Virus record (IMG/VR): IMGVR_UViG_3300005613_000183
Location: 1 to 38,648 of that record
Source of the DNA: a virus
Direction: 5' to 3' (one strand)
Length of the DNA stretch: 38,648 nucleotides
Positions 1-38,648 of the stretch are shown here, one piece after another. Within the stretch, counting starts at the first letter, position 1; every line of letters starts with the position of its first letter. The translations under genes were made by a program, and so were the position numbers. A model generated the notes under the pieces. It was given only the letters and a program-made list of their open reading frames with translations, had not been told where the DNA came from and made no database searches.

Positions 1-116
1 CTGTAGTTATCCCTGTAACAGTAGTATTTATTGTTGTAGTTTGGGCAGAAGAATCTAATGTTAGTATATTCCTTTGTGTGCCACCGTCATTTATAGAAAA
101 TATTATATCCTTATCT
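1..116. repeat. Left copy of terminal direct repeat (genome overlap)
   Basis: Identical to 38533-38648 except for one base: C at 110 against T at 38642. It marks either circular closure of the assembled molecule or true terminal redundancy. The repeat lies inside an open reading frame that stays in phase across the joint. The mismatch falls in a third codon position (AAG/AAA, both Lys). Confidence 0.9.
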
Positions 117-709
117 TGATTAAGATTTCGTAAAATAAGGTCGTCAGAACTATCATATATTTCGTGGTCTATAGTAGCGTCTATGTTAAATTCATTGGCT
201 AAAATATCGCCTGTGGTGGTTAAAGGATAGCTTTGGAAATCAAAGGAAGGCTCATATCTGGTTATCTCAAGTATCTTTGTAACTGTAGTATGAACGCCTG
301 TATTAAGTGTTAAGTTGTTAGTGTCAGGGTCATATAACCATCTAAATCCCCAGTTGTAGTTTGTGCCGAAGTCATAAGAGGTAGCGTCTGAGGTTGCTTC
401 TAAGAAGTCAAGGGTAACACTTTCCCCACCTTGCCCACCATCAGCAGAGGCTATTGTAATATTAGTATCGGCTGTTTGGTAAAGCTCTAAATCGCCGGTA
501 AGTGGTTTGTTGGTAGTGTCTAGGCGAAGGTAGACTTGGTCCCCAGTTGCAACTGCTATAGCCTCAACTGAGGTTTGTTTAACAGTAGCGTCAGGTTGCC
601 CACTAAATGGATTAAGGGCTATATACTCATAGTCAGAAGGCCCAAAGGCATAAGCACCTATGGGTATTAAAATGGCTATAGCTATTAAAACCCTACGTAA
701 ATAGCTCAT
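1..709 (-). CDS. Large tail-fibre-like protein, N-terminal part (continues across the genome joint to 36512)
   Basis: Reading down from an ATG at 709, the frame stays open to base 1 and continues in phase at 38532, ending at 36512. The whole product is about 909 residues. An in-frame ATG at 721 is an alternative start, and neither has a clear Shine-Dalgarno site. The N-terminus reads as a Sec signal peptide: two Arg, a hydrophobic stretch (about residues 7-18), then a likely cleavage after A-Y-A. The rest of this part is beta-rich, low in charge and rich in Thr/Asp/Asn, like repetitive phage fibre shafts. The start overlaps the end of the 92-residue gene by 17 bases. A signal peptide is unexpected on a virion fibre, so the protein could be a surface-displayed adhesin-like product. 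Confidence 0.7.
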   Translation of the reverse strand, partial: MSYLRRVLIAIAILIPIGAYAFGPSDYEYIALNPFSGQPDATVKQTSVEAIAVATGDQVYLRLDTTNKPLTGDLELYQTADTNITIASADGGQGGESVTLDFLEATSDATSYDFGTNYNWGFRWLYDPDTNNLTLNTGVHTTVTKILEITRYEPSFDFQSYPLTTTGDILANEFNIDATIDHEIYDSSDDLILRNLNQDKDIIFSINDGGTQRNILTLDSSAQTTTINTTVTGITT

Positions 710-971
710 TAAATTCAACATAAGTTTGAGTTGTGCGATTCCCCCACTCCGTTGCGAAATCATCAGTCTTAAGAAACCTAATGTACTTTGTTGTGATATC
801 AGAAGAATCCGCAAGGTTTCTTTCCATTATTATAAAACTACCATCAGCAGCAATCCAGGCATTGTAGGTTTTTGTGCCTGTTGTACCTTGACGTGCTGCC
901 TGATAATTTACTGTGTTTCCACCTGCATCGTGAAGTTGGAACTCATTGTCTGTGAATGTTAATCCACTCAT
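693..971 (-). CDS. Small protein of unknown function in the fibre operon
   Basis: A 92-residue protein that I do not recognise. It has no signal peptide or membrane segment. The composition is mixed and probably beta-rich, with several aromatic residues in the second half (W36, Y62, W76). Its ATG overlaps the TGA of the upstream coiled-coil gene (ATGA), which indicates translational coupling. It is followed by the large fibre-like gene, so it is probably a small fibre or adaptor component or a fibre chaperone. This is inferred from position only. Confidence 0.6.
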   Translation of the reverse strand: MSGLTFTDNEFQLHDAGGNTVNYQAARQGTTGTKTYNAWIAADGSFIIMERNLADSSDITTKYIRFLKTDDFATEWGNRTTQTYVEFNELFT

Positions 972-1423
972 TTCTTAGCTAATCCTTGTAATTCTTTTAC
1001 AATATCTTCTCTAAGTTTTTTCTCTTTAGCTTTTAGTTTCTTAATATCATCAGCTAGTTTTGCTTCTTTTTTATTTGCTGCTTCAATAGAAGATTCCAAG
1101 CTTTTCTGTAATGATGTATTCTCTTGCTTAGTCTGTTCCTGATATGTTTCAAAAGCTGTCCTTTCTATATTTAGCTGTTCACTATCAGTTTTTAACTTTT
1201 TAATAGCTTCTTTTGTTGCATCACTAAGAGCTTTTACATCTTCTATTTTCCTAACTGCAGTTTCCCTAGCATTCATGTCTGCACTTCTTGCATCAGATTT
1301 TGCTTCCTTTTCTTTTAGTTTGGCAGTCTTAGCAACCAACTTTGTTTTGAGTTCTGCATTCTCATCATTGCCTTTTACTAAGGCATCATACAACCCCTGA
1401 ATCTGAACAATTACTTCTTTCAT
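968..1423 (-). CDS. Coiled-coil protein of the fibre operon
   Basis: A 151-residue, highly charged protein. From about residue 20 to the C-terminus it is Lys/Glu/Ala-rich with a regular hydrophobic spacing, so it should form a long coiled coil. It has no signal peptide. It follows a strong AGGAGG-type ribosome site, starts 11 bases after the secreted 149-residue gene and is coupled by ATGA overlap to the 92-residue gene. A role as a fibre shaft, linker or assembly chaperone is possible. The family is not recognised. Confidence 0.6.
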   Translation of the reverse strand: MKEVIVQIQGLYDALVKGNDENAELKTKLVAKTAKLKEKEAKSDARSADMNARETAVRKIEDVKALSDATKEAIKKLKTDSEQLNIERTAFETYQEQTKQENTSLQKSLESSIEAANKKEAKLADDIKKLKAKEKKLREDIVKELQGLAKK

Positions 1424-1434
1424 TGTTTCTCCTC

Positions 1435-1884
1435 CTATCTGTTACCTGCTATGTAAGCATTTATTACTGTTGAATTAGTTGCATCACCACCTGTTGCTAG
1501 TGCAATTACCCTGATATATGGATAATGGGCTTGGTCTTCTAACCATCCCACATAATTAGCATCAGCAGATAATGTCTCACTAGTCTGGAATGTAGAACCG
1601 CCAGCGAAATCATACCAACTACTATCTATCCAGTTAGAACCATCATGTGAAACCTGCATACTAACTGCTGTTGATACCGCAGAATCTGGGTCTGTTTCAT
1701 CATACAAGATGTATACAGATGGTTGAGAAAAATAGCCGATATATACAGCAGATGAAGTTACTGTAGTTGGGCTATCGTCTAGCGTCGTATCATCGATAAT
1801 CTGTATTGTATCTGATGATGCGAACACAGCCAATGGTAGCCAAAGTATTATTGACACCAACGCAAAAATCTTTTTAAAATTCAT
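1435..1884 (-). CDS. Secreted beta-rich protein with Sec signal peptide
   Basis: A 149-residue protein. Residues 1-22 form a textbook signal peptide: two Lys, a hydrophobic core, and a probable cleavage after V-F-A. The mature part is acidic, Ser/Thr/Asp-rich and likely a beta sandwich. It has aromatic motifs such as S-H-D-G-S-N-W that resemble carbohydrate- or host-facing domains. A good GGAGG site precedes the start. It lies between the T7-type fibre and the coiled-coil protein. I do not recognise the family. Export of a product encoded within the tail-fibre block is the notable point. Confidence 0.65.
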   Translation of the reverse strand: MNFKKIFALVSIILWLPLAVFASSDTIQIIDDTTLDDSPTTVTSSAVYIGYFSQPSVYILYDETDPDSAVSTAVSMQVSHDGSNWIDSSWYDFAGGSTFQTSETLSADANYVGWLEDQAHYPYIRVIALATGGDATNSTVINAYIAGNR

Positions 1885-1894
1885 AATCCCCTCC

Positions 1895-3394
1895 TTATGC
1901 TTTTTCTAATACCTCTATTCTATTAATTAAATCCTTACACACTGCTAATAGAAAATGAACCCCATGCTGTGCGGATAAACCATTTATTTCTTTTGTTATT
2001 GCATCTCTTGAAACTAATTCATCTGGTGTAGTTGGGTCGTCTAATATATGTCCTATATGGTAAGGTGCATCTGCTGTCCTAACCTTATTGCTATATTCCT
2101 TCTCTTCCTCTTTAATTTCTTTGCCCTTATTATCAAGAGAAGGTCTATTACCATAAACTTCACATTTCTTTTGATATCTAAATAACTTACAATTTTTTAG
2201 CTTATCAGCAAAACCAGCTACATCTAAATCTGTGATGTTTGTTTTTTCGGCATAAGTTGATGCTCTATCTGTCCATACCCCAGCATTAGATAAATTTTCG
2301 TTCCCTTCCCCTAAAACTTGGGAACCAGAACCAGATTGTCCTATCTTTAGTGTAACTATTGATGAATCACCATTATACAAAGCAAATTCTACCAACTCAT
2401 CTGTTGTTTGGGCTACAGCGGAAGAAACTAATAACCCCCTATCATTCCCGGTTAACACCCCTATTTGATTTACAAAAATGCCTGATGATGTTCCAGAATT
2501 AGCTACAGTAATAGCATGTCCACCAGCCACACCACTTTTAATAACTTCTAAAGTTGTAGTCGTTGTCGTATTAGTAAGTGATAATGTTGTAAAAGAACCT
2601 GCTGCTGGTGTGTTAGCCCCGATAATACCATCTATATTAGTGCCTATCAATGTTGTAAAAGAACCTGCTGCTGGTGTGTTAGCCCCGATAATACCATCTA
2701 TATTAGTGCCTATCAATGTTGTGAAAGTACCTGCTGCTGGTGTAGTCCCACCAATCGCACCGGGTGCTGTTAAGTCAATAGTAGCCGCACTTGCTGCCGC
2801 TGCCGCTGCGCTTGCTGAAGCACTAGACGCTGAAGATGAAGCTGAGGAAGCACTTGAGGAAGCGGAAGCCGCACTTGCCGCTGCCGCTGCCACTGCTGAA
2901 GAATCTAATAATGTAACATTCTCTAAACCATCAGCGTCAGAATTCCAAGCTATACCTTTACTAGCTGAGGCTGAAGGAAATGTTAATTTGGCAGTATTAT
3001 CAATGCTTTGTATTATAGACCTATCTAACTGCTCTTGCATTTGCTGGACCATCGCTGTTAATTTGTCGTAGGCTTCTTCAAAGCTGTTGGAAGGTGAATT
3101 GTCATTTTCTACTAAGTTAAAAGACTGTGTTAGTGTTAAAGTTCTTTTTATTATAAGCTTAACAGTACTAGCAGGTGCAGTTACCATAGTTACAGTGCCA
3201 CCCGTTGCATCCCCTGCCCCAGAAACAGTATAGTCTGTGGTTATGGTTTTGACAGTTTCGGTGTAAGGTGAAGCTATCAGTTTTTCCGTTACTACTAAAT
3301 CGCCATCAGCGAATATCTTGAAATTATAAGGGAAAGCTACTGTAGCAGCATCACCAATATAAACTATTTTTGCGGCTGTGGTTGCTATTGTCAT
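1895..3394 (-). CDS. T7-type tail fibre with S74-like C-terminal region
   Basis: A 499-residue fibre. Residues 1-110 match the N-terminal virion-binding domain of T7 gp17-type fibres: an early Y-x-G-D...F-P-Y segment and a central I-K-R-T-L segment. An Ala/Ser low-complexity stretch (about 170-205) and two and a half 22-residue repeats follow. From about residue 374 the pattern (T-D-x5-E-K-T-N-I, then L-F-R-Y-Q-K) and a C-terminal amphipathic helix resemble the S74 intramolecular chaperone domain. The usual self-cleavage Ser is Thr375 here, so autocleavage is doubtful. It directly follows the internal virion protein genes, as in T7-like tail modules. It is probably the adsorption fibre attached to the tail. 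Confidence 0.8.
   Translation of the reverse strand: MTIATTAAKIVYIGDAATVAFPYNFKIFADGDLVVTEKLIASPYTETVKTITTDYTVSGAGDATGGTVTMVTAPASTVKLIIKRTLTLTQSFNLVENDNSPSNSFEEAYDKLTAMVQQMQEQLDRSIIQSIDNTAKLTFPSASASKGIAWNSDADGLENVTLLDSSAVAAAAASAASASSSASSASSSASSASASAAAAAASAATIDLTAPGAIGGTTPAAGTFTTLIGTNIDGIIGANTPAAGSFTTLIGTNIDGIIGANTPAAGSFTTLSLTNTTTTTTLEVIKSGVAGGHAITVANSGTSSGIFVNQIGVLTGNDRGLLVSSAVAQTTDELVEFALYNGDSSIVTLKIGQSGSGSQVLGEGNENLSNAGVWTDRASTYAEKTNITDLDVAGFADKLKNCKLFRYQKKCEVYGNRPSLDNKGKEIKEEEKEYSNKVRTADAPYHIGHILDDPTTPDELVSRDAITKEINGLSAQHGVHFLLAVCKDLINRIEVLEKA
2585..2764. repeat. Tandem 66-bp repeat within the T7-type fibre gene
   Basis: Two apparently identical 66-base copies (2585-2650 and 2651-2716) and a diverged third partial copy from 2717 encode a 22-residue unit with the core G-T-N-I-D-G-I-I-G. 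The copies are so alike that recent duplication or slippage is likely. They lengthen the fibre shaft. Confidence 0.85.
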
Positions 3395-3409
3395 TTAATC
3401 CTCCTATTT

Positions 3410-6400
3410 TTAATTTCCTAATTTTATCACTTGTGGTTTACCACCCTTTTTTGCTTCTATAGTTGCCTTGCCAGCCTCAGTAGACCATATGCCATTTAGC
3501 AGTGCCTGTGGCAAATCGCTTTCATCCAAAAGAAATATAAACTCACCTTGCCTATTTATAACCCCACCCCTAGCATATGCTATCATGGCTTCTACAACTC
3601 TTGATATCTGGACACCACCCGGAACACCAAACACCCCAGGCCCCCATTTAGTTAGTTCTTTTCTCATCCTTTCCCAACTACCAGTTTCTATAATATCATT
3701 AATACCTTGCGCTAGCTTTGTAAATACTTGGACAGGGGCAGGTAGCCCAGCACTGCCTTGGTATTCTCCTAAAAGTTTATCTATAATTGGCGTAAGCCAT
3801 ATTTCAGCAAATGGGACAGGTGGCCTCCTCCAAGACCATATCTCTCTATTAGCTAATCTTTTTGCTGAAGTAGCGAATACTGATGCGACAGCAGCAAATC
3901 TTATTATTTGCCATAAAGCCTTTGCCTTGCTATCAGGTGGAAGCCCTGTTTTCCCAGCAATTTCTCTAGCTGTATTAATAAACTCAAATGCAAATGTTTG
4001 GAAAGGTGCTATTGTTTTTGTAAGCAAAGATTTTAAGATTCTAGGTTTATCTTCATCATTATACATAGACTGTGTTTTGCCACCGCCATCAGATGCAAAA
4101 TTCTTCAAGGCTTCTCCTGTTAGCCCTGCCTGTTGACCTGATATTTTGGCAGCCTGTATTGAGGCACCTGTCAAAATTTTTTCTATCTGTTCTGTAACCA
4201 ATGCACCTACATCCTCTGCTATATCTAAAGGAGACCTATATATTCTAACATTTTGGCCTATTAAAGCCTGAGCATCTTGCTTTGTAACCCTACCTTGCTT
4301 ATCTGATTTAACTATGAATGAATAATAATCTTCAGAGGTTTGCTTCCTAACTTTTGGGTCTAACCATTTTATAAAACCTTTAGTTGTATTTATGGCTCCA
4401 TACTTTAAAACTGTAAGAGAAACTGAAGACGTCTGGGTAAATATATTCCAAGAGAAGTTAAAAGGAAATACTGCAAGGTTTCTTAACCTGTTTAAAAATC
4501 TAATCCCCTTCTCCAACTTAGCTGGTAGCTTAAAATTCTTATCAAAAGAAATTTTAGTACCTGCGAAAGCCTCTGCATTCCAATCTGCAAGAGCATTTGC
4601 TGTATCATTAAAGCCCATAGTTTCTAACTGCTGTATAAAGGCCTTGTTATTTTGTATTATAGAAGTGTTAAATATATCTTTAGAAGCTGTTACTATATAA
4701 TTTTGTGCAAGTTCGATGGCAGATAAAACTCTATCATTATATCTTATACCAGTAGTCCTTGCTAATTCTCTAGGGTTAAATGGTTTATTCGGCCTAACAT
4801 AGTCTGGCAAATCAGGGGCTGATTGAACTTCTTGAGGAACAGTATCTTTTAAAAAAAGTCTTTCCCAAACAGTAGTATCTCTTAAAACTTCAGGGCTGTA
4901 ATTGCTTCTAAAAGGGATAGGCTTTTGGTTTCTCATCAAACGTACTTCATTTTGCTCATCCAAAATTGTGTTATAAAACTTTCTTAATTCCATAGCCTTT
5001 TTAACTATAGATATGTCCTTTGTTATGTTTGAAATGGCAGACCTTTTAGCCAAAACTGTAGCTGTAGATTTCAAATCTTCATTGCTGATAGCCCTTAGCA
5101 CATCATTAATAGCTATATCAGTTTTAGACCCAGGTTTAACTTTGCCTATTATAGACCTCAATAATATACTTTTTTCTTTTATATAACCTATCTTTTGAAT
5201 AGAAATATCTCTAGTTCTAAATAAAACAAATTTCTCCAAAGGCCCTGCTTGCCCAGGTATTTTAGCTCGTTGTGCAGCGGTTAAAGAACCATCCATTTGT
5301 TGTATTAACCTTGTTATATCTGTTCCGCCACCAAAGAATTGTTTTACATCCTTAAAGCTTTTCCACTCAGAAAATTCTATAGGAACAAAAGTACCAGCTT
5401 TTCTAAGAGCCACTGATACTTTACCACTCTTAGTCGCTCTTATAGCTATGCCTTCCTTTTTAGCTGTGGCCCTTAGTTGTTTCTTTAGAGAAGCAATTTC
5501 TTTGTTAGCCTCTTTCGCTGTTATCTTCCCGGACAGCCTTTTACCATTTACAACCCTCATCTGTTTCTGTATTTTTCTAATATTAGATTCTGCAGGAAGT
5601 TGTATACCCTGCAAGAATTCAGAGTGTTTTCTAAAAGCTGGGCTGTCTTGTAATACCTCTGGTTCAGATATCTTAGCCCCAGTAGATACACCTAGCACAG
5701 CTTTGGGTTCTACAACTTTAACCTTTTTTATATCAGTCATTATTTTACTAGGATTAGTCTCAACATCCCAATGGTTGCCCTCATCCCAAAATACAGAACC
5801 TGTTTTTGGATTTTTAAAACCAATAGCCCCATCGCTAGGCCTAGCTGCAACCTGTTCCCAAGCTTGAATAATAGCATCCAACTTAGCTTCTTTTCTTAAG
5901 TCTACCTTAGTTCCTGCCCCATGTGTTATCTCGCCTGCGTCTAAATGTCCAGCCTCAGTGCCACCTGTTATCGTTATCTCTATCTTATTAGTGTTAGCAA
6001 GCTCTATAATTTCACCAAGAGTAACAGGGTTAATCCCCTCTAATCCAGTTTGTTTACCACCTTGGCCTATAGTTTTTAAAGGAATACTTTTACCAACTGT
6101 AGATGATACTGAGACCAACCCACCCTTAGTGGGTTTACCTGTAGCGTCAATGCCAAGAATACTTTTAGCTTGTGCCTCCGTAAGGGACTTAGCTCCTTCT
6201 TTGGCTATCTTTGCTGGAATTTTAAAAGCAGTATCCAATGTAGCTTTAAGCGCTATATCTTCAGCTGGCAATGTATTCATATATTTAGTTGTGTGATATA
6301 ACAATTCTAGTTCTTGTTCGCTTTTTGCAACAGAAGGAATTAACGCTGTTAGTTTTGGGTTTTCTGTAACTGTTTTCTTAAACAGTTCTAGAGAACCTGA

Positions 6401-7417
6401 CTTAGCTGCCACTTCCACAATTGACTCCGCACCTTCGATATTCATAGCCTGGGCTGCCTCTGAAGATGTAATAGATTCCTTACCACCTAAAGACTTCATA
6501 AATTCAATAGCTGTTTTTGGCTTTGCCTTTTTGCTTCTGAATATATCTAAAACTTTATTGCCTAAAGAAGCTCTATCTGCTCTTATAGTCTGGTATGCTT
6601 TCTGAACTTCATTAAACAACTCAGCAGAACCCCCCCAATCTGGATGCGCTTTCAAAGCCATTGCCCTATATTGTTTTGTGATATCAGCAGTTTTAGCAAA
6701 TCTTGTTACATTTAAGGTTTTATAAGCTCTACCCACTGATGCATTTTCTTTTAATAAACTAGAAAAGAACTGTCCTGAGTTAGCTATTTTATGAGCTAAA
6801 AATAATTCTAGCGCTGCCTCACCTGTTCTAAACCCTAGTTCTGCGGAAGCCCTAGGATTTTTAGACGACCATTGTGCTGCCTTGTAATATACCCATAAAC
6901 CGGGTAAAGCTTTAAAAGCAGAAGGTGGGTCTGGTAGGCCTTCAGCTGTTTCAGGAATTTCATCAAGCCTATTCTGGACAATTTCTAAATCTATCAATTC
7001 ATGTTGTTTAGACAAATCATATTCTTTTATACCTTCTCCATTAATCAGTGGAACACCAATATTTATAGCTTCCTTAACACCAGCAATTACAAAACCAAAT
7101 GGTGTAAACCCCAATCCAGCCGCAGGTTCTAACTTCCTTGCTATAGAGTCCATAACAACTTCTGACTTTTGATGCACTGGCAATCTGCCCCATAAATCCT
7201 TATCTAATGCTTTTCTATTTTCTTCTGGTGTCAATGGTGTAAAGACATCATCGGGCCTAACAGTTCTGAACACAGGAATATTTTTACCAAACTGGTTTTT
7301 AGGCAAATCTAACTCTGGCTGTTTAGGCATAAGGCTAAGGTCAATGCCAGAATCTACATTGGAATCTGGTTGCGATTGCACTGGCTGAGTAGGTAATTTT
7401 AATAAATCAATAGGCAT
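3410..7417 (-). CDS. Giant internal virion protein with J-domain and M15-type peptidase motifs
   Basis: A 1335-residue protein in the position of T7 gp16. Residues about 231-278 form a J-domain: a Y-R-x-M-A-L-K-A helix, then H258-P259-D260, then W-G-G-S and an F-N-E-V-Q-K-A-Y helix. Residues about 465-555 carry the LAS/M15 metallopeptidase pattern: G-G-T-E...G-H491, H499-x6-D506, and E546-G-N-H549-W. This suggests a peptidoglycan-cleaving domain. The C-terminal third (Phe/Trp-rich, P-F-N-F-S-W-N and P-F-Q-T-F-A-F segments) resembles large polyvalent-protein-associated domains. T7 gp16 is ejected into the host envelope and carries a cell-wall enzyme. By analogy this protein is ejected, opens the wall and might recruit host DnaK. 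Its ATG shares a base with the preceding TAA. There is no transglycosylase Glu motif of the T7 type. Confidence 0.8.
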   Translation of the reverse strand: MPIDLLKLPTQPVQSQPDSNVDSGIDLSLMPKQPELDLPKNQFGKNIPVFRTVRPDDVFTPLTPEENRKALDKDLWGRLPVHQKSEVVMDSIARKLEPAAGLGFTPFGFVIAGVKEAINIGVPLINGEGIKEYDLSKQHELIDLEIVQNRLDEIPETAEGLPDPPSAFKALPGLWVYYKAAQWSSKNPRASAELGFRTGEAALELFLAHKIANSGQFFSSLLKENASVGRAYKTLNVTRFAKTADITKQYRAMALKAHPDWGGSAELFNEVQKAYQTIRADRASLGNKVLDIFRSKKAKPKTAIEFMKSLGGKESITSSEAAQAMNIEGAESIVEVAAKSGSLELFKKTVTENPKLTALIPSVAKSEQELELLYHTTKYMNTLPAEDIALKATLDTAFKIPAKIAKEGAKSLTEAQAKSILGIDATGKPTKGGLVSVSSTVGKSIPLKTIGQGGKQTGLEGINPVTLGEIIELANTNKIEITITGGTEAGHLDAGEITHGAGTKVDLRKEAKLDAIIQAWEQVAARPSDGAIGFKNPKTGSVFWDEGNHWDVETNPSKIMTDIKKVKVVEPKAVLGVSTGAKISEPEVLQDSPAFRKHSEFLQGIQLPAESNIRKIQKQMRVVNGKRLSGKITAKEANKEIASLKKQLRATAKKEGIAIRATKSGKVSVALRKAGTFVPIEFSEWKSFKDVKQFFGGGTDITRLIQQMDGSLTAAQRAKIPGQAGPLEKFVLFRTRDISIQKIGYIKEKSILLRSIIGKVKPGSKTDIAINDVLRAISNEDLKSTATVLAKRSAISNITKDISIVKKAMELRKFYNTILDEQNEVRLMRNQKPIPFRSNYSPEVLRDTTVWERLFLKDTVPQEVQSAPDLPDYVRPNKPFNPRELARTTGIRYNDRVLSAIELAQNYIVTASKDIFNTSIIQNNKAFIQQLETMGFNDTANALADWNAEAFAGTKISFDKNFKLPAKLEKGIRFLNRLRNLAVFPFNFSWNIFTQTSSVSLTVLKYGAINTTKGFIKWLDPKVRKQTSEDYYSFIVKSDKQGRVTKQDAQALIGQNVRIYRSPLDIAEDVGALVTEQIEKILTGASIQAAKISGQQAGLTGEALKNFASDGGGKTQSMYNDEDKPRILKSLLTKTIAPFQTFAFEFINTAREIAGKTGLPPDSKAKALWQIIRFAAVASVFATSAKRLANREIWSWRRPPVPFAEIWLTPIIDKLLGEYQGSAGLPAPVQVFTKLAQGINDIIETGSWERMRKELTKWGPGVFGVPGGVQISRVVEAMIAYARGGVINRQGEFIFLLDESDLPQALLNGIWSTEAGKATIEAKKGGKPQVIKLGN

Positions 7418-8862
7418 TATTTTGCATCATTTTGTTTTAGCTGTTCTATAGCAGCTTTAATATTAGACTCATCAGTTGGGTACCCATTTGTTTTCAATAT
7501 ATCAACCGCCTGTAACCTATAAGAAGATTCCGTTGGGTCTTCAGAATCCATTAAGGTTGGGTTGTCCCTTCTTAGCAATTCATTTTTTACTTCTCTTGCT
7601 TTATCCCTAATGCTTGCCTCAGAAGCGGTTTCATCTGCAATCTCAGATAAAAGTTGTATAGTAGACCTATAGGAATCATCTGAATTAATTTGTTCTCCGC
7701 CTGGCTTTCTTGTAAAGAAATTTCCTATAGAATTCATAAATTTTATAAACTTGTTTGGGTTATTCTTTTTCTTTGCAAGCTCATATATCTTTTTAATATT
7801 GATTGATAGCTCCGAACCATCTTTTGCATTTATAAGGCCTGATTGCATATCCCTTCCAAGCTGTCTTGAAAACTTTAAGAAAGACTGGTCTAGGCTAACG
7901 CCTTCATCCAAGTCTCTAATAAGCTCAAGGGCTGTCTTGCTATCACTTTCAAAAAATCCTACACTCTTTTTATCCCTTTTGAAGTTTATTAAATCTTTAC
8001 CTAGCTCTGGGTCCATCTTCCCATCTGTCATTAAACGTGCAATGTCTTCAACTGTTACGCCAAGTATATTTTCCTGAACCATTGCAGCTGTATCAGACCA
8101 AAGTTTTTCTTTAGCTACTTGTGCCTCTGCCTTGTTCTTCTCTGTTTTCTTATCTGCAACCTCAAGCCACTTAGCAGATTCATCAGCGGTTAAATCTCCA
8201 AAATCACCATTTATTATACCTACTTTGGCTGCTTCTGAATCTTCAGCTATAGCTACCCTTATGGTTGCCTGTTTCCAGTCTTTCTCTGTTTTGTTTTTAA
8301 GCTTTCTTCCTTCCTCTGCCTTTATAATCCTACTAGCTACTCTATTGTCTATCTTCATTTTCATTTGTTTCAACAATAGTTCTCTTTCTTTTTCAGAAGG
8401 GGCAGAAACGTAAGATTCTCTCATTAAGTCTAAGTTTTCTCCCATAGTTGCCACTGCTTCATCTATTCTTCTATTAGTTAATGTCCTTCTTATATTAAAA
8501 TCTGAGATTAAAGCTTGGTTAGAAAAATTTGCTTTATATTGGCTTCTAGCAGCTGGCAAGCTTATGCCTCTAGATGTTTCATTCCCTATAGCTTCAATCC
8601 TTTTTTGATACTCAGACGCATCTAAAATATTAGAAGTCTCAGCCTCTACCTCAAGTTCTTTAAGCTGACGTCTAGCAGCAGTGTCGGCCTTAGTAATTTC
8701 TGTATCTGTTATAATCTTTTGTACTTGGTCTGCTAACACAGATACTGCCTCACCTATCGCTTGTTGATTTTTGCCAGCATTCGTAGTTTGTAGTCTAGCG
8801 CCGGGGGATGTAGACGTAGGTCTTACCTGCGCCGATGATTGTAGCCTTGGTATTTTAGCCAT
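7417..8862 (-). CDS. Internal virion protein (T7 gp15-like position)
   Basis: A 481-residue, almost wholly helical and highly charged protein. It has a disordered Pro/Ser/Thr-rich N-terminus and many Lys/Glu/Ala heptads. There is no signal peptide or catalytic motif. It sits between the gp14-like and giant gp16-like genes and is joined to the latter by a TAATG overlap, the same order as the T7 ejection-protein block. It most likely forms part of the internal core or the DNA-ejection conduit. The assignment rests on synteny, length and composition. Confidence 0.65.
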   Translation of the reverse strand: MAKIPRLQSSAQVRPTSTSPGARLQTTNAGKNQQAIGEAVSVLADQVQKIITDTEITKADTAARRQLKELEVEAETSNILDASEYQKRIEAIGNETSRGISLPAARSQYKANFSNQALISDFNIRRTLTNRRIDEAVATMGENLDLMRESYVSAPSEKERELLLKQMKMKIDNRVASRIIKAEEGRKLKNKTEKDWKQATIRVAIAEDSEAAKVGIINGDFGDLTADESAKWLEVADKKTEKNKAEAQVAKEKLWSDTAAMVQENILGVTVEDIARLMTDGKMDPELGKDLINFKRDKKSVGFFESDSKTALELIRDLDEGVSLDQSFLKFSRQLGRDMQSGLINAKDGSELSINIKKIYELAKKKNNPNKFIKFMNSIGNFFTRKPGGEQINSDDSYRSTIQLLSEIADETASEASIRDKAREVKNELLRRDNPTLMDSEDPTESSYRLQAVDILKTNGYPTDESNIKAAIEQLKQNDAK

Positions 8863-8871
8863 TAGTATTTC

Positions 8872-9366
8872 CTATAAATTAGAACCTAGTTTGACAGCAC
8901 TTGATAATAAAGTTAGGCCTGCCCTTGTTCTGCCTGCTGAAGCTGCAGATTTGCCTGCGGCCCTACTTTGCCCTGCTTCAAAACCATACTTATCTGCCTG
9001 TCTTTGCAATTCTATCTGGTCCAAGTTTGCATTAATATCATTGATTATTATATCTAATTCCCCTTCAGCTATGGTCTCTTCTATAACAGCTATGGGGCTA
9101 CCACTTAAAGTAACACCAGCCTTTGCAAACAAGGCATTCTGGGTTGAAACAAACCTTTTTAAAGTTCTCCTTTCCCTTTTCCTAGTAAGGTCTCTTGAAG
9201 CCTTTGATATCTTTATATCTGCCTGTGTTAATAAGGCATCTTGCTCAGCTAACTGAGCATTTAAATTCTGTCGTTGCTGTTCTGCCTGACCTTCTGCATT
9301 TTGGCCAAACGCTTTGACAACTGAACCACCAAAAGATAATGCTGCTAATGCTGTAGTTACTCCCAT
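8872..9366 (-). CDS. Internal virion protein (gp14-like)
   Basis: A 164-residue protein. It has a short hydrophobic N-terminus (residues 3-20), a Gln/Glu-rich helix, a basic R-K-R-E-R-R segment, and then F-A-K-A-G-V-T-L-S-G-S-P followed by an E-E-T-I-A-E-G-E helix. This last combination recurs in podovirus virion core proteins of the gp14 type. The C-terminus is Ala/Gly-rich and helical. It lies between tail tubular protein B and the gp15-like gene. The likely role is ejection into the outer envelope to form the first part of a channel. Confidence 0.7.
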   Translation of the reverse strand: MGVTTALAALSFGGSVVKAFGQNAEGQAEQQRQNLNAQLAEQDALLTQADIKISKASRDLTRKRERRTLKRFVSTQNALFAKAGVTLSGSPIAVIEETIAEGELDIIINDINANLDQIELQRQADKYGFEAGQSRAAGKSAASAGRTRAGLTLLSSAVKLGSNL

Positions 9367-9376
9367 TTATATCCCC

Positions 9377-11881
9377 TTATTTATCAACAACCTCACTTTT
9401 CAATACTATAGCTAAAATAAACATTGGCAAAGGTTGACTCTGCCTTATAAATACTTCTCCGTCTACATTCCAGTCATGCGGATATGGCTCTATCTTAGTG
9501 CCGGTGAATAAAGCTGGAGATTGGTCTTGCGGAACTGTAGTAGTTCTGAATATAACATCAACAAGGTTATCTTCTTGACCTATCTGCAAACCTAATGTTC
9601 TATACATTATTAATGCAATTTCGTATATCTTTCTCATTTTCGTTCTACCTGTCCCCTGTGGTGAGCCATCTTCAAACGGAAGAAGCTCAATATCTGCATT
9701 ATACCCTAATCCTACATGCACCTTAGCAGCTTTACTAGATAAGGTTATAGAACCTGAAGATACAGTTTTATCTGGCCTAACAGCACCATCAGCCAACACT
9801 TTAACTGTTTGGCCTTCAAGATGGTCTAGGCCTGAAATTGTAGTAACCATCTCCCTTGCTTCCCCACCGGAAACCCAAGCATCATATCCTGTGCCATCTA
9901 TATCGTTTCCGTCGGTATCTGTAAGTTCAAAATCGTTAGCATTCTTATTGGCTACTAAATAAAACTTATCGTTTAAGTCTGTCATACCGACCACATCAAC
10001 TATCTTAATCTGGTCCCCATCACTAAACCCATGGGCTGTAGATGATATAACAACCGGCTTAGCTGCGGTTGCACCTGTTATTGTTTTAGCACTATCAAGT
10101 GATAGGCCTGAATCAATACCAAAATAATCGTCTTTATCCACGAATGTCTGAGGCATTATAAACTCAACAAACCTTCTGGTGGTTGAATTTATTGTTCTTT
10201 TAACTATTAGCCAAACTTGGTCGTCACCGGTTAATCCTGGGATAATCGCTACACTCTCGGTCTTAGCTTGGTCTGTCTGGAATGAACCACCTAGAACTTG
10301 CCTAGACCAACCTATTACTTCTTGATCTATTTGCCTTGTAAGGGTAGCTACCTCCCCATCACTTCTGACTACCCATAAAACATTGTTAGGTGATTGCTGA
10401 TAGGCCATATCAACTGCACCCGTAGTATCTCCTTCTGGGTCTAAGGCGTGGTCAGCTAACAAAGTCATATCTAATGCCCTTTGGGCATCTATATCAAAAT
10501 CAAACCCTAGTTCCCTTAAAGATGTAAGGTTTCTTTGTATATAATAAACAAAATTGCCTATCCTTTTAGGTGGTATTTTAGATGCACCATAGGTTGTGTC
10601 CCGTTGAACAACTATGCTAGAAGGTGTTATTGGGGCATTAGTGCTTCCTGATGAAGCGGAGAATGTACCACCAAATGTGCCTATCTGCAAAGCCTTAGCG
10701 CCTGAAGACATCCACCTAATGGCATTGACCTGTTCTGTTGATATTGTAAAAGCATAAGAATCAGAATCCTCTGTATTGAAAGCGCCAAAGAAATCTTCAA
10801 ATACTCTTATATACGAACCCCAAAAAGTTTGAGGCTGTTCTGTTGTCCTACCATAAACTGCCCTTTGTTCGTGGAATGATACCACGCCCGGATAGCCTTC
10901 AGCTAAAGACCAAGCGCCTTCGGCCCAATCGGTTGTAGCTGCGACACCTGTGTTAAGGTCACCAGCAGTCCCATCTTGTTTAACTTGAACATCACAATCA
11001 TCAACAACTGTTGTGCTACTTAAACTATTTATTTTTACGTAACCATCTTTAACTTTCCAAAATGCCCCTACATGGTTAGTCGTATCAAATATAGGAGAAG
11101 AAGCTGTAAGCGTTATCCCATTACCTGAGTCTGCTGAAGGCGTAATAGTTACTGCTGTTGTGTTGTCATCTTTAAATGGCCCACCAATAAATGTAATAGT
11201 AGCTAGGGTAAAGGCATTGGCTGCAGTCCTTGATAATGTTCTTGGGGCATGGCTATTATGAACTAAAAACATTAAGTCAGCAGTTTGAGCTATCTGGACA
11301 TCAAATAATTGTGCTGTTGTATAAGGTGTAGCTACTTCTAAAACCTTGTTGACAGTTCCACCACTAGTATAAGCTGTATAAGCTGTGCTATCTATTGCAG
11401 TATCGTCTGTGTTTGTAAGAGTAAAAGTAACACCTGAATTGGCTACCTTAAATACCTTTCCATTTAGTTCTGTCATACCAACAACGCCTGTGATAACAAC
11501 CCAGTCCCCATTAGAATAACCATGTCCTGCAGCTGTAACTTCTGCTGGGTCTGCTTGGCTTACGCCTGTTATAGTTACATCATCCTCAGTAACCCTACCA
11601 TTATCAGAATAGAACCTCATATAAAGATTGCCCATTTCTATTATATAGGTTTGGGTTGTTGAAAATGTAAATTCGATTAACCTAGTAGCTAAGGAAGAAT
11701 CTTTCACTTCCCCCACATATTTACTACCAGGTCTTTTGCTAGCACCACCAGCGTTATGTATCAGTACATTCTTTAGTGTCTTAGCACCATTTTTATATCT
11801 ATCTATATCGAATCTGCCTAGCAATCTAGGGCTGAACTCACCTGCAGTAAAATTAGTTTGCGCGCTTGTTACTCTAGACAT
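9377..11881 (-). CDS. Tail tubular protein B / tail nozzle (T7 gp12-like)
   Basis: An 834-residue protein. The N-terminus (N-F-T-A-G-E-F-S-P-R, then K-N-G-A-K-T-L-K-N and a G-G-A-S-K-R-P-G-S motif) is typical of podovirus tail nozzle proteins. Two FCCH-like insert domains are visible at about residues 120-190 and 610-680, each with H-G-(Y/F)-S-(N/D)-G-D and V-G-M-T-(E/D)-L-N. I place the start at the ATG at 11881, preceded by AAGGAG at proper spacing. A frame-compatible upstream start at 11917 lacks this support and would overlap the preceding gene. It follows tail tubular protein A, as expected. Confidence 0.87.
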   Translation of the reverse strand: MSRVTSAQTNFTAGEFSPRLLGRFDIDRYKNGAKTLKNVLIHNAGGASKRPGSKYVGEVKDSSLATRLIEFTFSTTQTYIIEMGNLYMRFYSDNGRVTEDDVTITGVSQADPAEVTAAGHGYSNGDWVVITGVVGMTELNGKVFKVANSGVTFTLTNTDDTAIDSTAYTAYTSGGTVNKVLEVATPYTTAQLFDVQIAQTADLMFLVHNSHAPRTLSRTAANAFTLATITFIGGPFKDDNTTAVTITPSADSGNGITLTASSPIFDTTNHVGAFWKVKDGYVKINSLSSTTVVDDCDVQVKQDGTAGDLNTGVAATTDWAEGAWSLAEGYPGVVSFHEQRAVYGRTTEQPQTFWGSYIRVFEDFFGAFNTEDSDSYAFTISTEQVNAIRWMSSGAKALQIGTFGGTFSASSGSTNAPITPSSIVVQRDTTYGASKIPPKRIGNFVYYIQRNLTSLRELGFDFDIDAQRALDMTLLADHALDPEGDTTGAVDMAYQQSPNNVLWVVRSDGEVATLTRQIDQEVIGWSRQVLGGSFQTDQAKTESVAIIPGLTGDDQVWLIVKRTINSTTRRFVEFIMPQTFVDKDDYFGIDSGLSLDSAKTITGATAAKPVVISSTAHGFSDGDQIKIVDVVGMTDLNDKFYLVANKNANDFELTDTDGNDIDGTGYDAWVSGGEAREMVTTISGLDHLEGQTVKVLADGAVRPDKTVSSGSITLSSKAAKVHVGLGYNADIELLPFEDGSPQGTGRTKMRKIYEIALIMYRTLGLQIGQEDNLVDVIFRTTTVPQDQSPALFTGTKIEPYPHDWNVDGEVFIRQSQPLPMFILAIVLKSEVVDK

Positions 11882-11892
11882 CCTAACTCCTT

Positions 11893-12534
11893 TTATGCTG
11901 TACCTACCGGGAACCATACCTCTTGCCCAGTATTGCCTCCAATACTACCACTACCCCCAGCCCTTCTTGATAACAACCATTCATCTTGAACAGGCATCGT
12001 TGCTGTACCTTGTTGGGAATCTACAGACATTGCCTTTGGCAACCTGATAGTTTCATAAGCAGATAACCACTGCTCAGCTACTGTCCTTGAGTTTGTTATG
12101 GCATAAGCCATATTAGCTGCTAAAAGTGTTGCAAGTGCTGTAACAAATTTAGGAAAGTATGATTGTGGATTTTCATTTCTATAAGTGTATTTTATTTTTA
12201 AGCTTGCAGTATCAGATAAAATCCTTTCACCTTCAACTTTAAATATAGCTGAAGATATATTAACAAAGTTTATCTTTAACATATCTGAAGGTTTTTGGTA
12301 TACCACTGTCATATTATCATCTGTAAAGGCTGGTGTTTCATCAACTGTAGCTAAAGCTACCCTTTTCTGCGCAAAAGACCAAGGATGTTCACATAATATA
12401 TCTTCTAGTGTCTCATCGTAAATAGCATTACATTCCCTTGCGTTTACTGAATTCTCAGTTAAGGATGTTATTCTTTTAGAACCTAACAAAGATAAAGCCC
12501 GATTACATATTCTAACCTCTGATAATGATGCCAT
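11893..12534 (-). CDS. Tail tubular protein A (T7 gp11-like gatekeeper)
   Basis: A 213-residue protein. The N-terminal pattern (V-R-I-C-N-R-A-L-S-L-L-G, then N-A-R-E-C-N-A-I-Y, then C-E-H-P-W-S-F-A) is characteristic of podovirus tail tubular protein A. This protein forms the ring between portal and nozzle. The C-terminus is Gly/Ser-rich. It overlaps the upstream O-antigen polymerase/ligase-like gene by 23 bases, so its translation is probably coupled to that unusual neighbour. Length is near the usual size of about 200 residues. Confidence 0.87.
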   Translation of the reverse strand: MASLSEVRICNRALSLLGSKRITSLTENSVNARECNAIYDETLEDILCEHPWSFAQKRVALATVDETPAFTDDNMTVVYQKPSDMLKINFVNISSAIFKVEGERILSDTASLKIKYTYRNENPQSYFPKFVTALATLLAANMAYAITNSRTVAEQWLSAYETIRLPKAMSVDSQQGTATMPVQDEWLLSRRAGGSGSIGGNTGQEVWFPVGTA

Positions 12535-13684
12535 CTTTTTTCTCCTTTTCTAGTATAATTATCCAAATTAAAAGCAATATACCGCCTGTAGTGTGCATCA
12601 AGAAATTTACACCACTATTTAGTAAGCCTACTGATATTGCTATAACAGCCAATACTGTTACCTTGCTATTAAATATCCCCTTAAATAAACTAACTATATA
12701 CCCTAACATTATTGCCAAGCCGATTGCCCCTTGCTCAACTAACAATTGCAGATATTCATTATGTGCATATAACCATCTGTGAATAGCGTGAGGGCTTTGT
12801 ATTGCAACCTTATGTAGTGTTGGGAAAAACATCTTAAAACTTCCAAGGCCCCAACCTACAACTGGTTTCTTTGGAACTATATGTTCCCATATCTCGCCCC
12901 AAACTTCAAACCTAGTTTGCTCAAATAATAAATTTCTAAACACAACTAGATATGCTATGCCAATAGAAAGTAACAAAGAAACTAAGAAAAAGGCATCTCT
13001 TTTTTTAAAATACAATTTATATAGTAAGAATAAAACTATTGCCACAAATGCCGGAACTATACCGCCCATGCTTTTAGAAATACATATCCCTATTGCTATA
13101 AACGGAATGCAGTATATCCATTTTTTTCTAAAGAATGCAGGTAAACATAAGGCAAGAAAAGCCCCTGCCATGTTAAGATTGCTTAAAAATCCTGTAGTTA
13201 CATATTGTCCCGGAACTAATGAAACCTGTAAAATAGAAGGGATAATGTTCCCCTTTGTGCCATTAGGTAAAGCAAGAAACCATATCCCATAATAATTTAG
13301 TATCATAAGCCCTGTTTGCACCAAAGCCATAATGCACATAGCGTTTAGTACTATGGGAATATACTGTTTCTTTAGTTTGCATATTGATACTTGAATGAAC
13401 ATAATGTAGGTGAAAGAATAAATCAAGGCGGTGAAGGCTGTAATATTAAACCCGATAGCAGTTCTAATAATACCCCAGAATAAAAACAATTTAAGCCAAG
13501 GGTTTTTAATGTAAGCAAAGCCCATAAATGTAATACCTAGAAGCATAGATAGTATTACCTTATTGGCCCTGAAGTCAGTGGAGAATACACCCATACCCAA
13601 GACCATACCAATAATGCAAAGGGAAAAGAGGAAGGCGGTCGCCCGCCCCCCTCTAAAAAATCTAGTTGAAATAAAATTCACCAT
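12512..13684 (-). CDS. O-antigen ligase/polymerase-like membrane protein (Wzy_C family)
   Basis: A 390-residue polytopic protein with about 10-11 hydrophobic segments. The Wzy_C region lies at about 255-325: R258-F-E-V-W262, then P-V-V-G-W-G-L-G-S-F (274-283), then A-H308-N309-E-Y-L. H308-N309 followed by nine residues and G319-A-I-G322 fits the H-[NSQ]-x9-G-x-x-G signature reported for O-antigen ligases. The Arg and His are the residues expected to be essential. Such proteins act at the periplasmic face on undecaprenyl-linked glycans. WaaL ligates them to lipid A-core and Wzy polymerises the repeat units; sequence alone does not separate the two. It overlaps both neighbours by 23 bases and so is built into the late operon. 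The ribosome site is weak. Likely role: seroconversion or receptor masking. Confidence 0.8.
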   Translation of the reverse strand: MVNFISTRFFRGGRATAFLFSLCIIGMVLGMGVFSTDFRANKVILSMLLGITFMGFAYIKNPWLKLFLFWGIIRTAIGFNITAFTALIYSFTYIMFIQVSICKLKKQYIPIVLNAMCIMALVQTGLMILNYYGIWFLALPNGTKGNIIPSILQVSLVPGQYVTTGFLSNLNMAGAFLALCLPAFFRKKWIYCIPFIAIGICISKSMGGIVPAFVAIVLFLLYKLYFKKRDAFFLVSLLLSIGIAYLVVFRNLLFEQTRFEVWGEIWEHIVPKKPVVGWGLGSFKMFFPTLHKVAIQSPHAIHRWLYAHNEYLQLLVEQGAIGLAIMLGYIVSLFKGIFNSKVTVLAVIAISVGLLNSGVNFLMHTTGGILLLIWIIILEKEKKDGIIIRG

Positions 13685-14315
13685 AATAAAGTTCTAAATC
13701 ACCTTCTGCTGTAACAACATTATCTCTCCAAACCTCAAGCGTAACAATATCCCCTGCTGCTAAAGAATCAAAATCTGTAGCTGGTGTTAAGGTTACTAAG
13801 GTTGGCGTTGTTGCTGTACCTGCTAATGCTACTGGTGTTTGCCCTGTTGCTGATGAATCCCAAGAAGTACCACTTGTGTTGACATAAACTTGGAAGTCAA
13901 CTTGGTTCGGCGTTGTTGAACTTGACTCATCGACAAAAACCTTGAAAGCCCCACCTGAATTATAATTCTGTGGGACTCTAAAAGTAACTTGTGCTGGTGT
14001 CGTCTCCCCATCGGCCCATACAATAGCTAGTAATTCATTGTCAGTTTCTAGGCCCGGTTGTGTTGAACTTGATAGTGAAGATACTGCATCGGGTAACAAG
14101 AAGTCATTTACACCAAACTGAACTGATTTCTCATTGCTACCAATAACAATAGTCTTTAGGGAACTGTCCCCACTACCTGTTACATCCCCTGTGAAATTTA
14201 CCTGTGATGCAAAGCTGCCTCCTACGACTGTGCCATCTACTTGAACTTCTAGTTCAGCAAAAGCAGGATAGGCAAAGAACGCAAGGAGCAATAAACTTAA
14301 AAATATTCTTTTCAT
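13662..14315 (-). CDS. Secreted beta-rich protein upstream of the O-antigen gene
   Basis: A 217-residue protein. Residues 1-20 are a signal peptide (K-R, Leu/Phe core, likely cleavage after A-F-A). The mature part is Ser/Thr/Val/Asp-rich and predicted to be all beta. It contains a region (about residues 105-200) that reads like a polysaccharide- or virion-binding beta sandwich. There are no cysteines. It overlaps the O-antigen polymerase/ligase-like gene by 23 bases, so the two are likely co-translated. It may work with that protein in the periplasm or on the surface. A virion decoration role is an alternative, given that the capsid genes lie just upstream, but the signal peptide argues against it. 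Confidence 0.65.
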   Translation of the reverse strand: MKRIFLSLLLLAFFAYPAFAELEVQVDGTVVGGSFASQVNFTGDVTGSGDSSLKTIVIGSNEKSVQFGVNDFLLPDAVSSLSSSTQPGLETDNELLAIVWADGETTPAQVTFRVPQNYNSGGAFKVFVDESSSTTPNQVDFQVYVNTSGTSWDSSATGQTPVALAGTATTPTLVTLTPATDFDSLAAGDIVTLEVWRDNVVTAEGDLELYYGEFYFN

Positions 14316-14341
14316 AGCTCTCCTTTTCTTACGCTCTCCTT

Positions 14342-14773
14342 TTAGTCGTTTGAGATTATTGCCACTAATTTAATAGTTCCAGTTAATGTCCCGGAACCAC
14401 CTGCTGTAACTACAAACTGTGTATCTGGTGTTGTTGAAACTGTTTCATCAGTTGTGTAAGCTACGCCATCTGTCTTGTTAAAAGCTGTAACCCCTGCTGA
14501 AGATGTGTCTTGTCCATCGATGTATCTGTCTACGTCTTCTGCATCCCCAACATCCAAAGTAGTTGAACCACCTAGTGCATCGTAAGCTAGCCATCCCATA
14601 AGGACAACTGCACCCTTAGTGAATCTTCCACCCATAGTGATTGTTGAAGGATTTGCTAATGCTGATGCTTCGTAGGTGTCGACTATAACCTTAACCCTTC
14701 CATCAAAAAGGCCTGGGCTTAGAATAGTCCCTGCGTCTATTAATGTTTTGTTTACGCCTTTTACTGAACTCAT
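14342..14773 (-). CDS. Capsid-associated protein downstream of the major capsid gene
   Basis: A 143-residue protein. The N-terminal half (G-L-F-D-G-R-V-K-V, then T-I-T-M-G-G-R-F-T-K-G-A) and a central D-A-L-G-G-S-T-T-L-D-V-G-D-A-E segment resemble a protein often found next to podovirus major capsid genes. Its exact function is not established to my knowledge. It is probably beta-rich with no signal peptide. It follows the capsid gene by 31 bases and has its own CCTCCT-complement ribosome site. Decoration or head-completion protein is the best guess. Confidence 0.6.
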   Translation of the reverse strand: MSSVKGVNKTLIDAGTILSPGLFDGRVKVIVDTYEASALANPSTITMGGRFTKGAVVLMGWLAYDALGGSTTLDVGDAEDVDRYIDGQDTSSAGVTAFNKTDGVAYTTDETVSTTPDTQFVVTAGGSGTLTGTIKLVAIISND

Positions 14774-14804
14774 GTATTCCTCCTATTAAAGATTGTTAAT
14801 ATTC

Positions 14805-15674
14805 TTAGCTCTCTGAACATGCAATCTGGACTATTCTTTCTTCTTCTAGCCTTACTGCCCCAATCGTTAGACTCATAAACACCTGCCATAAGTAATTTTT
14901 GTCAGGTCTTTCATCGATGCGGATTGAAGGTTCTTTTTGAATTGCTAACTGCATTGCGTTTCTGTGGTAACAATATACTGCCCTGTTGCTAGTGCCTGTA
15001 AGAACTGGCAATCTTGATGTTGAGATAGTTACGAATTTGAAACCTATCCAAGTATCAATCTCCCCATTAACCAATGCCCTTACTGTGTTGTAATCGCCAG
15101 ATGTAACTTCAGTAGTCTTTAGTAAATCTTCTATTTGCAATGGTGAAACTACACAAAATCTGTCGTCCATCTCTACGTCGTTGTTATCCAATAGTCTCTT
15201 CGCGTTAAGAAGTTTATTCTTTGTCAAACCAGATGTGCCTACTGCAATTTGGTTGTCAGAATCAAAAGATGTTGAAGTTCCGCCTGATTTGCCTGAATAG
15301 GCTGTTGCGTTGTAAGCTGCGATTATTACATCATCAATCTGTCTACCTGCTGCCATAGATGCTGATTCTGAGTAAGAACTCTTAGGGTCTACAATCATAC
15401 TTAGTTGGTCTTCTTTGTCAAGAAGCACAGCGTGAATGTAATCAGCTTTCCCAATTCTACGTCTCTTGTGGTCTGGGTCAATGCTTGGCGTATCTTGATT
15501 CCTAGATGTCTTTTGAACCATAGATGTTGAACCTAGTTGGTCATAGAACTTGTATTCTCCTGTGAAGTCAGTATCTACACGTACTGTTCCTCTCAACTTA
15601 GTAGACTTTTGTTGTACTAGTTGAGTGATATTGTCCTTGTACTGTTGGACAAATGCTGTGGTAATAGCTCCCAT
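14805..15674 (-). CDS. Major capsid protein
   Basis: A 289-residue protein located immediately downstream of the scaffold. It has Q-Q-K-S-T-K-L-R near the N-terminus, a K-R-R-R motif in the likely E-loop/P-domain region, an A-A-G-R-Q-I-D-D-V-I-I helix, and a C-terminal R-P-D-K-N-Y...G-A-V-R-L-E-E-E-R segment. These features fit the podovirus/BPP-1-like phage capsid family with an HK97-type fold. The ribosome site GGAGG stands before the ATG. The 145-base gap upstream holds a stem-loop, so expression may be separately controlled, as suits the most abundant virion protein. Confidence 0.82.
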   Translation of the reverse strand: MGAITTAFVQQYKDNITQLVQQKSTKLRGTVRVDTDFTGEYKFYDQLGSTSMVQKTSRNQDTPSIDPDHKRRRIGKADYIHAVLLDKEDQLSMIVDPKSSYSESASMAAGRQIDDVIIAAYNATAYSGKSGGTSTSFDSDNQIAVGTSGLTKNKLLNAKRLLDNNDVEMDDRFCVVSPLQIEDLLKTTEVTSGDYNTVRALVNGEIDTWIGFKFVTISTSRLPVLTGTSNRAVYCYHRNAMQLAIQKEPSIRIDERPDKNYLWQVFMSLTIGAVRLEEERIVQIACSES

Positions 15675-15716
15675 GTTACCCTCCTTATCGGTTAATTAAT
15701 AAAAATGTAAACCTTG

Positions 15717-15743
15717 TTAGATTATCCGACTAGTCGGGTCTAA
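15717..15743 (-). promoter_or_regulatory. Stem-loop element between scaffold and capsid genes
   Basis: A perfect 12-base palindrome (15726-15737) is flanked by TTAG and CTAA arms. A near copy of the whole element lies at 16689-16713 inside the start of the scaffold gene. On the minus strand both read TTAG, CCCGA, a four-base loop, TCGGA, CTAA, with small spacing differences. It could be an RNA processing site, attenuator or operator that adjusts scaffold-to-capsid expression. No U-run follows, so a simple intrinsic terminator is unlikely. Confidence 0.5.
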
Positions 15744-15819
15744 CTTCTAAAAAGTTTTGGGCTTCTTTCGAAGTTATCCATTTATGCCTATTATCGCAGG
15801 CCTTTCGGTTCTCTGCTTA

Positions 15820-16722
15820 CTAGGCTTTTTTATCAGGATAAGCCATAGCATATAAAGATTTGAAATGTTCCACAGCTTCCTTATGGTCCCTGTGGTTTCC
15901 ATCATTATACGCTGAATGTGGATTATCCCTAATTTTTGCTATCTCTATCTTAGCTTGGCCTGGTGTCATAGTTAAACTTCCATCCCCACCTTTACCAAGT
16001 GTATCTTCGCTTAATTTACTGGCAATGTTAGCTAATGCTTTGATTACGATAGGATTGTTGCCTTCTCCTTTCTCCATCCATTTTAGAAGCTCATCGCCTC
16101 CTGATAGCTTTGCCACTTGCTTTGCCTTAGCTAGGTTCTCCTCAGTCTTAGCCCCCCATTCCTTGGTAAGCTCTACCATAGCTTTCTCGCTGCCATCTTT
16201 AAGGTTAGCATCAATATCTTTTAAAGCTGCTATATTCTTGTCTAGCCACCACTGCTGTAGTCCATCTGATTGAAATTTGTTCAAGTTAAACTTAACAGCT
16301 AAGTCCTTAAACATCTTGCCATCATCTTCTGCTAAGGTTATTCTCTCGTCTGTGCCTTCAGGCAATGGTAATATTTCTACTTTCTCTGGGTCTGTATAAT
16401 TCCCTAGTGCTTCGTGGTAAGCTTGTATCTCTTCCTTAGAAGAATTCTCACCCGGAACTATTACGCCTTTAGCACCTATCTTAGTTTCAAGGTTGACATA
16501 GCTTTTAGCCATATCCTCTGTACTTTTGAATTTCTTTACGCTAGGGTGGTTTCTGGTTTCTTCGCTGAAGCCTTCTGAGAAATGGCCTGTTTTTCCTTCT
16601 TCACCTTCACCTTCACCTTCACCTTCGCCACCACCTTCGCCTTCATCTGCAAACATTTTAAAACATACAGTGAACAAACTGAATGGGTTTAGTTGTCCGA
16701 ACAATCGGGCTAAATTATCCAT
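15820..16722 (-). CDS. Scaffold / capsid assembly protein
   Basis: A 300-residue acidic, helical protein directly upstream of the major capsid gene. A Gly/Glu tract at about residues 26-43 is encoded by a hexamer repeat. Long Lys/Glu/Ala helices follow, and a basic C-terminal helix ends in Y-P-D-K-K, typical of scaffolding proteins that bind capsid through the C-terminus. The start at 16722 shares bases with the preceding stop (TAATG) and follows AGGAGG. An internal Met at residue 23 lacks such a site. The protein acts in procapsid assembly and is normally lost before DNA packaging. Confidence 0.78.
   Translation of the reverse strand: MDNLARLFGQLNPFSLFTVCFKMFADEGEGGGEGEGEGEGEEGKTGHFSEGFSEETRNHPSVKKFKSTEDMAKSYVNLETKIGAKGVIVPGENSSKEEIQAYHEALGNYTDPEKVEILPLPEGTDERITLAEDDGKMFKDLAVKFNLNKFQSDGLQQWWLDKNIAALKDIDANLKDGSEKAMVELTKEWGAKTEENLAKAKQVAKLSGGDELLKWMEKGEGNNPIVIKALANIASKLSEDTLGKGGDGSLTMTPGQAKIEIAKIRDNPHSAYNDGNHRDHKEAVEHFKSLYAMAYPDKKA
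16607..16641. repeat. Hexanucleotide repeat in the scaffold gene
   Basis: On the minus strand GGTGAA/GGCGAA-type hexamers repeat and encode alternating Gly-Glu. Copy number could vary by slippage in steps of two residues without loss of frame. Confidence 0.7.
16689..16713 (-). promoter_or_regulatory. Second copy of the scaffold/capsid stem-loop element, within the scaffold start
   Basis: An inverted repeat with arms TTAG/CTAA and TCCGA/TCGGG around a four-base loop overlaps codons 4-12 of the scaffold gene. It closely matches 15717-15743. In both places the motif TTATCCAT (ATGGATAA on the coding strand) lies just beyond. The intergenic copy may therefore be a decayed duplicate of the scaffold start, or a maintained RNA signal. 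Confidence 0.45.
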
Positions 16723-16970
16723 TATCTTTCTCCTCCTTTCTGCTCCTCTATTGGAAGCGCTATCATATTCTCAATAGTTAGCAGAACCTTTCTGCCCCCC
16801 TCATTGAGCTGTGTTTCTCCTTGGCTTGATGAATATGTTGTATCATACCAAAAAAATCTATTCTTTAAATCTTCAAGGACTATCTGCCCTGCACTTGTGC
16901 CAAATGTCTGTGCATAAGCATCCCTTAGTTTCTTTAAGGCTTTAAACTCTTTCTCTGTTGGTTCAGGCAT
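16722..16970 (-). CDS. Bbp19-like phage protein
   Basis: An 82-residue protein. The sequence (F-G-T-S-A-G-Q-I-V-L-E-D-L-K-N, then T-Q-L-N-E-G-G-R-K-V-L-L-T-I) has the pattern of the Bbp19-like family, named from Bordetella phage BPP-1. This family is found between portal and scaffold genes in podoviruses, and its function is unknown. It is coupled to the scaffold by TAATG and follows the 93-residue gene by seven bases. It is cytoplasmic, with no membrane segment. Confidence 0.7.
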   Translation of the reverse strand: MPEPTEKEFKALKKLRDAYAQTFGTSAGQIVLEDLKNRFFWYDTTYSSSQGETQLNEGGRKVLLTIENMIALPIEEQKGGER

Positions 16971-16977
16971 ATATCCC

Positions 16978-17259
16978 CTAGTTTAAACCATATATTTCCC
17001 GGTAATCCAAATTAAACCTAACCATCTTTTCCTTCATTTCCCCATACTTGCCTTGTTCATTATCAACTAGCATCTGGTTAATGGAAATCAGCTCATCTAT
17101 CTCTCTAACCTTCAAGTCTGTTAATGGATAGAATTTTAAACCTTTCTCCAACATCAGCTCCTCAGTATAGGTTAGCTTATCAAATATCTTCTTATAAGCT
17201 AGCCTTTTAAGACCTTTTATCGATGGAAGATGAGGTATATTCCTTCTTGCTAAATCCAT
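16978..17259 (-). CDS. Small protein between portal and Bbp19-like genes
   Basis: A 93-residue helical, charged protein rich in Lys, Leu and Glu that I do not recognise. Its ATG shares a base with the portal stop codon (TAATG), so it is translationally coupled to the portal. It may be a head-assembly accessory. A weak resemblance in position to small head genes of BPP-1-like phages is the only hint. Confidence 0.55.
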   Translation of the reverse strand: MDLARRNIPHLPSIKGLKRLAYKKIFDKLTYTEELMLEKGLKFYPLTDLKVREIDELISINQMLVDNEQGKYGEMKEKMVRFNLDYREIYGLN

Positions 17260-18878
17260 TATTTCGCCTGTGCTAAATTTTTATCAGTTTCTGAACCTGT
17301 CTTTAGAATCCCTGCGGCTTGTTCAAGTTCCAAAGCTTGCTGTTGCGATTGCATTGCCTGCGCCCTTTGTTCTCTAATAGCCACCACAACCCTTTCATCT
17401 CTTAGAATCTTAGGATTGATTCTCTTAATCTTAGCTATAATATCTACTGTTTGGTCTCCATCAACCTTATCTAGAACATCTGGAAGTACCTGTGCTATGG
17501 CTTGAACGTCGCCTAAAAAGCTTTCAATATCTTGTATCTCACTAACTCTTTGAGCTTTAGCTAGCTGTGATATATAAGTGATATCTAAGTCTTGTTCAAT
17601 TATCTCTTCCGGTGGTGGTGGTATTATCTCATTTCTAAGCAAAGATAAAAATATCCTTGTAATCATTGGGTCAAATACATCTTGTGTATATCTGCCTACT
17701 ACTGGGCCAAGCAATGTCATATTTTCAGCTATCCTTCTTTGGACTTCCGGCACTGTCATTGTTTTAGTAATATCAACAAAGGCTTGGAATACTGGAACAA
17801 AGAAAGCTTTTTCAATGTCTTGAGATACCCTTTCTACCATATCAATACCTATTGGGATGCTACCACCTGTTTGTATTGATTGGTATTTATCTTTGGATGT
17901 TTCACCTTTTACATAGTTTCCGCCACCTGGGTTGAAATTTAAAGGTTGGATGAATCCACGATTCGGCATAATGAATGGCGGGTCTACGATTTTCTGTGCT
18001 GCTCTTATCAAGGTTTTCTTCATATTGTTTAGCATCTTAATATCAGAATGTGCATTCATTGCAGGTGAGAAACCCCACACTTCACCAGTAAGTTTATTGA
18101 ATCTACCGATATGATAAGGCATTTCTCTAAACCCACCTTCTCTTATCTTCTCCTGTTTGCTAACCTCAGTCCATATTGACTCAAAAGCCATATTAAGGAA
18201 GTCCTCTTTGCTTGGGTTTCTTTGTTCTCTTGGCACTACTGAATGAATGAATTTAAGCTTTTTCTCCATGTTATTCTGGTTCTTATCTTTCATAAGCTCT
18301 GCCACAGCCTCACCAGAGTTGCCTTCACCCCAACGTTCCTGGGCCTGTAAAGCTGTCCACTCAAACTCTCTATAAACTCTATTAACTCTTCCCTTAGAAT
18401 CTTCTTCTATGAACAATTCAGATATTGGGATTGATGTAAACCTAAATCTATCTTTGAAATCCTCTTCAGAGAATATAGCTCCTGTGCCAAAACAACCTGA
18501 ATCTAAATAGAACTCTTGCATAATTGGTTCAAAATTGGTGGTAGATAAAGTAGAAAATATCTCTTCTTCCACAAGTTTAAACCAAGACTGAACACTCTTT
18601 ATATTCATATAATCTTGGTCTTTAGTCCCTAAAGAAAACCACTTAGAACTAGGATTAGTTAGGTGAGAACTAAATCCTGCGGCCATCGTCTGCAAGGCCC
18701 TGATAGCTACATTATCAAATATGCTATGGAAGTCTAGTTGTTCGCCTGACGTTCTTTGTTGTGTTATCCATGCTTTTCTTGGAAGACAGAAGTTAGCTAA
18801 GTCTTGCCAATAGCTAGCCCAATTAGCCCTACCTGTTTTTAAAAATTCTACTCTTTTTATAATATCTTCTGGTGTCAT
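17259..18878 (-). CDS. Portal (head-to-tail connector) protein
   Basis: A 539-residue protein of the podovirus head-tail connector family. The N-terminus includes W-A-S-Y-W-Q-D-L-A-N-F-C-L-P and, slightly later, F-D-N-V-A-I-R-A-L-Q-T-M-A-A-G-F, followed by S-S-H-L-T-N-P-S-S-K-W-F, both diagnostic. The C-terminus is Gln-rich and helical. It forms the dodecameric ring through which DNA enters and leaves the capsid and which docks TerL. It sits after the GNAT gene and before the small head genes. Length is normal for the family (about 500-560). Confidence 0.9.
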   Translation of the reverse strand: MTPEDIIKRVEFLKTGRANWASYWQDLANFCLPRKAWITQQRTSGEQLDFHSIFDNVAIRALQTMAAGFSSHLTNPSSKWFSLGTKDQDYMNIKSVQSWFKLVEEEIFSTLSTTNFEPIMQEFYLDSGCFGTGAIFSEEDFKDRFRFTSIPISELFIEEDSKGRVNRVYREFEWTALQAQERWGEGNSGEAVAELMKDKNQNNMEKKLKFIHSVVPREQRNPSKEDFLNMAFESIWTEVSKQEKIREGGFREMPYHIGRFNKLTGEVWGFSPAMNAHSDIKMLNNMKKTLIRAAQKIVDPPFIMPNRGFIQPLNFNPGGGNYVKGETSKDKYQSIQTGGSIPIGIDMVERVSQDIEKAFFVPVFQAFVDITKTMTVPEVQRRIAENMTLLGPVVGRYTQDVFDPMITRIFLSLLRNEIIPPPPEEIIEQDLDITYISQLAKAQRVSEIQDIESFLGDVQAIAQVLPDVLDKVDGDQTVDIIAKIKRINPKILRDERVVVAIREQRAQAMQSQQQALELEQAAGILKTGSETDKNLAQAK

Positions 18879-18886
18879 AGCTTCTC

Positions 18887-19324
18887 CTACGATAAATCTT
18901 TTACATAATGTACTTCTAACATTTTATAACCCATTTTATCATACAGTTTTTCTATCTTCTCACTTTTACTATTAGTCATATGGCTCATCACTATTGAGGA
19001 TATACCTACGGATTTTAGTTTTTCTTCCATAGCCCTTAACAACAGAACACCATACCTACGTTGTTTCTTAGTTACAAACCACACTAACTCTTGAAACATC
19101 TGCCTGCCTTCTAGACCAAAACTTACCAAAGTTCCTGCTATGATACCAATAACCTTTCCATCTTTAATGGCTACTAAGGATTCTTGATAATGCTTTTGCC
19201 ATGCACCCTTAGCACATTCAATGTCAAAGTTGACCCCATACTCATTTAGAGATTCATCATGGAACTCCTTGAATAACTCCGTTACCCCTTCAGTATCGTG
19301 TAATTCTCCTTTGCGTATTACCAT
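18887..19324 (-). CDS. GNAT-family acetyltransferase-like protein
   Basis: A 145-residue protein with a GNAT fold pattern. It has a beta strand V-I-G-I-I-A-G-T-L, then Q-E-L-V-W-F-V followed by K-K-Q-R-R-Y-G-V-L-L-L-R (acetyl-CoA pyrophosphate loop, Q/R-x-x-G), and a C-terminal L-Y-D-K-M-G-Y-K motif. GNAT-like proteins occur in this slot between terminase and portal in many podoviruses; their substrate is unknown. The start overlaps the preceding stop by one base. It may modify a virion protein or a host factor late in infection. Confidence 0.75.
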   Translation of the reverse strand: MVIRKGELHDTEGVTELFKEFHDESLNEYGVNFDIECAKGAWQKHYQESLVAIKDGKVIGIIAGTLVSFGLEGRQMFQELVWFVTKKQRRYGVLLLRAMEEKLKSVGISSIVMSHMTNSKSEKIEKLYDKMGYKMLEVHYVKDLS

Positions 19325-19701
19325 TATGCTCCTAGTAAAGTTTTCTTAGCTACCTCTGCATCTGTTGCGCCTCTAGCTGAAGTTAATATAGTTTTTGTGG
19401 TTCTACCTTTAATCCTTCTAGCCGCATCGCTAGCCTTATCTGCTGCCTTCTGGTCTGCTAACTTTATATCTGCTTCTGCTTTTAGCTTTTCCCTTTCAAT
19501 CCTTTCGCTTCTTTCTTTTGCTTGTCTAGCTTGGTCTGCTTGCCCTGCTGCTTGTCTAGCAGATTGATTCATAGAAGTTCCGATTGCTGCCGCTCCTAGT
19601 GCAGTTGCTGCTAGCCCTACACCAAAAGCCCCAATACCAGCTCCTGCTGACGCTGCCACAGTTGCTCCCAAAGCTACTCCTATTGCTGTAAATACAGGCA
19701 T
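19324..19701 (-). CDS. Small structural protein with Gly/Ala-rich hydrophobic N-terminus
   Basis: A 125-residue protein. Residues 4-42 are Gly/Ala-rich and hydrophobic, possibly one or two membrane-inserting helices. A Gln/Lys/Glu-rich coiled coil (about 47-95) and a C-terminal tail T-I-L-T-S...K-K-T-L-L-G-A follow. A tail of this kind recurs in small podovirus proteins encoded near terminase and portal. It may be a virion-core or ejection-associated component. It starts nine bases after TerL. Confidence 0.5.
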   Translation of the reverse strand: MPVFTAIGVALGATVAASAGAGIGAFGVGLAATALGAAAIGTSMNQSARQAAGQADQARQAKERSERIEREKLKAEADIKLADQKAADKASDAARRIKGRTTKTILTSARGATDAEVAKKTLLGA

Positions 19702-19710
19702 AATACCCTC

Positions 19711-21195
19711 CTAAATTATAGTCCTCATCGGCACTTGTCTCATAACTTCACGTTCACCGAATGAACAAGTTAATGGTTTAATATCTTGCTCAAATCCCCA
19801 TTGTAACATTTTATAAGCATCCCCTTTGCCCGGAGACCTGCCTAACCTTTCTTTGATTTCATCTTTAGGTATTAAATGAATAAAGCCATTCTTTTCAAAG
19901 TATTCATCTTCCATTAAATCTTCTATCATTTCAACAGAGGCCCCATCTATCGCTGCAAACCCTTGCCTTGCCCTTTTTTGAGTTATGAAGGCTGCCTCAA
20001 CCCTCTTATTATAATAATTGTTATCTCCCTTAAGCTCAGTAGGCAACCTAGCCGAACCATGAAATTTGATTATTTCTATACCCTCTAGGAACGCATCTGA
20101 CATTTTCATAAGCTCCTGATAAGTACCAATACCGATACCATCACAATCCACCACTATAAAACTTCCATCTATCTCCTTACACATTTCAACCGCTTTCATA
20201 GCTACTACGCTTGGGGCCATATTAGATTGGGACAGGGTTTTTGTAACTTCCCCACCCTTACCTGCTACGAATTCGTTATAATCTATTCCTTCACCAGCAG
20301 GGTCTACAGCAACACCGCCATTCATACTATGTTGGGCTAAGAATCCATGTCTTTCCTTCATCTGGTTTATATCTTTAGGCCCTAGAACGTTATTAACTGC
20401 GACATCTGGTATCTGCCCTAAAACTCTTCCCTGCCAACGTGGGTCGTCAGTTCCCCAAAGCTTCCGCTTGTTCTCCACCCAATGGTAAGAAGCTAGACCG
20501 GGAACTACAGTTTTTCGTTGCTTGTAATTAGGATTGTCAAGGCAAGAAAAGTTAAAAACAATATTATCAACTGGATTACGCAAACCTTTAGCAAACTGCC
20601 CCCTAGCTCTAGTTGGGTTGCCGATATAAATAACTAATACATTCTCCGAAGTAGTAATACCTTCTACTTGGTCGTAAATGGCGTCCTCTACAGCTTGGGC
20701 TTCTGAAACGATAACGCAGATATTCGGGCTATGGAATCCTTGAAACTTACCACCACCAGATTCTTTAGCAGCGCCGGTGTCTTTCGTTGTAAACCCTAAA
20801 AGATACCAGCTTTCTTTAACTATCTCAAGATATGGGTCTGAATATGGTGTGCCACCTAAGTCTAGCTTCTTGTTGTTCCAATGCCTCATAGTCTCGCCCC
20901 ACATAATCTTTTTAACCTGTCTATCGGTAGGTGCAGTCTGTATAACTATAGATGGGCTGTAAGAATGTAGAAACCACAATGAAATAGCTGAACATATATA
21001 ATCCTTGCCTAAAGAATGGCCTGATGCAACATATATATGTTTATGCTCATTGATAGCACGAGGGCAAGATGCTAATAAATTATCCTGCAATTCCCATGTC
21101 TTATCAACATCTAATACGTCCCTGCAATAAGAAAGTGGCGATTCTTGCCACCCTTTTATTAAGACTTTAGCTTCTTGATGCGACAATTTATTCAT
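19711..21195 (-). CDS. terL: Terminase large subunit
   Basis: A 494-residue packaging motor and nuclease. The ATPase domain shows a Walker A G59-H-S-L-G-K64-D65 and a Walker B strand ending I-C-V-I-V-S164-E165-A. In most relatives the residue before the catalytic Glu is Asp, and the P-loop Lys is followed by Thr or Ser. The coupling motif I-G-N-P-T lies at 191-195. The RNase H-like nuclease domain shows acidic residues at D298 (A-V-D-P-A), D350/D352 and D459. It overlaps TerS by eight bases and precedes the small structural gene. Together with TerS it cuts and translocates genome DNA into the portal. Confidence 0.93.
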   Translation of the reverse strand: MNKLSHQEAKVLIKGWQESPLSYCRDVLDVDKTWELQDNLLASCPRAINEHKHIYVASGHSLGKDYICSAISLWFLHSYSPSIVIQTAPTDRQVKKIMWGETMRHWNNKKLDLGGTPYSDPYLEIVKESWYLLGFTTKDTGAAKESGGGKFQGFHSPNICVIVSEAQAVEDAIYDQVEGITTSENVLVIYIGNPTRARGQFAKGLRNPVDNIVFNFSCLDNPNYKQRKTVVPGLASYHWVENKRKLWGTDDPRWQGRVLGQIPDVAVNNVLGPKDINQMKERHGFLAQHSMNGGVAVDPAGEGIDYNEFVAGKGGEVTKTLSQSNMAPSVVAMKAVEMCKEIDGSFIVVDCDGIGIGTYQELMKMSDAFLEGIEIIKFHGSARLPTELKGDNNYYNKRVEAAFITQKRARQGFAAIDGASVEMIEDLMEDEYFEKNGFIHLIPKDEIKERLGRSPGKGDAYKMLQWGFEQDIKPLTCSFGEREVMRQVPMRTII

Positions 21196-21691
21196 TTTCT
21201 ATTAGATTTGCTATCCTATTTCCGTTATCATCTTTTTTAATTTTCCCATTTCCGTTGTTCTTAGCTAAATTATGTAGCTCTTGAATAACCTTCCCTTTAA
21301 CATTAATATCTTTTTCTACTGCATCTCTCCATAAATCTTTTCTTCTATTCTTTAACCAAAAAATCATTGCTACAACATCTGGCGCCATTTTCTTTTCTAC
21401 CACTTTAGTAACAACAATCTTTCCGTCCTTCCTTTCTCTTGTTATCTCTTTATAAGAATATCCTAATGCCCTCTTGACTAATGTCTTACTAACCTTAGAA
21501 TCTACCAAGACCTTCCCTCTTTTTAAGGCAGAACAATACTCTCTATTGGTTTTCCACCTTCTTATCGTAAGTGCTGTAACCCCGATAACTTGTGCAATCT
21601 CTTCTTCTGTTAGCTCTAGCCCAGCTAATATCTCTACTTGTTTTATCACTCTATCGGAAAGTTTTGAAGGTCTGCCCACTCTCTTTTTCAT
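21188..21691 (-). CDS. terS: Terminase small subunit
   Basis: A 167-residue protein. A basic N-terminus K-K-R-V-G-R-P-S-K is followed by a helix-turn-helix (L-T-E-E-E-I-A-Q-V-I-G-V, then T-I-R-R-W) at about residues 26-48. A K-R-A-L-G-Y-S-Y motif (residues about 73-80) is common in TerS proteins. After it comes a P-D-V-V-A-M-I-F-W-L-K-N-R motif also typical of TerS. The tail is Asn/Lys-rich. It recognises the packaging site and recruits TerL, whose gene it overlaps. A modest AGGA ribosome site precedes the ATG. Confidence 0.85.
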   Translation of the reverse strand: MKKRVGRPSKLSDRVIKQVEILAGLELTEEEIAQVIGVTALTIRRWKTNREYCSALKRGKVLVDSKVSKTLVKRALGYSYKEITRERKDGKIVVTKVVEKKMAPDVVAMIFWLKNRRKDLWRDAVEKDINVKGKVIQELHNLAKNNGNGKIKKDDNGNRIANLIENE

Positions 21692-21829
21692 TAGCTATCT
21701 ATCCTTTCTGTGTGGGAAAATAAAATATGAAATGTATAACGTATTTTGAACCATAATGTGAAGTTGACACGCCAGACTAATTTTAGGCTTTCAACCCAAC
21801 TTCGGTGGTATTTTGATATTCTTATCAAG

Positions 21830-21937
21830 TTATTTCTTCCTTTTTGGTGGTTGTCGTTTGGTTCCTTTATTCCCTACGCCTTTACCAGAACCATCTAATC
21901 TTCTCTTTCCACCACAACTTCCTCTTCCTCTTGCCAT
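21830..21937 (-). CDS. Small basic Gly/Arg/Lys-rich protein
   Basis: A 35-residue reading frame preceded by a strong AAGGAGG site seven bases before the ATG at 21937. The product has 14 Arg/Lys residues and nine Gly, one Cys at position 8, and ends P-P-K-R-K-K. It is too short for most gene finders. The strong ribosome site and position between the late promoter and TerS support a real gene. It may bind nucleic acid. I do not know its family with certainty. Confidence 0.6.
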   Translation of the reverse strand: MARGRGSCGGKRRLDGSGKGVGNKGTKRQPPKRKK

Positions 21938-22069
21938 ATAGCCCTCCTTTTTTTTTAGATTTAATCCCACATATAATGTCCATATAACATACACAGAAAT
22001 ACAAAGGCAAGTATGCAGATTATATGAATTAATTGGTCTATGAAACAGTTTATCATGACATTAGATTTG

Positions 22070-22101
22070 AATGAAAACAGTGGTAAGCCCTTGCCTACCA
22101 C
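22070..22101 (-). terminator. Candidate hairpin terminator after the zinc-ribbon gene
   Basis: On the minus strand a nine-pair stem (arms 22093-22101 and 22080-22088, one G-U pair) with loop AAGG is followed by TGTTTTCATT. The U-run is interrupted, so termination may be partial. That would allow readthrough into the terminase genes. Confidence 0.4.
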
Positions 22102-22140
22102 CCCATCATATTATACTAGAAACGATTTATAAAAGAACAT

Positions 22141-22165
22141 GTCGGCAGGTCGCAATCCCACCGAC
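22141..22165 (-). ncRNA. Hairpin in GC-rich island, possible structured RNA or packaging signal
   Basis: The minus-strand RNA forms a nine-pair stem (22157-22165 with 22141-22149, two G-U pairs) and a seven-base loop. The plus strand has two mismatches in the same stem, so the structure favours a minus-strand transcript. Confidence 0.4.
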
Positions 22166-22244
22166 GGAATTGACCGCTTTGGGCACAGCTGAGAATTTTT
22201 TGACAAGGCCTTTCTCAAACCTTCGACGAGGGTATTGTGCTATG

Positions 22245-22433
22245 CTATCTTGGTCTCGTAATTTTTAATTTATCAATCAGCAATTTTGGACCTGGAATTG
22301 TATTTGTTGTTATTTTAAAACTTTCGATGAAGTAACCATTGGTGAGGTTGAAATGTTTACAACGTTCGCATAGGCGATTATGATTTCCTTCGCTATTGAA
22401 AACACTTCCGCATTTTAAGCAAATTCGTTTCAT
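22245..22433 (-). CDS. Small zinc-ribbon protein, first gene of the leftward arm
   Basis: A 62-residue protein from the ATG at 22433; a GTG at 22439 is possible. Two pairs, C-L-K-C near the N-terminus and C-E-R-C about 18 residues later, form a zinc ribbon. A basic tail K-L-K-I-T-R-P-R follows. A consensus sigma70 promoter lies 18 bases upstream and AGAGGTGA serves as ribosome site. As the first gene of the leftward transcript it may be a transcription or antitermination factor for late genes. That is inference from position and fold only. Confidence 0.65.
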   Translation of the reverse strand: MKRICLKCGSVFNSEGNHNRLCERCKHFNLTNGYFIESFKITTNTIPGPKLLIDKLKITRPR

Positions 22434-22450
22434 ATTCACCTCTCGTTATC

Positions 22451-22479
22451 ATTATATCAAATATAGATACATTAGTCAA
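22451..22479 (-). promoter_or_regulatory. Leftward sigma70-type promoter
   Basis: On the minus strand the -35 box is TTGACT (22474-22479) and the -10 box TATAAT (22451-22456), with an optimal 17-base spacer. It would drive the zinc-ribbon gene and possibly the late arm. Confidence 0.8.
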
Positions 22480-22542
22480 TACTATTAAAATTATCTAAGC
22501 CTAGCTTACACTTTTCACTCTAAAAAATATTAAACTTTTTTC

Positions 22543-22571
22543 TTGACATTTAAAAATAGGTATGCTATTAT
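22543..22571 (+). promoter_or_regulatory. Rightward early promoter, extended -10
   Basis: TTGACA (22543-22548), a 17-base spacer and TATTAT (22566-22571), preceded by TGC as an extended -10. It faces away from the leftward promoter, about 64 bases apart between the -35 boxes, so the two form a divergent control region. Confidence 0.8.
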
Positions 22572-22577
22572 GAAGTT

Positions 22578-22749
22578 GCTATGGTAGGTTACGGAAATGA
22601 AAAATAATTATAAAAAAAAGATCGGGGAGAATTTAGAGAGGCAAATATCCTACCTGGACTTTGCTGTGGCCTACCAGTCTACTCTATTTTCTCCCTCTTT
22701 ATCACAGAGAATAATTCTTCTTGACAAGAATTGAAAATGGGTGTAGTCT
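22578..22749 (+). promoter_or_regulatory. Structured early leader RNA
   Basis: Downstream of the early promoter, 22624-22638 pairs with 22682-22696 (13 of 15 positions). An inner GCAAA/TTTGC pair is also present. GGTAGG at 22583-22588 can pair with CCTACC at either 22649-22654 or 22670-22675, so alternative folds are possible. This could be an attenuator-like leader, a 6S-like decoy or a processed small RNA. There is no clear open reading frame in it. Confidence 0.45.
22718..22730. promoter_or_regulatory. Dyad operator-like site before the replication gene
   Basis: TTCTTG and CAAGAA flank a single central A in perfect inverted symmetry, 20 bases before the first early gene. It overlaps a TTGACA whose expected -10 is poor. 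It may be an operator or roadblock site. Confidence 0.35.
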
Positions 22750-23619
22750 ATGTCTAATGGCAAGGTTATTCACAATCAAACTTCTAAAACTAAAAAAGCA
22801 AATTCGGCGGTGAAGGGGTCTTTCCCTGTTGGTAGCCTTGCCGTTACCCCACCGCCGACATTTAATGATATGTATAAAGGCTATTTTCCGTTATGGCGAA
22901 AAATTACTGATTGGGGTTGGTATAAAGATAGTAATACCAAAGCAGTTTTCTTGCATCTTCTTTTAACCGCTAATCATAAAGATAGCGACTTTTTGGGGCA
23001 TAAAATAAAAGAAGGCCAATGTGTTCATGGGCTAATAGAATTAAGCAAAATTCTCGGTTTATCAGCTCAAAGCGTTCGCACTTCAATAAAACACCTAAAA
23101 TCAACAAACGAGATAACAACCAAAGCAACGAACAGATTTACTATATATACATTAACTAATTACTATAAATACTTACCTAAATACGTAGCCCCTAACAAGC
23201 CAGCTAACAAACAACTAACAAACAATCAACAAACAACTAACAAACAACTAACAACATCTAATAATGATAAGAATGATAAGAATAATAATAAAGAGAAAGA
23301 AGTGTCCCTCTTTTGGGATTATTTCCTTTTAAAGACAGAAAAAGCATTTAAGCTCACATCTGACTGCAAGGCCTTAATAACCAAAAGACTTAAAGAAGGC
23401 TACAGCTTAGACCAACTTAAAAAGGCAGTAGATAACTTCGTGGCCGACACCTGGGAAGGTAGATATGAACGCTTAGACCTTATTTACTGCATTGGCAAAC
23501 AAAGGGGCAAGCCTGATGCCTTAGAGAAATGGCTTAATGTAACACCAAAGAATGAAGATGGAGAAGAGCTAATGCCTGGAACTAATATAGCTAAGAAGTA
23601 TTTTAAAAAAGGAGAGTGA
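22750..23619 (+). CDS. Replication initiator / replisome organiser (O-like)
   Basis: A 289-residue protein. Residues about 40-140 resemble the winged-helix N-terminal domain of phage replication organisers (G-Y-F-P-L-W-R-K-I, then A-V-F-L-H-L-L-L-T-A-N-H, then E-L-S-K-I-L-G-L-S-A-Q-S-V-R-T recognition helix). A Gln/Asn/Thr/Lys linker (about 148-180) is encoded by iteron-like repeats. The C-terminal domain (about 185-280) may recruit a host helicase loader, as in lambda O. It is the first gene after the early promoter. No phage polymerase or helicase is present, so it presumably diverts the host replisome. Confidence 0.7.
   Translation: MSNGKVIHNQTSKTKKANSAVKGSFPVGSLAVTPPPTFNDMYKGYFPLWRKITDWGWYKDSNTKAVFLHLLLTANHKDSDFLGHKIKEGQCVHGLIELSKILGLSAQSVRTSIKHLKSTNEITTKATNRFTIYTLTNYYKYLPKYVAPNKPANKQLTNNQQTTNKQLTTSNNDKNDKNNNKEKEVSLFWDYFLLKTEKAFKLTSDCKALITKRLKEGYSLDQLKKAVDNFVADTWEGRYERLDLIYCIGKQRGKPDALEKWLNVTPKNEDGEELMPGTNIAKKYFKKGE
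23199..23290. repeat. Iteron-like repeats and AT-rich run, candidate replication origin
   Basis: Several direct copies of a CTAACAAACAA-like unit run from about 23199 to 23255. They are followed by GATAAGAATGATAAG and a run of AAT triplets, a candidate melting zone. The location inside the initiator gene matches the lambdoid plan, in which origin iterons lie within the O gene. Confidence 0.5.
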
Positions 23620-23622
23620 GGG

Positions 23623-24093
23623 ATGGAGATAGACACAAGACCTAAGTTATACGAAGATTTTACCAAAGGCGCAATTACCTTCTTGCAATTCCAACAGGGA
23701 ATAATCCAATGGCTACTATCTGATGAATGTTGGAAAGACTTTCACCCTATGCCTTTCCCCTTTAAATCAGATGAGGTGTTAGAACATGAGAAGATGCCAG
23801 CATACCAAAGAAAAGACTTAGCTAAAAAATACTATGACGACCACCCAACGATTTTAAAATACTACGATAAAAGACTTTGTATCTTTGAAACTAACCGCCA
23901 AAGGATTGCTGACCTTGCGGAACTTATAGAATTAGCAGAAGATGCTAAGGACTATGAAAAGCTAAAAGCTAAAAGGGAAGAATTTAAAAGGGTAGTGGCG
24001 AAACAGGGGGCGGAGCTCAATATTAAAAAGTACCTATATCAAAATCCAGAGGTTCGTGGTGCGGTGGATAATTTTGATGGGAAGGTTGTATGA
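23623..24093 (+). CDS. Early protein of unknown function
   Basis: A 156-residue charged, helical protein with clusters of aromatic residues (about residues 28-48, with W29, W37, H41 and P42), which I do not recognise. It follows the initiator by three bases with a GGAGAG site overlapping the initiator's end. It may act with the initiator, for example as a helicase-loading or replication accessory. That is inferred from coupling only. Confidence 0.55.
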   Translation: MEIDTRPKLYEDFTKGAITFLQFQQGIIQWLLSDECWKDFHPMPFPFKSDEVLEHEKMPAYQRKDLAKKYYDDHPTILKYYDKRLCIFETNRQRIADLAELIELAEDAKDYEKLKAKREEFKRVVAKQGAELNIKKYLYQNPEVRGAVDNFDGKVV

Positions 24094-24143
24094 ACGGAAT
24101 GGATAGTTTAGATAGGGATGCATGAATATACAAAGGGGGTAGT

Positions 24144-24293
24144 ATGGTTGTAGTTACAGTAGTTGAATTTGCGGTAAAAGAATTGATGATTGAAGGTGGG
24201 ATAGTAAAACAAACTAGAGAAATCGTTTCAGTTGGTGGGGAATACGATCAAGAGAAAGAAAATATTATCAAGAAAGCTTTAAACGAGATATAA
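24144..24293 (+). CDS. Small early protein, unknown
   Basis: A 49-residue frame with a GGGGG-type ribosome site three bases from the ATG. The product has a beta-like V-V-V-T-V-V start and a charged C-terminal helix. No motif is recognised. Tight packing before the next gene (one base) supports it. Confidence 0.5.
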   Translation: MVVVTVVEFAVKELMIEGGIVKQTREIVSVGGEYDQEKENIIKKALNEI

Positions 24294-24294
24294 A

Positions 24295-24537
24295 ATGAAA
24301 GATGCAAAAAACTGGTCTACAGAACAAACCGAAAAAGTCAGAAAACCTCAGATGCTTGTTTTAGAAGTAGCTTGCAAAAGTAAACAAGAAGCTATCAATT
24401 TGAAAGGATGCCTTAAGTATGTTTTTCATGGAATGAACAACTTTAGATATCATTTCAAGTCTAGCAAAAAACCATATCACTTTGAAGTCAAGCCTATTAC
24501 TGATGAAATAAGAAAAAAATTATCAGAGCATAAGTAG
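24295..24537 (+). CDS. Small early protein, unknown
   Basis: An 80-residue basic protein with the pattern of a mixed alpha/beta domain: strand M-L-V-L-E-V-A, helix Q-E-A-I-N-L-K-G-C-L, strand Y-H-F-E-V-K. It could be a small nucleic-acid-binding or inhibitor protein. The ribosome site is weak, so translation may be coupled to the 49-residue gene. Confidence 0.5.
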   Translation: MKDAKNWSTEQTEKVRKPQMLVLEVACKSKQEAINLKGCLKYVFHGMNNFRYHFKSSKKPYHFEVKPITDEIRKKLSEHK

Positions 24538-24577
24538 TTGGGGGATATATAGTTGCGAGTTGTGGAAAAACTAATAG

Positions 24578-24606
24578 TTGACAAAATGTTTTTATTCTGG
24601 TAATAT
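24578..24606 (+). promoter_or_regulatory. Internal rightward sigma70-type promoter
   Basis: TTGACA (24578-24583), a 17-base spacer ending TGG, and TAATAT (24601-24606). It stands 19 bases before the helix-turn-helix gene, which also has an AAGGAGG ribosome site. Confidence 0.8.
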
Positions 24607-24624
24607 TGAATCAAGGAGGTAAAG

Positions 24625-24837
24625 ATGAAAGAAGATAAAAAAATAATTTTCACTTCAAAGGAAAGAAGGATGTTAAAGTGGATGAGAAAAAGTTTATCAG
24701 AGGTAGAATTAGCAGCAAAGTTTCATGTCAGCGTGACTACTATTCGTAGGTGGCTAGATGGTACGAACTCACTATCGTATGCAATAAGAATTATGGTAGC
24801 AAGAGAATCTAAAAAAATGGGGGGGCCAAATATATGA
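24625..24837 (+). CDS. Small helix-turn-helix DNA-binding protein
   Basis: A 70-residue basic protein. L-S-E-V-E-L-A-A-K-F-H-V, then T-T-I-R-R-W-L-D-G form a helix-turn-helix at about residues 24-47. Helices flank it on both sides. It is the first gene behind its own strong promoter with an ideal ribosome site, which suits a regulator of early genes. It is short for a lysogeny repressor and no partner regulator is seen. Coupled by ATGA to the next gene. Confidence 0.7.
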   Translation: MKEDKKIIFTSKERRMLKWMRKSLSEVELAAKFHVSVTTIRRWLDGTNSLSYAIRIMVARESKKMGGPNI

Positions 24838-24977
24838 TTAACACAAACTCTCTATATTTTTTCTTAGGGCAAATTGAAGGCATCCTTGAAATGGAAAAAA
24901 GAAAAGTTGTTAAAGCAGAAGAAGTAGTGGTGGAAATAAGAAAGTGTGTAGAAGAAGTAAAAAAGGAGTTAGGATGA
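24834..24977 (+). CDS. Small helical protein
   Basis: A 47-residue frame joined to its neighbours by ATGA overlaps at both ends. It has a hydrophobic start (L-Y-F-F-L-G), then a Lys/Glu/Val coiled-coil-like helix. Function unknown. Its reality is supported mainly by the two overlaps. Confidence 0.5.
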   Translation: MINTNSLYFFLGQIEGILEMEKRKVVKAEEVVVEIRKCVEEVKKELG

Positions 24978-25156
24978 ATTGTTTAATTAAAGACACTGAC
25001 TATGAACTTATCTTCGACCTATACAATTCTAAAAAAGAAATTGACAGCTTACCAGAGCTAAAGCAACATATTAGGGAACACCTACCAACTTACGACTTCG
25101 GGGCTATGAGAAGTTTTTTGAAGGAATTTGATAAATATGGATCTGTAAAAGTATAG
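24974..25156 (+). CDS. Small early protein upstream of ERF
   Basis: A 60-residue acidic/mixed protein. I place the start at the ATG at 24974, which follows AAGGAG and overlaps the preceding TGA; the earlier frame-compatible start at 24944 has no such site. No motif is recognised. It stands nine bases before the ERF recombinase gene, so it may belong to the recombination group. Confidence 0.6.
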   Translation: MNCLIKDTDYELIFDLYNSKKEIDSLPELKQHIREHLPTYDFGAMRSFLKEFDKYGSVKV

Positions 25157-25165
25157 GAGAAGAAT

Positions 25166-25906
25166 ATGGAAACCAAAGAAAAAACATTCACAGATAAAAT
25201 AATAAGAATACAATCTAACCTAAAAGCACCTAAAGACCTATGGAATGATTTTTCAAAATTCAAATATCGTTCTTGCGAAAGCATCTTAGAAGCAGTAAAA
25301 CCTTTACTAAAAGAAGAAGGACTTTTTTTAACCATTAGCGATGAAATAATACAGGTTGGAGATAGATATTATATCCAAGCCATAGCTACAGTCTCAAGTG
25401 GTAAAATTGGGAATAACGGAAGAAATGAAACATTGCAAGTTAGCGGTTTAGCTAGAGAGCCTTTATCTAAGAAAGGAATGGATGAGGCACAAATAACAGG
25501 GGCAACATCTAGCTATGCCAGGAAATATGCTCTCAACGGTCTATTCTGCATAGATGATAACAAAGATGTAGATACACAATCCAACCAAACAACCAAACCT
25601 GCTAGCACAATAAAAGAACCTCAACCTTTAGCTACATTACCTCAGAATGCAACAAAAACCTCTAAATTAGCCACGCAAGCACCTCAAGCCACTGTAACTA
25701 CGCCTAAAGATACAAAACCCTCTACAAGGCAAAGATTCGTTAATGCTAAGAAAGTATTAGGTGATGAAGAATATTACAAAATCATAAGTAAGTTTGGGGT
25801 AAAAAGTGCATCAGATTTAAAAGAAGCAAGTAAGATATCAGAAGCTTTAGATGCTGTAGAAAAGGCAGCGGAAATATCAAGGGCATTTAGTGATGATAAC
25901 GTTTGA
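25166..25906 (+). CDS. erf: ERF-family single-strand annealing protein
   Basis: A 246-residue protein. The ERF signature is clear: F-K-Y-R-S near residue 34, L-K-E-E-G-L-F-L-T, and G-M-D-E-A-Q-I-T-G-A-T-S-S-Y-A-R-K-Y-A-L-N-G-L-F at about 105-128. A Thr/Pro/Gln-rich linker (about 137-185) precedes a small helical C-terminal domain. ERF anneals complementary single strands in phage recombination and can circularise terminally redundant genomes. It overlaps the following exonuclease gene, a standard annealase/exonuclease pair. Confidence 0.9.
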   Translation: METKEKTFTDKIIRIQSNLKAPKDLWNDFSKFKYRSCESILEAVKPLLKEEGLFLTISDEIIQVGDRYYIQAIATVSSGKIGNNGRNETLQVSGLAREPLSKKGMDEAQITGATSSYARKYALNGLFCIDDNKDVDTQSNQTTKPASTIKEPQPLATLPQNATKTSKLATQAPQATVTTPKDTKPSTRQRFVNAKKVLGDEEYYKIISKFGVKSASDLKEASKISEALDAVEKAAEISRAFSDDNV

Positions 25907-26477
25907 AGAAAAATCACATAAATATTCTATAGATAACGTTCCTGCGGTGGGGGTAAATGAGTTGCTAAAGAGCTTCGGGATTGGTGATTGTAGCCATATA
26001 CCCGAACACATCTTAGCACCAGCAGCAGACTTTGGCAAGAAGGGGCATCTTATGGCTAGATACCATTTTGAGAATAGGCTTGATGAAGAGAATTTAGACA
26101 ATAAGCTTAAGCCTTATCTAGTAGGTTTAAAAAAGTTATGTTCTGGCCACAAGATAGAACCTTTAGCTATTGAAAAGAAGATAGGGTTTAAAGCTCTTAT
26201 GGTCTGTGGAACACCTGATTTAGTTTGTATGTTTGATGGGGTAAAGACAATTTTAGATTGGAAATTTGTTAGGGCAATTAGAAAATCAAGCCACCTATCT
26301 ACTGGTGGCTATGTCTATATAGCCAATACAGGCTTAGAACCAGAGGAAAAAGTTAAACAGGCTAAGATAATACACATGTTACCTAACGATTACAAAATTA
26401 TTGATGTTGAATATGATGCGGTAAATGAATTTAAGGCCTTGCTTTTAGCTTGGCACATACAAAAGGCATATAAATAA
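25893..26477 (+). CDS. PD-(D/E)XK exonuclease, ERF partner
   Basis: A 194-residue RecB-like nuclease. P-L-A-I-E94-K-K, G-T-P-D109-L-V and I-L-D122-W-K124 give the Glu and D-x(n)-D-x-K active-site set. The start is the ATG at 25893 (a GTG at 25890 is possible). It overlaps the end of erf, and together they should form a two-component recombination system. It is somewhat shorter than typical phage exonucleases (about 200-250), but the core is complete. Confidence 0.78.
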   Translation: MITFEEKSHKYSIDNVPAVGVNELLKSFGIGDCSHIPEHILAPAADFGKKGHLMARYHFENRLDEENLDNKLKPYLVGLKKLCSGHKIEPLAIEKKIGFKALMVCGTPDLVCMFDGVKTILDWKFVRAIRKSSHLSTGGYVYIANTGLEPEEKVKQAKIIHMLPNDYKIIDVEYDAVNEFKALLLAWHIQKAYK

Positions 26478-26486
26478 GGGGGGTTT

Positions 26487-26594
26487 ATGGCTGATACTTA
26501 CACAGGTGAATGCAAAATATGTGGTGAAGAAACTGATTTAATAATGGGTGTATGCCTAGAATGTGCATTAAAAAATGAAGGAGATAAAAGGTGA
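26487..26594 (+). CDS. Small zinc-ribbon protein
   Basis: A 35-residue frame with two C-x2-C pairs (C9-K-I-C12 and C23-L-E-C26), a minimal zinc ribbon. A GGGGGG ribosome site lies before the ATG at 26487. Function unknown; such tiny zinc proteins are common in phage early operons. Confidence 0.55.
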   Translation: MADTYTGECKICGEETDLIMGVCLECALKNEGDKR

Positions 26595-26599
26595 ATGCA

Positions 26600-27163
26600 A
26601 TGAGTAACATAACAGAGAACGAGCTAAACAATCAGAACCTAAGCATAGTTGAACAATCACAGGAAATAGTTATCCTTACAAGGGAAGATAACGAAGAGGC
26701 TAATGAGTTACTAAAAAAGATAATGGCTGGTAAGAAAACTGTAAACGCTTACTGGAAAGACCCCATAGACAAAGCTCACCAAACACATAAAGAACTAACT
26801 ACTAAAAGGAATGAAATGCTTAAGCCTATCACCACAGCTGAGGGAAGGGTTAAGGGGAAAATATCAGAGTACATTACCAATAAAGAAAAAGAAAGAAAAG
26901 AGGCTGAGGCTAAGATACAACAAGAGGCTAAAGAACAGGGGATAGATGTTAAGCCGATAGTTGAGAAAGAAGAAAAGCCAAAGGGGCAAGCATATAGAAA
27001 TGATTGGTATGTTGAAGCTATTGACTTAAACCTTCTACCTAAAGAATATTGGATTCCTGACACTAAGCGCCTAGATGCGATAGCTAGGGCTGAAAAAGAA
27101 AAAGCTAAAATCCCAGGTGTAAAATTCAATAGTAAGGTTATAATAATATCAAGGAGTGTGTAA
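26600..27163 (+). CDS. Coiled-coil early protein of the recombination block
   Basis: A 187-residue protein. The first 105 residues form a charged helix with A-N-E-L-L-K-K-I-M-A-G-K-K. After a linker, R-N-D-W-Y-V-E-A-I-D, L-L-P-K-E-Y-W, P-D and P-G-V form a compact domain. This two-part plan is seen in a widespread phage protein encoded beside annealase/exonuclease genes. The role is unknown, perhaps a host-nuclease inhibitor. I choose the ATG at 26600 over a GTG at 26591. Confidence 0.6.
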   Translation: MSNITENELNNQNLSIVEQSQEIVILTREDNEEANELLKKIMAGKKTVNAYWKDPIDKAHQTHKELTTKRNEMLKPITTAEGRVKGKISEYITNKEKERKEAEAKIQQEAKEQGIDVKPIVEKEEKPKGQAYRNDWYVEAIDLNLLPKEYWIPDTKRLDAIARAEKEKAKIPGVKFNSKVIIISRSV

Positions 27164-27164
27164 C

Positions 27165-27395
27165 ATGACGCAGGAATATTGGGTAAAAGATTGGTTGGAA
27201 CAAGGCAGAACCATAACACCGCTTGAAGCGCTAAACCACTTTGGTTGTTTTAGATTGTCAGCAATAATATTTAAGCTTAAAGCTAAAGGAATGGATATAA
27301 GGACAATTAACATAAGAAAAGACGACAAAAATTTTGCACAGTATGAACTTGTTCCAAAGGATGTTACAGAACAAATAAGGTTAAAAGGTATATGA
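27165..27395 (+). CDS. Winged-helix HTH domain protein
   Basis: A 76-residue protein. W-L-E-Q-G-R-T-I-T-P-L-E-A-L-N-H-F-G and R-L-S-A-I-I-F-K-L-K-A-K-G-M-D-I form a helix-turn-helix, followed by a beta wing (A-Q-Y-E-L). This matches small phage winged-helix proteins encoded near NinB. AAGGAG stands eight bases before the ATG at 27165. It ends in an ATGA overlap with the NinB-like gene. Confidence 0.72.
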   Translation: MTQEYWVKDWLEQGRTITPLEALNHFGCFRLSAIIFKLKAKGMDIRTINIRKDDKNFAQYELVPKDVTEQIRLKGI

Positions 27396-27811
27396 AAATA
27401 AAATACTTAGGGAAAGTAGACGATAATAGTTTAAAGCTTTATAATCCTACAGCTTTTCTATTGCAAATAAGAAAGTGCAATGGTAAGGAAATAGAGCTTA
27501 GTTTTGGCTTGAAGAAAAACCAGCGGAGTGTAAACCAAAATAGTTATTACTGGGGTGTGGTAATAGATATATTATACAAGAAAACAGACGTAGGGTATAC
27601 ACCAGAGGAATGGCACGAGGCTTTAAAGTTTAAATTCCTAAAGAAAGGCGGGGAAGAAGTACCAACTGTTACTAGCACAACTCTTTTGAACACAGTTGAG
27701 ATGGAAGATTACCTAGCTAAAATTAGGGTTTGGGCCTCTGATTTTCTTGGATGCTTTATACCTTTACCGCATGAAGAAATTGATGGGATGGTAGCAGAAC
27801 CAGAGGGGTGA
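27392..27811 (+). CDS. NinB-like recombination protein
   Basis: A 139-residue protein. K-K-N-Q-R-S-V-N-Q-N-S-Y-Y-W-G-V-V-I is the NinB-type core (R-S-x2-Q-N-x2-Y/L-W). It is followed by E-W-H-E-A-L-K, S-T-T-L-L-N-T-V-E-M and F-I-P-L-P near the C-terminus. NinB/Orf proteins act with the annealase in lambda recombination by binding single-stranded DNA or SSB. Gene order (ERF, exonuclease, HTH, NinB) agrees. It is coupled to both neighbours. Confidence 0.7.
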   Translation: MKIKYLGKVDDNSLKLYNPTAFLLQIRKCNGKEIELSFGLKKNQRSVNQNSYYWGVVIDILYKKTDVGYTPEEWHEALKFKFLKKGGEEVPTVTSTTLLNTVEMEDYLAKIRVWASDFLGCFIPLPHEEIDGMVAEPEG

Positions 27812-27813
27812 TA

Positions 27814-28020
27814 ATGGAAGACAAAAACATTAAAAGACTTGTGGATATTTATTACTTGATAACTGCGGTCGTAGATTCAACAGCAGTTACATCTTCGGGT
27901 TACACCGGTATGTGGAGAATAAAAAGGTTAGTAGAAGAGGAGATAATAGATACAATGCCTAAAGGATATATTGTTAAGGAAGCACTTAAGTATCTTGAAA
28001 AGAATGGTGGTGCAATATGA
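27814..28020 (+). CDS. Small early protein, unknown
   Basis: A 68-residue helical, mildly acidic protein with no membrane segment and no known motif. The ATG at 27814 follows GAGGGG; a GTG at 27808 is also in frame. The end overlaps the 3D-domain gene (ATGA). Confidence 0.5.
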   Translation: MEDKNIKRLVDIYYLITAVVDSTAVTSSGYTGMWRIKRLVEEEIIDTMPKGYIVKEALKYLEKNGGAI

Positions 28021-28400
28021 GGTGGAGAGACCTACCTATAGTCATGTTAGTGGCCCTGTTTTGGCCCAGCCCTAAAGTTAATGCTGATGATTTATGGAAG
28101 ATAACTGCATATTGCAGTTGTGATATATGTATAACTAAAAAGGAGAATAGGGATGGAAAATTCGCTAGTGGCAAGAAGTGTTATATTGGTGGTGTTGCTA
28201 ATAACTTTCTTAAATTCGGTACGAAGATTCAGATTCAAGGAAAAACTTACACAGTTGAAGACAGAGGCTCGAAAAAATATTTTGGCACTAAGTGGGAAAA
28301 GGTAAAACACATTGATATTTATTTCGAAAACCACCAAGAGGCTAAAGAGTTTGGAGTTAAATATTTACCAGTAACAATATTAAAAGGGGGTGCACAGTGA
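28017..28400 (+). CDS. Secreted 3D-domain (double-psi barrel) cell-wall protein
   Basis: A 127-residue protein. Residues 1-23 are a signal peptide (basic start, hydrophobic core, cleavage near V-N-A). The rest fits the 3D domain: I-T-A-Y-C-S-C, F-A-S-G, L-K-F-G-T-K-I, T-V-E-D-R-G and H-I-D-I-Y-F. Of the three family Asp residues, the first (usually in A-V-D) is replaced by Asn (G-V-A-N); the other two remain. 3D and MltA/RlpA-like proteins cleave or bind peptidoglycan. With no classical endolysin in the genome, this is a candidate secreted lysin or wall-remodelling enzyme. Its place in the early arm is odd for lysis. Confidence 0.75.
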   Translation: MRWRDLPIVMLVALFWPSPKVNADDLWKITAYCSCDICITKKENRDGKFASGKKCYIGGVANNFLKFGTKIQIQGKTYTVEDRGSKKYFGTKWEKVKHIDIYFENHQEAKEFGVKYLPVTILKGGAQ

Positions 28401-28705
28401 AAGAAGTTGATTTAGGAATAACGTTAAAAGACCTTGATGGTGAAAGCGTTAAAGATGCCAACAACAAAGGTGAGTTTATTATGTTAAATAAGTTAGCAGC
28501 TAATTTAATGATGAGTGCTAATGGGAAAAATAATCCCGTTCGTATGTTAGAAATAGCTACTAGTTTGTATAGGGCTAAAGGAGCTATACAATTAGAAGAT
28601 AACGACTTTAACATTTTAAAAGAAACCATCAATAAAAGTGAAGGCACAGTATTAGTAAAGGGGCAGATACTAAAAGCGTTAGAGAACGCAGAGGAGAAAA
28701 AATAA
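28397..28705 (+). CDS. Early protein of unknown function
   Basis: A 102-residue helical protein starting with GTG overlapping the previous TGA (GTGA). Its pattern (L-N-K-L-A-A-N-L-M, then M-L-E-I-A-T-S-L-Y, then I-L-K-E-T-I-N, then K-G-Q-I-L-K-A-L) resembles small siphovirus and podovirus proteins of unknown role. No membrane segment. Confidence 0.55.
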   Translation: MKEVDLGITLKDLDGESVKDANNKGEFIMLNKLAANLMMSANGKNNPVRMLEIATSLYRAKGAIQLEDNDFNILKETINKSEGTVLVKGQILKALENAEEKK

Positions 28706-28706
28706 G

Positions 28707-29000
28707 ATGAAAAGAATAGCATTATTGTTATGTTTTGTTTGCGCTACGGTGTATGCGAAAGATGTCCAGCTAAGTGAAAATGAAATTCTTAAGCTTAAGA
28801 ATATTAATCTTAGGAAAACCATTGCACAAAAAGAATACATTGATAAGCTAGCACCTATAGCTAAAGAAGAAAAAGACTTAATAGAAAGCATTGAAAAAAA
28901 GTATAGGATAAAGTTATCAGATTATAATATGCCTACAGTAGAAGGCCTAATGACTCTTAAAATAGAAAAGGAAGTAAAGGCAAACGATGAGAAAAAATAG
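28707..29000 (+). CDS. Secreted small coiled-coil protein
   Basis: A 97-residue protein. Residues 1-17 are a signal peptide (K-R, hydrophobic core, cleavage near V-Y-A). The mature protein is a Lys/Glu-rich helix with probable coiled coil. It follows a GGAG ribosome site. It is likely periplasmic. It lies among secreted products (the 3D protein before it, a small secreted peptide after), forming a three-gene exported set. Confidence 0.6.
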   Translation: MKRIALLLCFVCATVYAKDVQLSENEILKLKNINLRKTIAQKEYIDKLAPIAKEEKDLIESIEKKYRIKLSDYNMPTVEGLMTLKIEKEVKANDEKK

Positions 29001-29010
29001 GAGGTGTAGC

Positions 29011-29193
29011 ATGAGAATATTGTTACTAGGTTTAGCATTGGTTATTGCTGTAGCTGGTAATGCCTTTGCAAGAATTAAGTACATCAAACCTTACATAAGG
29101 TCAGATGGAACTTCAGTCTCTGGACATTATAGGGATACTTCAAACGATGGGAACCTATACAACAATGCTAACTATTTAGGTTGGAACGATTAA
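29011..29193 (+). CDS. Small secreted peptide with V-S-G-H-Y-R motif
   Basis: A 60-residue protein. I place the start at the ATG at 29011, which follows AGGAGG; an earlier in-frame start has none. The first 20 residues are a signal peptide (cleavage near A-F-A). The mature 40 residues (Y-I-R-S-D-G-T-S-V-S-G-H-Y-R, then Y-N-N-A-N-Y) resemble a short motif found in many small bacterial exported proteins of unknown role. It may have been acquired from a host gene. Confidence 0.62.
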   Translation: MRILLLGLALVIAVAGNAFARIKYIKPYIRSDGTSVSGHYRDTSNDGNLYNNANYLGWND

Positions 29194-29199
29194 TTATAG

Positions 29200-29230
29200 C
29201 CCTGCTCTGTTGGTTCAGCCAACATCAGGG
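29200..29230 (+). terminator. Strong hairpin after the secreted-peptide gene
   Basis: CCCTG/CAGGG and TGTTGG/CCAACA stems around a TTCAG loop, with a small internal bulge. No U-run follows, so it may be an mRNA processing or stabilising structure or a factor-dependent terminator rather than an intrinsic one. Confidence 0.5.
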
Positions 29231-29274
29231 TAGTCTTATATAAATTAGAAAAAGGGAAGCTCAAGGAGGTCTAA

Positions 29275-29790
29275 ATGAATCAAAAACAATTTAAAGCTAA
29301 CGGAGAAGTGTTTGAGGTAGGGTGTGTTTGGAAGGATAAACGCAACCGTTTTCGTAGAGTAGATTATGTTGGGGAAAATAGGATTATTTGTGCACGTCTT
29401 AGAACAACATTAGAAGAAGCAGAAAATACAAAATATAGTGGAAGTGATTGGACAAAAGAAGAACTAAAAGGGGATAATACCGAAGTAGTAGCTTATAAGA
29501 AATGTGGCATAGATAAAAACGGTGATGTAGTTAGGCAGTATGATGAGGTTGAGTGTTATGGTGTAAACCACACAGTTCTTGGTTTTATAGATAGCTACAA
29601 TGATGATGGATATGATTATTTTATAATTGCAGATAAAGAGTGTGGAGGTGGTTGGGGTAGTCATCGAAAATTTGACTGCACTCTAATAAAACCTAAAGAG
29701 AAGAAAGAAGAACCAATGGTAGAGATAAATGGTAAAAAGTTTAGTGAAAGTACGATACAAGAGGCATTAAAAAGATATGTTGGAGAATAA
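29275..29790 (+). CDS. Early protein of unknown function
   Basis: A 171-residue protein that I do not recognise. It is rich in Tyr, Asp and Gly. The N-terminal half (F-E-V-G-C-V-W-K-D-K, then N-R-I-I-C-A-R) looks like a small beta barrel, and a second similar region follows with Y-D-E-V-E-C. A C-terminal helix (S-T-I-Q-E-A-L-K-R-Y) ends it. AAGGAGG precedes the ATG. Confidence 0.55.
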   Translation: MNQKQFKANGEVFEVGCVWKDKRNRFRRVDYVGENRIICARLRTTLEEAENTKYSGSDWTKEELKGDNTEVVAYKKCGIDKNGDVVRQYDEVECYGVNHTVLGFIDSYNDDGYDYFIIADKECGGGWGSHRKFDCTLIKPKEKKEEPMVEINGKKFSESTIQEALKRYVGE

Positions 29791-29802
29791 AAAGGAGAGT
29801 GA

Positions 29803-29934
29803 ATGAACTGCCCAGACTGTAATACTAAAATGGATTTGATTGATGAGGTTACCGATAGATATTGTCAGCTTGCACCAATAGAAGAACCTTATTGGAAATG
29901 TCCTAAATGCAAAATAGAGGTAGAAGCAGAATAG
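29803..29934 (+). CDS. Small zinc-ribbon protein
   Basis: A 43-residue frame with C-P-D-C near the start and C-P-K-C near the end, a typical two-knuckle zinc ribbon. GGAGAG lies before the ATG at 29803. It is followed closely by the DNA methylase gene. Function unknown. Confidence 0.6.
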   Translation: MNCPDCNTKMDLIDEVTDRYCQLAPIEEPYWKCPKCKIEVEAE

Positions 29935-29953
29935 AACCAAAGGATAGGGAGGG

Positions 29954-30490
29954 ATGAAGAAGTACCAAATAATATATGCTGACCCGCCGTGGAAACAAAC
30001 CAAAGGTGGACTACGGAAATGCAGACCCAACCAAAATAGAGATTTGGATTACCCCACAATGGACATGACCAGTATTAAGACAATCTTTAATAAGTTAGAT
30101 GCCCCCATATTATTTGTTTGGACAATTGATAAATACCTACACGAAACAGAAAAACTATTTAGTAATTATAAACTCCACGCAAGAATTGTTTGGGATAAAG
30201 AAAATGGAATAGCTCCTGCATTTACGGTAAGATATTCCCATGAATATTTGCTATGGTTTTATAAATCACCAATGTTACCAATAGCTAAAGAACTTAGGGG
30301 GAAATACACAACAATATTAAGAGAGAAGTCTACAAAACACAGCAAAAAACCACTCATAGCAAGAAAAATGATAAATGATTTATACCCAAACCAAACAAAA
30401 TTAGAACTATTCGCTCGTCAAAAGACCGAAGGCTGGGATGTGTGGGGTAATGAAGTGGAGAGTGATATAGACCTAACCAAAGGAGAGTGA
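29954..30490 (+). CDS. MT-A70 family DNA N6-adenine methyltransferase
   Basis: A 178-residue protein with the catalytic motif D10-P-P-W13 preceded by I-I-Y-A, an F-V-W-T segment and H-E-Y-L-L-W-F. The C-terminal K-L-E-L-F-A-R-Q and G-W-D-V-W-G-N-E close the SAM-binding fold. Phage MT-A70 proteins methylate adenine, commonly to protect DNA from restriction. No matching restriction enzyme is present. GGGAGG precedes the ATG. Confidence 0.87.
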   Translation: MKKYQIIYADPPWKQTKGGLRKCRPNQNRDLDYPTMDMTSIKTIFNKLDAPILFVWTIDKYLHETEKLFSNYKLHARIVWDKENGIAPAFTVRYSHEYLLWFYKSPMLPIAKELRGKYTTILREKSTKHSKKPLIARKMINDLYPNQTKLELFARQKTEGWDVWGNEVESDIDLTKGE

Positions 30491-30493
30491 GGG

Positions 30494-30958
30494 ATGGATG
30501 GTAGCGATGAGATTGATTTGGTTGACTATGTAAAAGTGATTGTAAAACGCAAAGGTATAATCTTAAGTATTATAGCAGTAGGTGTGGCGATAGCTTTTAT
30601 CACGCACTTTGATAACGTAGATATATACCAAGCGATAGGCCATTATAAAGGCCGACAAGTAAACAAACAATTCATCGAAGAGGCTAAGATTAAATATCCT
30701 CAATCTACAATAGAAGGTATTGCCAAAACAAAAATAGTTATAATTAAAGAAATCCACCAACAGCCTGATGTTGCAATAGAAAGATGCCATAAGATTGCTA
30801 AAGAATTACGCTTAAAAAAGATAGCAGATATTTCATATCCAAAAACAATAGATTCAAACAAAATGAAAATAGGAACTACAATTTTTCTATTTGCATTCTT
30901 TGGTATCTGTATAGGGTTTATACAGGAAAGATGGTATAGAAATAAGGGGGTAAAATGA
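30494..30958 (+). CDS. Wzz-like chain-length determinant, miniature
   Basis: A 154-residue protein. The N-terminus (E-I-D-L-V-D-Y-V-K-V-I, then K-R-K-G-I-I-L) is the classical Wzz/polysaccharide co-polymerase start, leading into a membrane helix (about 21-39). A periplasmic helical region (about 40-122) and a second membrane helix (about 126-144, with F-G-I-C-I-G-F) follow. Family members set the chain length of O-antigen made by Wzy and are usually 300 or more residues; here the periplasmic part is cut to about 80. This fits a competitor or altered-length regulator of host Wzz. It is coupled by ATGA to a 32-residue membrane protein. Confidence 0.7.
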   Translation: MDGSDEIDLVDYVKVIVKRKGIILSIIAVGVAIAFITHFDNVDIYQAIGHYKGRQVNKQFIEEAKIKYPQSTIEGIAKTKIVIIKEIHQQPDVAIERCHKIAKELRLKKIADISYPKTIDSNKMKIGTTIFLFAFFGICIGFIQERWYRNKGVK

Positions 30959-31053
30959 AAAGGAAATGGACTTTCGGGGTAGTAGTATTTAATGTAACTT
31001 TATTATTGATAGCGATTATATGCGCAGTAGTGCTGTATCATACAATTTTCTAG
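30955..31053 (+). CDS. Single-pass membrane microprotein
   Basis: A 32-residue frame overlapping the Wzz-like stop (ATGA), with GGGGG as ribosome site. A short basic start (K-R-K-W) is followed by one membrane helix (about residues 7-28). It overlaps the next microprotein in another frame. Confidence 0.55.
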   Translation: MKRKWTFGVVVFNVTLLLIAIICAVVLYHTIF

Positions 31054-31190
31054 GTATAATATTGCCTATACTAGCTTTCACGTTAGCATCAGTCTATGGC
31101 TATTGGCCTAGAAAGAAGTTTATATTTAAGGTAGGGGTATCTATTTTGATAACAACTATAATAACAGGAGTGGTGTTATGGAGTTATTAA
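31020..31190 (+). CDS. Two-pass membrane microprotein
   Basis: A 56-residue frame with two hydrophobic stretches (about residues 10-26 and 38-53) separated by a basic W-P-R-K-K-F-I-F loop. It overlaps the 32-residue gene upstream and the ACP start downstream. Such overlap suggests coupled translation within the Wzz-like/ACP group. No ribosome site is obvious. Confidence 0.5.
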   Translation: MRSSAVSYNFLGIILPILAFTLASVYGYWPRKKFIFKVGVSILITTIITGVVLWSY

Positions 31191-31408
31191 ACAAAAAAGT
31201 CTTAGGTATTATCCAATATGATTTAGGGATTATAGTAAATTCATTGGATGAAAAGATTGAGTTTGAGTCTATCCAAGAAGTTGAACTTGTAATTTCATTA
31301 GAAGAAGAATTTGAAATATCAATACCGGATGAGGATGTAGATTTGTTTGGAACTGCTAACGATATAATAAAATATGTAAGGGGGAAGTGTGAAGAGAAAT
31401 CCGCTTAA
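31178..31408 (+). CDS. Acyl carrier protein
   Basis: A 76-residue acidic protein of standard ACP length. Residues F29-E-S31-I-Q-E-V-E-L correspond to the D-S-L-x-x-V-E-L motif where Ser carries the 4'-phosphopantetheine arm. The following L-E-E-E-F-E-I-S-I-P-D-E-D is the usual recognition helix and loop. Asp is Glu and Leu is Ile in the core motif, but the Ser is kept. It could carry acyl groups for lipid or glycolipid modification, or act as a host fatty-acid synthesis decoy. GGAG stands before the ATG. It closes the Wzz-like group. Confidence 0.8.
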   Translation: MELLNKKVLGIIQYDLGIIVNSLDEKIEFESIQEVELVISLEEEFEISIPDEDVDLFGTANDIIKYVRGKCEEKSA

Positions 31409-31517
31409 CCCAGTTAGAGGATTCCAGAGATTCAAGACTAACAAGTATAAGAATAAATCTTGTATCTGCCACCAGAATCATAAACACGATAGTGTAGGGG
31501 GAGCTGTAACCATATGA
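31389..31517 (+). pseudogene. 5' fragment of a DUF1064-like nuclease gene interrupted by a homing endonuclease-type ORF
   Basis: A 42-codon frame from a GTG inside the ACP end, with GGGGGA before it. The product (basic, K-Y-K-N-K, then C-I-C-H-Q-N-H-K-H-D-S) resembles the N-terminus of phage DUF1064-type nucleases. It ends at a TGA that overlaps the start of the next ORF (ATGA). The matching C-terminal part appears at 32354-32434, while the central catalytic part of the family is missing. I infer insertion plus deletion. Confidence 0.5.
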
Positions 31518-32353
31518 AAAGAAATAGAGATAAAAAAGGGAAATTTTTGAGAGAACTTCCTAAATTTACACCTTGTAAGATGTGTGGACTAAATATCAAA
31601 TATTATTTAACTATTACTAATAAATTTTGTTCTTCCAAATGTTATCTTGAATACAGGAAGGCACATCCTGAACTTTATCCAGCGGTTCTTATGTCCGATG
31701 AAAAGAAAGAAAAATGGATAGAAAAAATGAACAAATTGCGCTTAACTAAAACATTCAAACACAAACATTCTATAGCTACTAAAAAAGCTATGCAAAGAAT
31801 AGATGTCCAAAAAAAGATTCATGGGAAAAGACTACCTTGGACAGATAAACGGAAAGCACACCAGTCTGATATTCTTGTCGGCAAAAGGCCTAAAAACTTA
31901 AACTATTTTATGAATAGTTTTTTGAACAAAAGCCACCATGGATGGATAGATTTTGGCGAAGGGAAAAAGTTTTATATGCGGTCTATATGGGAAAGGAATG
32001 TTGCGAGATATTTTGAATTGTTAAAAAAGAACAAAGAAATAAAAGAATGGGAATATGAACCTCAAAGGTTTTTCTTTGAAGGTATAAGTTTTGGAAATCG
32101 AACATATTTACCAGATTTTAGGATAACTGAAAATAAAGGATACCAATATTACGTCGAAGTTAAAGGCCATATGGATAAAGATTCAAGAATTAAGCTAAAA
32201 CGTATGAGAAAATATTATCCAAACATTGAAGTTCAACTATTAGATAAAGAAAGGTATGGAGTTATTAGCAAAGCTGCTCCTATAATTAAAAATTGGGAAT
32301 GGGAACAATATTCTAAAAGAGTGAAATATTATGTTAAAAAAGGACGAATGTAA
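31514..32353 (+). CDS. Homing-endonuclease-like protein with zinc finger and PD-(D/E)XK domain
   Basis: A 279-residue basic protein. Zinc finger C21-x2-C24...C39-x3-C43 near the N-terminus is followed by short NUMOD-like helices (about 70-125). The nuclease domain (about 150-250) has W-E-R-N-V-A-R-Y-F, Y-E-P-Q-R-F, then Y-L-P-D-F-R and Y-V-E-V-K-G, the D...E-x-K set of a PD-(D/E)XK fold. It sits between two pieces of another nuclease gene, the usual behaviour of a homing element. In-frame sequence continues beyond its TAA into the old gene's C-terminus. Confidence 0.7.
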   Translation: MKRNRDKKGKFLRELPKFTPCKMCGLNIKYYLTITNKFCSSKCYLEYRKAHPELYPAVLMSDEKKEKWIEKMNKLRLTKTFKHKHSIATKKAMQRIDVQKKIHGKRLPWTDKRKAHQSDILVGKRPKNLNYFMNSFLNKSHHGWIDFGEGKKFYMRSIWERNVARYFELLKKNKEIKEWEYEPQRFFFEGISFGNRTYLPDFRITENKGYQYYVEVKGHMDKDSRIKLKRMRKYYPNIEVQLLDKERYGVISKAAPIIKNWEWEQYSKRVKYYVKKGRM

Positions 32354-32434
32354 GCCACATCAGTTTGGGATTTAAAAAGAAAGATTTTTGAAGCTACCTA
32401 TCCGGATATACCTTATATTGTTATAGGAAGATAG
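32354..32434 (+). pseudogene. 3' fragment of the interrupted DUF1064-like nuclease gene
   Basis: After the TAA at 32351-32353 the same frame stays open for 26 codons to a TAG at 32432. The product contains S-V-W-D-L-K-R-K-I-F-E-A-T-Y-P-D, which matches the C-terminal K-x-K-x-F-x-x-x-Y-P pattern of DUF1064-like nucleases. Its last bases overlap the convergent minus-strand gene. Confidence 0.5.
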
Positions 32435-32658
32435 AAAATAAATAATGTCAAGCCGATAAAAGCACCCCTACCACATTCTTCAACTGTGTCCTTGCTAAAG
32501 TAATCACACCATTTACCCATAGCAAAACCTAAGGCAAGCGCTCTAACAACAAGTAATATCCAAGATAAGTTACCCCAAATAGCCAAAGGGAGCAGAGATA
32601 AACCTATAGCCAAGCCATGATGAAAAAAATTGTCTTTCCCTTTATTTATTATCCCCAT
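32413..32658 (-). pseudogene. C-terminal half of a phage membrane protein split by an HNH gene
   Basis: An 81-codon frame with hydrophobic stretches at about 15-45 and 64-79. G-K-D-N-F-F-H-H-G, A-M-G-K-W and D-T-V-E-E-C-G-R-G-A continue naturally from the segment at 33214-33447, which ends L-T-T-Y-W-D-S-I. Together they resemble one membrane protein found in other phages, with L-T-T-Y-W-D followed by a G-x-D-N-F-x-x-H-G motif. The start ATG overlaps the end of the HNH gene. It may still be translated as a separate half. Confidence 0.62.
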
Positions 32659-33157
32659 TTTTAGCTTTCCATTTATTACTGCAAGAAATGCTACAATTTT
32701 TTACTTTTCCACTTCTATACGCCCAAAATAATTTGTTGCACAACAGACATCTTCTAATTTCATATTGTCTCGCTTGTCCGTCATTTGTTCTTTTTACAAT
32801 TATTTCTTTAGTATTAGAAGGCACAGGCAATACACTAACATACCTATATTTTCTTAGTTCTAATTTCAAGTGTTCCCCATTATTTATAAATAACTTCAAA
32901 TTTTCAATTCTGTTATCTAACTTGTTACCGTTGATATGGTGGACAACTTCTTTATTAGTGAGATATCTACCAAGATGTTTTTCCATAACCAAGATGTGTT
33001 CATAAATATAAAATCCTCTTGCTTTAGCTTTTGGGTGGCCTTCAGCTCTAACAGACTTATATCCATTTGAAAGTCTAGTGCCGCCGCCCCATCTAGGAGA
33101 ATTTTCCCCAACACTAATTCCCTTTGCCCATCTTCCTTTACTATCTCGTTTAACCAC
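32642..33157 (-). CDS. HNH homing endonuclease
   Basis: A 171-residue protein. An N-terminal N-S-P-R-W-G-G-G-T segment is followed by E-H-I-L-V-M-E-K-H-L-G-R, then E-V-V-H-H-I-N-G-N-K-L-D-N-R-I-E-N-L, the HNH active site. A C-terminal zinc finger (C-L-L-C...C-S-I-S-C) closes it. It starts with GTG after AGGAGG and has its own promoter in the short upstream gap. It splits a membrane-protein gene without any visible intron structure, so it is a free-standing selfish gene. Confidence 0.85.
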   Translation of the reverse strand: MVKRDSKGRWAKGISVGENSPRWGGGTRLSNGYKSVRAEGHPKAKARGFYIYEHILVMEKHLGRYLTNKEVVHHINGNKLDNRIENLKLFINNGEHLKLELRKYRYVSVLPVPSNTKEIIVKRTNDGQARQYEIRRCLLCNKLFWAYRSGKVKNCSISCSNKWKAKNGDNK

Positions 33158-33178
33158 AATAATACCTCCTTGTGTATT

Positions 33179-33206
33179 ATCTTATCATAAACGAGAATTT
33201 TGTCAA
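33179..33206 (-). promoter_or_regulatory. Promoter of the HNH gene
   Basis: On the minus strand TTGACA (33201-33206), a 16-base spacer and TAAGAT (33179-33184). It stands just before AGGAGG and the GTG start, so the inserted gene seems to bring its own expression signal. Confidence 0.6.
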
Positions 33207-33213
33207 TTAACTA

Positions 33214-33447
33214 TTATATTGAATCCCAATATGTTGTTAGGCTAGCTCCCATCAACCCATAAGATAAGAACCAAGCCCACCACTTTGCATTAACCTTAAA
33301 GACAAAATAAATAGCTACTAGCAATATGGGCGGTATCAACCAGTCCCTCATCCAAGTTTTAAATGGCTTACCGATTCCACCAATTCTATAAAGTATTGCC
33401 AACATTGCACTTAACGCTAGAACCGATATCCCAACCTGAACCCACAT
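33214..33447 (-). pseudogene. N-terminal half of the split membrane protein
   Basis: A 77-codon frame with membrane helices at about 3-20, 39-51 and 56-70, ending L-T-T-Y-W-D-S-I and a stop. R-D-W-L-I-P-P-I is another family-like feature. The downstream half is at 32413-32658. It overlaps the preceding gene by 31 bases. It may act in lysis or membrane remodelling; unknown. Confidence 0.6.
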
Positions 33448-33683
33448 TCTATCTCCCCCCTAGTAGATATTCCTGTATATATTTCTGTGAACACTTTTTT
33501 GCTACCCAAGTTATTTACTATCGTCATTTCCTCAGCCTCATTGGTCTGTGTAGGCTTAGTAATTTGATGGTACACTGCTATCAATATCATAACTATAGTA
33601 GCAATAAAAATAATCTTTCCTATATTAGCACCCTTAGTAAGGTTGAATCCACTAAACAATTTGCTTATAGAAAATCCAGCCAT
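33417..33683 (-). CDS. Membrane protein with one helix and polar C-terminus
   Basis: An 88-residue protein. A short N-terminal segment is followed by one membrane helix (about 21-39) and a polar, probably periplasmic tail of about 45 residues. GGAG precedes the ATG. The topology would fit an inner-membrane spanin-like or accessory lysis protein, but the sequence is not recognised. Confidence 0.55.
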   Translation of the reverse strand: MAGFSISKLFSGFNLTKGANIGKIIFIATIVMILIAVYHQITKPTQTNEAEEMTIVNNLGSKKVFTEIYTGISTRGEIECGFRLGYRF

Positions 33684-33691
33684 AATTCTCC

Positions 33692-33859
33692 TTAACTATT
33701 CTCAGCCTTCTTAACACCGGCCCTTAAAGTTCCTAAACCTAAAGCACTTAAAATAGCTGTTATCGTCTGTACTAATGTAACTTCACCTGTTAAAAATCCA
33801 CCAATAGCACCGACTATAGCCACTATCATAACAATATACGTTTTTTTGCCAGATAACAT
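33692..33859 (-). CDS. Small holin-like membrane protein
   Basis: A 55-residue frame. The basic start G-K-K-T-Y-I is followed by a hydrophobic helix, a short G-E-V-T-L loop, a second hydrophobic helix, and the end T-L-R-A-G-V-K-K. This pattern is common in small phage holin-like proteins. AGGAGGTAAC precedes the ATG at 33859. It sits in the middle of the membrane-protein cluster, the likely lysis region. Confidence 0.65.
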   Translation of the reverse strand: MLSGKKTYIVMIVAIVGAIGGFLTGEVTLVQTITAILSALGLGTLRAGVKKAENS

Positions 33860-33861
33860 AG

Positions 33862-34047
33862 TTACCTCCTTCTTTTATCATCAGCCCTTTTTAATCTCCA
33901 TTCCCTTCTATATGTAGCATCTATCAAATTCAGGGATTTTCTTAAATGAACTTGCGTAGACGCAGTGTAAGCCTCATCAAGCGCATTCCACACCTCTTCC
34001 CTGATTGCTTTTAAATCTCTAAATATCTTCCTCTTTTCTTTAGACAT
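33862..34047 (-). CDS. Small basic helical protein
   Basis: A 61-residue, Arg/Lys-rich helical protein without membrane segment or known motif. The start ATG lies just before the preceding stop, and the next gene begins two bases after it. Function unknown. Confidence 0.5.
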   Translation of the reverse strand: MSKEKRKIFRDLKAIREEVWNALDEAYTASTQVHLRKSLNLIDATYRREWRLKRADDKRRR

Positions 34048-34048
34048 A

Positions 34049-34342
34049 TTATTTTATCAACATCTGTCTAACTACATATAAAGCTACACCCAATATTCCT
34101 GTCAAACATACCATAATCAATTTAAAATTAGTAGAGGTTTTAGACATTAGAGTATAAACTTTGGCTATAATCCCGGGCCTGCCATTACCAAACATAGCCT
34201 CGTGCATTCTATTAACCATAGTTTCAATATTCTTAGATGCTGCTTCAATAGATATGCTAGCTTGTATAGCTTTGTCTACTTTCTCATGCACCCTAGCTTG
34301 CCCCTTGTTGTATTCTTCCCTCTTAATGAAATTCTCTACCAT
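34049..34342 (-). CDS. Coiled-coil protein with C-terminal membrane anchor
   Basis: A 97-residue protein. A charged helical region (about 5-60) is followed by a C-terminal membrane helix (about 74-90). The layout resembles haemolysin XhlA-type proteins found in phage lysis regions. AGGAGG lies before the ATG. A second protein with the same plan is at 34692-34946. Confidence 0.55.
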   Translation of the reverse strand: MVENFIKREEYNKGQARVHEKVDKAIQASISIEAASKNIETMVNRMHEAMFGNGRPGIIAKVYTLMSKTSTNFKLIMVCLTGILGVALYVVRQMLIK

Positions 34343-34352
34343 AGTTACCTCC

Positions 34353-34679
34353 TTATTCTATATCACTAATGTTAGGATTTTCGTAAGCATCTCTGTCCTT
34401 AGCCTTCTTACCTCTTTTAATTTGTCCAATTATATACCTTCGTAAGTGTTCCTTTACCCATTGGGCATCAGTATATTTAGCTATCTTCTCTGGTATCTCA
34501 GGTGTTTCCTCTAAACTGATAAACTCTGGGTTGTCAATCGTTTCTGTGTTGCTATGTATATAAACATAATCGCTTACATACTCAGCTATCTTTTCTTGAG
34601 GTATTGCAATGGTAATATCCACTGCAAATACTGAGAAACTAAATACCGTTAAAAATAAAAATGCTACCAATTTTTTCAT
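34353..34679 (-). CDS. Secreted protein of the lysis region
   Basis: A 108-residue protein. Residues 1-19 are a signal peptide (K-K, Phe/Leu-rich core, cleavage near V-F-A). The mature part has an acidic Glu/Pro-rich middle (about residues 50-65) and a basic C-terminus. It is periplasmic by inference. It could be an outer-membrane-side lysis partner, but there is no lipobox Cys. AGGAGG precedes the ATG. Confidence 0.6.
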   Translation of the reverse strand: MKKLVAFLFLTVFSFSVFAVDITIAIPQEKIAEYVSDYVYIHSNTETIDNPEFISLEETPEIPEKIAKYTDAQWVKEHLRRYIIGQIKRGKKAKDRDAYENPNISDIE

Positions 34680-34691
34680 AAAACCTCCTTA

Positions 34692-34946
34692 TTAAGTTTC
34701 CCCACCAATACCTATCACACTAACCCAAACAAAAGCACCTTTTATTTTACTAACCCAATAAGAATTTTCTTTAACTGCAGGAAATATTTCATCAATTCTA
34801 GTAAATATTTTAGTCATTGTGGATGATAGCCCATTGTCTATTCTGTCTTTAATATGTTTAACATCACCACCAACTTCAGTCATTTTTAATTCTATGAATC
34901 TTATCCTTTTATCGTGGTCTATAAGTCTTTTCTTGATATCTTCCAC
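34692..34946 (-). CDS. XhlA-like coiled-coil membrane protein
   Basis: An 84-residue protein. I-K-K-R-L-I-D-H-D-K-R-I-R-F-I-E-L starts an amphipathic helix, continued by V-K-H-I-K-D-R-I, with a C-terminal membrane helix (about 68-82). It resembles haemolysin XhlA-type phage proteins that work with holins. It lies just after the secreted 517-residue gene. Confidence 0.6.
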   Translation of the reverse strand: MEDIKKRLIDHDKRIRFIELKMTEVGGDVKHIKDRIDNGLSSTMTKIFTRIDEIFPAVKENSYWVSKIKGAFVWVSVIGIGGET

Positions 34947-34955
34947 AATTCCTCC

Positions 34956-36509
34956 TTAGTAAATAGTTGAACCATAAATTGTCGTATCATATAATACAGT
35001 ATCATTTGATACGTTCATTGTTATATTAACAGTTCTATCCTCAGTCATTGCTATTTCCTGTGTATTAACATCGTAATCTGGATGAGATACGGTAATTATG
35101 TGAAAGTTATTTCCATTGCCATCTGACCATTGGGTGTAATTACCATTGCTTGTTTCTTCCTTCTCAGCTAAGTAAATGCTATCTTCAACTAACCCCTTAA
35201 CCTGTCCGTTCTCATCAGTTAAGAAATTATGTTCTTCATAAGGGAAATCTCTAGTACCTACTGTTTTAACTAATTTAGTTCTTATATTTACAGAGGCATT
35301 TTCTAAAGGTGTTGTTCCGTCTGGTTGGTAAACTGTTATATCACATTTACGAACGTGTAAAAATGTTCCTTGCCCTGACCAAGTCTTGTTAGCTACTGAT
35401 ATATTAGTATATGTTTGTTCACCATAAAGTAAGACTGTCGGATCATAAGCCATCAACCCTCTTTGTGCATTTTCAAAAGTACAAGACTTAATTAAATATA
35501 AACCATTAGCATATCCTAACCAACTATACACACCACCATCACAAGCAGTAAAAGTTGTATCTTCATAAACTACCATTGGTTGGTTTTGTGTCCTTAACCC
35601 CCAGTCTTTAGTTCTACTTGTATGGTATTGTGAGTCAGTCATCTTTAAACCAGTATTATAATGCCTACCATAATCATCAGTATTTTGGAAAGTAAAACCT
35701 TTTAATTTTAATGCGTGAACGTGCATTATAGAATATTCTTCTAAGTTATCTATTGTCCAATCTTCAAATGTCCATCCTGAATAATCAGCATAATACCAAT
35801 ATACAATACCATAACCATTAGTATCTGAAACGGTTATATGCTTAAAAGAATGGGCCACATTACTTCCGTCATAACTTGATGTAGCTGCACCATAAAAATA
35901 TAATAAATATCCTGTTGAATAAGTAGTGTTTCTAAATATAACATAGTCTAAGTTCCAAGGAGTAGTATCATACATATAACAATACATTGACCGATAGTTT
36001 TCAAAAATAGCCTCATTACCTTCTGATTGTTCACCTATTATAGTTCCATACATTAATACATAAGTTCTTCCATAGGTAGGGGAATTGCTAGTAAAATCAA
36101 ATACGCAATTATCAGCTAATAGTAATGTAGCACCTGAGTTGATGTAGAAAGTATAATAAGTGCTTGCAGAATTACTCATCTCCTGGGCCCAAGTAGCACC
36201 TTCTTCCCTTTGCCAAGTTTCACCACTATTGACACTTGTTCTTACATAGTTCTCACCTGATTGTAGTTTAAGCGTATAAACATAACTTCCAACAGAACCA
36301 GTTCTAGTTATATAAGTACCAGCAGGTACAGCATCGGTTACTTCTTTAGCTACTAACCATTGATAAGCGTCATCATCAGTAAACGTACCAAAACCAGTTG
36401 TAGAAAAAGAATGATATTCCCCAGCATCAGTATATGTAAATGATACTGCTGCAAAACAAGGAATACTCCATAAAATAAATAGTGTTAATAATGTTAATAG
36501 TTTTTTCAT
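34956..36509 (-). CDS. Large secreted beta-helix-like protein
   Basis: A 517-residue protein. Residues 1-20 are a clear signal peptide (K-K, Leu-rich core, likely cleavage after C-F-A; no lipobox). Residues about 90-375 are rich in short Asn/Gly/aromatic turns, as in right-handed beta-helix proteins. Residues about 390-490 resemble a Peg/carboxypeptidase-regulatory Ig-like domain (V-Y-Q-P-D-G-T-P-L-E-N-A-type turn). The gene follows the large fibre-like gene by two bases, as tailspike genes do. The signal peptide points to export instead, perhaps surface display or surface glycan binding. Confidence 0.65.
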   Translation of the reverse strand: MKKLLTLLTLFILWSIPCFAAVSFTYTDAGEYHSFSTTGFGTFTDDDAYQWLVAKEVTDAVPAGTYITRTGSVGSYVYTLKLQSGENYVRTSVNSGETWQREEGATWAQEMSNSASTYYTFYINSGATLLLADNCVFDFTSNSPTYGRTYVLMYGTIIGEQSEGNEAIFENYRSMYCYMYDTTPWNLDYVIFRNTTYSTGYLLYFYGAATSSYDGSNVAHSFKHITVSDTNGYGIVYWYYADYSGWTFEDWTIDNLEEYSIMHVHALKLKGFTFQNTDDYGRHYNTGLKMTDSQYHTSRTKDWGLRTQNQPMVVYEDTTFTACDGGVYSWLGYANGLYLIKSCTFENAQRGLMAYDPTVLLYGEQTYTNISVANKTWSGQGTFLHVRKCDITVYQPDGTTPLENASVNIRTKLVKTVGTRDFPYEEHNFLTDENGQVKGLVEDSIYLAEKEETSNGNYTQWSDGNGNNFHIITVSHPDYDVNTQEIAMTEDRTVNITMNVSNDTVLYDTTIYGSTIY

Positions 36510-36511
36510 GT

Positions 36512-38648
36512 TTAGTTTTTAAACTCCGTAAACCCATTATAAATACTTATTGTATTATCGGCTTTTGCATTATCCCATTCTGCTGTTACTGAAAAATCAC
36601 AAACACCAGTTGTATCTATCGCACCAGTACCACTAACGACAGTTTCGTGGTCATCTACAACAAGGTGGATATGATATGCCATTGTTCCACCAACACCAAC
36701 TGTTCTTATTGTATAATGACCGCTCATGTGCCAATCAGCATTAGTTACATTTCCGATAGCTGGATTAAAAGTTACTAATGTAGTTCCAGCCAATTTTAGT
36801 CGTATTGTGATATCATCCGCAGCTGAATTATTAGAAAGAACTCCATCGACAAAACCCTTTATTACATTACCAACCTTTAAATCATTAGCAGTAATATCGT
36901 TTTCATATAGTGTAGTTTCTGTTATGGTATTAACTACAGTTGTTGTAGAAGTAATTACATCGGAAGTCCTATCTATTACCCTTTGTGTTTCTACATTAGT
37001 AAGATACATTCTATCATTATCAAATTCAAATGTTCCTGCTACTGGTGTTCCAAGTAAAGAGCCAGGGTCTTGTATGGTAAGACCATGTGAAAAATCAAAT
37101 CTACCAGTAGCTGGATGATAAGTAAGCGCCCCTTCCGTAGTACTTCCTAAAAATCCTAAAGCGTAATCAGTATCTGTTCCATCCCCTATATAAACTACCC
37201 CACCAAGGGGAGTTATTGTTAAGTTACCATCACCATTTACATAAAAATCGCATTCATCTACACCGTCTGTATGAGTAAGGCGTAGTTGTGGATCAGTAGT
37301 AGTAGTTATATCGATAGTATTGTTAAACCTATGCCCCGTTGTAGCCCCATAGTCCATATAACCATCAGCTAAACTATCTATATATTCATTATCATCTGTT
37401 TGAGTAAATGACAATTTATCTGAAATACGAAATGGTATGCTTCCTAATATTAAATCAGCAGAAGCATCAACAACAAATGCGTTTGCTTGGTTAGCTGTTT
37501 CTACCCTAAAATCATCACTAGCTGTATTACCACCGCCATCATTAACTACTAAACCAGAAGTAATGGTGGATTGACCTGATGTTGCGCTTGAGACTGTTAC
37601 CTTTCTATTCGTGGTATCTACAGTAAATACATCATTAGCATCAACATCTTGTCTTACTAAAAAAGCTTCTGTACTTGTAACATCTATAACTGTCGCACCT
37701 TGAAGTGTTGTTATTCCTGCAACAGATAAAGCATTAGTAATTGCACTTGTACCACCTGCAGAAGTCCATCCATTTCCATCTAAAGTTTGATTCGCACCTG
37801 TAATACTTGTTGCAAAAACTAAAGTATTAGCGTTTACTTGACCTGAAAAATAAGCATCTTTCCATTGTGAAGTTGGCATAGCCCCTATATCATAAGTGTC
37901 ATTAGCACTTGGGATTACATTACCAGTAATGGTAGCTGCACCAGAAGCAAATGTTCCTGTAGTAGATATAGCATCATCACCAAAATTAGCAACATCATCA
38001 GTTGAATTGAAAAAAAGTGTACCTGCAGATGAAAGGTAGGTATCGCCAGAAGTTGTGGTGCCTATAACCAAATTCCCACCAGTATTATTTATTGCTAATG
38101 AATCATCATTATTGTTTTTCTCAATTGAAGCTACTTTAGATGCCCCATCGTAGAATGTAAGCCCCGTATGTTCAACACCAGTTTGGTCGGCATTGTCTAT
38201 GCGGATTTCTGTTAAAGCCCCTTGGTCTTTTTCTATATGAAGAAGTCCACTATTTATTTTAAGATTTTCTGAAGTAGTTAAACCTGCTGTAGAAATTGAT
38301 GAGTCAAAAGATACATTACTAAAACCAACAAAAGATAAAACATCGGTAGTAGTTACATAATTAATATATCCACTATTCTCAAATGCTTCATCTGTAAAAT
38401 ATAAAAAGACATTATTAGATTGAGCTAGTAAACAAAACCCATAATCTATAAACCCTAATCCAAATGAACCTGCAAATGATATTCTTGGATAATGTCCTAC
38501 ACCTACAACTTCCCAATCAGAAAAAGTTATACCTGTAGTTATCCCTGTAACAGTAGTATTTATTGTTGTAGTTTGGGCAGAAGAATCTAATGTTAGTATA
38601 TTCCTTTGTGTGCCACCGTCATTTATAGAAAATATTATATCTTTATCT
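36512..38648 (-). CDS. Large tail-fibre-like protein, C-terminal part (begins across the joint at 709)
   Basis: The frame is open from the window edge down to 36512 and joins in phase with 709-1 for about 909 residues in total. The visible part is repetitive and beta-rich, with G-D-T-Y and T-D-T-D-Y-A motifs typical of phage fibre shafts. The C-terminal 140 residues (V-G-N-V-I-K-G-F-V, then W-H-M-S-G-H-Y-T-I-R-T, then F-S-V-T-A-E-W) look like a jelly-roll tip domain common to phage fibres. With a signal peptide at its N-terminus, the protein mixes fibre architecture with export. A Met at 38071 is not the true start. Confidence 0.75.
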   Translation of the reverse strand, partial: DKDIIFSINDGGTQRNILTLDSSAQTTTINTTVTGITTGITFSDWEVVGVGHYPRISFAGSFGLGFIDYGFCLLAQSNNVFLYFTDEAFENSGYINYVTTTDVLSFVGFSNVSFDSSISTAGLTTSENLKINSGLLHIEKDQGALTEIRIDNADQTGVEHTGLTFYDGASKVASIEKNNNDDSLAINNTGGNLVIGTTTSGDTYLSSAGTLFFNSTDDVANFGDDAISTTGTFASGAATITGNVIPSANDTYDIGAMPTSQWKDAYFSGQVNANTLVFATSITGANQTLDGNGWTSAGGTSAITNALSVAGITTLQGATVIDVTSTEAFLVRQDVDANDVFTVDTTNRKVTVSSATSGQSTITSGLVVNDGGGNTASDDFRVETANQANAFVVDASADLILGSIPFRISDKLSFTQTDDNEYIDSLADGYMDYGATTGHRFNNTIDITTTTDPQLRLTHTDGVDECDFYVNGDGNLTITPLGGVVYIGDGTDTDYALGFLGSTTEGALTYHPATGRFDFSHGLTIQDPGSLLGTPVAGTFEFDNDRMYLTNVETQRVIDRTSDVITSTTTVVNTITETTLYENDITANDLKVGNVIKGFVDGVLSNNSAADDITIRLKLAGTTLVTFNPAIGNVTNADWHMSGHYTIRTVGVGGTMAYHIHLVVDDHETVVSGTGAIDTTGVCDFSVTAEWDNAKADNTISIYNGFTEFKN
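38533..38648. repeat. Right copy of terminal direct repeat
   Basis: Matches 1-116 with a single T (38642) for C (110) difference. See the left copy. If the genome is circularised here, the unit length is 38,532 bases. Confidence 0.9.

Follow-up and report, generated by a model that had tools for sequence, protein, structure and literature searches.

Among the closest described systems, the Salmonella OpvAB operon (STM2209-STM2208) is similar in architecture, in that a one-transmembrane (TM) peptide and a short two-TM protein of the Wzz family are encoded together. OpvB, a 221-aa Wzz-family protein without a coiled coil, is a competitor of WzzST and depends on the 34-aa OpvA; the two proteins are co-transcribed, are located in the inner membrane, and together shorten the O-antigen and block phages (PMC4652898, PMC3350482). 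The seroconversion unit of phage D3 (iap, acetylase, wzy-beta) encodes Iap, a 31-aa TM peptide, and a 386-aa O-antigen polymerase; Iap reportedly affects the interaction between Wzz and Wzy, and Arg and His residues have been reported as essential in Wzy-beta (PMC4815439). In phage epsilon15, serotype conversion involves a 392-aa Wzy_C-family protein encoded next to the tail-fibre gene, and the phage also carries a 66-aa two-TM inhibitor of the alpha-polymerase.

We analyzed a 38.6-kb virus record (hereafter the window, 38,648 nucleotides in full), which carries a 116-nt direct repeat at its ends (1-116 and 38533-38648) and is a closed circle or a terminally redundant assembly. The minus strand encodes the late structural proteins, and the plus strand holds replication and recombination genes (a DnaD-like loader, Erf and an exonuclease). 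The locus of interest belongs to the early/accessory operon of this podovirus-type phage and is placed near the end of the plus-strand operon, between an MT-A70 methylase gene and a Holliday-junction-resolvase-like gene:

29954..30490, plus strand: MT-A70-type DNA adenine methyltransferase (PF05063, 1.6e-14; phrog_359, 8.9e-39), ending 3 nt before the mini-Wzz gene
30494..30958, plus strand: mini-Wzz, a 154-aa derivative of polysaccharide co-polymerases (PCPs) (Pfam Wzz, PCP matches at its ends, Shine-Dalgarno of -9.1 kcal/mol)
30955..31053, plus strand: 32-aa single-TM peptide (one strong hydrophobic segment, Shine-Dalgarno of -11.9, ATGA overlap with the mini-Wzz stop)
31062..31190, plus strand: membrane microprotein, likely of 42 aa from a TTG, called as 31020-31190 (56 aa); an uncertain gene, judged by start-site strength
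31178..31408, plus strand: acyl carrier protein (ACP), 76 aa (PF00550, phrog_5934, alignment to solved ACPs)
31389..31517, plus strand: 42-aa ORF that continues the chain past the ACP (Shine-Dalgarno of -11.2; spacing of -20 nt to the ACP end and -4 nt to the gene that follows)
31514..32353, plus strand: Holliday-junction-resolvase-like / DUF1064 nuclease (phrog_190, 1e-11), downstream of the chain

The ORFs at 30494-30958 (154 aa), 30955-31053 (32 aa), 31020-31190 (56 aa) and 31178-31408 (76 aa) are all present and overlap or abut. The initial annotation had read them as one coupled unit acting, together with a distant WaaL/Wzy-like gene, on lipid-linked surface glycan, and had stated that it knew of no described system with this combination. 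That statement is too strong, since D3, epsilon15 and OpvAB cover most of the logic; the part without precedent in them is the ACP. These systems also differ from the window. OpvAB is bacterial and not phage-borne, has the reverse gene order and a larger periplasmic part, and comes without an ACP. The D3 genes are clustered, in a temperate phage without a mini-Wzz, whereas the Wzy gene of the window lies about 17 kb from mini-Wzz and on the opposite strand, so that the small peptide of the window is not close to the Wzy gene as it is in D3. In epsilon15 the inhibitor adjoins the polymerase, and neither a Wzz-like protein nor an ACP accompanies it.

In the 154-aa protein, about 85 periplasmic residues separate TM1 (about residues 21-39) from TM2 (about 126-144). 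Pfam Wzz (PF02706) matched residues 5-47 with an E-value of 3.3e-8 and 34.2 bits against a cut-off of 25.5, so the protein does match a PCP profile, and the NCBIfam Wzc and WzzfepE models gave a weak match over the same stretch. In pairwise tests against the PCPs of E. coli K-12 (WzzB, WzzE, FepE and Wzc), the N-terminus reached z values of 5.0 to 7.9, while the other TM proteins of the window mostly remained at or below about 2, with one at 3.4. Short PCPs turned up when 384 Omnitrophota genomes were searched, in some cases beside sugar-nucleotide genes. Against four of the Omnitrophota PCPs (275-333 aa), the N-terminus of mini-Wzz gave z values of 12.7 to 15.0 and the C-terminal TM2 gave 4.1, 9.2, 2.8 and 8.4, Omnitrophota being the only group scanned broadly for PCPs and the E. 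coli comparison the main outside control; TM2 showed no significant similarity to the E. coli PCPs. By hhalign, the N-terminal match to the Omnitrophota proteins covers 43 columns at 40% identity (E 1.8e-6). The motif DEIDLxxYVKVIVKRK is near-identical between them, with the run YVKVIVKRK identical in mini-Wzz and one Omnitrophota PCP (L307).

Unlike these relatives, the phage protein is about half as long and lacks the periplasmic helical hairpin; the large periplasmic domain with its hairpin or coiled coil is missing, and the middle of about 85 residues has no similarity to any PCP middle region compared. With both ends matching PCPs and no similarity in between, mini-Wzz is, as judged by sequence, a PCP pared down to the two membrane ends, with about 85 residues between them. 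These comparisons show it to be a genuine PCP derivative, not a full PCP, and bear out its earlier description as a shortened chain-length determinant without most of the periplasmic domain. An AlphaFold model of mini-Wzz from one sequence (pLDDT 47) was unusable and was set aside. PCP controls from Acidobacteria and Verrucomicrobiales were not clean, the chosen ORF often not being the PCP, and were not relied on.

Start-site strengths were read on a scale with a background median of -0.4 kcal/mol and a best 5% of -5.8. They were good at 30494 and 30955, and also at 31178 (-7.0) and 31389. No Shine-Dalgarno was present at ATG 31020 (-0.2) and a weak one was found at the in-frame TTG 31062 (-3.7), which makes the TTG the better candidate; it may well be the true start of the called 56-aa microprotein, giving 42 aa. 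Codon usage was coding-like for the Wzz-like gene (0.215) and the ACP gene (0.295) and not coding-like for the 32-aa (-0.18) and 56-aa (-0.03) ORFs, with a score that is biased by hydrophobic peptides. Neither the 32-aa peptide nor the 56-aa/42-aa microprotein had a family or a homolog in profile searches and about 290 fetched loci. The 32-aa peptide showed no similarity to Iap (z about 0), neither it nor the 56-aa protein gave any sequence signal as a homolog of Iap or the epsilon15 inhibitor, and the 32-aa peptide gave none as a copy of TM1 of mini-Wzz. Both the 32-aa peptide and the 42/56-aa protein resemble Iap, OpvA and the epsilon15 inhibitor in size and TM count only. The fifth ORF (31389-31517) is rich in Lys and Arg, with two Cys and three His, and had no family match and no homolog in the about 290 fetched loci. 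Of the four overlapping or abutting genes, then, those of 154, 32 and 76 aa are well supported, whereas the 56-aa gene has a start without a Shine-Dalgarno and the chain runs past 31408.

Outside viral contigs, the nearest relatives of the structural genes were phage stretches in Omnitrophota MAGs. One of them (G061:C27, L104-L106) has a terminase 54%, an MCP 42% and a portal 39% identical to those of the window, in the same gene order. Another portal, 32% identical, lies inside a 174-kb contig (G197:C33, L107-L109), and a further portal relative lies inside a 109-kb contig (G170:C3, L110-L112); the location of these two on Omnitrophota contigs of more than 100 kb suggests prophages of that phylum. 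A Wzy_C-carrying phage fragment was binned with Ca. Aadella gelida (Omnitrophota), and its metagenome number is the same as that of two relatives of the window (L002 and L008). HTVC010P-type Pelagibacter phages are also related (portal 37%). Because related phages lie in Omnitrophota genomes, the host is likely, though not proven, to be a member of this phylum.

A single unit of the four genes together with the Wzy-like gene was not supported. Like the microproteins, mini-Wzz had no homolog among the about 290 fetched loci, and no phage ACP was found there, the ACP query matching only bacterial ACPs of Omnitrophota MAGs. In a family search, Pfam Wzz and PP-binding were absent from 45 and 36 related records, mostly fragments of the structural region. 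BLAST of the four-gene unit and of mini-Wzz against 50,697 phages returned nothing, and single-protein scans of viral contigs for close relatives of mini-Wzz, the ACP and Wzy returned only one contig, for Wzy (L002). Given that the related records are mostly fragments, the missing co-occurrence is weak evidence, which counts against the unit and weakens it without killing it. Since no phage or relative searched has a mini-Wzz homolog, no selection on the arrangement is visible. Closely spaced genes are the rule in this operon (3 nt or less at 13 of its 23 junctions), so overlap or coupling is not special to these four genes; with the fifth ORF continuing the chain, the unit has no clear edge. 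Promoter and terminator scans gave nothing exceeding shuffles.

One could argue, then, that the neighbours are unrelated accessory genes, each with its own host target, with no pathway common to the Wzz-like protein, the microproteins and the ACP. We consider this unlikely, but of the alternatives it survives best. It accounts for the general tight spacing and for the lack of co-occurrence in any relative searched, and it agrees with the phage ACPs retrieved by tblastn, which were remote and located among unrelated hypothetical genes, as well as with acpP being a known accessory gene of phages and prophages (PMC8224337). It sits less well with three membrane proteins in a row, the first of them a PCP derivative, and with an ACP and a PCP both touching envelope synthesis, which is suggestive; moreover, the relatives that span the early region are few.

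The reading we put first, tentatively, is that mini-Wzz may act on host Wzx/Wzy glycan assembly as a decoy or short-chain regulator, in a manner comparable with D3 Iap and OpvAB, with the ACP as a separate accessory gene. It is the most economical one because of the precedents set by OpvAB, D3 Iap and the epsilon15 inhibitor, and the phage probably disturbs surface-glycan assembly. The proposed interference with host Wzz becomes more plausible, short of proof, as both TM regions resemble Omnitrophota PCPs. The membrane partner, the change in glycan length, the gain for the phage and whatever the peptides contribute are inferred rather than observed. In such a scheme, mini-Wzz would associate in the inner membrane with the host PCP and/or the polymerase through its TM regions and would then act as a decoy or a regulator for very short chains, the 32-aa peptide being a plausible Iap/OpvA-like helper. 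The lipid-linked surface glycan would be shortened or disorganised during infection, much as O-antigen is altered by D3 Iap and OpvAB, which could benefit the phage, e.g. against superinfection or through easier release of progeny. If true, phages would have independently reached the trick of OpvB (also reported for Iap), acting on the polymerase complex via a mimic of the chain-length regulator, here a mimic stripped to two membrane ends that appears fitted to a barely studied phylum. Mini-Wzz would also offer a small natural means of finding out through which of its parts a co-polymerase interacts with Wzy.

The distant WaaL/Wzy-like gene does exist, in the late structural module:

11893..12534, minus strand: tail-tubular / head-completion-like gene, conserved in relatives and used as positional anchor, downstream of the Wzy_C gene
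12512..13684, minus strand: Wzy_C-family (Wzy/WaaL/O-OTase-like) membrane enzyme, 390 aa (PF04932, 2.1e-8; 34.5 bits against a cut-off of 31.7)
13662..14315, minus strand: signal-peptide-like protein, 217 aa (signal-peptide rule), next upstream of the Wzy_C gene, with which it overlaps and pairs

The enzyme is homologous to the epsilon15 Wzy_C-family protein (z 9.8). All of 13 homologs keep its Arg258 and His308-Asn309, which match in kind the Arg and His residues reported as essential in D3 Wzy-beta. The enzyme has no solved relative by sequence, and a fold search with a Wzy model (pLDDT 67) gave no meaningful match. In 12 viral contigs besides the window, three of which have identical Wzy proteins, the tail-tubular gene directly follows the Wzy_C gene; in two MAG contigs (L091 and L092), the enzyme gene is similarly placed beside structural genes. 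With a home-made signal-peptide rule and loci that are not independent, a signal-peptide gene was found at the site in 10 of 10 deduplicated Wzy+ loci and in 4 of 97 Wzy- loci (Fisher 2.8e-11). The mature parts of the signal-peptide proteins are unrelated in several Wzy+ loci. On a tree built from the neighbour gene, the Wzy label has to change three times or more, so the pairing is not accounted for by common descent alone. It is this late pair, and not the early four genes, that forms the conserved context of the Wzy_C enzyme.

The order signal-peptide gene then Wzy_C gene recurs within the structural modules of diverse podoviruses (window 11893-14315, minus strand; L002, L008, L009, L142, L154, L158, L171, L172, L175, L210, L091 and L092). 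In L210, an HNH-endonuclease gene (5064-5621, minus strand) lies between the two; it is similar to the HNH-endonuclease gene at 32642-33157 of the window.

These results also bear on a second alternative, in which mini-Wzz would serve the phage-encoded Wzy_C enzyme as its dedicated chain-length partner, a phage Wzy/Wzz pair replacing host polymerisation to give a phage-specified short glycan. Both halves are in one genome, and the homology to the epsilon15 serotype-conversion protein and the invariant counterparts of the D3 residues reported as essential speak for it. We nevertheless find the pair improbable: the genes are in different modules besides being far apart on opposite strands, a Wzz match occurs in no other Wzy+ relative record (mostly fragments), the Wzy_C gene has a different and consistent partner in the signal-peptide gene, and the ends of mini-Wzz resemble host-type PCPs. 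When mini-Wzz is read as a decoy or short-chain regulator, the Wzy_C enzyme has a late function of its own, with an exported protein as its partner. The recurring pair would mean either late surface conversion or phage-encoded protein glycosylation. In a very speculative version of the latter, the phage would glycosylate its own exported late protein, Wzy_C acting as O-oligosaccharyltransferase for the upstream signal-peptide protein while mini-Wzz and the TM peptide(s) keep host lipid-linked glycans short as donors. We know of no description of phage-encoded protein glycosylation of this type.

Finally, the 76-aa protein is a predicted carrier, as had been proposed. PP-binding (PF00550) matched it with 23.1 bits against a cut-off of 20.8, the phage ACP family phrog_5934 matched with 6.3e-9, and Ser31 lines up with the attachment serine of solved ACPs, in a motif that is degenerate (ESIQ instead of DSLD); the acidic helix II is kept. 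It is a small accessory ACP like the acpP of phages and prophages (phrog_5934; Roseobacter prophages), described as an accessory gene in the latter (PMC8224337), from which it differs in the ESIQ motif, the lack of fabF/fabG neighbours and the lack of a close phage relative. Position is the only link between the ACP and the glycan proteins, and most likely it is an accessory gene in its own right, serving host acyl metabolism, and is in the same operon by chance. That the ACP and the membrane proteins modify or sequester acyl chains for lipid A or phospholipid, with the Wzz-like protein only a membrane scaffold, is very unlikely: the attachment serine, the acidic helix II and the overlap with the membrane microprotein gene would fit, but the motif is degenerate, nothing co-occurs in the relatives searched, and no lipid-type acyltransferase, ketosynthase or AcpS gene was found among the subset of ORFs scanned.

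Elsewhere in the early region, copies of the MT-A70 methylase with 67-69% identity occur in phages that otherwise differ from this one (L220:358-966 and L221:8001-8564), a sign of module exchange; used as bait for the early region, the gene retrieved these two as its closest matches, different phages without Wzz or ACP. Among the late genes, Sec signal-peptide-like starts were seen on several structural- or fibre-like proteins (1435-1884, 13662-14315, 34353-34679, 34956-36509 and a gene crossing the record ends, with its start near 705 on the minus strand), although virion proteins that assemble in the cytoplasm do not usually begin in this way.
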